Position numbers and translations under genes: made by a program | Source: Nitrospirota bacterium | GTDB lineage: Bacteria > Nitrospirota > Thermodesulfovibrionia > Thermodesulfovibrionales > Dissulfurispiraceae | Direction: 5' to 3' | Length of the DNA: 47,752 bases | Assembly (NCBI GenBank): GCA_021847795.1 | Contig: JAJZPZ010000009.1 | Span: forward strand, 1 to 47,752 | In this document: one piece after another, positions 1 to 47,752 of the stretch | Numbering within the stretch: position 1 is the stretch's first letter | How the letters are laid out: each line of letters begins with the position of its first letter | Notes under the pieces: generated by a model | What the model saw: only the letters and a program-made list of their open reading frames with translations | Database searches by the model: none | What the model was told of the DNA's origin: nothing

Positions 1-2
1 CC

Positions 3-1028
3 GCGTATGCCGATGAGGTCAACGCAAGAGCAGCTGTTGTTATTGACGGCGCAACTGAAAAGATATTATATGCAAAAAATCCCCACTGGAAGCTTCAGCC
101 CGCCAGCACAACAAAGCTTGTTACCGCCATGGTTGCCCTGGACAGGCTGAACCCCGATTCGACCATCACCATCAGCGAGAATGCTGCAAATACCCCTTCC
201 GTCTCTCCGCACCTGAGGGCCGGGGAGAAGTTCACGGTAAGGGATGTCCTGCACCTTGCCCTGATGCGGTCCATCAACGGCGCGGCGGTTGCGCTGGCAG
301 AAGCCGTTGCGGGCTCTGAAGACAGGTTCGCCACCATGATGAACGAGAAGGCTTCGCTCCTGGGAGCTGAAAATACCTGGTTTGTAAATGCAACCGGGCT
401 GCCGGGGCCGGGACAGTACATTACGGCCTTTGACCTTGCGAAGGTCATGAGGGAAGCACTTAAATATCCCATGATCAGGGATATTATCGGCACAAAAGTC
501 AAGGAGGTCTCCTCGGAAGGCGGGAGGCGGATGGTCATCAAGAACACAGACCATCTCTTGTGGTCCGACGATGAGCTTATAGGCGGAAAGACAGGTTATA
601 CAAGGGCTGCCGGGCACTGCTTTGTCTGCGCTGCGAAGAGGGGGCAGAGCACGCTTATTACCGCTGTCCTGGGAGAGCATGTAAGGGATTACCTGTGGCA
701 GGATTCGAGCGGGCTCATTGCACGGGGCTATGATGTCATTACCCATAAATCCGAGCCCATGATTTACCTGAGTGCCGTTAAGGAAAACCCGGTCGTGTTC
801 GCGTCATACAAGGCAAAGCCGAAAAAGAGACACAGGGCGCATAAATATAAGGGTGCCCGGAAATCCGCCAGAAATTCCGGTAATGGTAAGAAGATTCTGG
901 CCGTCAAAAAGAAGCACAAAAAGACAAAGAGCGCCCACGTCAGGATGGCCAAGAACAGGAAAGGAAAAAAGTCCTCACCGAAAAAGCATTTGTCGGCCGG
1001 AAATCATGAATCGGTAAAGAGGTCTTAA
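3..1028 (+). CDS. dacA: D-alanyl-D-alanine carboxypeptidase (peptidase S11, PBP5/DacA type), 5' end outside window
   Basis: This enzyme removes the terminal D-alanine from peptidoglycan pentapeptides in the periplasm. The reading frame is open from base 3, upstream of the ATG listed in the ORF track, and the true start lies outside the window. The visible part begins with AYA, which looks like a signal peptidase I site. All three penicillin-binding motifs are present in order: SxxK as STTK (visible residue about 35), SxN as SIN (about 90) and KTG as GGKTGYT (about 196). The usual PBP5 beta-rich domain seems reduced. The protein instead ends in about 80 residues very rich in Lys, Arg and His, which may bind wall polymers or the membrane surface. 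It sits 5 bases before murD, an unusual place for a dacA gene in a dcw cluster. Confidence 0.93.
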   Translation, partial: AYADEVNARAAVVIDGATEKILYAKNPHWKLQPASTTKLVTAMVALDRLNPDSTITISENAANTPSVSPHLRAGEKFTVRDVLHLALMRSINGAAVALAEAVAGSEDRFATMMNEKASLLGAENTWFVNATGLPGPGQYITAFDLAKVMREALKYPMIRDIIGTKVKEVSSEGGRRMVIKNTDHLLWSDDELIGGKTGYTRAAGHCFVCAAKRGQSTLITAVLGEHVRDYLWQDSSGLIARGYDVITHKSEPMIYLSAVKENPVVFASYKAKPKKRHRAHKYKGARKSARNSGNGKKILAVKKKHKKTKSAHVRMAKNRKGKKSSPKKHLSAGNHESVKRS

Positions 1029-1033
1029 CCTCC

Positions 1034-2443
1034 TTGGTCACGGCGCTTACGGATCTGGGGGGGAGGCCGGTTACTGTCGTCGGTCTTGCAAGGAGCGGGG
1101 TCTGCGCGGCCAATCTGCTCGTTTGTCTAGGGGCTGTTGTGACAGTAACGGACAGGAAGAAATCACAGGAACTTCAGGCATACCTTGATAAACTCAATCC
1201 TGCTGTAAGGCTCGCGCTCGGAAGCCATCCGCCCGAACTCTTTGAGCGGGCATCCCTGATTATCGTAAGCCCGGGAGTTCCGCTGGGTATCGCACCGCTG
1301 AAGCCGGCCTCGGGCAAAGGTATACCGGTAATCGGGGAACTGGAGCTTGCCTACCAGGTCATAAAGCAGAACGCGGAAGACGGGAAGCCCGGAACGGATT
1401 TTTTTGCGATAACCGGGACCAACGGGAAATCGACAACCACTGCCCTGCTGTACGAGGTATTCAAAAACAGCGGATTCAGCACAGCCGTAGGCGGCAACAC
1501 AGGCGATGCGCTGACAGGCGTGCTTTTCGATACTTCGTCCTGTGCTGTCCGCATTCCCCCCGTCCAATCCGTTGTGACGGAAGTATCCAGCTTCCAGCTG
1601 GAAGCTATCCGGGAGTTCAGGCCCAAAGGCGCTGCGATTCTCAATATCACACCGGACCACCTGGACAGGTATGCCTCCATGGAAGATTACTTTGAAGCGA
1701 AATGCAGGGTCTTTTTAAATCAGAGGGCAGGAGATTTCCTGGTGCTGAACGCCGATGACCCGGAGACTGCAGAGGCGCTGAAACGCGTCAGCGGGCCGGA
1801 GGTCTTCTTTTTCAGCAGGAAGAAAGAGGTGGCAGGAGCGTACTTCAAAGGCGGGTCAATCTGTTTCAATCTCCCCGGTGTGCCTTCAGCCTTCAGCCTT
1901 CAGCCTTCGACCTTTAAAATTAAGGGTGTTCACAACATAGAAAACGCTATGGCGGCGGCCGCGATGGCGCTCCTGGCGGGGTGCAGCGCTGATGCCATGG
2001 CAGATACCCTGGAGAGCTTTACCGGCCTTGAGCACAGGCTTGAGTTTGTGCGCGAACTGGACGGGGTGCGGTATATCAACGATTCCAAAGGGACCAATGT
2101 GGGCGCTGTGATGAAATCCCTTGAGAGCTTTCGCGAGCCGGTGATCCTGATTGCAGGCGGCAGGGACAAAGACAGCGACTTTACGGAACTGGGGCCCCTG
2201 GTAAAGGACAGGGTCAAAGCGCTCGTTCTCATCGGAGAGGCGCGGGACAAAATCAGGAAGGCCCTAGGCGATGTGAAGGAGACGTTTATGGCGGATGACC
2301 TGCAGGATGCGATAACCAGGGCGAGGGACATTGCCTCTCCCGGCGATGTTGTCCTGCTCTCCCCCGCATGCGCCAGCTTTGATATGTTCAGGGATTTTGA
2401 AGACAGGGGCGGAAAATTCAAGGAAGCGGTCATGGGCCTGTGA
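1034..2443 (+). CDS. murD: UDP-N-acetylmuramoyl-L-alanine--D-glutamate ligase
   Basis: Cytoplasmic Mur ligase that adds D-glutamate to UDP-MurNAc-L-Ala using ATP. The N-terminal UDP-binding fold carries VVGLARSG (residues 15-22). The ATP loop is GTNGKST (128-134), and the C-terminal domain has RYINDSKGTN. Length (469 aa) is normal. The start is a TTG behind a weak AGAGG site, because no ATG is in frame nearby. The stop overlaps the ftsW start (GTGA), so the two are probably translationally coupled. Residues about 284-294 (PSAFSLQPSTF) are encoded by a family C nucleotide repeat, inserted just before the conserved GVHNIENA segment. All motifs are intact, so the enzyme should be active. Confidence 0.95.
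   Translation: MVTALTDLGGRPVTVVGLARSGVCAANLLVCLGAVVTVTDRKKSQELQAYLDKLNPAVRLALGSHPPELFERASLIIVSPGVPLGIAPLKPASGKGIPVIGELELAYQVIKQNAEDGKPGTDFFAITGTNGKSTTTALLYEVFKNSGFSTAVGGNTGDALTGVLFDTSSCAVRIPPVQSVVTEVSSFQLEAIREFRPKGAAILNITPDHLDRYASMEDYFEAKCRVFLNQRAGDFLVLNADDPETAEALKRVSGPEVFFFSRKKEVAGAYFKGGSICFNLPGVPSAFSLQPSTFKIKGVHNIENAMAAAAMALLAGCSADAMADTLESFTGLEHRLEFVRELDGVRYINDSKGTNVGAVMKSLESFREPVILIAGGRDKDSDFTELGPLVKDRVKALVLIGEARDKIRKALGDVKETFMADDLQDAITRARDIASPGDVVLLSPACASFDMFRDFEDRGGKFKEAVMGL
1883..1916. repeat. Family C repeat inside murD, in frame
   Basis: Tandem CCTTCAG units (CTTCAGCCTTCAGCC) run inside the murD coding frame and specify SAFSLQPSTF. The same type of sequence lies between ftsA and ftsZ and inside the C26 peptidase gene at 42349-42382, where it is read in the same frame. 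Confidence 0.85.
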
Positions 2444-3729
2444 AACAATCCTACGATAAATGGCTACTGTTCATTGTCCTCCTGCTCATCCTGGTCGGCC
2501 TGACAGCCGTGTACAGCTCGACTTCGGTCATCTCCCCGGACGTCGTGGAAAAATTCAGGAGAAAAGGGGTGGCGCTGAGCCAGTTCGGGTTTGTCAAAAA
2601 ACAGCTCTTCACGGTCCTGCTCGGCGCCATGGCCCTGCTCATTGCTTATAAGACACCTCTTGAGCGCCTGAAAAAACTCTCCATTCCCCTGCTGGTTATC
2701 TCCCTTGCCTGCCTCGGCCTGGTCTTCACGAAGTTCGGCATCACTGCTGGAGGCGCGCGGCGATGGATAAGGGTGTGGCCGTCTACGTTCCAGCCTTCGG
2801 AGCTTGTCAAACTCGCCATGGTGATTTTCCTTGCGAAGTACGTGACCATGCCGGATTTCAAAAAGGACAAATTCTCCTCCTTTGTTGTTCCCATTGTCAT
2901 CATGGGGATGTTCCAGGTCGTGTTTTTAAAGCAGCCCGACTTCGGGGCTGTGATGAGCCTGGCGCTCCTCACCATGTGCATGCTCTTTTTATCGGGCATC
3001 AGGCTGCGCTACCTGCTCTCCCTCGGCGCCCTGGGAATCCCGGTCGTCATTAAGCTGATATCGGAGCCCTACAGATGGAGGAGGGTGGCGGCTTTTCTCG
3101 ATCCCTGGAAAGATGCGCAGGGCAGCGGGTTCCAGCTTGTCCAGTCCTTCATAGCCCTCGGGAGCGGGGGGCTGACAGGAGTGGGCCTTGGCCAGGGGAA
3201 ACAGAAACTCTCCTTCCTGCCCGAGGTGCATACGGACTTCATATTTTCCCTTATCGGGGAAGAGCTGGGTTTCATAGGGGCCGTATGTGTGGCGCTCCTT
3301 TTCTTCGCCCTGTTCATCAAAGGGATTCTCATTGCCCGGAAGGCTGCTGAACCTTTCCACTACTTCCTTGCCTTCGGGCTCTCCATGATGATCGCAATCC
3401 AGGCAATCATGAATTTTTCTGTGGTCACCGGGATGGTCCCTACAAAAGGACTGCCCCTGCCCTTTATCAGCTACGGGGGATCGTCGCTGATGATCAATAT
3501 GACAGCTGCGGGATTGCTGCTGAATGTATCGGGCGCCCGGGGCCGCAGCATGCAGGGCGGTTACGGGCCGGCAGCTGCTCATGAAGCGCCGGCCGGAAAG
3601 GCCCCCCTTACCGTTGCGCGCGCCTCTGTGCCTGCTGAAAGCTGCCCGAACTGGAACAGGGGATACGGGTATAGTTACTATAAAAAGAAGCTCTCTAAAA
3701 ACCAGAAGCCTTTCGGGCACAGGGGATGA
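2440..3729 (+). CDS. ftsW: SEDS-family peptidoglycan glycosyltransferase FtsW
   Basis: Polytopic inner-membrane protein that polymerises lipid II glycan strands at the septum together with a class B PBP. About ten hydrophobic segments are visible. SEDS landmarks include GGARRWIRV near residue 105, QPSELVKLAMV, KQPDFG, and the C-terminal KGLPLPFISYGGSS signature. The GTG start overlaps the murD stop. The C-terminal tail of about 65 residues after the last membrane segment is longer than usual and rich in Ala, Pro and basic residues. The stop overlaps the murG start (ATGA). RodA is the alternative, but position in the dcw cluster favours FtsW. Confidence 0.94.
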   Translation: MKQSYDKWLLFIVLLLILVGLTAVYSSTSVISPDVVEKFRRKGVALSQFGFVKKQLFTVLLGAMALLIAYKTPLERLKKLSIPLLVISLACLGLVFTKFGITAGGARRWIRVWPSTFQPSELVKLAMVIFLAKYVTMPDFKKDKFSSFVVPIVIMGMFQVVFLKQPDFGAVMSLALLTMCMLFLSGIRLRYLLSLGALGIPVVIKLISEPYRWRRVAAFLDPWKDAQGSGFQLVQSFIALGSGGLTGVGLGQGKQKLSFLPEVHTDFIFSLIGEELGFIGAVCVALLFFALFIKGILIARKAAEPFHYFLAFGLSMMIAIQAIMNFSVVTGMVPTKGLPLPFISYGGSSLMINMTAAGLLLNVSGARGRSMQGGYGPAAAHEAPAGKAPLTVARASVPAESCPNWNRGYGYSYYKKKLSKNQKPFGHRG

Positions 3730-4820
3730 GGATAATCATTGCAGGCGGCGGTACGGGGGGGCACCTTTTCCCCGGAATTGCCTTGGCCGACGAATTTAAA
3801 GAACAAGGCCTTTCCCGGGACATCGTTTTCGTCGGCACCGAGCACGGTATAGAGTCGAAGATTGTCCCCAGGGAGGGGTACCCCTTGAAGTTCCTGAGGG
3901 CTGAGGGAATTCTCGGGAAGTCCTTTTTCAAAAAGGTGAAGGCCCTTCTTGTATTCCTCCTCTCTTTTTTCGATTCCTACAAGATACTGAGGTTCATCAG
4001 GCCTGATATCGTGATCGGCGTCGGCGGCTACGCCTCAGCCGGCATCCTGCTGACCGCGCACTTCAGGGGAATTCCCACGATCATACTGGAACAGAACTCC
4101 GTTCCCGGTTTTGCGAACAGGCTTTTGGGAAAGTTCGTGGATGCAATCGCCGTCACCTACCAGGAGAGCATCGCCTTTTTCCCGCAGGACAGGACCTATC
4201 TGACCGGGAACCCCATACGGAAACATATCCTCAGGGCCGATGAGAACAAGGCCTACTCCCTTTTCCCCCTTGAGAGGGGCAAATTTACGGTCTTCGTCTT
4301 CGGGGGCAGCGCCGGGGCGCAAAGCATAAATCAGTCAATGACAGAGGCATTGAATTATTTGCTGGATTTAAGGCACAATATCCAGTTCCTCCATCAGACG
4401 GGTGAAAAGGACCATGCAAAGGTCACCGGGGCCTACAGGAACCTGGGGTTTTCCGGGATCGTGGTGCCTTTCATATACCAGATGGCGGAGGCATATTCGA
4501 TAGCCGATATTGTTGTCTGCAGGGCAGGCGCAACGACCCTTGCTGAGATTACGGCCATAGGGAAACCTGCAATCCTGGTGCCGTACCCCTATGCGGCATC
4601 GAACCACCAGGAGCACAATGCCAGAAGGCTGGAAGATATGGGGGCTGCACGGCTGATACTGGACAGGGATTTGAGCGGCGAGGCGCTGGCCGGGGCCGTA
4701 AGGGATTTGTACAACGATGAAAAGGCAAGGAAGGATATGCAAAAGGTCGCTTCCGTGTTCGGCCGGAATGATGCGGCGGAAAGGGTCGTTGATATAGCAA
4801 TGAGCCTGGTGAAAAAATAA
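3726..4820 (+). CDS. murG: UDP-GlcNAc:undecaprenyl-PP-MurNAc-pentapeptide GlcNAc transferase MurG
   Basis: Membrane-associated GT28 glycosyltransferase that turns lipid I into lipid II. The N-terminal glycine-rich loop GGGTGGHLFPG (residues 6-16) binds the lipid-linked acceptor. The second glycine loop FGGSAGAQSIN and the donor-binding segment CRAGATTLAEI lie in the C-terminal half, followed by the AASNHQEHNA acceptor/donor cleft segment. The length of 364 aa is typical. The start codon overlaps the ftsW stop, so coupling is likely. murC follows after 35 bases. Confidence 0.96.
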   Translation: MRIIIAGGGTGGHLFPGIALADEFKEQGLSRDIVFVGTEHGIESKIVPREGYPLKFLRAEGILGKSFFKKVKALLVFLLSFFDSYKILRFIRPDIVIGVGGYASAGILLTAHFRGIPTIILEQNSVPGFANRLLGKFVDAIAVTYQESIAFFPQDRTYLTGNPIRKHILRADENKAYSLFPLERGKFTVFVFGGSAGAQSINQSMTEALNYLLDLRHNIQFLHQTGEKDHAKVTGAYRNLGFSGIVVPFIYQMAEAYSIADIVVCRAGATTLAEITAIGKPAILVPYPYAASNHQEHNARRLEDMGAARLILDRDLSGEALAGAVRDLYNDEKARKDMQKVASVFGRNDAAERVVDIAMSLVKK

Positions 4821-4855
4821 CGGTTCAAGCCGTTCGGACCGGTTAAGGAGCATCC

Positions 4856-6223
4856 ATGTTTAATACATACAGGATTATTCATTTCGTCGGTATAGGCGGG
4901 ATCGGCATGAGCGGTATTGCGGAGGTACTGCACAACCTCGGGTACGAGGTGACCGGGTCCGATGTCAGGGAATCGGATACAACTGCCAGATTGCGGGGGC
5001 TCGGGATAAAGGTGTACATCGGCCATTCGGGCGAGAACATAGATCATGCCCATGTGGTGGTCATTTCTTCAGCGGTTTCTCCGGACAACCCCGAGGTCGT
5101 TGAGGCCCGGCACAGGGCCGTCCCCGTGATCCCCCGTGCCGAGATGCTTGCCGAACTGGGCAGGCTGAAATACGGGGTGCTGGTGGCGGGCGCCCACGGA
5201 AAGACTACGACGACGTCCCTTATCGCAACGATACTCGGGGAAGGGGACCTGGACCCTACCGTTGTCATCGGCGGCAGGCTCAATGCGATCGGCAGCAATG
5301 CAAAGCTGGGGCAGGGGGACTACATTGTTGCAGAGGCCGATGAGAGCGACGGGTCTTTTCTCAAGCTGAACCCCACGATTGCAGTAATAACGAACATCGA
5401 CAGGGAGCATATGGAATTCTTCAGGGATATGGAGACCCTGAAAAGCGCATTCCTGTCCTTTATAAACAAGATACCCTTTTACGGAATCGCCGTCCTCTGC
5501 ATAGAGAATCCATACATCCGGGACCTGATCCCCTCGGTCCGTAGGAAAATACTGACCTACGGGCTGTCCGACAGTGCGGACATCTATGCCGGTAATATAC
5601 GGCATTCCGGTACCAGGATGACCTTCGAGCCGGTCTACAAAGGGGAATCCCTCGGCGTCTTCAGCGTGCCCATGCCGGGAATGCACAATGTGCTGAACAG
5701 CCTTGCAGCCATAGCAGCGGCAATGGAGCTGCAGATCCCCGTGGCTGTTATAGCACGGGCGCTCAGCGGTTTCAGCGGCATTCACCGCAGGTTTGAATTA
5801 AAGGGAGAGACAAGGAACATAAAGGTGTTTGACGACTACGGCCACCACCCCTCTGAGATCTCGGCCACCCTGAAGGCAGCCAGGGAGTGCTTTGCCGGGA
5901 ACCGGTTGTTTGTGCTGTTCCAACCGCACAGGTATACGAGGACAAGGGACCTTATGGACGAATTCGCCGTAAGTTTCGGCAAGGCTGACAGGCTGTTCCT
6001 GATGGACATATACCCGGCAGGGGAAAAGCCGATCGAGGGAGTTAATGCCCAGAGCCTTTTGAAGAGCATCGAGAGATCGGGTGTCAGGGACATCCACTAC
6101 ATCCCCGACAGGAAAGAAATGATCAGAACCATCCTGTCCGCATTGGAGCCGGGCGATGTCCTCGTTACACTCGGGGCGGGCGATGTGTATAAAATGGGAG
6201 AGGAAGTACTGAAGGGGCTGTAA
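4856..6223 (+). CDS. murC: UDP-N-acetylmuramate--L-alanine ligase
   Basis: First Mur ligase, joining L-alanine to UDP-MurNAc in the cytoplasm. The N-terminus has HFVGIGGIGMSGIAEVL (residues 9-25), typical of MurC. The ATP loop is GAHGKTTTTS (about 112-121), and EADESDGSF and the C-terminal DDYGHHPSEI motif are present. The length of 455 aa is normal. An AAGGAG-like site (TTAAGGAGCATCC) precedes the ATG by a good distance. After murC there is no murB, only a 298-base gap with a repeat, and then ddl. Confidence 0.96.
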   Translation: MFNTYRIIHFVGIGGIGMSGIAEVLHNLGYEVTGSDVRESDTTARLRGLGIKVYIGHSGENIDHAHVVVISSAVSPDNPEVVEARHRAVPVIPRAEMLAELGRLKYGVLVAGAHGKTTTTSLIATILGEGDLDPTVVIGGRLNAIGSNAKLGQGDYIVAEADESDGSFLKLNPTIAVITNIDREHMEFFRDMETLKSAFLSFINKIPFYGIAVLCIENPYIRDLIPSVRRKILTYGLSDSADIYAGNIRHSGTRMTFEPVYKGESLGVFSVPMPGMHNVLNSLAAIAAAMELQIPVAVIARALSGFSGIHRRFELKGETRNIKVFDDYGHHPSEISATLKAARECFAGNRLFVLFQPHRYTRTRDLMDEFAVSFGKADRLFLMDIYPAGEKPIEGVNAQSLLKSIERSGVRDIHYIPDRKEMIRTILSALEPGDVLVTLGAGDVYKMGEEVLKGL

Positions 6224-6521
6224 GGGATGGCCATCTGTCCGTCCGGACCGCTCGGGACCTGCTGTACCTGCCAGTGTTTGAATCTGTTTGCGCCTCTGAA
6301 CCCACCCCTCCCCCCTCACAAGAGGGGACTTCATAAAATAAACAGCGACTTCTCTCTAAGTACCCTCTTTGGAGGGGTGCAGGGGTGGGTTGCATACTCC
6401 GGTGATATATTTTTGCCACTTCTTTCCCCTGCATTGGACCAAAAGAAAAGATGGAGATATTATAAGCGTCCCTGATAAAATAGGGGGCATTAAAATTGGA
6501 AGTGGCGAGGTGTATTGAGAC
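6224..6521. other. Intergenic gap where murB would normally lie
   Basis: I see no gene here. ORFs on both strands are low-complexity and match no Mur enzyme. The gap holds the family D inverted repeat and an AT-rich stretch (GATATTATAAG) that could serve as a promoter for ddl-ftsQ-ftsA. The ddl ATG has only a weak upstream site (GAGGTGTATTGAGAC). Confidence 0.6.
6299..6391. repeat. Family D imperfect inverted repeat
   Basis: A 30-base left arm (AACCCACCCCTCCCCCC...) at 6299-6328 is largely complementary to the right arm ending ...GCAGGGGTGGGTT at 6361-6391. The arms are separated by a 32-base A+T-rich loop. It lies 75 bases behind the murC stop and could form a stable mRNA hairpin. Confidence 0.75.
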
Positions 6522-7466
6522 ATGAAAACTAAGAAACGCATAGGAGTTATTGCCGGAGGGACGTCCGCCGAGCGGGAGGTCTCCCTGAAAAGCGGCAATG
6601 CCATACATAAATCATTACTGTCCATGGGATATCACGCGGTCTTTATCGATGCCGGAGCCGATCTCTGCGAAGCCCTCAGGGAAGAGAAGATTGAAATCGC
6701 CTTTATGGCGCTCCACGGAGGCTCGGGTGAAAACGGCGCGGTGCAGGGGCTTCTCGAGGTCATGGAAATCCCCTATACGGGATCGGGTATCCTTGCCTCG
6801 GCGCTTGCCATGGATAAAGAGATGTCGAAGAAGATGTTTCTCGCCCATGATGTGCCTGTTCCCGCCTTTGTCACTGTGGAGAGGGAGCAGGCAGGCGGGC
6901 AGGGGAGGATAAACACACAGCTGATTACCGCTATTGTTGATTTCCCGTTGCCCTGGGTGGTCAAGCCCGTTGCAGAGGGATCGAGCATAGGGGTCAGTAT
7001 TGTAAAAAGCGACAGTGACATAGAGGAAGCGCTGAAAGAGGCCTTCTCATATGGCCGGAAAATCATCATAGAGCAGTACATAGCGGGAAAAGAGATCCAG
7101 ATCGGGATCCTCGGGCAGAAGGCCCTTGGCGGGGTGGAAGTGAGGCCTTCAGCGGAATTTTACAGCTATGAGGCCAAATACACTCCCGGCCTTACGCAGT
7201 ATATTTTACCCCCCGAGGTCGATGAGGCCGCCTATGATACGCTCCAAACCATGGCCCTGAACGCCCATAATGCCCTCGGCTGCAAGGGGGCCACGCGGGT
7301 CGATTTTATCCTCGATGATTCCAACAACCCCTACCTGCTCGAAGTGAATACGATCCCCGGTATGACTGAGACGAGCCTCCTGCCCAAGATCGCGAAACTC
7401 TCGGGTATGGAATTTTCCGATCTGATAGAGGAGATACTTGGTTCGGTATTGCAGGGCGAAGATTAA
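6522..7466 (+). CDS. ddl: D-alanine--D-alanine ligase
   Basis: ATP-grasp enzyme making the D-Ala-D-Ala dipeptide of the wall precursor. The N-terminus [19 protein letters not shown] is the Ddl signature with its substrate-binding Glu and Ser. [18 protein letters not shown] and the central GSSIGVS loop follow, and the C-terminus carries the metal-binding EVNTIPGMT. At 314 aa it is the short DdlB-type. It lies just before ftsQ, the standard dcw order. Confidence 0.95.
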
Positions 7467-7498
7467 GATACGGGCTTTTTGATTGGCGGACACCGCGT

Positions 7499-8362
7499 AT
7501 GAACAGAAGAAATCTCAGGACATTGAAGAGGAAAAAAGAGGGCAGACGGTTCAGGCTCGTTATTTTCATCCCCCTTTTTATTGTTTCTGTCTGCCTCGGT
7601 ATTTTCTTCCTGGTCAGGCACTATGTTCTTCTGAGGGAGATAGTCTTTATCGGCAACAGCCATCTCAAGAACGAGGAGTTGAGGTCGCTTATCAGGATCA
7701 AAGAAAATGAAGGTATCTTCAGCGTGCCGGGCAGGACGATTTACAGCAGCCTCCGGCAGTCCCCGTGGATAAAGGACGCGGTAATACGCAAGGAGTTGTC
7801 GGGCAGGATGCTGATAAAAGTGACCGAAGGGGTTCCCGTGGCCATCCTGAGCCTGTCCGGTGTCCCCTATCTTGTAGACAAGGACGGATGTGTGCTGGAA
7901 CAGATGCGGGACGGCACGGTCTTGTTTTTGCCTGTCATCAAGGATATCGATCCCGGTAAAAATGCGGGAACGTTTATGGAAGCGGTAAAGTTTGTAGACG
8001 TTCTCCACGATAAAAAGATTCTGGCCTATGACGGGGAAGTGGAAATAACAGGGCAAAGGCCTGAAGACATTTCGCTCAAGGTGGACAAGGTCGTCATCAA
8101 GGTCGGGACCGGGGATTACGATAAAAAGCTGACAAGGCTTGAGGATATCAGGGATGAGATACAGAAAAGGAACATGGTGATCGATTATATCGACCTCAGG
8201 TTCGCCAATAAGATAATCGTAAAGCCTGTCAGTACTGCCGGGGGGGAGGACGTGAAAGCGCAGGACGCGGAAAAACAGGACGTGAAAGCGCAGGACGTGA
8301 AAACGGCGGACAAAGCCCCTGCCAGGCATGAGAATAAGAAAGCCCGCAAGAGAAAGAGATGA
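7499..8362 (+). CDS. ftsQ: Cell-division protein FtsQ/DivIB
   Basis: Single-pass divisome protein that links cytoplasmic FtsA/FtsZ with periplasmic FtsL, FtsB and the wall synthases. A basic N-terminus (RRNLRTLKRKKEGRR) is followed by one membrane helix (about residues 22-42). Next come a POTRA domain starting at IVFIGNSHLKNEEL and a beta domain. The last 40 residues form a charged tail with a 10-residue repeat (DVKAQD) encoded by a 30-base tandem repeat. The tail ends in KKARKRKR. ftsA begins 3 bases after the stop. Confidence 0.9.
   Translation: MNRRNLRTLKRKKEGRRFRLVIFIPLFIVSVCLGIFFLVRHYVLLREIVFIGNSHLKNEELRSLIRIKENEGIFSVPGRTIYSSLRQSPWIKDAVIRKELSGRMLIKVTEGVPVAILSLSGVPYLVDKDGCVLEQMRDGTVLFLPVIKDIDPGKNAGTFMEAVKFVDVLHDKKILAYDGEVEITGQRPEDISLKVDKVVIKVGTGDYDKKLTRLEDIRDEIQKRNMVIDYIDLRFANKIIVKPVSTAGGEDVKAQDAEKQDVKAQDVKTADKAPARHENKKARKRKR
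8247..8310. repeat. 30-base tandem repeat in the ftsQ 3' end
   Basis: The 21-base word starting AGGACGTGAAAGCGCAGG occurs exactly at 8247 and again at 8277, and a shorter third partial copy follows. The period is 30 bases, so the frame is kept, and it encodes the DVKAQD repeat in the FtsQ tail. Confidence 0.85.
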
Positions 8363-8365
8363 GCT

Positions 8366-9670
8366 ATGATGGCTGAGAAAAGAAAGAGCAGGGGCAGCAT
8401 CATTGTCGGCCTGGATGTCGGCACCACTAAGATATGCGCGATCCTGGGCGAAGTGACCGGGGACGGCATCAGCATCCTTGCCGTAAGCTCCCACCTGTCC
8501 ACAGGGCTTAAGAAGGGCATCGTTATCGATATAGAGGCCACTGCAAACTCCATAAAGAGGGCCGTCTCCGAGGTGGAGGAGCAGACGGGAATAGAGGTCA
8601 GGGAAGTCTACGTAGGGATAGCGGGAAGCCATATCAAGAGCTTCAACAGCTACGGCACTGTGGGCGTTAAGGGGAAGGAAGTGACCCGTGAAGACGTCGA
8701 AAGGGCAATAGATTCCGCGAGCGCAGTCTATGTGCCGCTGGACAGGGAAGTGCTCCATGTCATCCCCACGGATTTTACCCTCGACGGGCAGGACGGGATA
8801 AAGGACCCCGTGGGAATGGCAGGGGTCAGGCTTGAGGTGAAGGTCTTTATAGTCACCGGCGCGGTCACTTCCGTGCAGAACCTCCTGAAATGCTGCGAGA
8901 GAGCGGGGTTGGAGGTCATTGACATCGTTTTGCAGCCCCTTGCTTCCTCCGAAGCCACCCTGACTCCCTACGAACGGGAAATGGGGATAACCCTTATCGA
9001 TATCGGCGGCGGAACCACCGACCTTGCCACCTACCAGGATGAATGGCTGAGGCACACGACAGTGCTGGGCATCGGGGGGAACCATTTTACCAACGACCTG
9101 TCCGTAGGTCTGCGCTTGCCCTTCCATGAGGCCGAGAGGGTGAAAAAGCAGCACGGGTCCATACTGACTTCTGAAATGAGCGATATGACCGAGGTTGATG
9201 TGGTCGCTATCGACGGACAGGTGCGGGGGATACCCAGAAAATATATTGCAGAGATATTGCAGCCGAGGAGCCAGGAACTTCTCGAACTCATCAGTCAGGA
9301 GATGCAGATGCTGCACGGCAACGGCATCGCCGTGTCGGGAATCGTGCTCACCGGGGGGGCTTCCCTTCTGATCGGGTTTGACAGAATGGCTGAAGCCATC
9401 CTCTCGATGCCTGTCCGGGTCGGGTATCCCGACCTGGCGCCGGGCAGCTTTTCCAGGGACCGGTCCCCATACTCCCATGCAGAGATACACCGGATAGACA
9501 AGCTGAAGGGCGAGTTCAACAATCCGATGTATGCAACCGGCATAGGGCTTGTGTTGTACGGCGCGGAATCTCTTGTGCCTGCCGAGAGGGGCATGTTCTC
9601 TTCAGATGTGTTCAGCCGGGTTATCACTAAAATGAACGGTTGGTTTAAGCGGGTGGTGAGGAGCAAATAA
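8366..9670 (+). CDS. ftsA: Cell-division protein FtsA
   Basis: Actin-like ATPase that anchors FtsZ filaments to the membrane. The N-terminus IIVGLDVGTTKICAILGEV is the phosphate-1 motif. The 1C domain follows, and then the phosphate-2 motif ITLIDIGGGTTDLA and the adenosine motif GIVLTGGASLLIGF. The last residues (KMNGWFKRVVRSK) form the amphipathic membrane-targeting helix expected for FtsA. The length of 434 aa is normal. The start has two adjacent ATGs (8366 and 8369), and either could be used. A family C repeat begins directly behind the stop. Confidence 0.96.
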   Translation: MMAEKRKSRGSIIVGLDVGTTKICAILGEVTGDGISILAVSSHLSTGLKKGIVIDIEATANSIKRAVSEVEEQTGIEVREVYVGIAGSHIKSFNSYGTVGVKGKEVTREDVERAIDSASAVYVPLDREVLHVIPTDFTLDGQDGIKDPVGMAGVRLEVKVFIVTGAVTSVQNLLKCCERAGLEVIDIVLQPLASSEATLTPYEREMGITLIDIGGGTTDLATYQDEWLRHTTVLGIGGNHFTNDLSVGLRLPFHEAERVKKQHGSILTSEMSDMTEVDVVAIDGQVRGIPRKYIAEILQPRSQELLELISQEMQMLHGNGIAVSGIVLTGGASLLIGFDRMAEAILSMPVRVGYPDLAPGSFSRDRSPYSHAEIHRIDKLKGEFNNPMYATGIGLVLYGAESLVPAERGMFSSDVFSRVITKMNGWFKRVVRSK

Positions 9671-9792
9671 AAGGATGAAAATAAAGGATGAAGGCTGAAG
9701 GATGAAGATTGAAATGAAGAACAGCAGGAAGAATGGCCGGGAAAGCGCTGCCGTACCGTTTTTCAACCTTCATCCCTCGTCCTTCAATCTTA
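9671..9792. repeat. Family C mirror repeat between ftsA and ftsZ
   Basis: The left arm (AAGGATGAAGGCTGAAGG type, 9671-9719) is complementary to the right arm (TTCAACCTTCATCCCTCG, 9757-9792). Together they can fold into a long imperfect hairpin in the ftsA-ftsZ mRNA. The element starts at the ftsA stop and ends just before the ftsZ ribosome-binding site. Confidence 0.85.
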
Positions 9793-9811
9793 CCGTATGA
9801 GGGAGGCCAAT

Positions 9812-11137
9812 ATGTTTGAGCTGGAAGATGCCGGAAGGCTGGTTGCAAAGATCAAAGTGATAGGTGTCGGAGGCGGCGGCGGGAATGCAATCAACAGCAT
9901 GGTTGCCGCCGATATTTTCGGCATTGAATTTATATCGGTCAATACCGACAGCCAGCACCTTGATGCGTCCCTGGCTCCGGTGAAAGTGCAGATAGGCGCT
10001 GAACTGACAAAGGGCCTGGGCGCGGGCTCGAACCCCACGGTAGGAAAACAGGCCGCCCACGATGACCGGGACGCCTTGATCAGCAGCATTGAAGGCGCTG
10101 ACATGGTTTTCATAACTGCCGGAATGGGCGGGGGAACGGGCACGGGGGCCGCTCCGGTCATTGCAAGCCTTGCAAAAGAGCTCGGCATCCTTACCGTCGG
10201 TGTTGTGACAAAACCCTTCTACTATGAGGGCAGGAAGAGATCGATAAACGCGGAAGACGGCCTGCGCGAACTCAAAAAGAATGTCGATACGCTTATAGTT
10301 ATCCCCAATGACAGGATACACCTTGTCGTGGAGAAAGGCACCCCGCTGCTGAAGTCCTTCTCCATCGCGAATGATGTCCTGCGGCAGGCCATCCAGGGCA
10401 TATCGGACCTGATCCTCATACCGGGGCTGATAAACCTTGATTTTGCCGATGTCAAGGCAGTCATGGAAAATGCGGGGAAGGCCGTGATCGGCATGGGAAT
10501 CTGCAGCGGGGACAGCGGCGCGTATGAAGCCGCGAAGAGGGCCATATCCAATCCCCTTCTTGAAGAGTCGTCCATAGAGGGCGCCAAGGGCATTCTCATA
10601 AATATAACCGGCGGGATCAACATGTCTCTTGATGCGGTGCAGCAGGCAGCCTCGCTGATACATGATTCCGCACACGATGAGGCAAATATCATACTGGGGG
10701 CGGTCATCAACTCCGATATGGAAGATGATGTGCGGGTGACTGTAATTGCCACCGGGCTTGAGGACAGGATCGAAAAAGCGGAACTGCCGCAGATCAAAAA
10801 GTGGGCGCCTAAAAGAACGCCTATGAATCTCAAAGGCTCGGAGAGGGTATTGGCCAAAAGCATCGGCTCAACGATAAAGGAGCTTGGACGGCAGCCCGAC
10901 GAGGTGCAGGAGATATTGCTGCACAAGGAATCAGGCGGCCCACCTGAAGATACACCGGACAAGATTCCCGGTTCCGAAGTCACGGGCAGCAAGGTTGCAG
11001 AGCCTGCAGCGCAGCAGTATGCAGTGGACCTTTCGGCATTACAGGAGGGTGGGCCGGGAGAGCCGCCCGCGAAAAAGCTGCCGGACAATCCTGATGATAT
11101 TTACGATATCCCTACGTTCCTGAGGAAACAGATATGA
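9812..11137 (+). CDS. ftsZ: Cell-division GTPase FtsZ
   Basis: Tubulin-like GTPase forming the cytokinetic ring. The glycine-rich T1 region is VIGVGGGGGNAINSM, the tubulin signature is GMGGGTGTGAAP, and the T7 loop NLDFADVKAVM supplies the catalytic acids. A disordered linker of about 90 residues ends in the conserved peptide DIPTFLRKQ, which binds FtsA. The ORF track starts at 9797, but GGAGG at 9802-9806 lies inside that extension and is correctly spaced for the ATG at 9812, so I use 9812. The protein is about 441 aa. A family B repeat follows the stop at once. Confidence 0.97.
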   Translation: MFELEDAGRLVAKIKVIGVGGGGGNAINSMVAADIFGIEFISVNTDSQHLDASLAPVKVQIGAELTKGLGAGSNPTVGKQAAHDDRDALISSIEGADMVFITAGMGGGTGTGAAPVIASLAKELGILTVGVVTKPFYYEGRKRSINAEDGLRELKKNVDTLIVIPNDRIHLVVEKGTPLLKSFSIANDVLRQAIQGISDLILIPGLINLDFADVKAVMENAGKAVIGMGICSGDSGAYEAAKRAISNPLLEESSIEGAKGILINITGGINMSLDAVQQAASLIHDSAHDEANIILGAVINSDMEDDVRVTVIATGLEDRIEKAELPQIKKWAPKRTPMNLKGSERVLAKSIGSTIKELGRQPDEVQEILLHKESGGPPEDTPDKIPGSEVTGSKVAEPAAQQYAVDLSALQEGGPGEPPAKKLPDNPDDIYDIPTFLRKQI

Positions 11138-11255
11138 AAGACAGTGACTCTAAAGACAGTAACAAGTTAATAGTAACAAGTAACGAGTTAAAGACTAACG
11201 ACTCCAAAAACTCGTCACTCGTTACTCGTTACTGATAAGGTTAGTCGTTACTGTA
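11138..11255. repeat. Family B mirror repeat after ftsZ
   Basis: Units such as AGTAACAAGTAACGAGTTAA on the left are mirrored by ACTCGTCACTCGTTACTCG on the right around a central CTCCAAAAACTCG. It begins directly at the ftsZ stop and ends about 7 bases before the next start codon. It therefore replaces any ordinary ribosome-binding region there. Confidence 0.88.
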
Positions 11256-11261
11256 GCCGTC

Positions 11262-12953
11262 ATGGATCGTAAGCTGGTCGAAAAAGCAAAAGCACTCCTT
11301 TCAAAAGAACAGGGCACTGTCTATAAAGATCCCGGCGGAAAAATCAGCCTCTGCCTTGTTTATCCCAACACATACCATGTCGGCATGTCGAATCTCGGTT
11401 TCCAGGGTATATACGGGCTCCTCAATGCACGGGACGATGTGGTTTGCGAGAGGGCGTTTTTTCCTGACGGAGATGATGTCGAGATCTACCGGAGGACAGG
11501 GACCCCGGTCTTTTCGCTTGAATCAGGCAGGCCGCTGGACAGGTTCGACATAGTTGCTTTTTCCGTGTCCTTTGAAAATGATTATCCTAACATCCTCAAG
11601 ATACTGGACATTGCCAGGGTCCCCGCGCTCCCGTCGAAGAGGAATGAATTCCACCCGCTGATTATAGGAGGCGGTGTTTGCCTGTCCTTCAACCCAGAGC
11701 CGGTCTCGCCCGTGTTCGACATGATTTTCATCGGGGAGGCGGAAGAGTCCCTGAACGAGTTCCTCGACATGTACGGACATGAGATGGGACAACAGGAGGT
11801 CCCCCCGGGAGCCCGGGGCGCAGGGGGCCGGGCCGGAGGGTTTCACGGGCGGCTTAAAAGAAGCGCAGTGCGTATCGAAGGCGTTTATGTGCCGGAATTT
11901 TATTCCGTGGACTACGATGCAGAAGGGAGAATATCAGGAAGGACCGCGTCTAACGGGGCCCCTGAAACGGTCAGGAGGCGCTTTATCAAGGACCTGGCGC
12001 AATCTCCGGTTACAACGGCAATAGTCACGCCTGAATCGGAATTCTCCGGTATGTATCTTGTCGAGGCAATGAGAGGCTGCCCGTGGAACTGCAGGTTTTG
12101 CCTGGTCGGGCATGTTTACAGCCCGCCAAGGAGAAAGCCCCTGGACAGCATCCTTGCAGAGATAAACAGGGCGAGGGAGACAACAACAAAGGTGGGCATA
12201 ATAGGGCCTTCCCTTACGGACTACCCTTACATGGAAGATATACTATGCATCGAGGGCGTCGATTTTTCCATAACATCGCTGCGGGCGAGTGAAAAAAGCG
12301 CCGGGCTTGTCGAGCTTCTGAAGGGACACAAGAGCGTTTCCATTGCGCCTGAGGCAGGCACCGAGCGTATGCGCAGGATCATCAATAAAAGGATAACGGA
12401 GAAAGACATCCTGGACACTGCAAAGCTTATCCTGGATGCCGGGATCGAGAACCTGCGCCTTTATTTTATGATAGGCCTCCCTGCGGAAACCATGGAAGAT
12501 GTTTCAGGCATTGTCGAGCTTGTAAAGAAAATAAGGGGGTTTTCAGGCAGGAACTCTCTCATATTGAGTGTCAGCACCTTTGTCCCCAAGCCCTTTACTC
12601 CTTTTCAGTGGCACTCCATGGAGCCTCTCAACAGCGTTAAAGAGAAGCTGCATTTCATCAAAAAGGCCCTCAGGAACCTCAGGGGCGTTAAAGTATTTCA
12701 CGATGTGCCGAAATTCGCCCATATGCAGGGATTGTTTTCCCGGGGAGACAGGCGGGTCTTCAGTGTGCTGGAGTTCATGGCCGATACGGATGACTGGGTA
12801 AAGGCCTGCTCAGCAGCGGACGTGGACAGGGATTTTTACCTTTTCAGGAACAAAGAGTTCGGCGAGATGCTTCCCTGGGACTTTATCGATACCGGGATAT
12901 CAAAACAAAAACTATGGGACGAATATACCGAAGCGCTTTCCCTCCAGGGGTAA
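11262..12953 (+). CDS. B12-binding-domain radical SAM protein, function unknown
   Basis: Cytoplasmic radical SAM enzyme of the family with an N-terminal cobalamin-binding-like fold (residues about 20-185, PNTYHVGMSNLGFQ) and a radical SAM core. The 4Fe-4S motif CxxxCxxC is seen as CPWNCRFC near residue 275. GPSLTDYP, SIAPEAGTERMRR and FMIGLPAETMED follow, as in this family. The substrate cannot be read from sequence. Related proteins are often annotated only as radical SAM. The upstream 125 bases are a family B repeat, and no Shine-Dalgarno is visible, so the start is uncertain. GTEGVY-like or methylthiotransferase activity is possible but not supported. Confidence 0.85.
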   Translation: MDRKLVEKAKALLSKEQGTVYKDPGGKISLCLVYPNTYHVGMSNLGFQGIYGLLNARDDVVCERAFFPDGDDVEIYRRTGTPVFSLESGRPLDRFDIVAFSVSFENDYPNILKILDIARVPALPSKRNEFHPLIIGGGVCLSFNPEPVSPVFDMIFIGEAEESLNEFLDMYGHEMGQQEVPPGARGAGGRAGGFHGRLKRSAVRIEGVYVPEFYSVDYDAEGRISGRTASNGAPETVRRRFIKDLAQSPVTTAIVTPESEFSGMYLVEAMRGCPWNCRFCLVGHVYSPPRRKPLDSILAEINRARETTTKVGIIGPSLTDYPYMEDILCIEGVDFSITSLRASEKSAGLVELLKGHKSVSIAPEAGTERMRRIINKRITEKDILDTAKLILDAGIENLRLYFMIGLPAETMEDVSGIVELVKKIRGFSGRNSLILSVSTFVPKPFTPFQWHSMEPLNSVKEKLHFIKKALRNLRGVKVFHDVPKFAHMQGLFSRGDRRVFSVLEFMADTDDWVKACSAADVDRDFYLFRNKEFGEMLPWDFIDTGISKQKLWDEYTEALSLQG

Positions 12954-13209
12954 GCTTTTTGTTCATTTCCTTGTATAATTAAAGCAGGAGAATACCCTTT
13001 CCCTATATTTAAATCCCGGTATATTTATAACCAATTGAAATATAAATAAAACTCGGCAGCTATAAAAATAATATATATAATTATAATGGAAACTGCGATA
13101 GGATATAAGTAGGAAGAGCTTGCAAGCGATTCAGCCCCCCCATTCCTGCCGGAGCGGGGAGTGCCTTAGTTGATGTATTCACTCCAACCCCATTGTGTGG
13201 GAGGTCTCT
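12954..13209. other. AT-rich intergenic region before a small zinc-ribbon gene
   Basis: The first half is very A+T-rich (runs such as AATAATATATATAATTATAA) and holds several possible -10 boxes, for example TATAAT at about 12974 and 13083. The second half is GC-rich and ends in GGGAGG, a good ribosome-binding site for the ATG at 13210. I recognise no known riboswitch class in it. Confidence 0.4.
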
Positions 13210-13440
13210 ATGGATCATGAAGACAGAATAGGAGATTCCTCTACCCTGGTTTTGTGGACCGATTTAAGAAATCATCTTGCCGGCGAGAACTGGTGCTGCT
13301 CTGCCATCAAAGAGAGCGGGATAGAGTTCCTGCCCATAGAGGAAACATGCCCGGACTTTATTATGCACAGGATAAAAATAAACTTCTGCCCCCATTGCGG
13401 ACAGAGGCTGCACAATGACTGGAACCGGCATAGTTTTTAG
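13210..13440 (+). CDS. Small putative zinc-ribbon protein, unknown
   Basis: A 76-residue protein. The track begins at a GTG at 13195, but GGGAGG followed by TCTCT and ATG at 13210 makes the later start better. The C-terminus has FCPHCGQRL, half of a zinc ribbon. CC near residue 28 and CPD near 44 could supply the other ligands. There is no signal peptide or membrane segment. Small proteins with a terminal CPxCG motif are common and mostly unstudied, and I cannot assign a function. It is flanked by AT-rich promoter DNA and so appears to be transcribed alone. Confidence 0.65.
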   Translation: MDHEDRIGDSSTLVLWTDLRNHLAGENWCCSAIKESGIEFLPIEETCPDFIMHRIKINFCPHCGQRLHNDWNRHSF

Positions 13441-13579
13441 CGGGCCCGGAATGACTGTGACACGACCTGAAGGGACCGCCCCTGCCGCAATAGCAGATAA
13501 ACCGCCTATGCAGGGAATTCAGGACGGAAATATCCAGGTGATTTTTCGCCGCTGAATTTTGTAGTATATCTGCACGGCA

Positions 13580-14107
13580 ATGGGACAGATAAAAAAAGCG
13601 ATAGGTGTTTTCCTTATTATCATGATGGCTGCCGTTTTTTTTCACCTGTTATCTCTCCCTGAGAGCGCATCGGCAGCAACGACCGGCGCCGACAGGGTAT
13701 TTATCGTCAAGAGCAAGAGGATCATGCTCCTGATGAGAGACGGGGAAATCCTGAAGGCATACAGGATATCCCTGGGAATGCAGCCTGTAGGGCGCAAGGT
13801 CCGGGCAGGTGATAAAAGGACCCCTGAAGGAAGCTATGTCCTGGACTCGAGAAATCCGAACAGCAGGTTCCATCTCGCACTCCATGTATCCTACCCGAAT
13901 GAATCCGATATGGCGAATGCGAGAAGACTCGGGGTATCTCCAGGCGGCGATATTATGATCCATGGACTGTCGGGCAACACGGCAGGGTTTGGGGAATTGT
14001 ACGGGCATGAGGACTGGACAAACGGATGCATTGCCGTCACCAATGCCGAAATTGAAGAGATATGGAAGCTTGTGCCCGACGGGACGCCCATCGAGATAAA
14101 ACCCTAA
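13580..14107 (+). CDS. L,D-transpeptidase (YkuD domain)
   Basis: Periplasmic or wall-associated L,D-transpeptidase that makes 3-3 cross-links or attaches proteins to peptidoglycan. The N-terminus (residues about 8-32) is a signal peptide ending ASA. The YkuD fold begins at DRVFIVKSKRIMLLM. The catalytic region is IMIHGLSGN followed by HEDWTNGCIAVTN, with the His and the Cys of the family. The length of 175 aa is that of the single-domain form. A family A half-repeat lies right behind the stop. The start lacks a clear ribosome-binding site. Confidence 0.9.
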   Translation: MGQIKKAIGVFLIIMMAAVFFHLLSLPESASAATTGADRVFIVKSKRIMLLMRDGEILKAYRISLGMQPVGRKVRAGDKRTPEGSYVLDSRNPNSRFHLALHVSYPNESDMANARRLGVSPGGDIMIHGLSGNTAGFGELYGHEDWTNGCIAVTNAEIEEIWKLVPDGTPIEIKP

Positions 14108-14109
14108 GC

Positions 14110-14190
14110 ACGAAGCAAACGACAAATCCGAAATCCGAATATCTAAATCCTAAACAATATCTAAATTCAAAATGCTCCAAACACTTTGTC
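14110..14190. repeat. Family A half-element (left arm)
   Basis: A run of AAATCCGAAATCCGAATATC-type units directly after the L,D-transpeptidase stop. Other family A copies have a complementary right arm within about 60 bases, but here the right arm is missing locally. A matching right-arm type sequence is found at 18891-18960. Confidence 0.8.
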
Positions 14191-14195
14191 GATGT

Positions 14196-14260
14196 GGCGC
14201 CGGGCTGCATGCGTGCATTTGTGGAAACTGAGCTGAAGGCACGAATGCAAGCCCGGCACT
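14196..14260. repeat. REP-like hairpin, copy 1
   Basis: GGCGCCGGGCTGCA at the left pairs with TGCAAGCCCGGCAC at the right around a spacer. A second copy at 18830-18877 has GCCTGGC/GCCAGGC where this has GCCGGGC/GCCCGGC, a compensatory base-pair change. Confidence 0.7.
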
Positions 14261-14313
14261 ATCTTCCCCCTATCTTCCCCATGACTCCGTCCAATCCCTT
14301 CCCCTTTATCACG

Positions 14314-15921
14314 TTAAACTTTAAACTGTCCCACGATCTCCGCAAGCTTTGTGGAGAGCCTTGCCAGGTCGGAGGCCGACTGGGCTATCTGTTCAGAACT
14401 GCTGTGCGTTTCTTTTGTAACATTTGCCACTGTCTCGATATCGCCGGTTATCTGTTCAGAAACCGTGGACATCTCTTCTGTTGCAGAGGCGATCTGCTGA
14501 ACCATGGATTGCAGACCATTCACGCTGCTTACTATATTGTTCAAGGCGCTGCCGGCCTTGGTTGATAATTCCACGCCTACATTTACCCTCTTCGTCCCCT
14601 CTTCCATGGAGGCAACAGCCTTTTCGACTTCGTCCTGAATCGCGTTTATCATCCCGCCTATCTCGGAGGTCGCTGTGGCAGTCCTCTCCGCCAGTTTTCT
14701 CACCTCATCTGCTACTACGGCGAACCCTCTCCCCTGCTCCCCCGCTCTTGCCGCCTCTATTGCCGCATTCAGGGCGAGGAGATTCGTCTGGTCAGCGATA
14801 TCATTAATTACACTCACTATCTTTCCAATCTGCTTTGAGCGCTCTCCAAGAGATTCCATAAGCGAAGCGGATTCCCCTACCGTAGTGGCAATTGCCTTGA
14901 CCTCTTCTACTGCATTGTTGACTATGCTCCCTCCTTCTTGCGCCACATCAGTTGTTTCTTTTGCAGAAGACGCAATAGTTGAAGCATTCTTCGCTATGTC
15001 AATAACCGTCTGGGACATCTCTGCTGTTGAAGTGGCGATCTGTGATGCCCTGCCGGACTGCTCAGCGACACCCCTGCTCATCTGCTCCGAACTGGCACTC
15101 AGCTGCTCGCTCGCCGAGGCAGCGCTGTCGGCAGTGGACTTTATTTCTGCCACGATTCTCTTCAATTTATCCGCCATCTCCCCTATGGAGGAAAGCAATT
15201 GCCCTGTCTCATCCTTGCTATCCACCTTGATCTTTACCGTAAGGTCCCCCTTTGCGATGGTATCCGCCGCCTCAACCGCCCTGCTCAAAGGGGTATTGAT
15301 CTTCCGGGACAGCCAGGTAAGGGTGATTGTGGTAAAAGCTGCAACTATCAGTCCGACAACGACGGCAAACATCCTGATGACCTCATTGCTGGAGACCACG
15401 CTGCCCAGATTTTTCCCCATTACCTGGACATGGATTTGAGTTATATCCGTTACGTCTTTTTCAAGTTCGGTCGTCATTTGGTCGAATTTATCCATCAATT
15501 TGTTGCCTTCGCTGCGGCTTTTTTCAAGGTAGACATTTGTCATCTCTTTCCCCAAACTGTAAAAGGCTTCGAACTGTGGCCCCAGTGTTTTTAATTTCCG
15601 GAGGTGCTCAGGAACCGTATCGGCCTGAATCGCATTCTCGAGGTGGCTTCTGAATTCGGCGGCGGCAAGATCCGCTTCCTTCAAAGACTCCCTATGGCCG
15701 GTCGCAGCAGCATCCGACAGATACTGCTGTACCTCTGCGAGGTAGAACCTCATCTCGTGCGTGTTGTTCAGCACGACGGAGATTTCCTTGTCCAGCCGTA
15801 TCAATTGGCTGTTCTGATCAGTCAATTTCTTTACTATTATCCCGGCATATAAAACCATACAGAACAGAATGAAGACAGTTACAAACCTCAATGTCTTTTT
15901 AACGCTTAAGTTCTTTAGCAT
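14314..15921 (-). CDS. Methyl-accepting chemotaxis-type transducer
   Basis: Inner-membrane receptor that controls CheA through CheW. TM1 spans about residues 11-31. A periplasmic helical domain of about 150 residues follows (four-helix-bundle type by appearance), then TM2 at about 182-204 and a HAMP domain up to about 262. The cytoplasmic coiled coil carries the highly conserved tip [20 protein letters not shown] and [16 protein letters not shown]. No C-terminal NWETF-like CheR-binding pentapeptide is seen. The cheW gene lies 11 bases upstream, so the two are probably co-transcribed. No cheA is in the window. Confidence 0.94.
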
Positions 15922-15932
15922 TTTACACCTCC

Positions 15933-16403
15933 TTAGCTGTTTTCATCAGCAATGTGCCCGGTTCTGCCAAATAACCCATCGATATCAAGCAATATAATCA
16001 ACCTTTCTTCTTGCTTTGCTATTCCCTCGATAAACTCCGTGTTTATATCCGATGCCATCTGCGGCGCCGGCTCCACAACGCTCGATGGGATTCGCAAAAC
16101 CTCCGATACCGAATCTACTACGAGTCCCGTGGTTATCTCCTGGATGTCCATTATCACTATCCTTGACTGCTCCTTGTTTTCACTTTCTGCCATTCCGAAT
16201 TTCTTCCTCAGGTTTATAACAGGGATAACCTTGCCCCTGAGGTTAATGACTCCTTCCACATAGGGCGGGGAATTGGGCATTCGCGTAATCTCTTTTATCC
16301 TGTTTATCTCCTGGACTTTCAGAATATCAACTGCGTAGTCATTATTACCGAGTGTAAAGGTAACAAATTGCAAAAGCTGATCCGTTGCCGCCAAAGTGCT
16401 CAT
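15933..16403 (-). CDS. cheW: Chemotaxis coupling protein CheW
   Basis: SH3-like adaptor linking receptors to CheA. It shows the CheW pattern: [20 protein letters not shown] at the start, then the [28 protein letters not shown] core with the conserved Asn-Leu-Arg-Gly, and a [12 protein letters not shown] strand. The length of 156 aa is normal. AAAGGAGGC precedes the ATG. It lies between the receiver protein upstream and the receptor gene downstream, all on the minus strand. Confidence 0.95.
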
Positions 16404-16476
16404 TTTAAGCCTCCTTTCTTTTGCAGATTTGTCCGCATCTCCTCAAAAAACCCGATCTGTTCAATACGTCCTCTCA

Positions 16477-16878
16477 TTAAGATGAGGGGAAGCCTTTTTC
16501 ATGCCTACACAGAATATCTCCAACACGTTTCACCAACTCCTGCGAATCAAACGGTTTGACCAGTAAGTCGAAGCAGCAGTTGCGCACCAGTTCGGTGATC
16601 AAAATCCTGTCTACATGGTTGGTGGTCACGAGAATCGGAATAGAAAGGCACTGCCTCTCGAGCTTATAAATCAACTCCACACCGTGTATCCCGGGCATTT
16701 TCACGTCTATCAGCAACAGATCAAAGGGTTCGCCTTTCTCCTGTGCATCGAGTATCGTTGAGAGCGCTGCAGCCTCATCCTCCGCTTCGCTGATTTTGTA
16801 ACCGGCCTTTTGCAATGCGACAGCAGCTGCAAAACGGGAATTAGGCATTGTATCAATTACCAGAATATTGTTTTTCAT
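16477..16878 (-). CDS. Single-domain response regulator (CheY-like receiver)
   Basis: A stand-alone receiver domain with no output domain, so it probably acts by protein contact. The phosphorylated Asp is in LLLIDVKMPG, the Thr in ILVTTN and the Lys in LLVKPFD. The acidic pocket normally reads DD, but here it is VIDTMP, so one acidic residue is replaced by Thr. The track begins at a TTG, but GGAG in front of the ATG seven codons later makes 16878 the better start (133 aa). It sits between an NtrC-type activator and cheW. A possible sigma-54 promoter lies about 50 bases upstream. Confidence 0.85.
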   Translation of the reverse strand: MKNNILVIDTMPNSRFAAAVALQKAGYKISEAEDEAAALSTILDAQEKGEPFDLLLIDVKMPGIHGVELIYKLERQCLSIPILVTTNHVDRILITELVRNCCFDLLVKPFDSQELVKRVGDILCRHEKGFPSS

Positions 16879-16926
16879 GTCCTTTAACTCCTTCCTCAAA
16901 AAGAGGCTCGATTCTGCTATCCCTGA

Positions 16927-16942
16927 AGCATATGTAATGCCA
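16927..16942 (-). promoter_or_regulatory. Possible sigma-54 (-24/-12) promoter
   Basis: The minus strand reads TGGCATTACATATGCT. It has GG and GC separated by exactly 10 bases, and it agrees well with TGGCAC-N5-TTGCT. It lies about 49 bases before the receiver gene start and downstream of an NtrC-type activator gene. Confidence 0.45.
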
Positions 16943-17120
16943 TTGCGTCTGGAATGCGTTTTTTTCTCGACAGATCAAATGGATCCGCAGACTCTCACAA
17001 AAATCCCGGTGGATGGATTGGTAAGACAATTATTAATAAGGCGACGGGGAAACAGTAAAAAGAGCTTTAATTAAAGCGGCTTATCAAGTTAAGAGAATTA
17101 TTGCAGGTGCAAAAAATGTC

Positions 17121-18536
17121 TCAGGTATTTCTTTTTAACCTCTTATTAAGGGCCTGGCGCGTTATGCCCAGAAGTGATGCGGCAATACCCTGGTTCCCAT
17201 TGGATCTCTTCAGCGCGTCCGATATGAGATGGTTTTCAGCTTCTTTCAATGTGGGGAAGCGCCCGGAATTGCCGGACAGTAGATTTGTCTCTTGCGCCGG
17301 CAGAGGGGAAATGTCCTGGTATGAAAGGCGTTCCTCTTCGATAATCTCTTTAAAGCTGTCCATTGACAGTATGCCGGACTTATGCCGCGCCACTGCATCA
17401 AAAACCATAGCTTGAAGCTCGCGTATATTGCCCGGGAAATCCGAAGTCGACAGAAATGTCATAAGCTCGGCAGGAGGCGTGGGTTTCTTTTTGTTCAAAG
17501 CCCCTGCCGCCTCTCTAAGGAAATGGTCTGTCAGGAGAGGGATATCCTCAAGTCTTTCTCTAAGAGGCGGGATATGGATTTGATGGGCGCGCAGGCGATA
17601 ATAAAGGTCTTTGCGGAACTTTCCCATGGAAATCAGCTTATGGAGAGCCTGGTTGGTGGCGAAAATAATACGGGCATCACTTTGCTTCGGGATGTCGGAT
17701 CCAAGGGGGTAATACTCATGTTCCTGGAGAAGGCGGAGAAGTTTCGCCTGAGAGGCTTCGCTTAAATCACCAATTTCATCAAGAAATAATGTTCCACCGG
17801 AAGCTTGGCTGATCAGCCCCTCTCTCGACTGCTCGGCTCCTGTAAATGAACCTTTCTTATGCCCGAATAATGTATCCGAAAACATGGTATCATCCAATCC
17901 CGCGATATTTATTGCAACAAAAGCCCCCTTACGTTTACTCAGGGAATGTATCGCCCTTGCAATCAATTCTTTACCTACTCCTGTTTCGCCGGTAATCAAA
18001 GCAGGCTGCTGGGAGGTGGCGATAACCTCTACGTATTTGAAAACAGCAAGCATTTTTTTGCTGCTCGTTATTATCGACGAAAAAACGGACTCATGTTCAA
18101 GCCGGTCTGTAAGGAGATATTGCTTTAAGGACGAGACCTCGTTGCGCAAAGAATAGATTTCCAGCGCCTTTGTAATTCTGGATATGAAAATACCATCATC
18201 CACCGGCTTTACAAGATAATCAAAAGCTCCTGCCTTCATACACTCCACTGCGATCTCGATCTCATTCACCGCAGTCATGACAATCACTGGGATGTGAGGG
18301 AAGTTGTGGCTGAGTTCGCCAAGCAACTCTTTCCCGGCGATGTGCGGCATCATGAGATCCAGTACGATCACCGCCACCTCCTGTTGTGCAAGGAGATGCA
18401 TGACCTCCCTGCTGTCTTCGACGGTTACGATATTCTCCACGCCCCTGATATGCAACATCCTGCTGATACTGCGCAGGGCATTCGGCTCATCATCTATGAG
18501 AAGTATCGGTAAGGCAAAGTTGATCAACCGGTCCAT
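17121..18536 (-). CDS. Sigma-54-dependent response regulator (NtrC family)
   Basis: Transcription activator with three domains. The receiver is at about residues 10-125 (LLIDDEPNALRS, phospho-Asp in VIVLDLMMP, Lys in YLVKPVD). The AAA+ domain, at about 145-375, has Walker A GETGVGKE, the sigma-54 contact loop KGSFTGAEQS (GAFTGA with Ser for Ala), Walker B GTLFLDEIGDL, and the arginine-finger region. A Fis-type helix-turn-helix lies at about 430-470 (NQGIAASLLGITRQALNKRL). It should remodel sigma-54 RNA polymerase at promoters bound by the C-terminus. No partner kinase is adjacent. Its likely local target is the receiver-cheW-receptor operon just downstream. Confidence 0.94.
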   Translation of the reverse strand: MDRLINFALPILLIDDEPNALRSISRMLHIRGVENIVTVEDSREVMHLLAQQEVAVIVLDLMMPHIAGKELLGELSHNFPHIPVIVMTAVNEIEIAVECMKAGAFDYLVKPVDDGIFISRITKALEIYSLRNEVSSLKQYLLTDRLEHESVFSSIITSSKKMLAVFKYVEVIATSQQPALITGETGVGKELIARAIHSLSKRKGAFVAINIAGLDDTMFSDTLFGHKKGSFTGAEQSREGLISQASGGTLFLDEIGDLSEASQAKLLRLLQEHEYYPLGSDIPKQSDARIIFATNQALHKLISMGKFRKDLYYRLRAHQIHIPPLRERLEDIPLLTDHFLREAAGALNKKKPTPPAELMTFLSTSDFPGNIRELQAMVFDAVARHKSGILSMDSFKEIIEEERLSYQDISPLPAQETNLLSGNSGRFPTLKEAENHLISDALKRSNGNQGIAASLLGITRQALNKRLKRNT

Positions 18537-18829
18537 TATTTATCCTTATTACGTTGAGCGTACTGTTGGTCCCGGCATAACGACCATACCTGCACTCAAC
18601 CCCAACTGTATGCTGTTGCCAAGAGGACCAGGCACTTCATATTCTGCCATACTTGGAGCGCCCTCGCAGGACTTGCCGCTTGACTGGGCATGTCCCAGAC
18701 CAACAAACGTTTTGTCGCTATTTTACTTTAAAACCTGTATCATAGTCGATAGTTATGAAAGAGGATATGGTTTTACCGCCCGCACGCCGGTTGACCGCTT
18801 TCCTCTGTAAAGAGTTCTTGTAGGGTGAG
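18537..18829. other. Leader region upstream of the NtrC-type gene, with a possible short peptide frame
   Basis: No recognised gene. On the minus strand a frame of 57 codons (18722 to 18549) is open between two TAA codons and has a protein-like composition (GLGHAQSSGKSCEGAPSM, SAGMVVMPGPT). It lacks a good start and ribosome-binding site. A perfect inverted repeat CTGGG-N5-CCCAG lies at 18684-18698 and could be an operator or part of an RNA fold. Confidence 0.35.
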
Positions 18830-18877
18830 CGGCGCCTGGCTTGCAGATGTGCAAATGCATAAATGCAAGCCAGGCAC
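18830..18877. repeat. REP-like hairpin, copy 2
   Basis: GGCGCCTGGCTTGCA pairs with TGCAAGCCAGGCAC across a short spacer. It resembles the hairpin at 14196-14260 with a compensatory pair change, and together the two bracket the chemotaxis block. Confidence 0.75.
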
Positions 18878-18890
18878 TTTGAATGCTGAC

Positions 18891-18960
18891 ACGTTTTGGA
18901 TTTGGGTCATTGGGATTTCGGATTTGTTTGGAATTTGGTGCTTGGGATTTGGCGCTTGCT
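18891..18960. repeat. Family A half-element (right arm)
   Basis: GGATTTGGGTCATTGGGATTT-type units without a local complementary left arm. It lies directly behind the stop of the minus-strand TPR gene. Its orientation is opposite to the half-element at 14110-14190. Confidence 0.8.
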
Positions 18961-19575
18961 TTAATAGATGAGGTCCAGCAGCCTGTCTGCACGCTCCCGG
19001 TCAAGGCCCTTCAGGACAATGTATTCCGCAATAGCTCCGTCCCTGTCGCCGCTCAGGATATAACCAACGCCGAGGCTGAAGTGCGCCGTCGGGTCTTCGG
19101 GCTTAAGCCCTACCGCCTTCCTGAGCATATTGAGGGCCTCCGGGTAATCTCCGAGAATCAGGGCAATGGCGCCGAGTTTGTTGTAGAGCGAAGGTTCCCC
19201 CGGCCTGAGGTCCAGGGCGCGCCGGTAAGAGTCCGCGGCTGCCCTGTACCTGCCGAGTTTGTAATATTCGGAGCCGAGACTGACATAGGCCTCGAAAAAA
19301 ACAGGCGCTATTTTCAATGCCTGTTTATACTCTTCAACGGCTTTTTCATATTTTTTTGCCTTGTCATAAGCAGAACCGAGCAGAAAACAGATATGTGCAT
19401 TATCCGGGTTTTCCTGTGGCAGTGCAGGTGATGCATGGGAAGGCAGTGTATTCATCTGCTTAAGCATGGCATCGGGCCTTTCTGTAAAGGCATGTGCAGG
19501 CGCCGCTATTAAGAGAGAGAGCAGGAGCAGGAAAGTGATGGGGGCGTAAGATTGTTTTTGTGCAGAGAGAACCAC
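18961..19575 (-). CDS. Exported TPR-repeat protein
   Basis: A 204-residue protein with a signal peptide (ITFLLLLSLLIAAPAHA, cleavage after AHA at about 29) and about four tetratricopeptide repeats from residue about 60 to the end (LGSAYDKAKKYEKAVEEY, LGSEYYKLGRYRAAADSY, LGAIALILGDYPEALNML, LGVGYILSGDRDGAIAEY). Such proteins are periplasmic scaffolds for protein contacts, and the partner is unknown. The GTG start follows the ridA stop with no gap and no clear ribosome-binding site, so coupling to ridA is likely. A family A half-repeat lies at its 3' end. Confidence 0.82.
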   Translation of the reverse strand: MVLSAQKQSYAPITFLLLLSLLIAAPAHAFTERPDAMLKQMNTLPSHASPALPQENPDNAHICFLLGSAYDKAKKYEKAVEEYKQALKIAPVFFEAYVSLGSEYYKLGRYRAAADSYRRALDLRPGEPSLYNKLGAIALILGDYPEALNMLRKAVGLKPEDPTAHFSLGVGYILSGDRDGAIAEYIVLKGLDRERADRLLDLIY

Positions 19576-20037
19576 TTATGTTGTAATTTCAAAAATGAAG
19601 TCTATTTCCACCGGCGAATTCAGGGGCAGAATGGAAACCCCTACCGCAGCCCGCGCATGTCTGCCGGCTTCTCCGAATATCTCGAAAAGAAGTTCCGATG
19701 CCGCATTCAGTACCTTTGGCTGGTCCGTAAAGTCAGCGCCGGATGCCACATAGCCGTTTACTTTTACGCACCTGCGTACCCGGTCAAGACCGCCGGTATG
19801 GGCTTTCAGCACGGAAAGGGCATTGATTGCGGCCTGCCGCGCATCTTCCCGGGCCTCCTCAAGGGTAACAGTCTCTCCCACCCTGCCTGTTCGCGTCAGC
19901 TTGCCGCTCCGGAGTGGAAGCTGGCCGCTCAGGAACAGGAGATTGCCTGCCTGCACGCAGGGCACATAAGACCCGAGCGGCTTCGGGATTTCAAAAAGGG
20001 TGATGCCCAGTTCTTTTATTTTATCTTCAGGTGACAT
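19576..20037 (-). CDS. RidA-family (YjgF/YER057c) protein
   Basis: RidA-type trimeric proteins hydrolyse reactive enamine/imine intermediates from PLP enzymes. The sequence shows AGNLLFLSGQLPLRSG, EEAREDARQAAINALSVL and a C-terminal ARAAVGVSILPLNSPVEIDFIFE strand. The Arg of the usual active site (R-x-A-V-G) appears as RAAVGVS. The length of 153 aa is close to the LPS/YjgH-like subgroup, slightly longer than classic RidA (about 128 aa). It lies downstream of leuC and may help with by-products of amino-acid metabolism, but that link is only positional. Confidence 0.88.
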   Translation of the reverse strand: MSPEDKIKELGITLFEIPKPLGSYVPCVQAGNLLFLSGQLPLRSGKLTRTGRVGETVTLEEAREDARQAAINALSVLKAHTGGLDRVRRCVKVNGYVASGADFTDQPKVLNAASELLFEIFGEAGRHARAAVGVSILPLNSPVEIDFIFEITT

Positions 20038-20047
20038 TGTTTAAATC

Positions 20048-20097
20048 CTTAACCACAGAGAACACAGAGATATCCTTAGGGTTTTCTCTGTGGTTTA
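20048..20097. repeat. Family E inverted repeat between leuC and ridA
   Basis: ACCACAGAGAACACAGAGA pairs with TTTTCTCTGTGGTTT across a short loop. It lies just behind the leuC stop on the minus strand and could be a transcript hairpin or terminator-like element. Confidence 0.75.
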
Positions 20098-20113
20098 TTT
20101 AATCGTTTATCAA

Positions 20114-21373
20114 TTATAACCCCAATTCCATGGGCGTGCCGATCTTGCCGAGCACTGCTGTAGCTGCGGCTACCGCAGGGTTTGCAAGGTATACCTCGCT
20201 TTCGGGGTGTCCCATCCTGCCTACAAAATTCCTGTTCGTAGTCGCCAGGGCCTTTTCGCCCTTTGCGAGTATGCCCATATGGCCGCCGAGACAGGGGCCG
20301 CACGTAGGTGTTGATACGACTGCTTCAGCATCTATGAATATATCCAGCAGGCCCTCGTGCATTGCCTCTTTATAGATTTTCTGGGTGGCCGGGATAACGA
20401 TCAGCCTTACATTGGAATTGACCTTTCTGCCCTTGATCACTTCTGCAGCCTCCCTCAAGTCCTCGATCCGCCCGTTTGTGCACGAGCCGATCACCACCTG
20501 GTCTATGGTTATATGTGAAAGCTCTGCTGCGGGCTTCGTATTCGAAGGCAGGTGCGGGCAGGATACGGTCAGGGGTATTTTTGAACAGTCGTATTCCCTT
20601 ACCTCGGCGTATTTCGCATCGGGGTCCGAGGAGTAGAATGTATAGGGTCTCCTGGTCCTGCCCTTTACATATTCCTCTGTTGTCCTGTCGGGAACGATGA
20701 TGCCGTTTTTCCCTCCGGCTTCGATTGCCATATTGCACATGGTCAGCCTTCCATACATCGGGAGGGCCTTTATCGCCTCTCCTTCAAATTCCATGGCCTT
20801 GTATAACGCGCCGTCCACCCCTATGTCGCCTATGGTGTGCAGGATCAGGTCTTTCCCGCTCACCCACTTGTTCAGTTTCCCGAAGTAGATGAATTTCATC
20901 GATTCGGGCACCTTGAACCAGCACTCGCCTATTGCCATGGCAGCGGCTACATCCGTGGAACCGACCCCTGTTGCAAACGCGCCGAGGGCTCCGTAGGTGC
21001 AGGTGTGGCTGTCTGCCCCGATGACCAGATCACCGGGACCGACAAGGCCCTGCTCCGGCAGAAGCGCGTGCTCGACCCCCATCCTGCCCACCTCGAAATA
21101 AAGTCCGAGGCGGTATTCCTTGGAAAAGTCCTTCAGCAGTTTGCACTGTTCTGCTGCCTTTATGTCTTTTTGCGGTGCAAAGTGGTCCGGGATAAGCGCA
21201 ACCCTGTTTTTGTCGAACACTTCTTTTGCACCGGTTTTTTTGAATTCCTGTATGGCGATGGGAGCAGTAATGTCATTGGCAAGGATGAGATCAACCTTTG
21301 CATTTATCAATTCACCGGGAGCTACCTCTTTCTTCCCGGCATGTGCTGCAAGAATCCTTTCTGTAATCGTCAT
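20114..21373 (-). CDS. leuC: 3-isopropylmalate dehydratase large subunit (HacA/LeuC2 type)
   Basis: Aconitase-family 4Fe-4S enzyme subunit that isomerises 2- to 3-isopropylmalate in leucine synthesis. The Fe-S cysteines lie in VIGSCTNGR and [13 protein letters not shown], and [13 protein letters not shown] is also present. At 419 aa it is the short, archaeal-type form. The track starts upstream at 21436, but GGAGG followed by ACGC and ATG marks 21373. No leuD or leuB gene is nearby, so the small subunit must be encoded elsewhere. A homoaconitase role is formally possible. leuA in this window favours leucine synthesis. Confidence 0.92.
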
Positions 21374-21450
21374 GCGTCCTCCATAAAGGTAAACTTTCGA
21401 ATAGTTATTATATCTCCACGGGGCAGGGATTGACAAGGGATGGTTGTCAT

Positions 21451-21867
21451 CTAACTTTTCAGTTTATTGAAGCCCTCCGGCAGCCGGTGGGGCCTGCCGC
21501 TCCTGTCTATACAGGCAAAGGTGACGCAGGCCTCGGCGAGGAGGTCGGCCCCCCTGAAAACCCCGCTTTTCAAAGTAAGCGAAGCCTTCTTTGTTTCCGC
21601 GACTTCGGTGGTCACTTCAATGGTTTCACCAAGCCTGCCGGGCCGCTTGTAATGTATATCGACATGGGTTACGACGAAAAACAGGCCCCCGTTATGGAAC
21701 TCCGAAACACTGATGCCGTGCTCCAGGAGAAATTCCGTTCTCGCCCGTTCAAGGTAACGCAGGTAATTGCCGTAGTAGACAACTCCCCCGGCATCGGTAT
21801 CCTCGTAGTAGATCTTTACATGAAAGCGATGGACCATTTTATCTTCAGTAATTTTATATATAAACAT
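21451..21867 (-). CDS. Acyl-CoA thioesterase, YbgC/4-hydroxybenzoyl-CoA thioesterase family
   Basis: Hot-dog fold thioesterase. The family signature [24 protein letters not shown], with its catalytic Asp, lies near the N-terminus. [17 protein letters not shown] and a C-terminal [12 protein letters not shown] strand follow. The length of 138 aa is typical. Two ATGs are possible (21867, or 21837 giving MVHRFHVK), and neither has a strong ribosome-binding site. It lies between a hybrid kinase and leuC on the same strand. YbgC proteins elsewhere belong to the tol-pal operon, but no tol gene is present here. Confidence 0.88.
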
Positions 21868-21926
21868 TTTTAACCGGGGAAAGGGAAGAAAGGGTGACCG
21901 GAGGCGCCGGGCGCCTCCGAACAGGC

Positions 21927-24461
21927 TTACAGAACTTTGAATAGGACTTTATTAAGGTCGTTCATCTTATAGGGTTTCGCAACAACTCCTGAAAACCCGT
22001 ATTGCCGGTAATTGGCCATGATGGGATCGCTCGAATAGCCGCTTGAAACAATTGCCTTTACGCCGGGATCGAACGCGAGCAGTTCCCTGATCGCATCCTT
22101 TCCGCCCATGCCCCCCGGAATGGTAAGGTCCAGTATTACGGCATCAAAGGGCTTGCCTGATTCTTTGGCTTTCCTGTAGAGTTGCAGCGCCTGTCTGCCG
22201 TCCAGGGCGCATTCAACGGAGTAGCCGATCCTGCCCAGCATTGTCCCCACAGTGTCCCTGATGAGTTCCTCATCGTCCATGAGAAGAATTTTCCCTTTGC
22301 CCGTTCCGGAAGGAATATCTTCCGCGATATTCTTCTTTATCTCTACCGGTCCCGTGAGCGCGGGAAGGTAAATGGAGAAAACTGTTCCCTTACCCTCATC
22401 GGACTCTACTTCGATATGCCCGCTGTGGCTCTTGACAATGGAATAGGTTGTGGCAAGCCCGAGGCCGTTGCCCGACTGTTTGGTGGTGAAATAGGGCTCG
22501 AATATCCTGTTGAGGTTTTCCTTCGGGATGCCGGTCCCCGAATCCTTGATCGTTATCTTCACAAAGTTCCCTTCGATCTGCAGGGGCATTTCCGACGGGC
22601 CGATCACCGCATTTTCAGCGCATATGCGGATAGGCCCCCCTTCAGGCATCGCCTGGACAGCGTTCATTACCAGGTTGTTGATGACCTGGCTTATCTGGCC
22701 CTCATCTATTTCAGCATACCAGAGATCTTCAGGCAGTGAAAATTCGCTTTTTATGTTTGTTCCGCCGAGAACGAAATCCGCAGTGTCTTTTATCAACTCC
22801 CGGATGGACGCAGCCTTTCTTATCGGGGCCCCGCCTTTTGAAAAGGTAAGCAGCCGGCTTGTAAGGTCCCGTGCCCTCAGAGTTGCTTTTTCAGCCTGCG
22901 ACAACCTTCTGTAGACCTCGTCCCCGGGAGCGATCTTTGTCAGTGCGAGATCGATATTCCCCATAATGCCGTTCAGCAGGTTGTTGAAATCATGGGCAAT
23001 GCCTCCTGCGATAATGCCAAGGGATTCAAGTTTCTCTTTTTTGAGGAGATCGTTTTCCATTTTTTGCCTGAGTGTAATATCGTGGAACACCAGGACATAG
23101 CCGATAACCGTGCTGTTCTTGTCGATAATAGGAGCTATACTGTCCGTGACGATCCTTTCGGACCCGTCCCTGCCTATGAGCACCGAGTGGCCTGCGATAT
23201 CTGTAACTTTCCTGCCCTTCAAAACATTCCCGACAGGATTGTCGCAGCGCATACGGGTTGCTTCGTTTATGATATGGAATACTTCTGCGAGCGGCTTCCC
23301 CTCGGCCTCATTCTGTTTCCAGCCGGTCAGCTTCTCGGCAACTTTATTTACCAGGATGACTTTTCCCTTGGTATCGGTGGTGATGACGCCGTCGCCTATG
23401 CTCCGCAAGGTGACGGCAAGACGCTCTCTTTCAGAGGCTATCAGCTCCTCGGACTTCTTGCTTTCGGTGATGTCGCGGAATATGCCGCGTGTCCCGGCAA
23501 ATTTACCCTTTTCATAGATGGTATTAACGTTTCCTTCCACGATGATTGTCCTGCCGTCTTTTGTGACAAACTGCGTCACGATGCGGCCTGTCCTCTCGCC
23601 ATATACGATACTCTTGAATTCCACATTGCAGTCATCGCATTCGGGGTGAATAATGTCGAATATGGAAAGCCCGGGGATCTCGTCTTCGTGATACCCGAGT
23701 GTATCGCACCATGCGCGGTTTACATATAAGATGGAGCCGTCGGCGCCCACACTCTGGATAAGGTCATTGGCATTTTCAAAGAGATCGCGGTATTTCTCTT
23801 CGCTCTTGCGCAGTGTTTCCTCAGCACGAATCCTCCCGGTGATATCCATATAAACCAGCACCGCCCTCGTCATGTTTCCCTGGTCGTCCTTGATAGGGGT
23901 CCCGACAATGTTGTAGGAGCGGTTGCCTACTGTCCATTCCTGCTGGTGCAGGGGTTCTCCGGTCTTAAAAATCTTTTTGAACGGGCATTTATTGACCGGG
24001 ATTTCGGAATTGCATATCGCTTTATAGCAGAAATGCCCGGTGATATTGTTCTTTTCCTTGAAAAAGGAATCTTTCAGTTTTTTGTTGTAGGCGAGAATAT
24101 GCATTTTGCTGTCGAGGACCAGGATGCCCATCCCGGCTGAGTCGAATATCGCCTGAATTTCATGGTTTGTGATCTTGAGCCTCTGATTTGTCTTGTGAAG
24201 ATGATCAAGAATCTGGACGAAGGAATCACTGATTATCCCGACGGGATCCAGCTCGAGCAGGGTTTTATCATCAAGCTCTTCGGGCTTGATGGGTAAGGTC
24301 CCCATCACGGTCAGGAGTTGGTTGACTTTGTCCCGGATATACCGGATGGCGGAGGAGTATTTCCCCCTGAGTTCTTCATTTTCGCTCCTCAGGAGTTCGA
24401 GCACCCTCTCATCTTTTTGTGGAGCATCTGCACGGACGCCCTTTTTTTTGCCGGACCCCAT
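21927..24461 (-). CDS. Hybrid histidine kinase with three PAS domains and a C-terminal receiver
   Basis: Soluble multi-sensor kinase with no membrane segment. A coiled N-terminus (1-100) precedes three PAS/PAC units (about 105-215, 220-345 and 350-475). The HisKA box SLGIIAGGIAHDFNNLL follows, then a HATPase (N box NNLVMNAVQAM, G1 DSGTGIP, G2 GNGLGLATTYSIVKSH) and a receiver from about 725 with phospho-Asp in VILDLTIPGG. The first PAS contains several Cys (CYKAICNS, NKCPF) that could hold a cofactor or sense redox state. It begins 40 bases behind tusA, so it may be co-transcribed with the sulfur uptake genes. No DNA-binding partner is adjacent. Confidence 0.93.
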   Translation of the reverse strand: MGSGKKKGVRADAPQKDERVLELLRSENEELRGKYSSAIRYIRDKVNQLLTVMGTLPIKPEELDDKTLLELDPVGIISDSFVQILDHLHKTNQRLKITNHEIQAIFDSAGMGILVLDSKMHILAYNKKLKDSFFKEKNNITGHFCYKAICNSEIPVNKCPFKKIFKTGEPLHQQEWTVGNRSYNIVGTPIKDDQGNMTRAVLVYMDITGRIRAEETLRKSEEKYRDLFENANDLIQSVGADGSILYVNRAWCDTLGYHEDEIPGLSIFDIIHPECDDCNVEFKSIVYGERTGRIVTQFVTKDGRTIIVEGNVNTIYEKGKFAGTRGIFRDITESKKSEELIASERERLAVTLRSIGDGVITTDTKGKVILVNKVAEKLTGWKQNEAEGKPLAEVFHIINEATRMRCDNPVGNVLKGRKVTDIAGHSVLIGRDGSERIVTDSIAPIIDKNSTVIGYVLVFHDITLRQKMENDLLKKEKLESLGIIAGGIAHDFNNLLNGIMGNIDLALTKIAPGDEVYRRLSQAEKATLRARDLTSRLLTFSKGGAPIRKAASIRELIKDTADFVLGGTNIKSEFSLPEDLWYAEIDEGQISQVINNLVMNAVQAMPEGGPIRICAENAVIGPSEMPLQIEGNFVKITIKDSGTGIPKENLNRIFEPYFTTKQSGNGLGLATTYSIVKSHSGHIEVESDEGKGTVFSIYLPALTGPVEIKKNIAEDIPSGTGKGKILLMDDEELIRDTVGTMLGRIGYSVECALDGRQALQLYRKAKESGKPFDAVILDLTIPGGMGGKDAIRELLAFDPGVKAIVSSGYSSDPIMANYRQYGFSGVVAKPYKMNDLNKVLFKVL

Positions 24462-24501
24462 GCCTATCCCCCCATGCCCGGAAACGTGTTCCGCACCGGT
24501 A

Positions 24502-24741
24502 TTATTGACCCCTGCCGATTTCTATGCAATAGTACCCCTTGGTCTTGATGACATGAGCAGCATATCCCATGTTTTTTGCCGACTCGGGGATTGTGGAAAC
24601 CGAGTCCCGGTTGTCTGTTTTAAAGGAAAGTCTTGCAGTCCCCTTTTTCAACTGCTCGCTATGCTTGTTGATCTCCCGTAAAGCGGTGAGCAATGTGGAG
24701 GGACAAACCTGGCCGCGGATATCGAACTCTACGGTATTCAA
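24502..24741 (-). CDS. tusA: TusA-family sulfurtransferase
   Basis: Small sulfur-carrier protein (79 aa) that accepts sulfane sulfur on its Cys. The family motif is RGQVCPSTLL, with Cys-Pro at residues about 12-13. The track begins at 24888, but AGGAGG followed by about 8 bases and a TTG places the start at 24741, which gives the normal TusA length (NTVEFDIRGQVCP). The TTG overlaps the TGA of the YeeE gene (TTGA), so the two are translationally coupled. YeeE-TusA pairs import thiosulfate sulfur and hand it on. tusA is used here as a family symbol. Confidence 0.9.
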   Translation of the reverse strand: MNTVEFDIRGQVCPSTLLTALREINKHSEQLKKGTARLSFKTDNRDSVSTIPESAKNMGYAAHVIKTKGYYCIEIGRGQ

Positions 24742-25880
24742 ACGGCAGTTCCTCCTTCCTTTTGCCGGTAGTCCCTTGTTGCCAGGGTTACGAGAAGTCT
24801 GCTGCCTGCCCATGCGCCCGGCAGCAGGCCGGCGGTGAAAAGCAGGCTTGATGCAGCAAGTATGGGTAATCCACCCATGAGATGCCATACATTGCAGGTC
24901 GGGGCCATTCTGGAAGCCAGCCCCATGATTATGCCGCCGCTGAATGCCGAAGCATGCTGCCTGAAAGGCGCCCTGAAATAGATCCTGAATTCCCGCAGCA
25001 TGATTGCAGAGAAGCAGCTCCCCAGAATAATCCCGGCCGCCAGGGGATACTGAATGAGGGAGAAGGCATCAAACCTCGGGCCTGCCCCCCCTTGCAGACG
25101 GAGCCCGGTCAGCGGGTGTATATAATTCAACGAAACTGCGCGGAAGAAAGGCAGCCCCGCTACATGCCCCCTGAAAAGGAAACTCTCAAGATAGCCTGCT
25201 GTTTTCGCGTATGCGGAAGTAACGCCAAGGGGCATCCCCACAAGCACATAGGAAGACAAACTGATGAGCGAGAGGCAGATAGCTGCTTTCCAGGGCTGCA
25301 GGTATCCCTCGGCATAGGAGGGCCGCTGCAATAATTTCTTTTTGTGCCATGTGAAGAGAAAAAACATCCCGAAGGCTGCTGCCGGAAATATGACCAGTGA
25401 CGGATCGACTCCCAGTATCTGGGGAATGGTTATTTTCCCCGGAAAGAATGTCGTGTTTTTGATAAAAAGCGCCCACAGCGGGTGCATTTCGGCATAGAGT
25501 GCGCTCCCTGCAATAAAGCCGCCGCAGGCCAGCATGCTCGGAAAATTGCCTGCCCCCATCTTATACAGGTTCCCTACAGCGCATCCGCCGGCCAGCACCA
25601 TGCCCGTACCAAAAAGGAACCCCCCGAGAAGATTGGCCGGCGTCGGAGAATACAGGAGAGGAAATGGGAGAAGCGGGAGGAGCCCTGCCTGCCGCGCCAG
25701 TTCGAAAAGTATCATGCTGACTACGATGAGCAGTACGAGGGAGCGGATCATGACCGTATGCCTGAAGAGGAAAAGATTACGGAACATGCCTGCTATGCAG
25801 TAATCGGAACGGTGCATGACAAAACCGGCAAGAGATCCCAGCAGAAAACATACAAGTGAGATGCCTGCATAGAGTTCCAT
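24738..25880 (-). CDS. YeeE/YedE-type sulfur (thiosulfate) transporter
   Basis: Polytopic inner-membrane protein of the TsuA/YeeE family, which passes thiosulfate along conserved cysteines. About nine to ten hydrophobic segments are visible. The expected Cys sites appear as HRSDYCIAGMFRN (Cys 28), GMVLAGGCAVGNLYKMG and APTCNVWHLMGG. The length of 380 aa fits. The stop overlaps the tusA start, so the pair forms a sulfur uptake unit. It is divergent from the second hybrid kinase across a 281-base gap that should hold both promoters. Confidence 0.9.
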   Translation of the reverse strand: MELYAGISLVCFLLGSLAGFVMHRSDYCIAGMFRNLFLFRHTVMIRSLVLLIVVSMILFELARQAGLLPLLPFPLLYSPTPANLLGGFLFGTGMVLAGGCAVGNLYKMGAGNFPSMLACGGFIAGSALYAEMHPLWALFIKNTTFFPGKITIPQILGVDPSLVIFPAAAFGMFFLFTWHKKKLLQRPSYAEGYLQPWKAAICLSLISLSSYVLVGMPLGVTSAYAKTAGYLESFLFRGHVAGLPFFRAVSLNYIHPLTGLRLQGGAGPRFDAFSLIQYPLAAGIILGSCFSAIMLREFRIYFRAPFRQHASAFSGGIIMGLASRMAPTCNVWHLMGGLPILAASSLLFTAGLLPGAWAGSRLLVTLATRDYRQKEGGTAV

Positions 25881-26161
25881 AAAGATTCCTCCACTATCCG
25901 ATTCACTGTACTAAAACCACGGCATCTGCTCATTGTGCCTCCCCGGCTTGAGACACATCAGAGGAATAAAGCGTAAATAATAATGCCATTAACCGATCAG
26001 AATTGCAATAGTCCCGGGATTGCAATCCCGCCGAAATTCCTTTAAAAAAATTAAGGAATCGTGTAGATTATAACTGCTGAACTGCGGGTAATCTATTCTA
26101 AGCAGGGAAAACCCACATCGCAATACCTTTCCTGCATGTTAACCAACCTGCGGCGCATAAA
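25881..26161. other. Divergent promoter region between YeeE and hybrid kinase genes
   Basis: No gene seen. The region must hold promoters for both strands. It contains ATTGCAAT twice around a central TCCCGGGA (about 26003-26030), a symmetrical arrangement that could bind a dimeric regulator, and A+T-rich DNA on the kinase side. Confidence 0.4.
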
Positions 26162-28561
26162 ATGTCTATGGCACATGAAGATAAGACAAGAGAGCAGTTG
26201 ATTGCCGAAAACAGGGAACTGCGGCAGCAGATTTCCGCCCTGGAAAGACTGGAAACCCGGCACAGTTCAACGGAAGGCGCCCTTAGGGAAAGCGAGATCA
26301 AATTCAAAGCGATCTTTGAGAGTTCCATAGACGCCATCGGCGTTTCCAAAAACGGCATCCATCAGTTTGTGAATCGGGCCTACCTCGCTATGTTCGGATA
26401 CGACAGCAACGATGACCTCATAAACAAGCCTATTCTCGATGTAATAGCGCCTTGCTCCCACGCGATGGTGAGAGACTATGCAATGCGCCGCTCCAGGGGC
26501 GAAAGCGTTCCAACGTGTTATGAGCTGAAGGGGCTCCGGAAAGACGGAACCGAGTTCGACATGGAAGCAAATGTCTCTGCCTACACATTGGATGGGGAAA
26601 TGAACACAGTCTCGATATTAAGGGACATCACGAAACGCAAACGTGCGGAAGCTGATCTTCACAGGACCGAAACAAATCTCGCCCATGCCCAGCGCATTGC
26701 CCATATAGGAAGCTGGCAGTATGATCCGCATACGCAAATGCCCGCATGGTCTGCGGAGATGTTCCGCATTTTCGGACTGGACCCCTTGCTCGGACCGCCT
26801 TCCTATGAGCGGCACAGGGATTTGATTCATCCTGACGATTGGGAGCGGTTTGATGCGGCGGTAAGGGGTGCAGTCGGGGAAGGCAGGGGATATGAGCTTG
26901 AATTGCGTATCGTCAGGCCTGACGGTTCTGTGAGAAATATCATCACGCATTGTGAAGCGAGTTGCGGGAAAAGCGAAGGTGCGGGCGGACTCATTGGGAC
27001 GGTCCAGGATATCACCGAGCGCAAACAAGTGGAAGGATCTCTCCGTACTGCAGAAAAGAGATTCAGGAACCTGCTCGAAACCGTTCAGCTTGCTGCAGTC
27101 ATACTTGACCGGAACGCGAACATAACTTTCTGCAACGATTACTTTCTTGATCTGACAGGGTGGTCAAAGGACGAAGTGCTCAACAGGAGTTGGTTTGACC
27201 TGTTCCTGCCTGAAGACACCAAAGTCGAGGTAAGGTCCGTTTTCGAAGGTGCTGTTTCAGGCGGTCCCTTTCCCTTGCACTACGAGAATCCTGTGGTGAC
27301 GCGTGATGGGGCAAGATTGCTTATTGTATGGGACAATTCAGTTTTACGTGACAATGAGGGGAGGGTAATCGCTGTCGCCAGTATCGGCACGGACGTTACA
27401 GAACACAGAAAGCTTGAAGCACAGCTCCTGCAATCACAAAAGATGGAGTCCATCGGGAGGCTGGCCGGCGGAGTTGCACATGATTTCAACAATATGCTTA
27501 CTGCTATCATAGGGTGCGCCAGCCTCATCAGTTTAAAACTTAATGATCCTGTCCAGATCAAAGCCTATATAGATGAGATACTCCGCTCAAGCCAACGCGC
27601 ATCAGACCTTACCCAGAGCCTGCTCGCCTTTGCCAGAAAACAGATCATGAAGCCCTCGCCGGTCGACCTGAACAACATCATCAGCGGCCTTGAGAATATG
27701 TTGCAGAGGCTTATCGGCGAGGATATCGAACTGAAGACCGTTCTTTATCCGGGGGCGGTGACCGTAATGGCAGACAAGACCCAGATGGGACAGGTAATCA
27801 TGAACCTCTGTACAAACGCCCGGGATGCAATGCCCGAAGGGGGTCTGCTGGAGATAGAAACAGGGATAATCGTTGCCGATAAGCACTACAGGTGGAACCA
27901 CTTATTCGAGATGGAAGGAAAGTATGCGTTCATTTTCCTTTCCGATACGGGAATGGGAATGGACGGAGAAACCAGGGCAAGGATATTCGAGCCGTTCTTT
28001 ACCACCAAGGAAGCCGGTAAGGGGACCGGCCTCGGGCTGTCGATCGTCTACGGGATCGTAAAGCAGCACGGAGGATACGTCAATGTTTACAGCGAGCCCG
28101 GAAAAGGCGCGACGTTCAAAATCTATTTGCCTGTTCTCCCTGATAAAAGCGAGCATAAAGAGGGGGAGAGAGCAGATGCCATGCCCGGGGCGGGTTCAGA
28201 GACTGTCCTTCTGGCAGAGGATGAAAACAGCGTCAGGACGATTGTAAAGACCATTCTTGAGGAGTATGGCTATAACGTGATAGAAGCGGTTAATGGAGAG
28301 GAAGCGGTACAGGCTTTTCAAAAAAACAGGGAACGGATCGATATTGTTCTCCTCGATGTGATCATGCCCGGAAAAAACGGGAAAGCGGCCTTCGACGAGA
28401 TGAAGGGTGTAAAGCCGGATATCAAAGTCCTGTTCATGAGCGGATATACCGATGATATCATCAGCAGCAGAAACGGCGTTATCGGGGATGGCGTAGAGTT
28501 TATTGCAAAGCCGGTGGAGCCGGGCAGGTTACTCAAAAAACTGCGAAGCATGCTTGATTGA
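26162..28561 (+). CDS. Hybrid histidine kinase with three PAS domains and a C-terminal receiver
   Basis: Soluble sensor kinase of 799 aa. A short coiled coil (1-45) is followed by three PAS/PAC domains (about 48-165, 170-290 and 300-415). The HisKA box SIGRLAGGVAHDFNNML comes next, then a HATPase (NLCTNARDAMPEGG, DTGMGMD, GKGTGLGLSIVYGIVKQHGG). The receiver starts at about 685 (LLAEDENSVR, phospho-Asp in IVLLDVIMPG, Lys in FIAKPVEP). The layout equals that of the kinase at 21927-24461 but the sequences differ clearly, so this is not a recent duplication. Two ATGs (26162, 26168) are possible starts. Confidence 0.93.
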   Translation: MSMAHEDKTREQLIAENRELRQQISALERLETRHSSTEGALRESEIKFKAIFESSIDAIGVSKNGIHQFVNRAYLAMFGYDSNDDLINKPILDVIAPCSHAMVRDYAMRRSRGESVPTCYELKGLRKDGTEFDMEANVSAYTLDGEMNTVSILRDITKRKRAEADLHRTETNLAHAQRIAHIGSWQYDPHTQMPAWSAEMFRIFGLDPLLGPPSYERHRDLIHPDDWERFDAAVRGAVGEGRGYELELRIVRPDGSVRNIITHCEASCGKSEGAGGLIGTVQDITERKQVEGSLRTAEKRFRNLLETVQLAAVILDRNANITFCNDYFLDLTGWSKDEVLNRSWFDLFLPEDTKVEVRSVFEGAVSGGPFPLHYENPVVTRDGARLLIVWDNSVLRDNEGRVIAVASIGTDVTEHRKLEAQLLQSQKMESIGRLAGGVAHDFNNMLTAIIGCASLISLKLNDPVQIKAYIDEILRSSQRASDLTQSLLAFARKQIMKPSPVDLNNIISGLENMLQRLIGEDIELKTVLYPGAVTVMADKTQMGQVIMNLCTNARDAMPEGGLLEIETGIIVADKHYRWNHLFEMEGKYAFIFLSDTGMGMDGETRARIFEPFFTTKEAGKGTGLGLSIVYGIVKQHGGYVNVYSEPGKGATFKIYLPVLPDKSEHKEGERADAMPGAGSETVLLAEDENSVRTIVKTILEEYGYNVIEAVNGEEAVQAFQKNRERIDIVLLDVIMPGKNGKAAFDEMKGVKPDIKVLFMSGYTDDIISSRNGVIGDGVEFIAKPVEPGRLLKKLRSMLD

Positions 28562-28633
28562 AGGGGCCGAAGAGTCTCCCGAGGGATCTCTTGAGAGGAA
28601 ACTGCGAACCCCTGCAGTGGGGAGCGGCGTGCT

Positions 28634-30139
28634 TTACTGCCTTTTCCGTGCTGCCAATTTGTTGAGCGCGGTTATATAGGCCTTTGCCGCGGCAACGATG
28701 ATGTCGGTGTCAGCCCCTTTGCCTTTGACTGTTTTTCCGTCCTCTTCAAGGGTGACAATGACCTCGCCGAGCGCATCGGTGCCGCCGGTGATGCCTTTGA
28801 CCTCAAACCTGAGGAGGTTGCTCTTTGTCTGCGTGACAGCCGAGATCGCCTTGTATGCCGCGTCGACAGGGCCATCTCCATGCTCCACCCTGTCTACGAC
28901 AGTGCCGTTGATTTTCAGCCTGAGCGCGGCAGTCGGTTTCGTACTTGTTCCGCTTGTGATCGACAGGTCCAGAAGGCTGTAGACTTCGGGGATCTTCGAC
29001 ACTTCCTCGGAAATGAGCGCTTCTATATCTTCATCGAAAATATCTTTCTTCTGGTCTGCAAGGCGCTTGAATTTGCCAAAAGCTGTTTCTATATCATCAG
29101 GTCCGAGTTCATAGCCAAGCTCTTTGAGACGTGCTTTAAAGGCGTGCCTTCCGGAATGCTTCCCGAGCACAAGCTCGGTCTGCTGCAGGCCGATGTCATT
29201 GGGGCGGATTATCTCGTAGGTCATCTTTTCCTTCAGGAGCCCGTCCTGGTGTATGCCTGATTCGTGGGCAAAGGCATTTGCCCCGACTATGGCTTTATTG
29301 GGCTGGACCTGTATCCCGGTTATCCGCGTGAGGAGCCTGCTCGTGCGGATGATCTCCTTTGTGTTGATGTTTGTCCGGGCGTTATAGAAGTCTTTGCGGG
29401 TGTGGAGGTTCATGACGATTTCCTCAAGGGAGCAATTGCCGGCGCGCTCTCCGATGCCGTTAATGGTGCACTCGATCTGCGCTGCGCCATTGAGGATCGC
29501 GGCGAGGGAATTGGCGACAGCCAGCCCGAGATCATTGTGGCAGTGCACGGAAATCACGGCCCGGTCGCCTATCCTCTCCTTGACGGCCTTTATCATTGCC
29601 CCGAACTCGGTGGGAGTGGTATACCCGACCGTATCCGGGATATTCACGGTTGATGCGCCTGCCTCTACTACCGCTTCAACGACATCAAGGAGGTAGGGTG
29701 TCTCTGTTCGTGTCGCGTCCATGGGGGAAAACTCCACGTCTTCTGCAAGACTCCCGGCGAGACGCACCATTTCCACCGATCTCTTCAGCGCCTCTTCGCG
29801 GCTCACCTTGAACTGGTATTTCAGGTGAATGTCCGATGTGGAGTGGAAGGTGTGTATTCGCCTCCGGGGGGCATCTTGTATCGCTTCCCACGCCCTTTTA
29901 ATGTCTGCCTCTCTGGCCCTGGCAAGCCCGGCAATGGTTGCCCCCTGCACCTCTGCAGCGATCCTTTTGACTGCATCGAAATCACCGGGGGACGCGATGG
30001 GGAAGCCTGCTTCGATGATGTCCACTCCCAGCTTCACGAGCTGTTTTGCCAGCTGGATCTTTTCCTCCACGTTCATGGATGCGCCGGGTGATTGCTCTCC
30101 GTCTCTCAGTGTAGTATCGAATATCCTAACGATTCTCAT
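28634..30139 (-). CDS. leuA: 2-isopropylmalate synthase
   Basis: Condenses 2-oxoisovalerate with acetyl-CoA, the first committed step of leucine synthesis. The N-terminal TIM barrel has IFDTTLRDGEQSPGA (metal and substrate binding), the HCHNDLGLAVAN metal motif and GIGERAGN. The C-terminal allosteric LeuA_dimer domain (from about 370) is complete, so leucine feedback is expected. The length of 501 aa is normal. The start overlaps the end of pssA by 14 bases, and the gene is the last in the ilvC-psd-pssA-leuA operon. Confidence 0.96.
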   Translation of the reverse strand: MRIVRIFDTTLRDGEQSPGASMNVEEKIQLAKQLVKLGVDIIEAGFPIASPGDFDAVKRIAAEVQGATIAGLARAREADIKRAWEAIQDAPRRRIHTFHSTSDIHLKYQFKVSREEALKRSVEMVRLAGSLAEDVEFSPMDATRTETPYLLDVVEAVVEAGASTVNIPDTVGYTTPTEFGAMIKAVKERIGDRAVISVHCHNDLGLAVANSLAAILNGAAQIECTINGIGERAGNCSLEEIVMNLHTRKDFYNARTNINTKEIIRTSRLLTRITGIQVQPNKAIVGANAFAHESGIHQDGLLKEKMTYEIIRPNDIGLQQTELVLGKHSGRHAFKARLKELGYELGPDDIETAFGKFKRLADQKKDIFDEDIEALISEEVSKIPEVYSLLDLSITSGTSTKPTAALRLKINGTVVDRVEHGDGPVDAAYKAISAVTQTKSNLLRFEVKGITGGTDALGEVIVTLEEDGKTVKGKGADTDIIVAAAKAYITALNKLAARKRQ

Positions 30140-30980
30140 CTTTTCCCTCTTTCTGTTCCTGAAGGCCTTTCCCGGGTGAACTGCCCTGGGGGTCTTCCGG
30201 CGATGTCTGCTGCCCTGACTGCTTTGAGCGTATCCTCTTTATGAATAGAAAAATATTTTCAATTATACCCCAGGAGAGGTATGCCATTGCAAAAAAGAAA
30301 ATGGCGGACGAGGGGTGGATGAAAATAATGAAAAGGACTATGACAAATACGATGAGGACCCAAAAGGGTTTCTTCTCCCTGAAATCGATTTCTTTCAGCC
30401 CGTGATATTTCAGTGTGCTGACCATCAGCAGGGCGAGCAGGATGGTGATCACGAGAAAGAACGGGCTCTTTTCCGGCAGTCCTGTCCAGAATTCATAGTA
30501 ATAAATGACGATTGACGCTACGACCGTGGCTGCGCCGGGTATGGGCATTCCCTTGAACGCCTTTGATCCGGTCGCCCCTGTTTGTATGTTGAACCGCGCA
30601 AGCCTGAGCGCGCCGCATGCGACAAAAAGGAATGCAGCCGCCCATCCCAGCCTGCCGAAGGGCACAAGCGCCCACTTATAGATCATCACTGATGGGGCAA
30701 CCCCGAAGGCTACAAGGTCCGAGAGAGAATCCAGCTCTATCCCGAAACGTGTTGATGTATTGGTAAGCCGGGCGATCCACCCGTCAAGGCCGTCAAAGAC
30801 ATTGGCCAGGATTATGGCCCAGGCTGCGTTGAGATAGTTCCCGTTGATTGCCGAGAGGATTGCAAAGAAGCCCGCGAACATCCCGCAAAGCGTGATGGTG
30901 TTCGGCAGCAGGTATACGCCTTTTTTGGGTTTTTTTGAAAAGTCCCTTCTTTTTTCGAGATCTCTTTTTTTGAATGCCAT
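30126..30980 (-). CDS. pssA: CDP-diacylglycerol--serine O-phosphatidyltransferase
   Basis: Membrane enzyme making phosphatidylserine from CDP-diacylglycerol and serine. The CDP-alcohol phosphotransferase motif is complete: DGLDGWIAR, then eight residues to G, then ELDSLSD. About eight hydrophobic segments and a charged tail (SKQSGQQTSPEDPQG) follow. The track starts at a TTG (30992) that lies in a family A repeat. I prefer the ATG four codons later, though neither has a good ribosome-binding site. It pairs with psd upstream to make phosphatidylethanolamine. Confidence 0.93.
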   Translation of the reverse strand: MAFKKRDLEKRRDFSKKPKKGVYLLPNTITLCGMFAGFFAILSAINGNYLNAAWAIILANVFDGLDGWIARLTNTSTRFGIELDSLSDLVAFGVAPSVMIYKWALVPFGRLGWAAAFLFVACGALRLARFNIQTGATGSKAFKGMPIPGAATVVASIVIYYYEFWTGLPEKSPFFLVITILLALLMVSTLKYHGLKEIDFREKKPFWVLIVFVIVLFIIFIHPSSAIFFFAMAYLSWGIIENIFLFIKRIRSKQSGQQTSPEDPQGSSPGKGLQEQKEGKDENR

Positions 30981-30989
30981 ACCTTTAAA

Positions 30990-31112
30990 CAAATCCGAAA
31001 TCCTAATATCTGAATCCTGAACAAATTCAAATGACCGAAAATCAAAACGTTTTGAACGTTTGAGTTTGTAATTTCGATATTGTTCGGGATTTAGTATTTC
31101 GGATTTAGAATT
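30990..31112. repeat. Family A mirror repeat between psd and pssA
   Basis: A complete element. The left arm AAATCCGAAATCCTAATATC meets the right arm GATATTGTTCGGGATTTAG around an AAACGTTTTGAACGTTT centre. It can form a long hairpin. The psd stop codon TAA is itself part of the repeat (read on the minus strand as TTCTAAATCCGAAAT). Confidence 0.88.
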
Positions 31113-31749
31113 TCTCCTTGTTTATTCTCCCCAGGATGGTTTCTCCTGCCTTTACCTTGTCGCCTAATTTTACCTTAATTTCCGTTTTGGGTGGGAGAAA
31201 AATGTCGAGCCGCGAACTGAACTTTATCATGCCGTAGCGCTCCCCTTTTTTCAGGGAATCTCCGGGTCTTACCCTGCAGACTGCGCGCCGGGCAATGGCC
31301 CCGGCCACCTGCCGCACCAGCACTTTATAAAAAGCGCCCTTCAGGAGCATGGCGATGTTCTCATTCATCAGTGACGCCTCGGGTTTGAAGGCGGAAAGGA
31401 ACTTCCCGGGCGTATGGACTACGGCTTCTACTGTCCCGTCGCAGGGGGCCCTGTTGACATGGACGTTCAGGGGCGACATGAAAATGCTGATCTCAACGGC
31501 ATTGCCCTGCAGATATTTCTCCTCAAGGACCTGCTGTATCTGGATGACCCGGCCGTCTGCAGGAGACACGAAGATATCGTCCTCTGCAGGAGTCGCTCTT
31601 TCCGGGTCCCTGAAAAAATAGAACATGAAGAGGAGCAGGATGAAAGGGACAACTGCAGGCGCTGCAGATCCGATAAAGTAAGCGACTGCAGTGAGCGCCG
31701 CAAAAAAAACGATGAAGGGATACCCTTCGGGTGCAAATTTCATTTTCAT
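31105..31749 (-). CDS. psd: Phosphatidylserine decarboxylase (short, archaetidylserine-type)
   Basis: Pyruvoyl enzyme that decarboxylates phosphatidylserine to phosphatidylethanolamine at the inner membrane. Two membrane segments lie near the N-terminus, followed by FVSPADGRV, the HVNRAP motif and the C-terminal self-cleavage site. In this family the proenzyme is normally cut between Gly and Ser (GS). Here the position reads KFSSRLD (residues 178-179), so the Gly is replaced by Ser. The codons AGT TCG are clear in the sequence. The length of 214 aa is usual for the short form. The last codons and the stop run into a family A repeat. Confidence 0.92.
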   Translation of the reverse strand: MKMKFAPEGYPFIVFFAALTAVAYFIGSAAPAVVPFILLLFMFYFFRDPERATPAEDDIFVSPADGRVIQIQQVLEEKYLQGNAVEISIFMSPLNVHVNRAPCDGTVEAVVHTPGKFLSAFKPEASLMNENIAMLLKGAFYKVLVRQVAGAIARRAVCRVRPGDSLKKGERYGMIKFSSRLDIFLPPKTEIKVKLGDKVKAGETILGRINKEKF

Positions 31750-31763
31750 AAATTATATACCAT

Positions 31764-31936
31764 CAGTGACAAGTAACCTCTTTAGTAACGAGTAACATCA
31801 ACAACAGTAACGAGTAACAAGTAAAGGATCTGAAGACAGTGACAAGTGACGAGTCTGAAGGCAGTGACGAGTTTTTAGAGTCTTTAGTCTTTAACTTGTT
31901 ACTTGTTACTTGTGACTGTCTTTAGAGTTACTGTTG
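31764..31936. repeat. Family B mirror repeat between ilvC and psd
   Basis: AGTGACAAGTAACCTC-type units begin right behind the ilvC stop (minus strand). Over a core of about 100 bases this element is nearly identical to the reverse complement of the family B element at 36494-36668, with one mismatch seen in the core. Confidence 0.9.
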
Positions 31937-31937
31937 T

Positions 31938-33142
<1,205 letters not shown>

Positions 33143-33308
33143 CAGGGCTGGCAGGTGTGACGAAGGGCCGTTCAGAGCGATACCTTGTGCCGAACCCTCC
33201 CGCCGTATAAAGGCAATTTCAGCACCACCTGTCCACGAGACAGAAAAACAGGCACTATGGTGATTTTATCGCATTATGAACGGCCCTTCGTCACACCTGC
33301 CATCCCTG
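33143..33308. repeat. Structured element, copy 1 (MITE- or ncRNA-like)
   Basis: The ends are a 32-base inverted repeat with one mismatch, and 25 bases are perfect (arm GGCAGGTGTGACGAAGGG...). Inside lie a helix GCGATA/TATCGC, a GTGCC/GGCAC helix, and hairpins GCC-GTATAAA-GGC and CTGTC-CACGA-GACAG. The core resembles the element at 37447-37668. It contains no ORF. Confidence 0.75.
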
Positions 33309-33331
33309 CCTACGAATGATGTGCTGTCGCA

Positions 33332-33361
33332 TTGTCAATTTTTCGCGCGAGGCTATACAAT
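33332..33361 (+). promoter_or_regulatory. Sigma-70-like promoter before the EamA remnant
   Basis: TTGTCA at 33332-33337 and TATACA/TACAAT at 33354-33361 are separated by 16 or 18 bases. The start codon of the decayed EamA gene follows within 10 bases. Confidence 0.45.
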
Positions 33362-33367
33362 GATGTG

Positions 33368-33800
33368 ATGGAAAATTTATGGGTCCTGCCGGCCCCTTGT
33401 CTCTGCTTTTGCGCTTGCGACCAGCGATGCCCTCACAAAACGGGCCTTATCTGTCCATAACGTATACCTCATTGCGTGGCTGAGGCTGCTGTTCTCGCTT
33501 CCCCTTCTTCTGGCGTGCCTCCTGTTTGTTCCCGTTCCCCGTCTTGATTCCCACTTTTACAGGACAGTGCTGGTTGCGCTGCCCCTTGAGGTCATCGCGA
33601 TCATCCTATATACGAAGGCCTTAAAGATCTCTCCCCTGAGCCTTACAAACGTTGCATACATGATCTCGGTGAAAAGGCTGAGCCTGCTGATCGGGGTCTT
33701 TTACGGCCATGTGCTTTTCAGGGAAAGCGGAATACGGGAGCGCCTGCTGGGAACGGCACTGATGCTCACGGGTTTTGTCCTGATCGTGTTGTTTCACTGA
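33368..33800 (+). pseudogene. Decayed EamA/DMT-family permease gene with frameshift and internal deletion
   Basis: The ATG at 33368 begins MENLWVLPA, and then the frame must shift near base 33394 to continue as LVSAFALATSDALTKRA, a typical EamA N-terminus. The second frame is open from 33369 to the stop at 33800. After ILYTKALKISPLSLT, the end of the first EamA half, the sequence jumps straight to AYMISVKRLSLLIGVFYGH, the end of the second half. About half of the usual 280-300 residues is therefore missing. The track shows only the last 77 residues. It lies next to the structured repeat and the REP-like element, and overlaps the convergent deacetylase gene by 7 bases. Confidence 0.75.
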
Positions 33801-34723
33801 TCTTTCATCATCTCTTCAAGTGTGATCCTTACCGATTCTCCGAGCGCCGCTAAGTCATAGCCGCCCTCGAGGGAAAAAACAAAAGGTATTTGGGGGTCCC
33901 GGGGAGATGAAAGTATTCCCGATACTATGGAGCGTATCCCTTCATTCGTGACCCGGATATCCGACAGCGGATCAGCGGCATGGATGTCGTAGCCTGCCGA
34001 GACAAGAACGATGTCGGGGCCGAACTCCCTTATGAGCCCGGGGAGGATATCCTGGTAGGCTTGTGCATATTCCCTGTCTCCCGAGCCCGGCTTCATGGGA
34101 ACATTGTACGTATATCCCTCACCTCTGCCTTTCCCCTTTTCAAGACTGTTGCCTGTGCCGGGGTAGTGGGGGTACTGATGGGTGCTGAAGTAAAAAACCG
34201 TGTTATCCTCCTCAAAGGTGTGCTGCGTGCCGTTTCCGTGATGCACATCGAAATCGGCAATGAACACTTTCCTGTACCCGATCTTCTGCGCATACCGCGC
34301 TCCGATCGCGACGTTATTGAAGATGCAGAAACCCATTGCCCGGTCTGCCTCGGCATGATGCCCAGGGGGCCTTACCGCGCAAAAGGCATTCCGGATCTCG
34401 CCGGACCTGCATTTTTCTACAGCTTCGATCACGGCCCCGGCAGCATATAAGGCAGCTTCCAGGCTGTCTTTGGACGCATAGGTATCGGGATCGAGGTAGC
34501 CTGCTCCAAAGGCCCTGATCATCCCGATGTATGCATCGGTGTGGACGAGGGCGATGTCTCCGAAGCTTGCTTCCCGGGGCTTTATATGCATAAGCTCTGA
34601 CCACAGACCAGAGGTTTCAAGGCTGTTCAGGATGGCGGTCAGCCGTTCCTTTGTTTCAGGGTGCCACCGGGGTGTCTCATGTCTCAGGAAAATATCATCA
34701 TAGAGGAATCCCGTCTTTTTCAT
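33794..34723 (-). CDS. Histone deacetylase-family hydrolase (AcuC/acetylpolyamine amidohydrolase-like)
   Basis: Zinc-dependent deacetylase of the arginase/HDAC fold. Seen in order: HPETKERLTAI, RPPGHHAE with the catalytic His pair, DFDVHHGNGTQ and AGYDIHAADPL with the metal-binding Asp/His, and the C-terminal SLEGGYDLAALGES with the active-site Tyr. The length of 309 aa matches bacterial class II HDAC-like proteins. The substrate (acetyl-polyamine, acetyl-CoA synthetase or other) cannot be read from sequence. No acetyltransferase or acs gene is near. Confidence 0.93.
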   Translation of the reverse strand: MKKTGFLYDDIFLRHETPRWHPETKERLTAILNSLETSGLWSELMHIKPREASFGDIALVHTDAYIGMIRAFGAGYLDPDTYASKDSLEAALYAAGAVIEAVEKCRSGEIRNAFCAVRPPGHHAEADRAMGFCIFNNVAIGARYAQKIGYRKVFIADFDVHHGNGTQHTFEEDNTVFYFSTHQYPHYPGTGNSLEKGKGRGEGYTYNVPMKPGSGDREYAQAYQDILPGLIREFGPDIVLVSAGYDIHAADPLSDIRVTNEGIRSIVSGILSSPRDPQIPFVFSLEGGYDLAALGESVRITLEEMMKDQ

Positions 34724-34765
34724 GAATAATTATACCCCGGAATAGGCATGAATAACAGATGCTGG

Positions 34766-34771
34766 TATAAT
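34766..34771 (+). promoter_or_regulatory. Possible -10 box for the TrxR-fusion gene
   Basis: A perfect TATAAT lies 75 bases before the gene, but no good -35 box is visible. Between it and the gene lies the small palindrome TTCCGTTACGGAA, which could be a hairpin or operator. Confidence 0.35.
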
Positions 34772-34845
34772 TAAAATAGGCAAGTTCCGTTACGGAAAAA
34801 AGTGGAAGGCTTGCACCTTTATATTTGCATGGGAACGGAATAATT

Positions 34846-36459
34846 ATGGAAGACAAGCTGGATAAAATACTACCTCAAGAAGCACGGAAGGTTTTGCGTG
34901 AGACCTTTAAAGGCCTTGTCGGCAAAGTGCCCGTCGAGGTATTCACAGGTAAGGCCGGCAACCAGTATACCGAGGTTACCACAGGCCTGATCAGGGTTTT
35001 CTCGGAACTCAACGACAAGATCGAGCCGAAGTTCCATTCCCTGGACAGCGGCAAGGCAAAGGAGAGGGGAGTTGCAAAGTCCCCAACTGTCCTGATAAGC
35101 CCGGATAAATACAATATCCGCTATGTCGGCGCCCCCCTGGGCGAGGAAACACGCACCCTGATCATGGCCATACTGATCGCCTCGAGCGAAGGTACGATCC
35201 TCTCCGACCAGGCATTGAAGAGGCTTTTTGAGCTGAAAGAGCCGAGGCACATCCAGGTGTTCGTGACCCCCGCCTGCCCATATTGTCCCCAGCAGGCCAT
35301 GAACGCCATATCAGCCGCCATAGCCCTGCCGAAGCTGGTGACAGCTGAAATAGTGGAGATGTACGAGAACAGGGAATATATCGATAAGCACCATATCGTA
35401 ACTGTTCCGTTTACGGTAATAAACGGGGTCCCGATCGGCACCGGGGTCAAGCCTGCGGAACTGTTTATCGAGGAAGTGATCACCCTTGCTCCTGCGGACA
35501 GGCTGTCTGTTTCGGTTTCCGGGGACATTGTTGACGTGGACCTTGTCATTGTCGGCGGAGGCCCTGCCGGACTCACTGCCGGCCTCTATGCCGGGAGGAG
35601 CGGGCTGAAGAGCGTAGTCCTGGAGAAGGCGACTGTGGGCGGACAGGTGCTCATAACCCCTGTTGTGGAGAACTATCCCGGCTTCAGCCAGATAGGCGGC
35701 AGGGCCCTTGTCGATGTAATGTACCAGCAGGCCCTGCAGTATACGCAGATCTTCGAAGGTGAGGATGTGGTCGATATCCACAAGGACAACGATATCTTTG
35801 AGCTGAAGACAACCAGGAGGACATACAAAGCCAAGGGAATCATTATAGGGACAGGCGCGGAACACAGGGAACTGAAAGTGACCGGGGAAAGGACCTTTTA
35901 TGGAAAAGGCGTCAGCTACTGCGCCACCTGTGACGGTTACTTTTTTAAAGACGGAAGAAAAGTCATCGTCATCGGCGGCGGCAACTCAGCGGCCACGGAC
36001 ACTCTTTACCTGCACAGCATAGGCGCCGATGTTGCGCTGGTCCACAGAAGAGGCGCCCTGAGGGCGGAAGAGGCGTTGCAAAGGAGCTTGCGGGAGAGAA
36101 ATATCCCGGTGTACCTGGACAGTGTTGTGAAAGAGATAAACGGCAAAGATGCCGTAAGCAGTGTGAAACTCCAGAACCTCAGGGACAATACGGTAAAAGA
36201 ACTCCCTGTTGAGGGCGTGTTTATCGCTATAGGGTATACGCCGAGCAATGACATTGCAAAAATGCTGGGTCTTGCCCTGGACAAGGGAGGGTACATCAAA
36301 GTGGACGGCAGGCAGCGGACATCCATGGGCATGGTGTATGCTGCCGGGGATGTGACAGGAGGGGTCAAGCAGATAGCAACAGCTGTAGGGCAGGGCTCCA
36401 TAGCGGCGATCACCGCCTTTGAGGAACTGGCAACCCCATACTGGAAGGAAAAAGTATAG
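34846..36459 (+). CDS. Thioredoxin reductase fused to a PDO/AhpF-like glutaredoxin domain
   Basis: FAD- and NADPH-dependent disulfide reductase with its own thioredoxin-fold carrier. Residues 1-about 225 form a two-fold PDO/AhpF-N-like unit. The first fold lacks CxxC, and the second has CPYC at about 144-147. The reductase half has GGGPAG (about 237), the active CATC (about 359-362), the NADPH loop GGGNSAATD with HRR, and the FAD motif AAGDVTGG. The layout resembles AhpF, but no ahpC is near, so it may serve peroxiredoxins or general thiols. The track starts at a TTG. I chose the ATG at 34846 (MEDKLDKIL). Confidence 0.92.
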   Translation: MEDKLDKILPQEARKVLRETFKGLVGKVPVEVFTGKAGNQYTEVTTGLIRVFSELNDKIEPKFHSLDSGKAKERGVAKSPTVLISPDKYNIRYVGAPLGEETRTLIMAILIASSEGTILSDQALKRLFELKEPRHIQVFVTPACPYCPQQAMNAISAAIALPKLVTAEIVEMYENREYIDKHHIVTVPFTVINGVPIGTGVKPAELFIEEVITLAPADRLSVSVSGDIVDVDLVIVGGGPAGLTAGLYAGRSGLKSVVLEKATVGGQVLITPVVENYPGFSQIGGRALVDVMYQQALQYTQIFEGEDVVDIHKDNDIFELKTTRRTYKAKGIIIGTGAEHRELKVTGERTFYGKGVSYCATCDGYFFKDGRKVIVIGGGNSAATDTLYLHSIGADVALVHRRGALRAEEALQRSLRERNIPVYLDSVVKEINGKDAVSSVKLQNLRDNTVKELPVEGVFIAIGYTPSNDIAKMLGLALDKGGYIKVDGRQRTSMGMVYAAGDVTGGVKQIATAVGQGSIAAITAFEELATPYWKEKV

Positions 36460-36493
36460 CTTCCTGGCAGCGGGTCAGTCTGCCGAAAAGCCT

Positions 36494-36668
36494 AAAGGCA
36501 GTAACAAGTAACTCTAAAGACAGTGACAAGTCACAAGTAACAAGTAACAAGTTAAAGACTAAAGACTCTAAAAACTCGTCACTGCCTTCAGACTCGTCAC
36601 TTGTCACTGTCTTCGGATCCTTTACTTGTTACTTGTCACTAAAGAGGTTACTTGTTACTGCCTTCAGC
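36494..36668. repeat. Family B mirror repeat after the TrxR-fusion gene
   Basis: Reverse complement of the element at 31764-31936 over most of its length. It lies 34 bases behind the reductase stop and fills nearly the whole gap up to the NifU-like gene promoter (TATAAT at 36682). Confidence 0.9.
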
Positions 36669-36716
36669 AGCCATAATCTTATATAATAAAGGCGTGCATA
36701 AACACAGGAGGTTAGG

Positions 36717-36944
36717 ATGGTCGATAAAACAAAGGTCGAAGAGGTATTAAACAGGATAAGGCCTGCCCTTCAGAGGGACAGGGGAGATGTTGAGCTGGTT
36801 GAAGTTACTGCCGATAACGTGGTCAAGGTCAGGCTGAGAGGGGCATGCGGCTCCTGCCCCATGTCCATGATGACCCTGAAGGGCGGCATTGAGGCAGAGA
36901 TGAAACGGAGCATCCCTGAAGTGAAAGCTGTGGAAGCCGTTTAG
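36717..36944 (+). CDS. NifU C-terminal-domain Fe-S scaffold protein (copy 1)
   Basis: A 75-residue single-domain NifU/Nfu protein that holds an Fe-S cluster between subunits through its CxxC. The sequence shows VEEVLNRIRPALQRDRGDVEL and RGACGSCPMS with the two Cys. AGGAGG precedes the ATG. A second, clearly related copy lies at 37763, separated by a cupin gene on the other strand and the structured element. A strong hairpin follows the stop. Confidence 0.94.
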   Translation: MVDKTKVEEVLNRIRPALQRDRGDVELVEVTADNVVKVRLRGACGSCPMSMMTLKGGIEAEMKRSIPEVKAVEAV

Positions 36945-36967
36945 GGGGCTATCCCTTTTGTTTCAAG

Positions 36968-37008
36968 CAGGGCAAACCAGCGTGCGCGGATAGCGCTTGG
37001 TTGCCCTG
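36968..37008. terminator. Bidirectional hairpin between NifU-like and cupin genes
   Basis: CAGGGCAAACCAGCG and CGCTTGGTTGCCCTG form a long stem with one offset, between two convergent stops. No long T-run follows, so this is a terminator-like hairpin rather than a textbook terminator. Confidence 0.6.
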
Positions 37009-37353
37009 TCAGGACCGTATCATCACCAGCAGCATCTTGAACTTCTTCAGGGCCTTTAACGCATGTGGCTGGTTTGCGGGCATTATGATCATCTCCCCGG
37101 CCTTCAGCGCATGGGGCTCATGTGAAATGGTGATCTCCGCTTCGCCGTCAACAATATATGCGAGCGCATCGAACGGGGCGGTATGTTCGCTCAGGCCCTG
37201 CTCCTCGTCGAAGGCAAAGAGGGTCACAGTCCCCGTGCTCTTTTTGATGATTTCCCTGCTCACCACGGACTGCTCCTGGTAGTTGATCAGGCCGGGCAGT
37301 TCAATGACCTGTGAATCTGCGACCCCGGGTTTTTTCCCTGCTTCAATTTTCAT
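37009..37353 (-). CDS. Small cupin-domain protein
   Basis: A 114-residue single cupin barrel. The first motif appears as SEHTAPFDALAYIVDGEAEI and the second as GEMIIMPANQPHAL, with His and Glu positions suited to bind a metal. Such proteins include simple dioxygenase-like and regulatory barrels, and no substrate can be assigned. GGAGGACGACA precedes the ATG, so the start is sound. It is transcribed towards the NifU-like gene, and its own upstream DNA borders the structured element. Confidence 0.87.
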   Translation of the reverse strand: MKIEAGKKPGVADSQVIELPGLINYQEQSVVSREIIKKSTGTVTLFAFDEEQGLSEHTAPFDALAYIVDGEAEITISHEPHALKAGEMIIMPANQPHALKALKKFKMLLVMIRS

Positions 37354-37446
37354 TGTCGTCCTCCTTCCTGCATTAGGCTGGAGCTATTGCCTGTCGCCTA
37401 TAGCTAATCCTATCCGATTCCCCTTCGGAAATCAACCACTCCCGCA

Positions 37447-37668
37447 TACTTTAACTTACAGTTGCATAAAGCTCCTCAAAGCGGAAGGGGAGGGATGAAC
37501 CAAAAGCTTTACGGCGATACCTTTGAAGATTTTCATACCACCCCACCGAAATCATAAGCCGGAAGGCACTTCACGTGAACCTGTGCAATTCCCGATGAAT
37601 ACGGTTTTTTATCGCATTGTAAAGGTTTTGGGGCATTCCTCCCCTTCCGGTTATGCAACGTTAAGGTT
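37447..37668. repeat. Structured element, copy 2 (MITE- or ncRNA-like)
   Basis: Nested complementary pieces run from both ends: GTTGCATAA with TTATGCAAC, CGGAAGGGGAGG with CCTCCCCTTCCG, ACCAAAAGCTTTAC with GTAAAGGTTTTGG, and GCGATA with TATCGC. Inside is the hairpin GCC-GGAA-GGC. The inner words GCGATACCTT and TTTTATCGCATT are shared with copy 1 at 33143-33308, while the outer stems differ. Together with its flanks it fills the 409-base gap between the cupin and the second NifU-like gene. Confidence 0.72.
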
Positions 37669-37762
37669 TACTCTTGATAAAAAGTTCACCTTTAGCTATC
37701 ATTTAAAGTAAAAAAACCGGCTGCCTGCCTTGAGGTCCCCGGGATTCGGACTGGAGGGTGCC

Positions 37763-37987
37763 ATGATAACCAGGGAGAGAGTAGAAGAGGTTTTGAATAA
37801 AATACGGGTCGGCCTCAAATCAGAGGGCGGTGACATTGAATTAATTGAAGTAAAAGACGATATAGTATATGTGAAGCTGAAAGGCGCATGCGGGACATGC
37901 CCTATGTCGACCCTGACCATGAAGAACTGGGTTGAAACAACAATGAAGAAGGAGATCCCGGAAGTCAAGGCTGTTCAGGCGGCATGA
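37763..37987 (+). CDS. NifU C-terminal-domain Fe-S scaffold protein (copy 2)
   Basis: A 74-residue Nfu-type protein similar to the one at 36717 over its whole length (shared VEEVLN-IR, GACG-CPMS, IPEVKAV). The CxxC is CGTC. The track begins at 37730, but GGAGGGTGCC just before ATG marks 37763 as the start. The stop overlaps the start of the amidase (ATGA), so the two could be translationally coupled even though their functions seem unrelated. Confidence 0.93.
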   Translation: MITRERVEEVLNKIRVGLKSEGGDIELIEVKDDIVYVKLKGACGTCPMSTLTMKNWVETTMKKEIPEVKAVQAA

Positions 37988-39408
37988 GGATAGGTACGGA
38001 ATACAGCAGTCGGAAAACAGTCGGAGCGGCTCTCAGCCCGATACGGACAAACTCCGCCACTCATAGGGAAGACCGGGAACAGAAGTCCGGAGTCAGGACC
38101 CCCGGGGTGTTTTCGTCTGCCCTCCGTCACATGGTTCCCGTCCTATATCTTCTGTCTTTTGTATTTCTGTTCCCCGCACCCGGCAGGGCCGACGGGCCTG
38201 TTGAAGTCAAGGGGCTCAGGTATTGGTCGACACCGGAATACACCAGGGTTGTTGTCGATCTTTCCGCTGCTGCGGATTTCACCAAAGGAAAGCTGTCCAA
38301 TCCTGCAAGGCTGTTTTTCGATCTCAGGAATTCAACCCTGACAAAAGAGTGCCCGAGGACCTTCTCGGTAAATGATAAACTGCTCAAATCCGTGCGGCTG
38401 GGGCAATTTAACGCCGACACCGTAAGGATTGTCTTTGACCTGGAAGTGTCGGACTACGATTTTAAGGTGTTCAACCTTGAAGACCCTGCCCGGCTTGTTA
38501 TTGATATACTTCCGAAAGGGGCCGCTGACGGCAAAAAGAAAGAGGCGGAGAGCACGGGAGCCAGGGAAACGGACATCAGAAAGCCTGATGCCGAAAAGCC
38601 GGATACAAGGACCGAGGCAGGGCTTCTCCGGAGAAAGATCGTCATTGATGCCGGACACGGCGGCCACGACCCCGGTGCAGTGGGTCCGACAGGCCTTAAC
38701 GAAAAAGATGTGGTGCTGGACATAGCGCTGAAGGTGCGGCAGATAATCCGGAGTGAATACCCGCAGTACAAGGTAATCCTTACACGGGACCGCGATGTGT
38801 TCATTCCCCTCCCGGAGAGGGCGAAGATAGCCAACAGCAATGATGCCGATTTCTTCCTGTCCATACATGCAAATGCGAGTCCCAACAGGCAGGCCCGCGG
38901 CATCGAAACATACTTTCTCAATTGGACTGATGATGAAGCGGCCCTGAGAGTTGCCGCGAGAGAGAATGCCATATCAGTCAAAGAGATGAGGAAGGCCAAG
39001 AGCGAAATGGACATCATCCTGGCCTCTCTTGACAGGGACAGGAAGCGGGATGATTCCCTGAGGCTTGCGGGATTTGTACAGAAGTCGATGATTTCCTCCA
39101 TGAAGCCGCAGTACCCCAGGGTGAATGATCTAGGCGTAAAATCCGCGTTGTTCTACGTGCTTGTGGGCGCAAAGATGTCTTCTGCGCTGGCTGAGGTGTC
39201 TTTTATCAGCAATCCTGATGAGGAAAAGCTGCTGTCCACTGATGCATACAGGGAAGAGATTGCAGAATCCCTTGTTTCCGGAATCAATGCCTATCTGGGC
39301 AACTCTTCCCGGCAGAGGACAGTCGCTGCCGCACACCAGCAGGAAATCAGTTATAATAGAGAAATGCCTAAGGCCGGGTCTGTTAAATATATCCGTAAAT
39401 TCAGGTAA
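37984..39408 (+). CDS. N-acetylmuramoyl-L-alanine amidase (AMIN + Amidase_3)
   Basis: Zinc hydrolase cutting the stem peptide from glycan during cell separation. A signal peptide runs at about 50-69 (VPVLYLLSFVFLFPAPGRA). An AMIN domain follows (about 72-180), then a charged linker, then Amidase_3 from about 218 with IDAGHGGHDPGA (Zn His), the catalytic Glu region GLNEKDVVLDIAL, SIHANASPN (Zn His) and ALAEVSFISNPDEE (catalytic Glu). The real start is unclear. The ATG at 37984 gives a 50-residue extension with no charge pattern typical of signals, whereas the ATG at 38131 gives a classical one. The architecture matches AmiC. Confidence 0.92.
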   Translation: MRIGTEYSSRKTVGAALSPIRTNSATHREDREQKSGVRTPGVFSSALRHMVPVLYLLSFVFLFPAPGRADGPVEVKGLRYWSTPEYTRVVVDLSAAADFTKGKLSNPARLFFDLRNSTLTKECPRTFSVNDKLLKSVRLGQFNADTVRIVFDLEVSDYDFKVFNLEDPARLVIDILPKGAADGKKKEAESTGARETDIRKPDAEKPDTRTEAGLLRRKIVIDAGHGGHDPGAVGPTGLNEKDVVLDIALKVRQIIRSEYPQYKVILTRDRDVFIPLPERAKIANSNDADFFLSIHANASPNRQARGIETYFLNWTDDEAALRVAARENAISVKEMRKAKSEMDIILASLDRDRKRDDSLRLAGFVQKSMISSMKPQYPRVNDLGVKSALFYVLVGAKMSSALAEVSFISNPDEEKLLSTDAYREEIAESLVSGINAYLGNSSRQRTVAAAHQQEISYNREMPKAGSVKYIRKFR

Positions 39409-39412
39409 CTCA

Positions 39413-40036
39413 TTGCCTTCCGGGATCAATCTCTTCATATATGTGTGCTTCGCAGCGGGGGTCTTCGTTCTCAGGGACCTGACCTTTCATCTTATCGTAG
39501 CGGCCGTTGTCGTGATCGCCCTTTTCTTTATTCCCTTCAGAAAGGTCAGGGGCGGATTTTTGCCTATTATGCTCTTTCTGGGTTTTACGTTTTTCAGCAA
39601 TCTTTTTCACCAGTCGGGCAGGGTGCTCACTGTGCTGGGTCCTCTCACATTGACTAACGAGGGTCTGAGCCTCGCGGCAGTCAGGACGCTGCGGGTCTTT
39701 GACATGGTATTTGCCGCAAAGATCCTGACTGCAATGACGCCGCTGGAAGATATGATTGATTCCCTGCGGAGGATGTTGCGCCCCCTGGAGCGGGTCGGGG
39801 TGCCTGTTCATGATTTTTTCTCCGTCATGGTCCTTACCCTGAAGGCCTTTCCTGTTCTCAAGCAGAAGCTCCACGGAACGTACAGGGAAAGTGTGGGTGG
39901 AAAGGGGGCGGCGCCTTTCCACGAGAAGATGCGCCTGGCGGCATCTTTTCTGGTCCCCCTGTTTGTTGAAAGCATGAGGAACCCCGCGGTCTTTTTTGAG
40001 AAGGAAGAGCATATAAAAAATAAGCAATCACCATAA
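39413..40036 (+). CDS. EcfT/CbiQ-like membrane protein
   Basis: Hydrophobic protein of about 207 aa resembling the transmembrane coupling subunit of ECF transporters. It has five or so membrane segments (LFIYVCFAAGVFVLRDL, LIVAAVVVIALFFIPF, FLPIMLFLGFTFFSNLF and others) and a cytoplasmic helical part (MIDSLRRMLRPLERVGVP). The Ala-Arg-Gly coupling motif expected near the C-terminus is not clear (ESMRNPAVFFE in that place). No S-component or ATPase gene is nearby. The track's longer ORF runs inside the amidase in another frame. I place the start at the TTG 5 bases behind the amidase stop, with low certainty. Confidence 0.7.
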   Translation: MPSGINLFIYVCFAAGVFVLRDLTFHLIVAAVVVIALFFIPFRKVRGGFLPIMLFLGFTFFSNLFHQSGRVLTVLGPLTLTNEGLSLAAVRTLRVFDMVFAAKILTAMTPLEDMIDSLRRMLRPLERVGVPVHDFFSVMVLTLKAFPVLKQKLHGTYRESVGGKGAAPFHEKMRLAASFLVPLFVESMRNPAVFFEKEEHIKNKQSP

Positions 40037-40047
40037 AGGGGAACGGC

Positions 40048-40222
40048 AAATCCGAAATCCTAATTTCTAAATCCTAAACAAATCCCAATGACCAAAGTCC
40101 AAAACGGTTTTGAGCATTTGGATTTAGTATTTAGATATTGTTTGGAATTTCGTGCTTGGGATTTGGAGTTTGCCGTTTGTTCGGGATTTGGAAATTAGTG
40201 CTTCGGATTTGTCTTTCAGCGG
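40048..40222. repeat. Family A mirror repeat before the D-aminoacylase gene
   Basis: A complete element whose left arm AAATCCGAAATCCTAATTTC and right arm GGGATTTGGAAATTAG flank a centre AAAACGGTTTTGAG. It begins 11 bases behind the EcfT-like stop and ends at the ribosome-binding site of the next gene. Confidence 0.9.
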
Positions 40223-40232
40223 GAGGCAGAGC

Positions 40233-41804
40233 ATGCTTGATTATCTGATTGAAAACGGTCTTGTTGTCGATGGGAGCGGCTCTGCGCCGTTCGAAGCGAA
40301 GGTCGGCATCCGGGAGGGCAAGATAGCCTGTGTCGGCAGGGATGCGCCGGCAGCCGCAAACGTCATCGATGCAAAAGGTCTTGTCGTTTCCCCAGGTTTC
40401 ATCGACACCCATACCCATTCCGAATTCACCCTCCTTGCAGACGGGAGAGCTGAGGGCAAGCTGTCACAGGGAGTGACTACGGAAATCAACGGCAACTGCG
40501 GCCTGTCAGCGGGCCCTCTTTACGGCGAAGCAGCTGAACGCAGGAAAGCCGACCTGGAGGAGTTGGGGATAACCGAGCGGTGGTCTGCAATGCAGGAGTA
40601 TTTCGCTCTCCTGCAACACAAAGGCATAGCCATAAACTATGCCACCTTGTGCGGCCACGGAAATATACGGGCCTCGGTTATGGGATACAAGGCCCTTGCC
40701 CCAGGCAAGGGGGAGCTTTCGGAGATGAAAAGGCTCTTGGCTCAGGCGCTGAAAGATGGAGCACGGGGGTTCTCAACCGGGCTGATATATCCACCCGGTG
40801 TTTATTCCGAGACGGAGGAGCTTATCGAACTCGCGAAAGTCGTGGCTGAAACACTGCCGCTTCAGGGCATTTATGCCTCGCACATGAGGAGCGAAGGGGA
40901 TTCCCTTATTGAGGCGATAAAGGAAGCCGTCAGGATCGGGAAAGGGGCCGGTGTGCATACCCATATATCACATATAAAGACAGCGGGAGAGCGGAACTGG
41001 CATAAGATCGACCAAGCCGTTTCCCTGCTGGAGGAAGCGCGGGCTTCAGGATTAAGCCTGACCTGCGACAGATATCCCTATACCGCTTCAAGCACTGATC
41101 TCGACACCATACTCCCGGCATGGGTGTATGAAGGCGGCGCGGAAGAGGAGCTGCGGAGGCTTAAAGACCCGAAGACAGTCGAACGCATTAAGGCGGAGAT
41201 CGGCCCCAAAGATGACACGTACTGGAAAGGCGTCTCCATATCCTCGGTGGTAAATCCTGAAAACCGGTGGATGGAAGGCGAGAGCCTTTTCGACACTGCG
41301 GCGAAAATGGGCCGTAGGCCCCTGGATGCCCTGTTCGAGATATTGATACAGGAGCGGGTCAGGACAGGCGCTATATTCTTTTCGATGAGCGAAGAAAACC
41401 TCAGGCGCTTTATCTCGCTCCCCTATGCGATGATCGGGTCCGACAGTTCAGTGAGGTCTTTTACGGGCCCGACCTGCACCGGGAAACCGCATCCCAGGGG
41501 GGTCGGAAGCTTTTCAAGATTTATCGGCAGGTATGTGAGAGAAGAGGGGCTCATCGATCTGCCTGAGGCCATAAGGAAGATCACCGGCCTCTCTGCCGGA
41601 ACCTTCCGGCTTGCGGGCAGGGGGCTTCTCAAAGAGGGTTTCTCAGCCGATGTGACTGTTTTTGATTATAACCGGATCATTGATACCGCCACATTCAGGA
41701 ACCCTTTTCAGAAGTCGGAAGGTATCGCCCATGTATTTGTAAACGGAATCCAGGCAGTGAGGGATGGGGAGTTTACGGGAATGCGCTCAGGGAGAATCCT
41801 GTGA
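40233..41804 (+). CDS. N-acyl-D-amino-acid deacylase (amidohydrolase family)
   Basis: Metal-dependent hydrolase that releases D-amino acids from N-acyl-D-amino acids. The amidohydrolase metal site GFIDTHTHSEF lies near residue 64. TEINGNCGLSAGP, SHMRSEGDS, HISHIKTAGERNWHK and MIGSDSSVRSF follow in the order of this family. The length of 523 aa fits. The track's first 27 residues are translated family A repeat. GGGAGGCAGAGC before ATG marks 40233. It may recycle peptidoglycan- or protein-derived D-amino acids. The neighbouring C26 peptidase suggests a small amino-acid salvage group. Confidence 0.9.
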   Translation: MLDYLIENGLVVDGSGSAPFEAKVGIREGKIACVGRDAPAAANVIDAKGLVVSPGFIDTHTHSEFTLLADGRAEGKLSQGVTTEINGNCGLSAGPLYGEAAERRKADLEELGITERWSAMQEYFALLQHKGIAINYATLCGHGNIRASVMGYKALAPGKGELSEMKRLLAQALKDGARGFSTGLIYPPGVYSETEELIELAKVVAETLPLQGIYASHMRSEGDSLIEAIKEAVRIGKGAGVHTHISHIKTAGERNWHKIDQAVSLLEEARASGLSLTCDRYPYTASSTDLDTILPAWVYEGGAEEELRRLKDPKTVERIKAEIGPKDDTYWKGVSISSVVNPENRWMEGESLFDTAAKMGRRPLDALFEILIQERVRTGAIFFSMSEENLRRFISLPYAMIGSDSSVRSFTGPTCTGKPHPRGVGSFSRFIGRYVREEGLIDLPEAIRKITGLSAGTFRLAGRGLLKEGFSADVTVFDYNRIIDTATFRNPFQKSEGIAHVFVNGIQAVRDGEFTGMRSGRIL

Positions 41805-41807
41805 TTC

Positions 41808-41898
41808 TGAATTCCAAATCCCAAGCCCCAAATTCCAATACATGTGGAAAAATCCGCTTTGGGATTTGGAGTTCGGAACTGGGAATTCGGGGAGTGTC
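41808..41898. repeat. Family A mirror repeat between the D-aminoacylase and C26 genes
   Basis: CCAAATCCCAAGCCCCAAAT on the left is mirrored by TTTGGGATTTGGAGTTCGG on the right. It starts directly behind the D-aminoacylase stop and ends just before the GGGGAG ribosome-binding site of the next gene. Confidence 0.88.
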
Positions 41899-41901
41899 TT
41901 G

Positions 41902-42669
41902 ATGCAGCCGGTCATCGGCATTGCCTGCGACATGGACGACGAAGTGTTCAGGCTCAGGCGGAATTATGTTTCTGCAATAACTGATGCAGGCGGAATCCCG
42001 TTGGTGATCCCCCCTTCGGCAAAGGATTGCAATATAACCCGGATAGCGGATATTATCAGCGGACTCCTCCTGCCCGGAGGCGGAGACCTGCCCCCGGAGT
42101 ATTATGGAGAGGAGCTTTCCGTGCCCCGGGAGTGCCTGATATCTGTAAGGAAAGAGAGGATTGAATGGGAACTCGCGCTGCTGAAAGAGGCAATGAAAAG
42201 GGAGCTGCCTGTTCTGGGCATATGCCTCGGCATGCAGCTCATCAATGTTGCGCTCGGAGGAGACCTTTACCAGGACATCAACCTTCAGGTCCCCGGAGCC
42301 GGTGACCACAAAAAAGGCGCTCATGCAATAAAAGTCAGCCGGGCTTTTCTTTCAACCTTCAGTCTTCAACCTTCAGCCTTTGCCGTCAATTCCTACCACC
42401 ACCAGGCGGTAAAGACCCTTGCCGGGGGCCTGGAAGCGGATGCGGTTTCTGAAGACGGAATAACCGAGGGGTTTATCAAAAGGGATTATCCCTTTCTCGC
42501 AGGGGTACAATGGCACCCTGAGCGGCCCCTCTGTAAACAGACCTCTCCGGGAGCACAGGAAGAGGCATCGCGACTTTTGTTAAACTCCCGGAGTTGTGAT
42601 AAACTTTCAGTAAAGATATTCGCGACCTTCATCGAAAAGGCGAGGATAGGGAGAAATTCTAAATCCTAA
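41902..42669 (+). CDS. Class I glutamine-amidotransferase-fold peptidase C26 (PuuD-like)
   Basis: Gamma-glutamyl hydrolase type enzyme acting on gamma-glutamyl conjugates such as gamma-glutamyl-GABA. The nucleophile Cys lies in VLGICLGMQLIN and the His in VQWHPER. The N-terminus MQPVIGIACDMDD is typical. GGGGAG before the ATG supports 41902, and the track's longer start is translated repeat. Two segments derive from repeats: in-frame family C codes for STFSLQPSAF just before the conserved NSYHHQAV segment, and the last residues and stop lie in a family A repeat. Catalytic residues are intact, so activity is likely. Confidence 0.9.
   Translation: MQPVIGIACDMDDEVFRLRRNYVSAITDAGGIPLVIPPSAKDCNITRIADIISGLLLPGGGDLPPEYYGEELSVPRECLISVRKERIEWELALLKEAMKRELPVLGICLGMQLINVALGGDLYQDINLQVPGAGDHKKGAHAIKVSRAFLSTFSLQPSAFAVNSYHHQAVKTLAGGLEADAVSEDGITEGFIKRDYPFLAGVQWHPERPLCKQTSPGAQEEASRLLLNSRSCDKLSVKIFATFIEKARIGRNSKS
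42349..42382. repeat. Family C repeat inside the C26 peptidase gene, in frame
   Basis: TTTCAACCTTCAGTCTTCAA and the following units code for LSTFSLQPSAF. Both the DNA units and the reading frame match the insert in murD at 1883-1916. Confidence 0.87.
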
Positions 42670-42800
42670 GCACGAAACTCCAAACAATATCAAAATACTA
42701 AATCCAAATGCGCAAAACCGTTTTGGACTTTGGTCATTGGGATTTGTTTAGGATTTAGATATTCGGATTTCGTGCTTGTTATTTATTTGGGATTTGAAGC
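42655..42800. repeat. Family A mirror repeat after the C26 peptidase gene
   Basis: A complete element. The left arm TTCTAAATCCTAAGCACG overlaps the last codons and stop of the C26 gene. The right arm GGATTTAGATATTCGG and further GGGATTTG units mirror it, around the centre AAAACCGTTTTGG. Confidence 0.9.
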
Positions 42801-42815
42801 TTTCCGCTGGAGCTC

Positions 42816-43871
42816 ATGTCGATCAACAGGTTTTACCTAATCACCATGGTTGCCCTGGTCTTGGGGCTGGGTTATTTGACATTCCAGATAATCAGGCCCT
42901 TTCTGGCCCCTATAGGCTGGGCCGTTGTCCTTTCGATAGTGTTCTATCCCCTGTATGTTTTTATCCTGAGGTATGTGAGATGGAAGTCCATAGCCTCACT
43001 GATTACGTTGGTTGTCATAATACTGGTCATTATAGGGCCTTTTTCCTCCATCACTTATCTGCTGGTCAATGAGATCCAGAATATCCCGGCCTCTCTCGGC
43101 GGCGGGACGATTGAGTCGGTAAGGGGGCTGTTCAGCCATCCGGGTATCGAATACATCGTGAACAAAATCGGCTCTCTTTTAAACATCCCGATTACCGGAG
43201 CGGAGTTGAATAAATCCATTGCCGCTTATGCTTCGCAGATAGGCAATGAGCTGCTCGGGCGTATTCCTGTCGGATTGGGGAACGTGGCGTCGGTCGCCGC
43301 GAATTTTATTCTTATGGCCTTTTCCATTTTTTTCATTCTGCGGGACGGGGCTGATTTCCTGGAAAGGAGCAGCAATTATATGCCTTTTTCAGCGGCGCAG
43401 AAGAAAAGGCTCGTCACGCAGATCAGGGACATTGTCGTCTCAACGATTTACGGCGGGGTCATAGTGGCGATTCTCCAGGGCATTATCGGAGGTGTCTCCT
43501 ATGCGCTGCTCGGCCTAAGCTCTCCTGTTCTCTGGGGGCTGGCGACTGCGATATCGTCTTTTATTCCTTTGCTCGGAACCTTTGCCGTATGGGGGATCCT
43601 TTCCGCTTATCTTTTCTTTACGGGAGCGGCAGGGAAGGGCATTATCCTGGTAATCATCGGGATATTCGGGATCAGCATGGTCGACAATATCCTGAAACCC
43701 GTACTGATAGGGGCCAGGACAAGAATGCATGTTCTGGTGATTTTTTTCAGCGTCCTGGGCGGGATAAATCAGTTCGGGCTTATCGGGCTTATTATGGGTC
43801 CCCTGGTAGTGGCTCTTTTCTTTTCAGTTATAGAAATCTTCAGAAATTTTGAAGGAGGGCACCATGCTTGA
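42816..43871 (+). CDS. AI-2E family (PerM-like) membrane transporter
   Basis: Polytopic inner-membrane protein of the AI-2 exporter superfamily, 351 aa. Two or three N-terminal membrane segments precede a soluble insert (about 95-150). Then come the conserved QGIIGGVSYALLGLSSPVLWG segment, SSFIPLLGTFAVW, and the C-terminal GARTRMHVLVIFFSVLGGIN and GPLVVAL motifs. Members export AI-2, sodium or other solutes, and the substrate cannot be inferred. The end overlaps the next gene by 8 bases, which suggests co-translation. Confidence 0.92.
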   Translation: MSINRFYLITMVALVLGLGYLTFQIIRPFLAPIGWAVVLSIVFYPLYVFILRYVRWKSIASLITLVVIILVIIGPFSSITYLLVNEIQNIPASLGGGTIESVRGLFSHPGIEYIVNKIGSLLNIPITGAELNKSIAAYASQIGNELLGRIPVGLGNVASVAANFILMAFSIFFILRDGADFLERSSNYMPFSAAQKKRLVTQIRDIVVSTIYGGVIVAILQGIIGGVSYALLGLSSPVLWGLATAISSFIPLLGTFAVWGILSAYLFFTGAAGKGIILVIIGIFGISMVDNILKPVLIGARTRMHVLVIFFSVLGGINQFGLIGLIMGPLVVALFFSVIEIFRNFEGGHHA

Positions 43872-45051
43872 CAGGGCGGAGCTGAAAGAGCTTGCATCGA
43901 TGGACGGCAAGGGCAGCTATTACGTGAGCCTGTACTTTAATGTCGACCCCATTCTGAATAAAAGAGGCGATTACGACATACACTTCAAAAACATGGTGAA
44001 GAGCAAAATTGAATCTCTTGATAAAGAGCAGTATAAAAGGGTAAAAGCCGATATCGATAAAATCACCGATTATGTCTTTTCCAACAGGAGAATGTTTAAA
44101 AAGGGCCTTGTCCTGATAAGCTCCGCAGGCAATTCCGTCTGGAAAGTGTACCATCTCGGGGTCCCGGTGCGGAACGAGCTGGTTATCGGCAAGACACCTT
44201 ACACGGAGCCCCTGGCTGATGTGCTGGACAATTATGAAAAATTCGCCGTGCTGCTTGTAGAGAAGGAGGATGCAAGGATCTTCGTCATCCATCTCGGAGA
44301 GATTGTGGAATACAGCGAGATCCATACTTCCGGCGTGCCGGGGAAGCATAAGCAGGATGTCTGGTTTGCACTTTCCAAAACTGCCGCCACGAAGCATATG
44401 GCAAATGCCGGAAAAGGGGGGCTTGGAGTCACCGGACTGAGGACTGACCACTACCAGAGGCACATAGACACCCATGTAAGAATGCATGTAGAAGATGCGA
44501 TTAAAGGGCTCGACTCCTTTGTGGAGGGGGAGCGCATCGGCAGGATCATTATCGGCGGCTCTGACGAGGCCGTTTCAATGACTAAGGGGCTGCTTCATAA
44601 GACGATCCTCGATAAAGTGGCGGGTGATGTGAAAGCAGAGATGTTTGCAACTCCGGACGAGGTCCTTAAAATAACGATGCCCATCGTTGAGGCATACGAG
44701 AGGAAGCAGGAAGAAGAGACTGTCGGAAAGCTGATCACCCTGGCATTGAGCGGCGGGGCTGCCGTATTGGGGCCGGCTGATGTAATTGCGGCGCTCCGGG
44801 AGAAAAGGGTGATGAGTCTTGTCATACTTAAGGACCTGCATGCAGAAGGTTTTGTTTGCGGAAACTGCGGGCTCCTGAGCGCCCGGAAGGTTGAACCCTG
44901 CCCTGCATGCGGGGGGAAGATGGAGCACGTTGATTACCTGGCCGATTCGGCCGGAGAGCTTGCGATCCGGCAGGGGGCGATCATTGAAGTGGTCAATGAC
45001 AACAAGCAGCTGGCGGAGCATGGCGGCATAGGGGCGTTTTTGAGATTTTAA
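43864..45051 (+). CDS. Bacterial eRF1-like (baeRF-type) protein with zinc ribbon
   Basis: A 395-residue soluble protein with the three-part layout of archaeal/eukaryotic release factor 1. An N-terminal domain comes first (1-about 120). A central RNase-H-like domain follows (about 125-260), where GKGGLGVTGLRTDHYQRHI occupies the place of the GGQ peptidyl-tRNA loop. A C-terminal L7Ae-like domain (from about 270) carries a C4 zinc ribbon (CGNCG ... CPACGG), as in archaeal aRF1. A GGQ itself is absent (GGLG). GAAGGAGG before the ATG supports 43864. Proteins of this class are thought to act on stalled ribosomes. That is family-based inference. Confidence 0.82.
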   Translation: MLDRAELKELASMDGKGSYYVSLYFNVDPILNKRGDYDIHFKNMVKSKIESLDKEQYKRVKADIDKITDYVFSNRRMFKKGLVLISSAGNSVWKVYHLGVPVRNELVIGKTPYTEPLADVLDNYEKFAVLLVEKEDARIFVIHLGEIVEYSEIHTSGVPGKHKQDVWFALSKTAATKHMANAGKGGLGVTGLRTDHYQRHIDTHVRMHVEDAIKGLDSFVEGERIGRIIIGGSDEAVSMTKGLLHKTILDKVAGDVKAEMFATPDEVLKITMPIVEAYERKQEEETVGKLITLALSGGAAVLGPADVIAALREKRVMSLVILKDLHAEGFVCGNCGLLSARKVEPCPACGGKMEHVDYLADSAGELAIRQGAIIEVVNDNKQLAEHGGIGAFLRF

Positions 45052-45053
45052 GA

Positions 45054-45230
45054 AAGCAACGAGTGACAAGTAACGAGTTGAGATAAGCTTACATGCAGTT
45101 ATGATTGTTATAGGTGTGATATATTAGACAAGTATGATTTTCGCTCATAGTGCGCGTAATACGTTCCGTGGTAATTCTTTTGTGAGTATGTTTTTTTTAC
45201 TCGTTACTCGTTACTTGTTGCTCGTTGCTG
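45054..45230. repeat. Family B mirror repeat spanning the start of the binding-protein gene
   Basis: The left arm (GCAACGAGTGACAAGTAACG, 45054-45080) is complementary to the right arm (ACTCGTTACTCGTTACTTG, 45197-45230). The loop holds a TGATATATT promoter-like sequence and the start codon of the next gene. The right arm is coding. Confidence 0.87.
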
Positions 45231-46774
45231 TTTTCTCAGGTCTCCTTTCCTGCACTCCGGCCAAGCGCTCCTATGACTATATCTTCTACCGGATGAATGC
45301 AGATCCTACCACGCTCGATCCGGCACTTATTGTCGATGTCCCCGGGGCATCGATTGCTGCAAAGCTCTTTAACGGACTCGTAAGGCTCAATGAAAGCCTT
45401 GACATTTCTCCTGATATAGCCGGGAAATGGGAGATCTCGGGAGATGGGTTGAAGTACAGGTTCTCCCTCAGGAAAGGGGTAAAGTTCTCCAACGGCCGGG
45501 AGGTCAGGGCAGGTGACTTCAAATATTCCTTTGAGAGGATACTCGAGCCCCGGACAAAATCCCCCAATATCTGGGTTTTCGACAAAGTGAAAGGGACAAA
45601 AGAGTACCGTGAAGGGCATGCAAAGGAAGTAAGCGGCTTTAAAGTGATTGATGATTACACCTTTGAAATCCGGCTGAAAAGGCCGTTCTCCCCGTTCCTG
45701 AGCATGCTCACCATGACTGCAGCTTATGTCGTCCCCCGGGAAGAGGTGAAAAAATGGGGTGTGGACTTTTCGAGCCATCCCGCAGGCGCCGGGCCTTTTG
45801 TCCTGGCACGGTGGTTGCCGAACAGGGAGGTGGCGCTGGAAAGGAGGAAGGGGTATTTTGAGGGCGCTGCAACCGTCAAGGGCATTGTATACAAAATCAT
45901 CCCTGAAGACCTGACAGCGATCACGGAGTTTGAGCTCGGGAACCTTGACGTGATCTCCCTTCCGGCATCGGCGTATGCGAAATTCAGAAACGACAGCAGG
46001 TGGAGCGGGCATATCCTGTCGCTGAAAGGATTGAATACCTACTATCTCGGCCTCAATGCATCTAAGCCCCCTCTCAACGACGTGGAACTCAGGAAGGCCG
46101 TCTCATACGCGCTGGACAGGAAAAAAATACTCGACACCTTTTACGAGGGAAGGGGCCGGCTTGCTGCCGGGCCTGTCCCCGACCTGCTGAGAAAGTGGGA
46201 CCTGGATGCCGGTCTCAGGGACCTCTATGGCTATTCTCCGGACAAGTCAAAGGATATAGTCAGGAAGAAGAGCAGGGGGGGCATCGACGTTGCCCTGTAC
46301 ATAACTGCGGACCCGGATGTTGTGGACCTGGCTGAGATCATCCAGTCCTACCTTGCGGATGTCGGGATTCGCGTGCATATAAAACAATTGGAATGGAGCG
46401 CGTATAAAGAGGCGATAAACAGGGGGGAGCCGGATATGTTCTGGCTCAGCTGGTGGGCCGATTACCCTGATGCCGAGAACTTCCTGTTCCCTCTTTTCCA
46501 CTCCTCGAATTTCGGCCCTGCAGGCAACAGGACACACTATGCCGACAAGGAAGTCGATGCCCTGATAGAGCAGGGGCAGTACTCTTTGAACAAGGGGGAA
46601 AGGGACCGCTGCTATAAGAGTGCAGAGGAGATCATCATACGAGATGCGCCATGGGTGCCCTTCTGGCACAGGACTGACTTTCTCGTCGTCCAGCCGTGGG
46701 TAAAAGGCTATAAGGTCTATCCCATCTATTCCATGGACAAGGGTATGGGCATAGACCTGGAACAGAAGAGGTAA
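45134..46774 (+). CDS. Oligopeptide/dipeptide ABC transporter substrate-binding lipoprotein (SBP_bac_5)
   Basis: Periplasmic lipid-anchored binding protein for peptides or similar ligands. The signal peptide ends in the lipobox GLLSC (Cys about 40). The SBP5 family pattern follows: MNADPTTLDPALIVD, RFSLRKGVKFSNGREVRAGDFKYSFERI, HPAGAGPFVL, LNDVELRKAVSYALDRKKIL and the C-terminal WWADYPDAENFLFPLF. The hydrophobic core of the signal (LLVTRYLLLVAVF) is read from a family B repeat arm. The start may be 45134, which includes two Arg, or 45188. No permease or ATPase genes are adjacent, so this is an orphan binding protein here. Confidence 0.9.
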   Translation: MIFAHSARNTFRGNSFVSMFFLLVTRYLLLVAVFSGLLSCTPAKRSYDYIFYRMNADPTTLDPALIVDVPGASIAAKLFNGLVRLNESLDISPDIAGKWEISGDGLKYRFSLRKGVKFSNGREVRAGDFKYSFERILEPRTKSPNIWVFDKVKGTKEYREGHAKEVSGFKVIDDYTFEIRLKRPFSPFLSMLTMTAAYVVPREEVKKWGVDFSSHPAGAGPFVLARWLPNREVALERRKGYFEGAATVKGIVYKIIPEDLTAITEFELGNLDVISLPASAYAKFRNDSRWSGHILSLKGLNTYYLGLNASKPPLNDVELRKAVSYALDRKKILDTFYEGRGRLAAGPVPDLLRKWDLDAGLRDLYGYSPDKSKDIVRKKSRGGIDVALYITADPDVVDLAEIIQSYLADVGIRVHIKQLEWSAYKEAINRGEPDMFWLSWWADYPDAENFLFPLFHSSNFGPAGNRTHYADKEVDALIEQGQYSLNKGERDRCYKSAEEIIIRDAPWVPFWHRTDFLVVQPWVKGYKVYPIYSMDKGMGIDLEQKR

Positions 46775-46797
46775 GCTCCGGATTGCGCGCAAGGAGG

Positions 46798-47130
46798 TTA
46801 TACAACGACCTGGCCGCCTTTTTCAATATCTTCGAACATGCTCAGCTTTGCTGTCTCAAGGACCTCAGGCTGAACTTTTAATCTCCCGGCAAGCTCCTCA
46901 AGCGGGATCTTTTTTGCAAAATGCTCTTCAGCAATAATTACCTTGAGCATATCAGTGATGATCTGTTTCCGCAAATCCTCATCCTTTATCTCTACAGCTG
47001 CGCAGGCGTCGTCAAAACCGAGGCCTTCCTCAAGTCCCTTGCGGATTTGTGCAAAGGATTCCCTGTATGCCCTGTCGGCCTCACTTTCAAAAAAGTCTTC
47101 AGGCAGATCCTCAAACCATTTCTCCGCCAT
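46798..47130 (-). CDS. Hypothetical acidic helical protein
   Basis: A 110-residue protein, not recognised. It is acidic and mostly helical by composition, begins MAEKWFEDLPEDFFESEAD, and has no membrane segment, signal or Cys motif. A central part reads DACAAVEIKDEDLRKQIITDMLKVI, and the C-terminal half (KIPLEELAGRLKVQPEVLETAK) looks like a small helix-turn-helix-like fold of the type in which a clock or antitoxin-like helix recognises a partner, but this is only an impression. It is convergent with the binding-protein gene (23 bases apart). Confidence 0.65.
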   Translation of the reverse strand: MAEKWFEDLPEDFFESEADRAYRESFAQIRKGLEEGLGFDDACAAVEIKDEDLRKQIITDMLKVIIAEEHFAKKIPLEELAGRLKVQPEVLETAKLSMFEDIEKGGQVVV

Positions 47131-47300
47131 TGCCGCCTCCCCGGGCAGAGAGAGCGCTCCCTTGTATGCTCATGCCCTTTTTCTTTAATTATACTACCGC
47201 AAAAAACAGATTGCTCATGCAGGCGGCGCCGCCACATTAGCTATTCTCCATCAATCTGATATATTTAAATTATAACGCCTGTACCGGAAGGAGGTTTGCT

Positions 47301-47486
47301 ATGGTAAGTAAGCTGATCCGGACAGATGACGATACCGCGGCCTTTGTGCTTCGGGTATTGCTGGGCATCGTTTTCTTTCCCCATGGAATGCAGAAGGTGT
47401 TCGGCTGGTTCGGGGGACCCGGCTTCAGCGCGGCTATGGCGCAGTTTACCGACGATGATGAAGGGAGGAGGCCGGTGGTCAATTGA
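47301..47486 (+). pseudogene. Truncated DoxX-family membrane protein gene
   Basis: The first 48 residues are a good DoxX start (FVLRVLLGIVFFPHGMQKVFGWFGGPGFSAAMAQFT), but the frame ends at a TGA after 61 codons, whereas DoxX proteins have about 130-150 residues and four membrane segments. The last dozen residues (DDDEGRRPVVN) are unlike DoxX. GGAAGGAGG precedes the ATG, and a TATAAC -10 box is close by, so the start looks functional. An EAL-domain tail follows in another frame, so this looks like a deletion join. Confidence 0.7.
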
Positions 47487-47497
47487 CAGGCAGGTAG

Positions 47498-47710
47498 TCC
47501 ATCCGTCCGGTTGCAGGCGCGATAATCACCATGGCGCGCAGTCTGAAGCTGAAGGTTGTTGCCGAAAGCGTTGAAACAGGGGACCAGCTTGCTTTTCTCC
47601 GTTCAGTTTTATGCGATGAGGTCCGGGGATATATCTTCAGCGGTCCGTTGCCGGAAAAGGAATTCAGGGATTTCATGGTTTTGTATGACCAGGGAACCCC
47701 TCAATCGTAA
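47498..47710 (+). pseudogene. EAL-domain (c-di-GMP phosphodiesterase) C-terminal remnant
   Basis: Too short for the ORF track. The frame is open from 47498 (after a TAG) to the TAA at 47708. It reads AIITMARSLKLKVVAESVET, then LAFLRSVLCDEVRGYIFSGPLP and KEFRDFM, the very typical C-terminal third of an EAL domain. The catalytic N-terminal parts (the EAL motif and the metal-binding residues) are missing. An ATG at 47531 exists but no plausible protein would result. Confidence 0.78.
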
Positions 47711-47752
47711 CACGCCTCATCCCGTGCAGACATCAGGCCTTCTCACGATAAC

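Follow-up and report, generated by a model that had tools for sequence, protein, structure and literature searches.

The palindromic repeat that we call family B has in all likelihood spread throughout this Nitrospirota genome, and at the site described here one of its arms very probably forms the coding core of a signal peptide that was rebuilt on an already existing lipoprotein. The window analyzed (47,752 nucleotides) is the entire contig C30 of a metagenome-assembled draft genome, G000 (3.54 Mb in 273 contigs, 97.8% complete); features are located in Table 1. In a profile search, the focal open reading frame matches SBP_bac_5 (PF00496, E value of 2.1e-88, residues 91 to 460), and its translation begins with MIFAHSARNTFRGNSFVSMFFLLVTRYLLLVAVFSGLLSC. 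Its n-region charge of +3, a core with a Kyte-Doolittle mean of 2.80, and the lipobox LLS-C40 make the protein a putative signal peptidase II substrate with predicted lipidation, and its export and lipidation would be expected to work; a single arginine (R26) falls within the nominal hydrophobic stretch. The left arm adjoins the stop codon of the upstream baeRF_family10 gene, and the congener (genome G001) has an identical gene order, including a baeRF_family10-like upstream neighbor.

Table 1. Features of the focal site and other family B elements in the window
Feature	Position	Strand	Remarks
Other family B element	11143..11253	.	Intergenic, just before ORF at 11262
Other family B element	31764..31934	.	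Intergenic
Other family B element	36507..36660	.	Intergenic, inverted relative to 31764-31934
baeRF_family10 release-factor-like protein gene, upstream neighbor	43849..45051	+	PF18854, E 7.4e-26
Left arm, family B heptads (ACTYGTY)n read on - strand	45050..45078	-	Upstream of start codon
Inter-arm DNA: promoter, start codon, n-region	45079..45198	.	Single-copy, non-element
Extended -10 box TGA-TATATT	45117..45125	+	8 nt before ATG45134
OppA/DppA-like solute-binding lipoprotein gene	45134..46774	+	546 aa, start ATG45134 (translation)
Right arm, family B heptads, translated inside signal peptide (LLVTRYLLLVAVF region)	45199..45234	+	
Predicted hydrophobic core LLLVAVFSGLL, mostly repeat-derived	45215..45247	+	Kyte-Doolittle mean 2.80
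Lipobox cysteine C40 (LLS-C)	45251..45253	+	Aligns with conserved SC of homologues

The first-pass annotation of this DNA had placed the right arm, translated as LLVTRYLLLVA, inside the lipoprotein signal and the left arm before the start codon, and both placements hold: codons 22 to 32 (45197 to 45229) of the frame opened by ATG45134 encode this peptide and coincide with the heptads, in frame and at most 8 codons before the lipobox cysteine, and the left arm lies upstream of ATG45134. The strict heptad array on the plus strand occupies 45199 to 45226 (ACTCGTT, ACTCGTT, ACTTGTT, and GCTCGTT) and runs on to about 45234. Signal peptides are rich in T and L, and a heptad-like pattern might in principle be a chance product of codon usage in a hydrophobic signal; however, the lag-7 self-similarity of the focal signal DNA reaches 23/28, compared with an average of 12.9 in codon shuffles (p of about 0.001), and the 20-mer focal pattern (ACTYGTYACTYGTYACTYGT, up to 2 mismatches) has 190 + 190 matches in the genome versus 1 + 0 for the reversed control (380 versus 1), which leaves chance a vanishingly small probability. 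The arm's length, genome specificity, and closeness to the lipobox cysteine (8 codons or fewer) mean that it is neither a product of chance nor a 5′ leader.

The arms at 45050 to 45078 and 45206 to 45234 are 86% complementary over 29 nt, although family B arms in opposite orientations are always complementary, such that pairing is no proof of a single element. The gap between them is about 120 nt (121 nt), as opposed to the usual 13 to 65 nt in other copies, in which gaps of 22 and 44 nt are the commonest, and the only significant match of the inter-arm DNA in the genome is to itself. This single-copy status rules out the inter-arm DNA as a canonical element loop. Given the atypical gap and the single-copy DNA within it, the description that fits the focal site best is native DNA with a family B arm on either side; it may be an insertion that is broken or composite.

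We examined about 70 proteins related to the focal one, encoded in Nitrospirota and Thermodesulfovibrionales-type genomes, and every clearly readable homologue has a lipoprotein signal that terminates with the conserved SC or a lipobox resembling it. In the congener, the signal at the matching place (MTWFKIPFIFLLFILLFSHSC) is free of the repeat. Since repeat-free homologues, the congener among them, already possess a signal there, the signal predates the repeat, and the comparison indicates that the repeat rebuilt or replaced a pre-existing lipoprotein signal, with no signal newly added. The first-pass annotation had held that the repeat either donated or replaced an export signal and had proposed this very comparison; replacement is the part that survives it, and donation is not. 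The Met-to-Cys distance is 39 in the focal signal versus 20 in that of the congener, making the former 19 residues longer, and residues 1 to 21 match neither the congener nor the element. The hydrophobicity and n-region charge of the focal signal are within or near the range of homologues, its core value of 2.80 falling inside the range of 2.12 to 3.42 seen in eleven of them. In the “opp” set, which was chosen without regard to the element, three members reach a p of about 0.001, namely, the focal gene and two homologues with other heptads. In two homologues, L089 and L100, other heptad-like runs occur upstream of the cysteine. A homologue from G041, a genome with 71 pattern matches, was considered as a second independent repeat-built signal in the focal family (L018, FIVTCYLLLIFTS); it is suggestive (lag-7 p of 0.078), and we make no claim for it.

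The extended -10 box next to ATG45134 has counterparts (TGN-TATAAT-like) 5 nt before the start in homologues from G001, G007, G002, G005, and G075; the variants are TGA-TATAAT-N5-ATG in the congener, TGC-TATAAT in G007 and G019, TGC-TATCAT in G002, TGC-TATTAT in G005, and TGG-TATAAT in G075. Its position beside ATG45134, as in these homologues, supports ATG45134 as the start codon and probably means that transcription begins downstream of the left arm; as far as promoter sequence can tell, the focal mRNA is probably leaderless or nearly so and lacks the left arm. An initiation at ATG45188 or GTG45182, which would yield a signal of 21 to 23 residues with the arm still as its core and leave residues 1 to 16 or 1 to 18 unmade, appears unlikely: the Met-to-Cys distance of 21 from ATG45188 does fit the homologues (about 15 to 25 in many), but neither codon is adjacent to a -10 box, whereas the box before ATG45134 is placed as in homologues, and the charge of the n-region would come down to R26 only, inside the nominal core.

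With the start codon lying between the arms, the first-pass annotation had also suggested that folding could control translation. The region from 45045 to 45245 folds well (-60.2 kcal/mol, z of -4.57), but an RNA starting at 45131 is predicted to form no arm-to-arm stem. For the site to act as an RNA regulator, in which the start codon would be hidden or freed by the stem, the mRNA would have to contain both arms, as any read-through transcript from the upstream gene does. The -10 box, however, is past the left arm and adjoins the ATG, as it does in homologues that lack the repeat; the DNA between the arms is native; the complementarity is a property of the family, with a 121-nt loop unseen in other copies; and the Rfam match is implausible and below threshold (MIR831, 18 bits against a cutoff of 100, rejected). 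The suggestion is thereby weakened: a regulatory hairpin is improbable, translational control by it is weakly supported, and such control is possible only on read-through transcripts.

Family B is a palindromic element of about 100 to 150 nt (~150 nt) with inverted arms composed of degenerate heptads, which in one orientation are stop-free in all three frames, reading (TRYSLLV)n, and on the other strand contain TAA or TGA in every frame. Because 7 × 3 = 21, an array of heptads gives the identical cyclic peptide in every frame of one strand; one orientation is therefore always translatable and, with an arginine followed by a hydrophobic run, reads as a signal peptide. Searching the genome with the element peptide recovers ~55 separate sites at an E value of ≤1e-3, ~38 of which, as counted from this peptide search, lie in uninterrupted frames of at least 150 codons. 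The element encodes a conserved peptide (of the KDSNELQVTSNELKTNDKDLSLSSDPLLVTRHSLLVTDEVTRHSSL type) with up to 97% identity to the query at strong sites, and four intragenic copies fold as hairpins (z of -3.8 to -6.9). Among the hosts that curated families could name are hemC, carB, bioD, dapF, cobB, folC, cbiD, murE, queA, ribF, nagA, lptD, ileS, gspD, flgH, gspK, aroC, mnmA, and genes for a CTP-transferase family protein and a RecN/SMC-type protein. In a residue-by-residue comparison with solved structures, the inserts are sharply delimited in HemC (residues 266 to 316, between positions 253 and 259 of 1ah5), AroC (341 to 369, between positions 292 and 294 of 1q1l), and DapF (149 to 188, between positions 140 and 141 of 9mro), with the flanks aligning on both sides in each case. 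Judged from these sequences, family B is for the most part a palindromic insertion element that codes for protein, a character that the initial reading of the window had missed. Element copies with in-frame stops, at C145:5085-5195 and C87:111-236 of the focal genome, are intergenic or in decayed genes. The arm motif is present in 16 of 80 relatives, but G001 has only 5 translated sites and the other relatives tested have 0 or 1. The coding form expanded recently and, for the most part, only in the focal genome.

As predicted from sequence, the export signals or leaders of at least 14 exported proteins or pseudopilins derive from the repeat. Besides the focal protein, those with a translated arm in the signal or leader are an M48 lipoprotein, FlgH, RlpA, a TPR lipoprotein, GspD, a SurA-like protein, LptD, a 108-amino-acid protein on contig C103, and five pseudopilins; a sixth pseudopilin (on C29) contains the element peptide but lacks a strict arm. 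FlgH, the second pseudopilin on C75, and GspJ and GspK on C256 have no start codon separating the repeat from the anchor and so can be made only by translating the repeat; in GspD, the only start between the two is a TTG inside the arm. These cases bear on the possibility that the focal repeat is a noncoding 5′ leader, with translation beginning inside or after the arm (e.g., at TTG45215 or TTG45218). N-terminal REPs have been noted as potential misannotations (PMC3733652), the arm does contain TTG codons, and neither ATG45134 nor ATG45188 is preceded by a strong Shine-Dalgarno sequence. Yet the only starts downstream of the arm's entry are the TTG codons at -11 and -12 from the cysteine, which leave 11 to 12 residues and zero positive charge before it, too short for a lipoprotein signal, as most homologues have 15 to 25, and other repeat-derived leaders offer no start between repeat and anchor. 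A leader of this kind is very improbable at the focal gene, and for several of the other genes the start-codon analysis answers the caution about misannotation.

In type II secretion operons (L107, C75:2000-7043; L151, C256:6000-11000), family B copies occupy the N termini of several consecutive pseudopilin genes and stop just short of the prepilin cleavage site (GFTLLEV); one copy is upstream of a GspF-like start. Heptad-built signal DNA recurs in the FlgH orthologues of G001, G017, G030, and G005 and in the M48 orthologues of G001, G030, and G005, some with different heptads (p of ≤0.01), although both families were picked because the copies in the focal genome carry the element, such that these figures speak to recurrence and not to a base rate. 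FlgH begins with related element peptides in G001 (L178, MKNSNELIVTSDELK) and in the focal genome (L153, C154, MKNSNSNDSNKLQVTSNKLK), suggesting that the FlgH insertion predates the separation of the two species; the heptads that make up the core differ between them. In other genera, FlgH and M48 signals are built from other heptads (L181, L182, L183, and L188; GGCTACTG, GTTTTGTCCTCTGT, and CTGCTTA types), which suggests that the order has several families of heptads.

The window itself contains further repeats. A second heptad-like palindromic family (TTTGGGATTTGG type) is present at 14116-14186, 18874-18959, 30990-31117, 40047-40219, and 42650-42804, with 93% complementarity between the copies at 40053-40171 and 42654-42772. 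The called starts of ORFs 18883, 40152, and 30992(-) lie in or next to copies of this family and are therefore doubtful. A third heptad family (CTTCAGCCTTCA type) occurs in both orientations, at 1882-1914, 9671-9791, and 42350-42394. Two GC-rich inverted-repeat pairs (33143-33174/33277-33308 and 37479-37512/37619-37652), with arms of 32 and 34 nt spaced about 100 nt apart, differ from the heptad families.

The closest parallel to family B is found in Rickettsia palindromic elements (RPEs) and Wolbachia palindromic elements, dispersed palindromes of ~100 to 150 bp that lie in frame in unrelated housekeeping genes and encode a conserved peptide (PMC10969869, PMC3767692); a similar process in other prokaryotes was considered conceivable (PMC10969869). 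Family B resembles RPEs in size (~100 to 150), hairpin folding, dispersal, in-frame insertion into conserved ORFs without breaking them, and a conserved coded peptide, and it enters queA and ileS, both of which are also listed as entered by palindromic elements (PMC3767692, Table 1). It differs from them in its free-living Nitrospirota host, its degenerate ACTYGTY heptads, the restriction of stop-free reading to one orientation, and its recurrent presence in signal peptides and in the leaders of prepilins; in the papers that we examined, we found no case of an export signal formed in this way. Its host being a member of the Nitrospirota, we do not file family B as an RPE and liken the two by their working mode, as given in descriptions of RPEs.

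REPs are likewise palindromic, high in copy number, and sometimes intragenic but measure 20 to 40 bp and are mostly extragenic (PMC3733652). GTAG/CGTC-tagged REPs are mobilized by RAYT Y1 transposases, and family B shares their palindromes and high copy number; being longer and, where the peptide query located it, largely intragenic, it falls outside the description of REP/BIME elements with a RAYT. A RAYT or Y1 transposase is at most a candidate mobilizer, as the numbers of Y1_Tnp genes do not correlate with element abundance: 13 in the focal genome, 0 in G003 (91 pattern matches), and 5 to 6 in G002 and G007 (no pattern matches). Cyanobacterial STRRs are heptanucleotide short tandem repeats in simple tandem arrays. 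They have the heptanucleotide unit in common with family B, which, in contrast, has a coding frame and fixed loops and arranges its imperfect heptads in inverted arms. The coding palindromes of Nematomorpha, inverted repeats within mitochondrial protein-coding genes (PMC6649704), are unlike family B in that they are long perfect repeats in animal mitochondria with both arms coding. In the literature searched, which largely lacked subscription papers, we found neither a published name for the heptad sequence nor a description of elements of this kind in Nitrospirota or serving as signal peptides.

The events at the focal gene can be pictured as follows. As the palindromic element spread through the genome, its stop-free orientation would have allowed it to be tolerated in frame in loops and at N termini, and it would have been retained because signal peptides and loops tolerate it. 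In the focal gene, the right arm would have replaced the former h-region of an existing lipoprotein signal, TR adding positive charge and YLLLVAVF supplying the hydrophobic core, with the lipobox and mature protein remaining the gene's own; translation would most likely proceed from ATG45134 on a leaderless transcript. We consider it about an even chance that the wider picture also applies: a free-living lineage with an RPE-like coding element, the heptads of which, with their arginine and hydrophobic run, form a ready-made export signal that has repeatedly rewritten signals and prepilin leaders, such that the turnover of signals is driven by selfish DNA.

To our knowledge, in-frame palindromic elements at such a scale are known mainly from obligate intracellular Rickettsiales and have been ascribed to their peculiar lifestyle. 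A free-living member of the Nitrospirota with dozens of them in core genes (hemC, aroC, dapF, carB, murE, and ileS) would make the phenomenon general and testable. Family B works like RPEs but in a different phylum, with an unrelated architecture and recurrent use in signal peptides. The export-signal cases would offer a concrete route from selfish DNA to a working part of a protein, and they are also a caution that automatic gene callers may put start codons in the wrong place in genomes of this kind.
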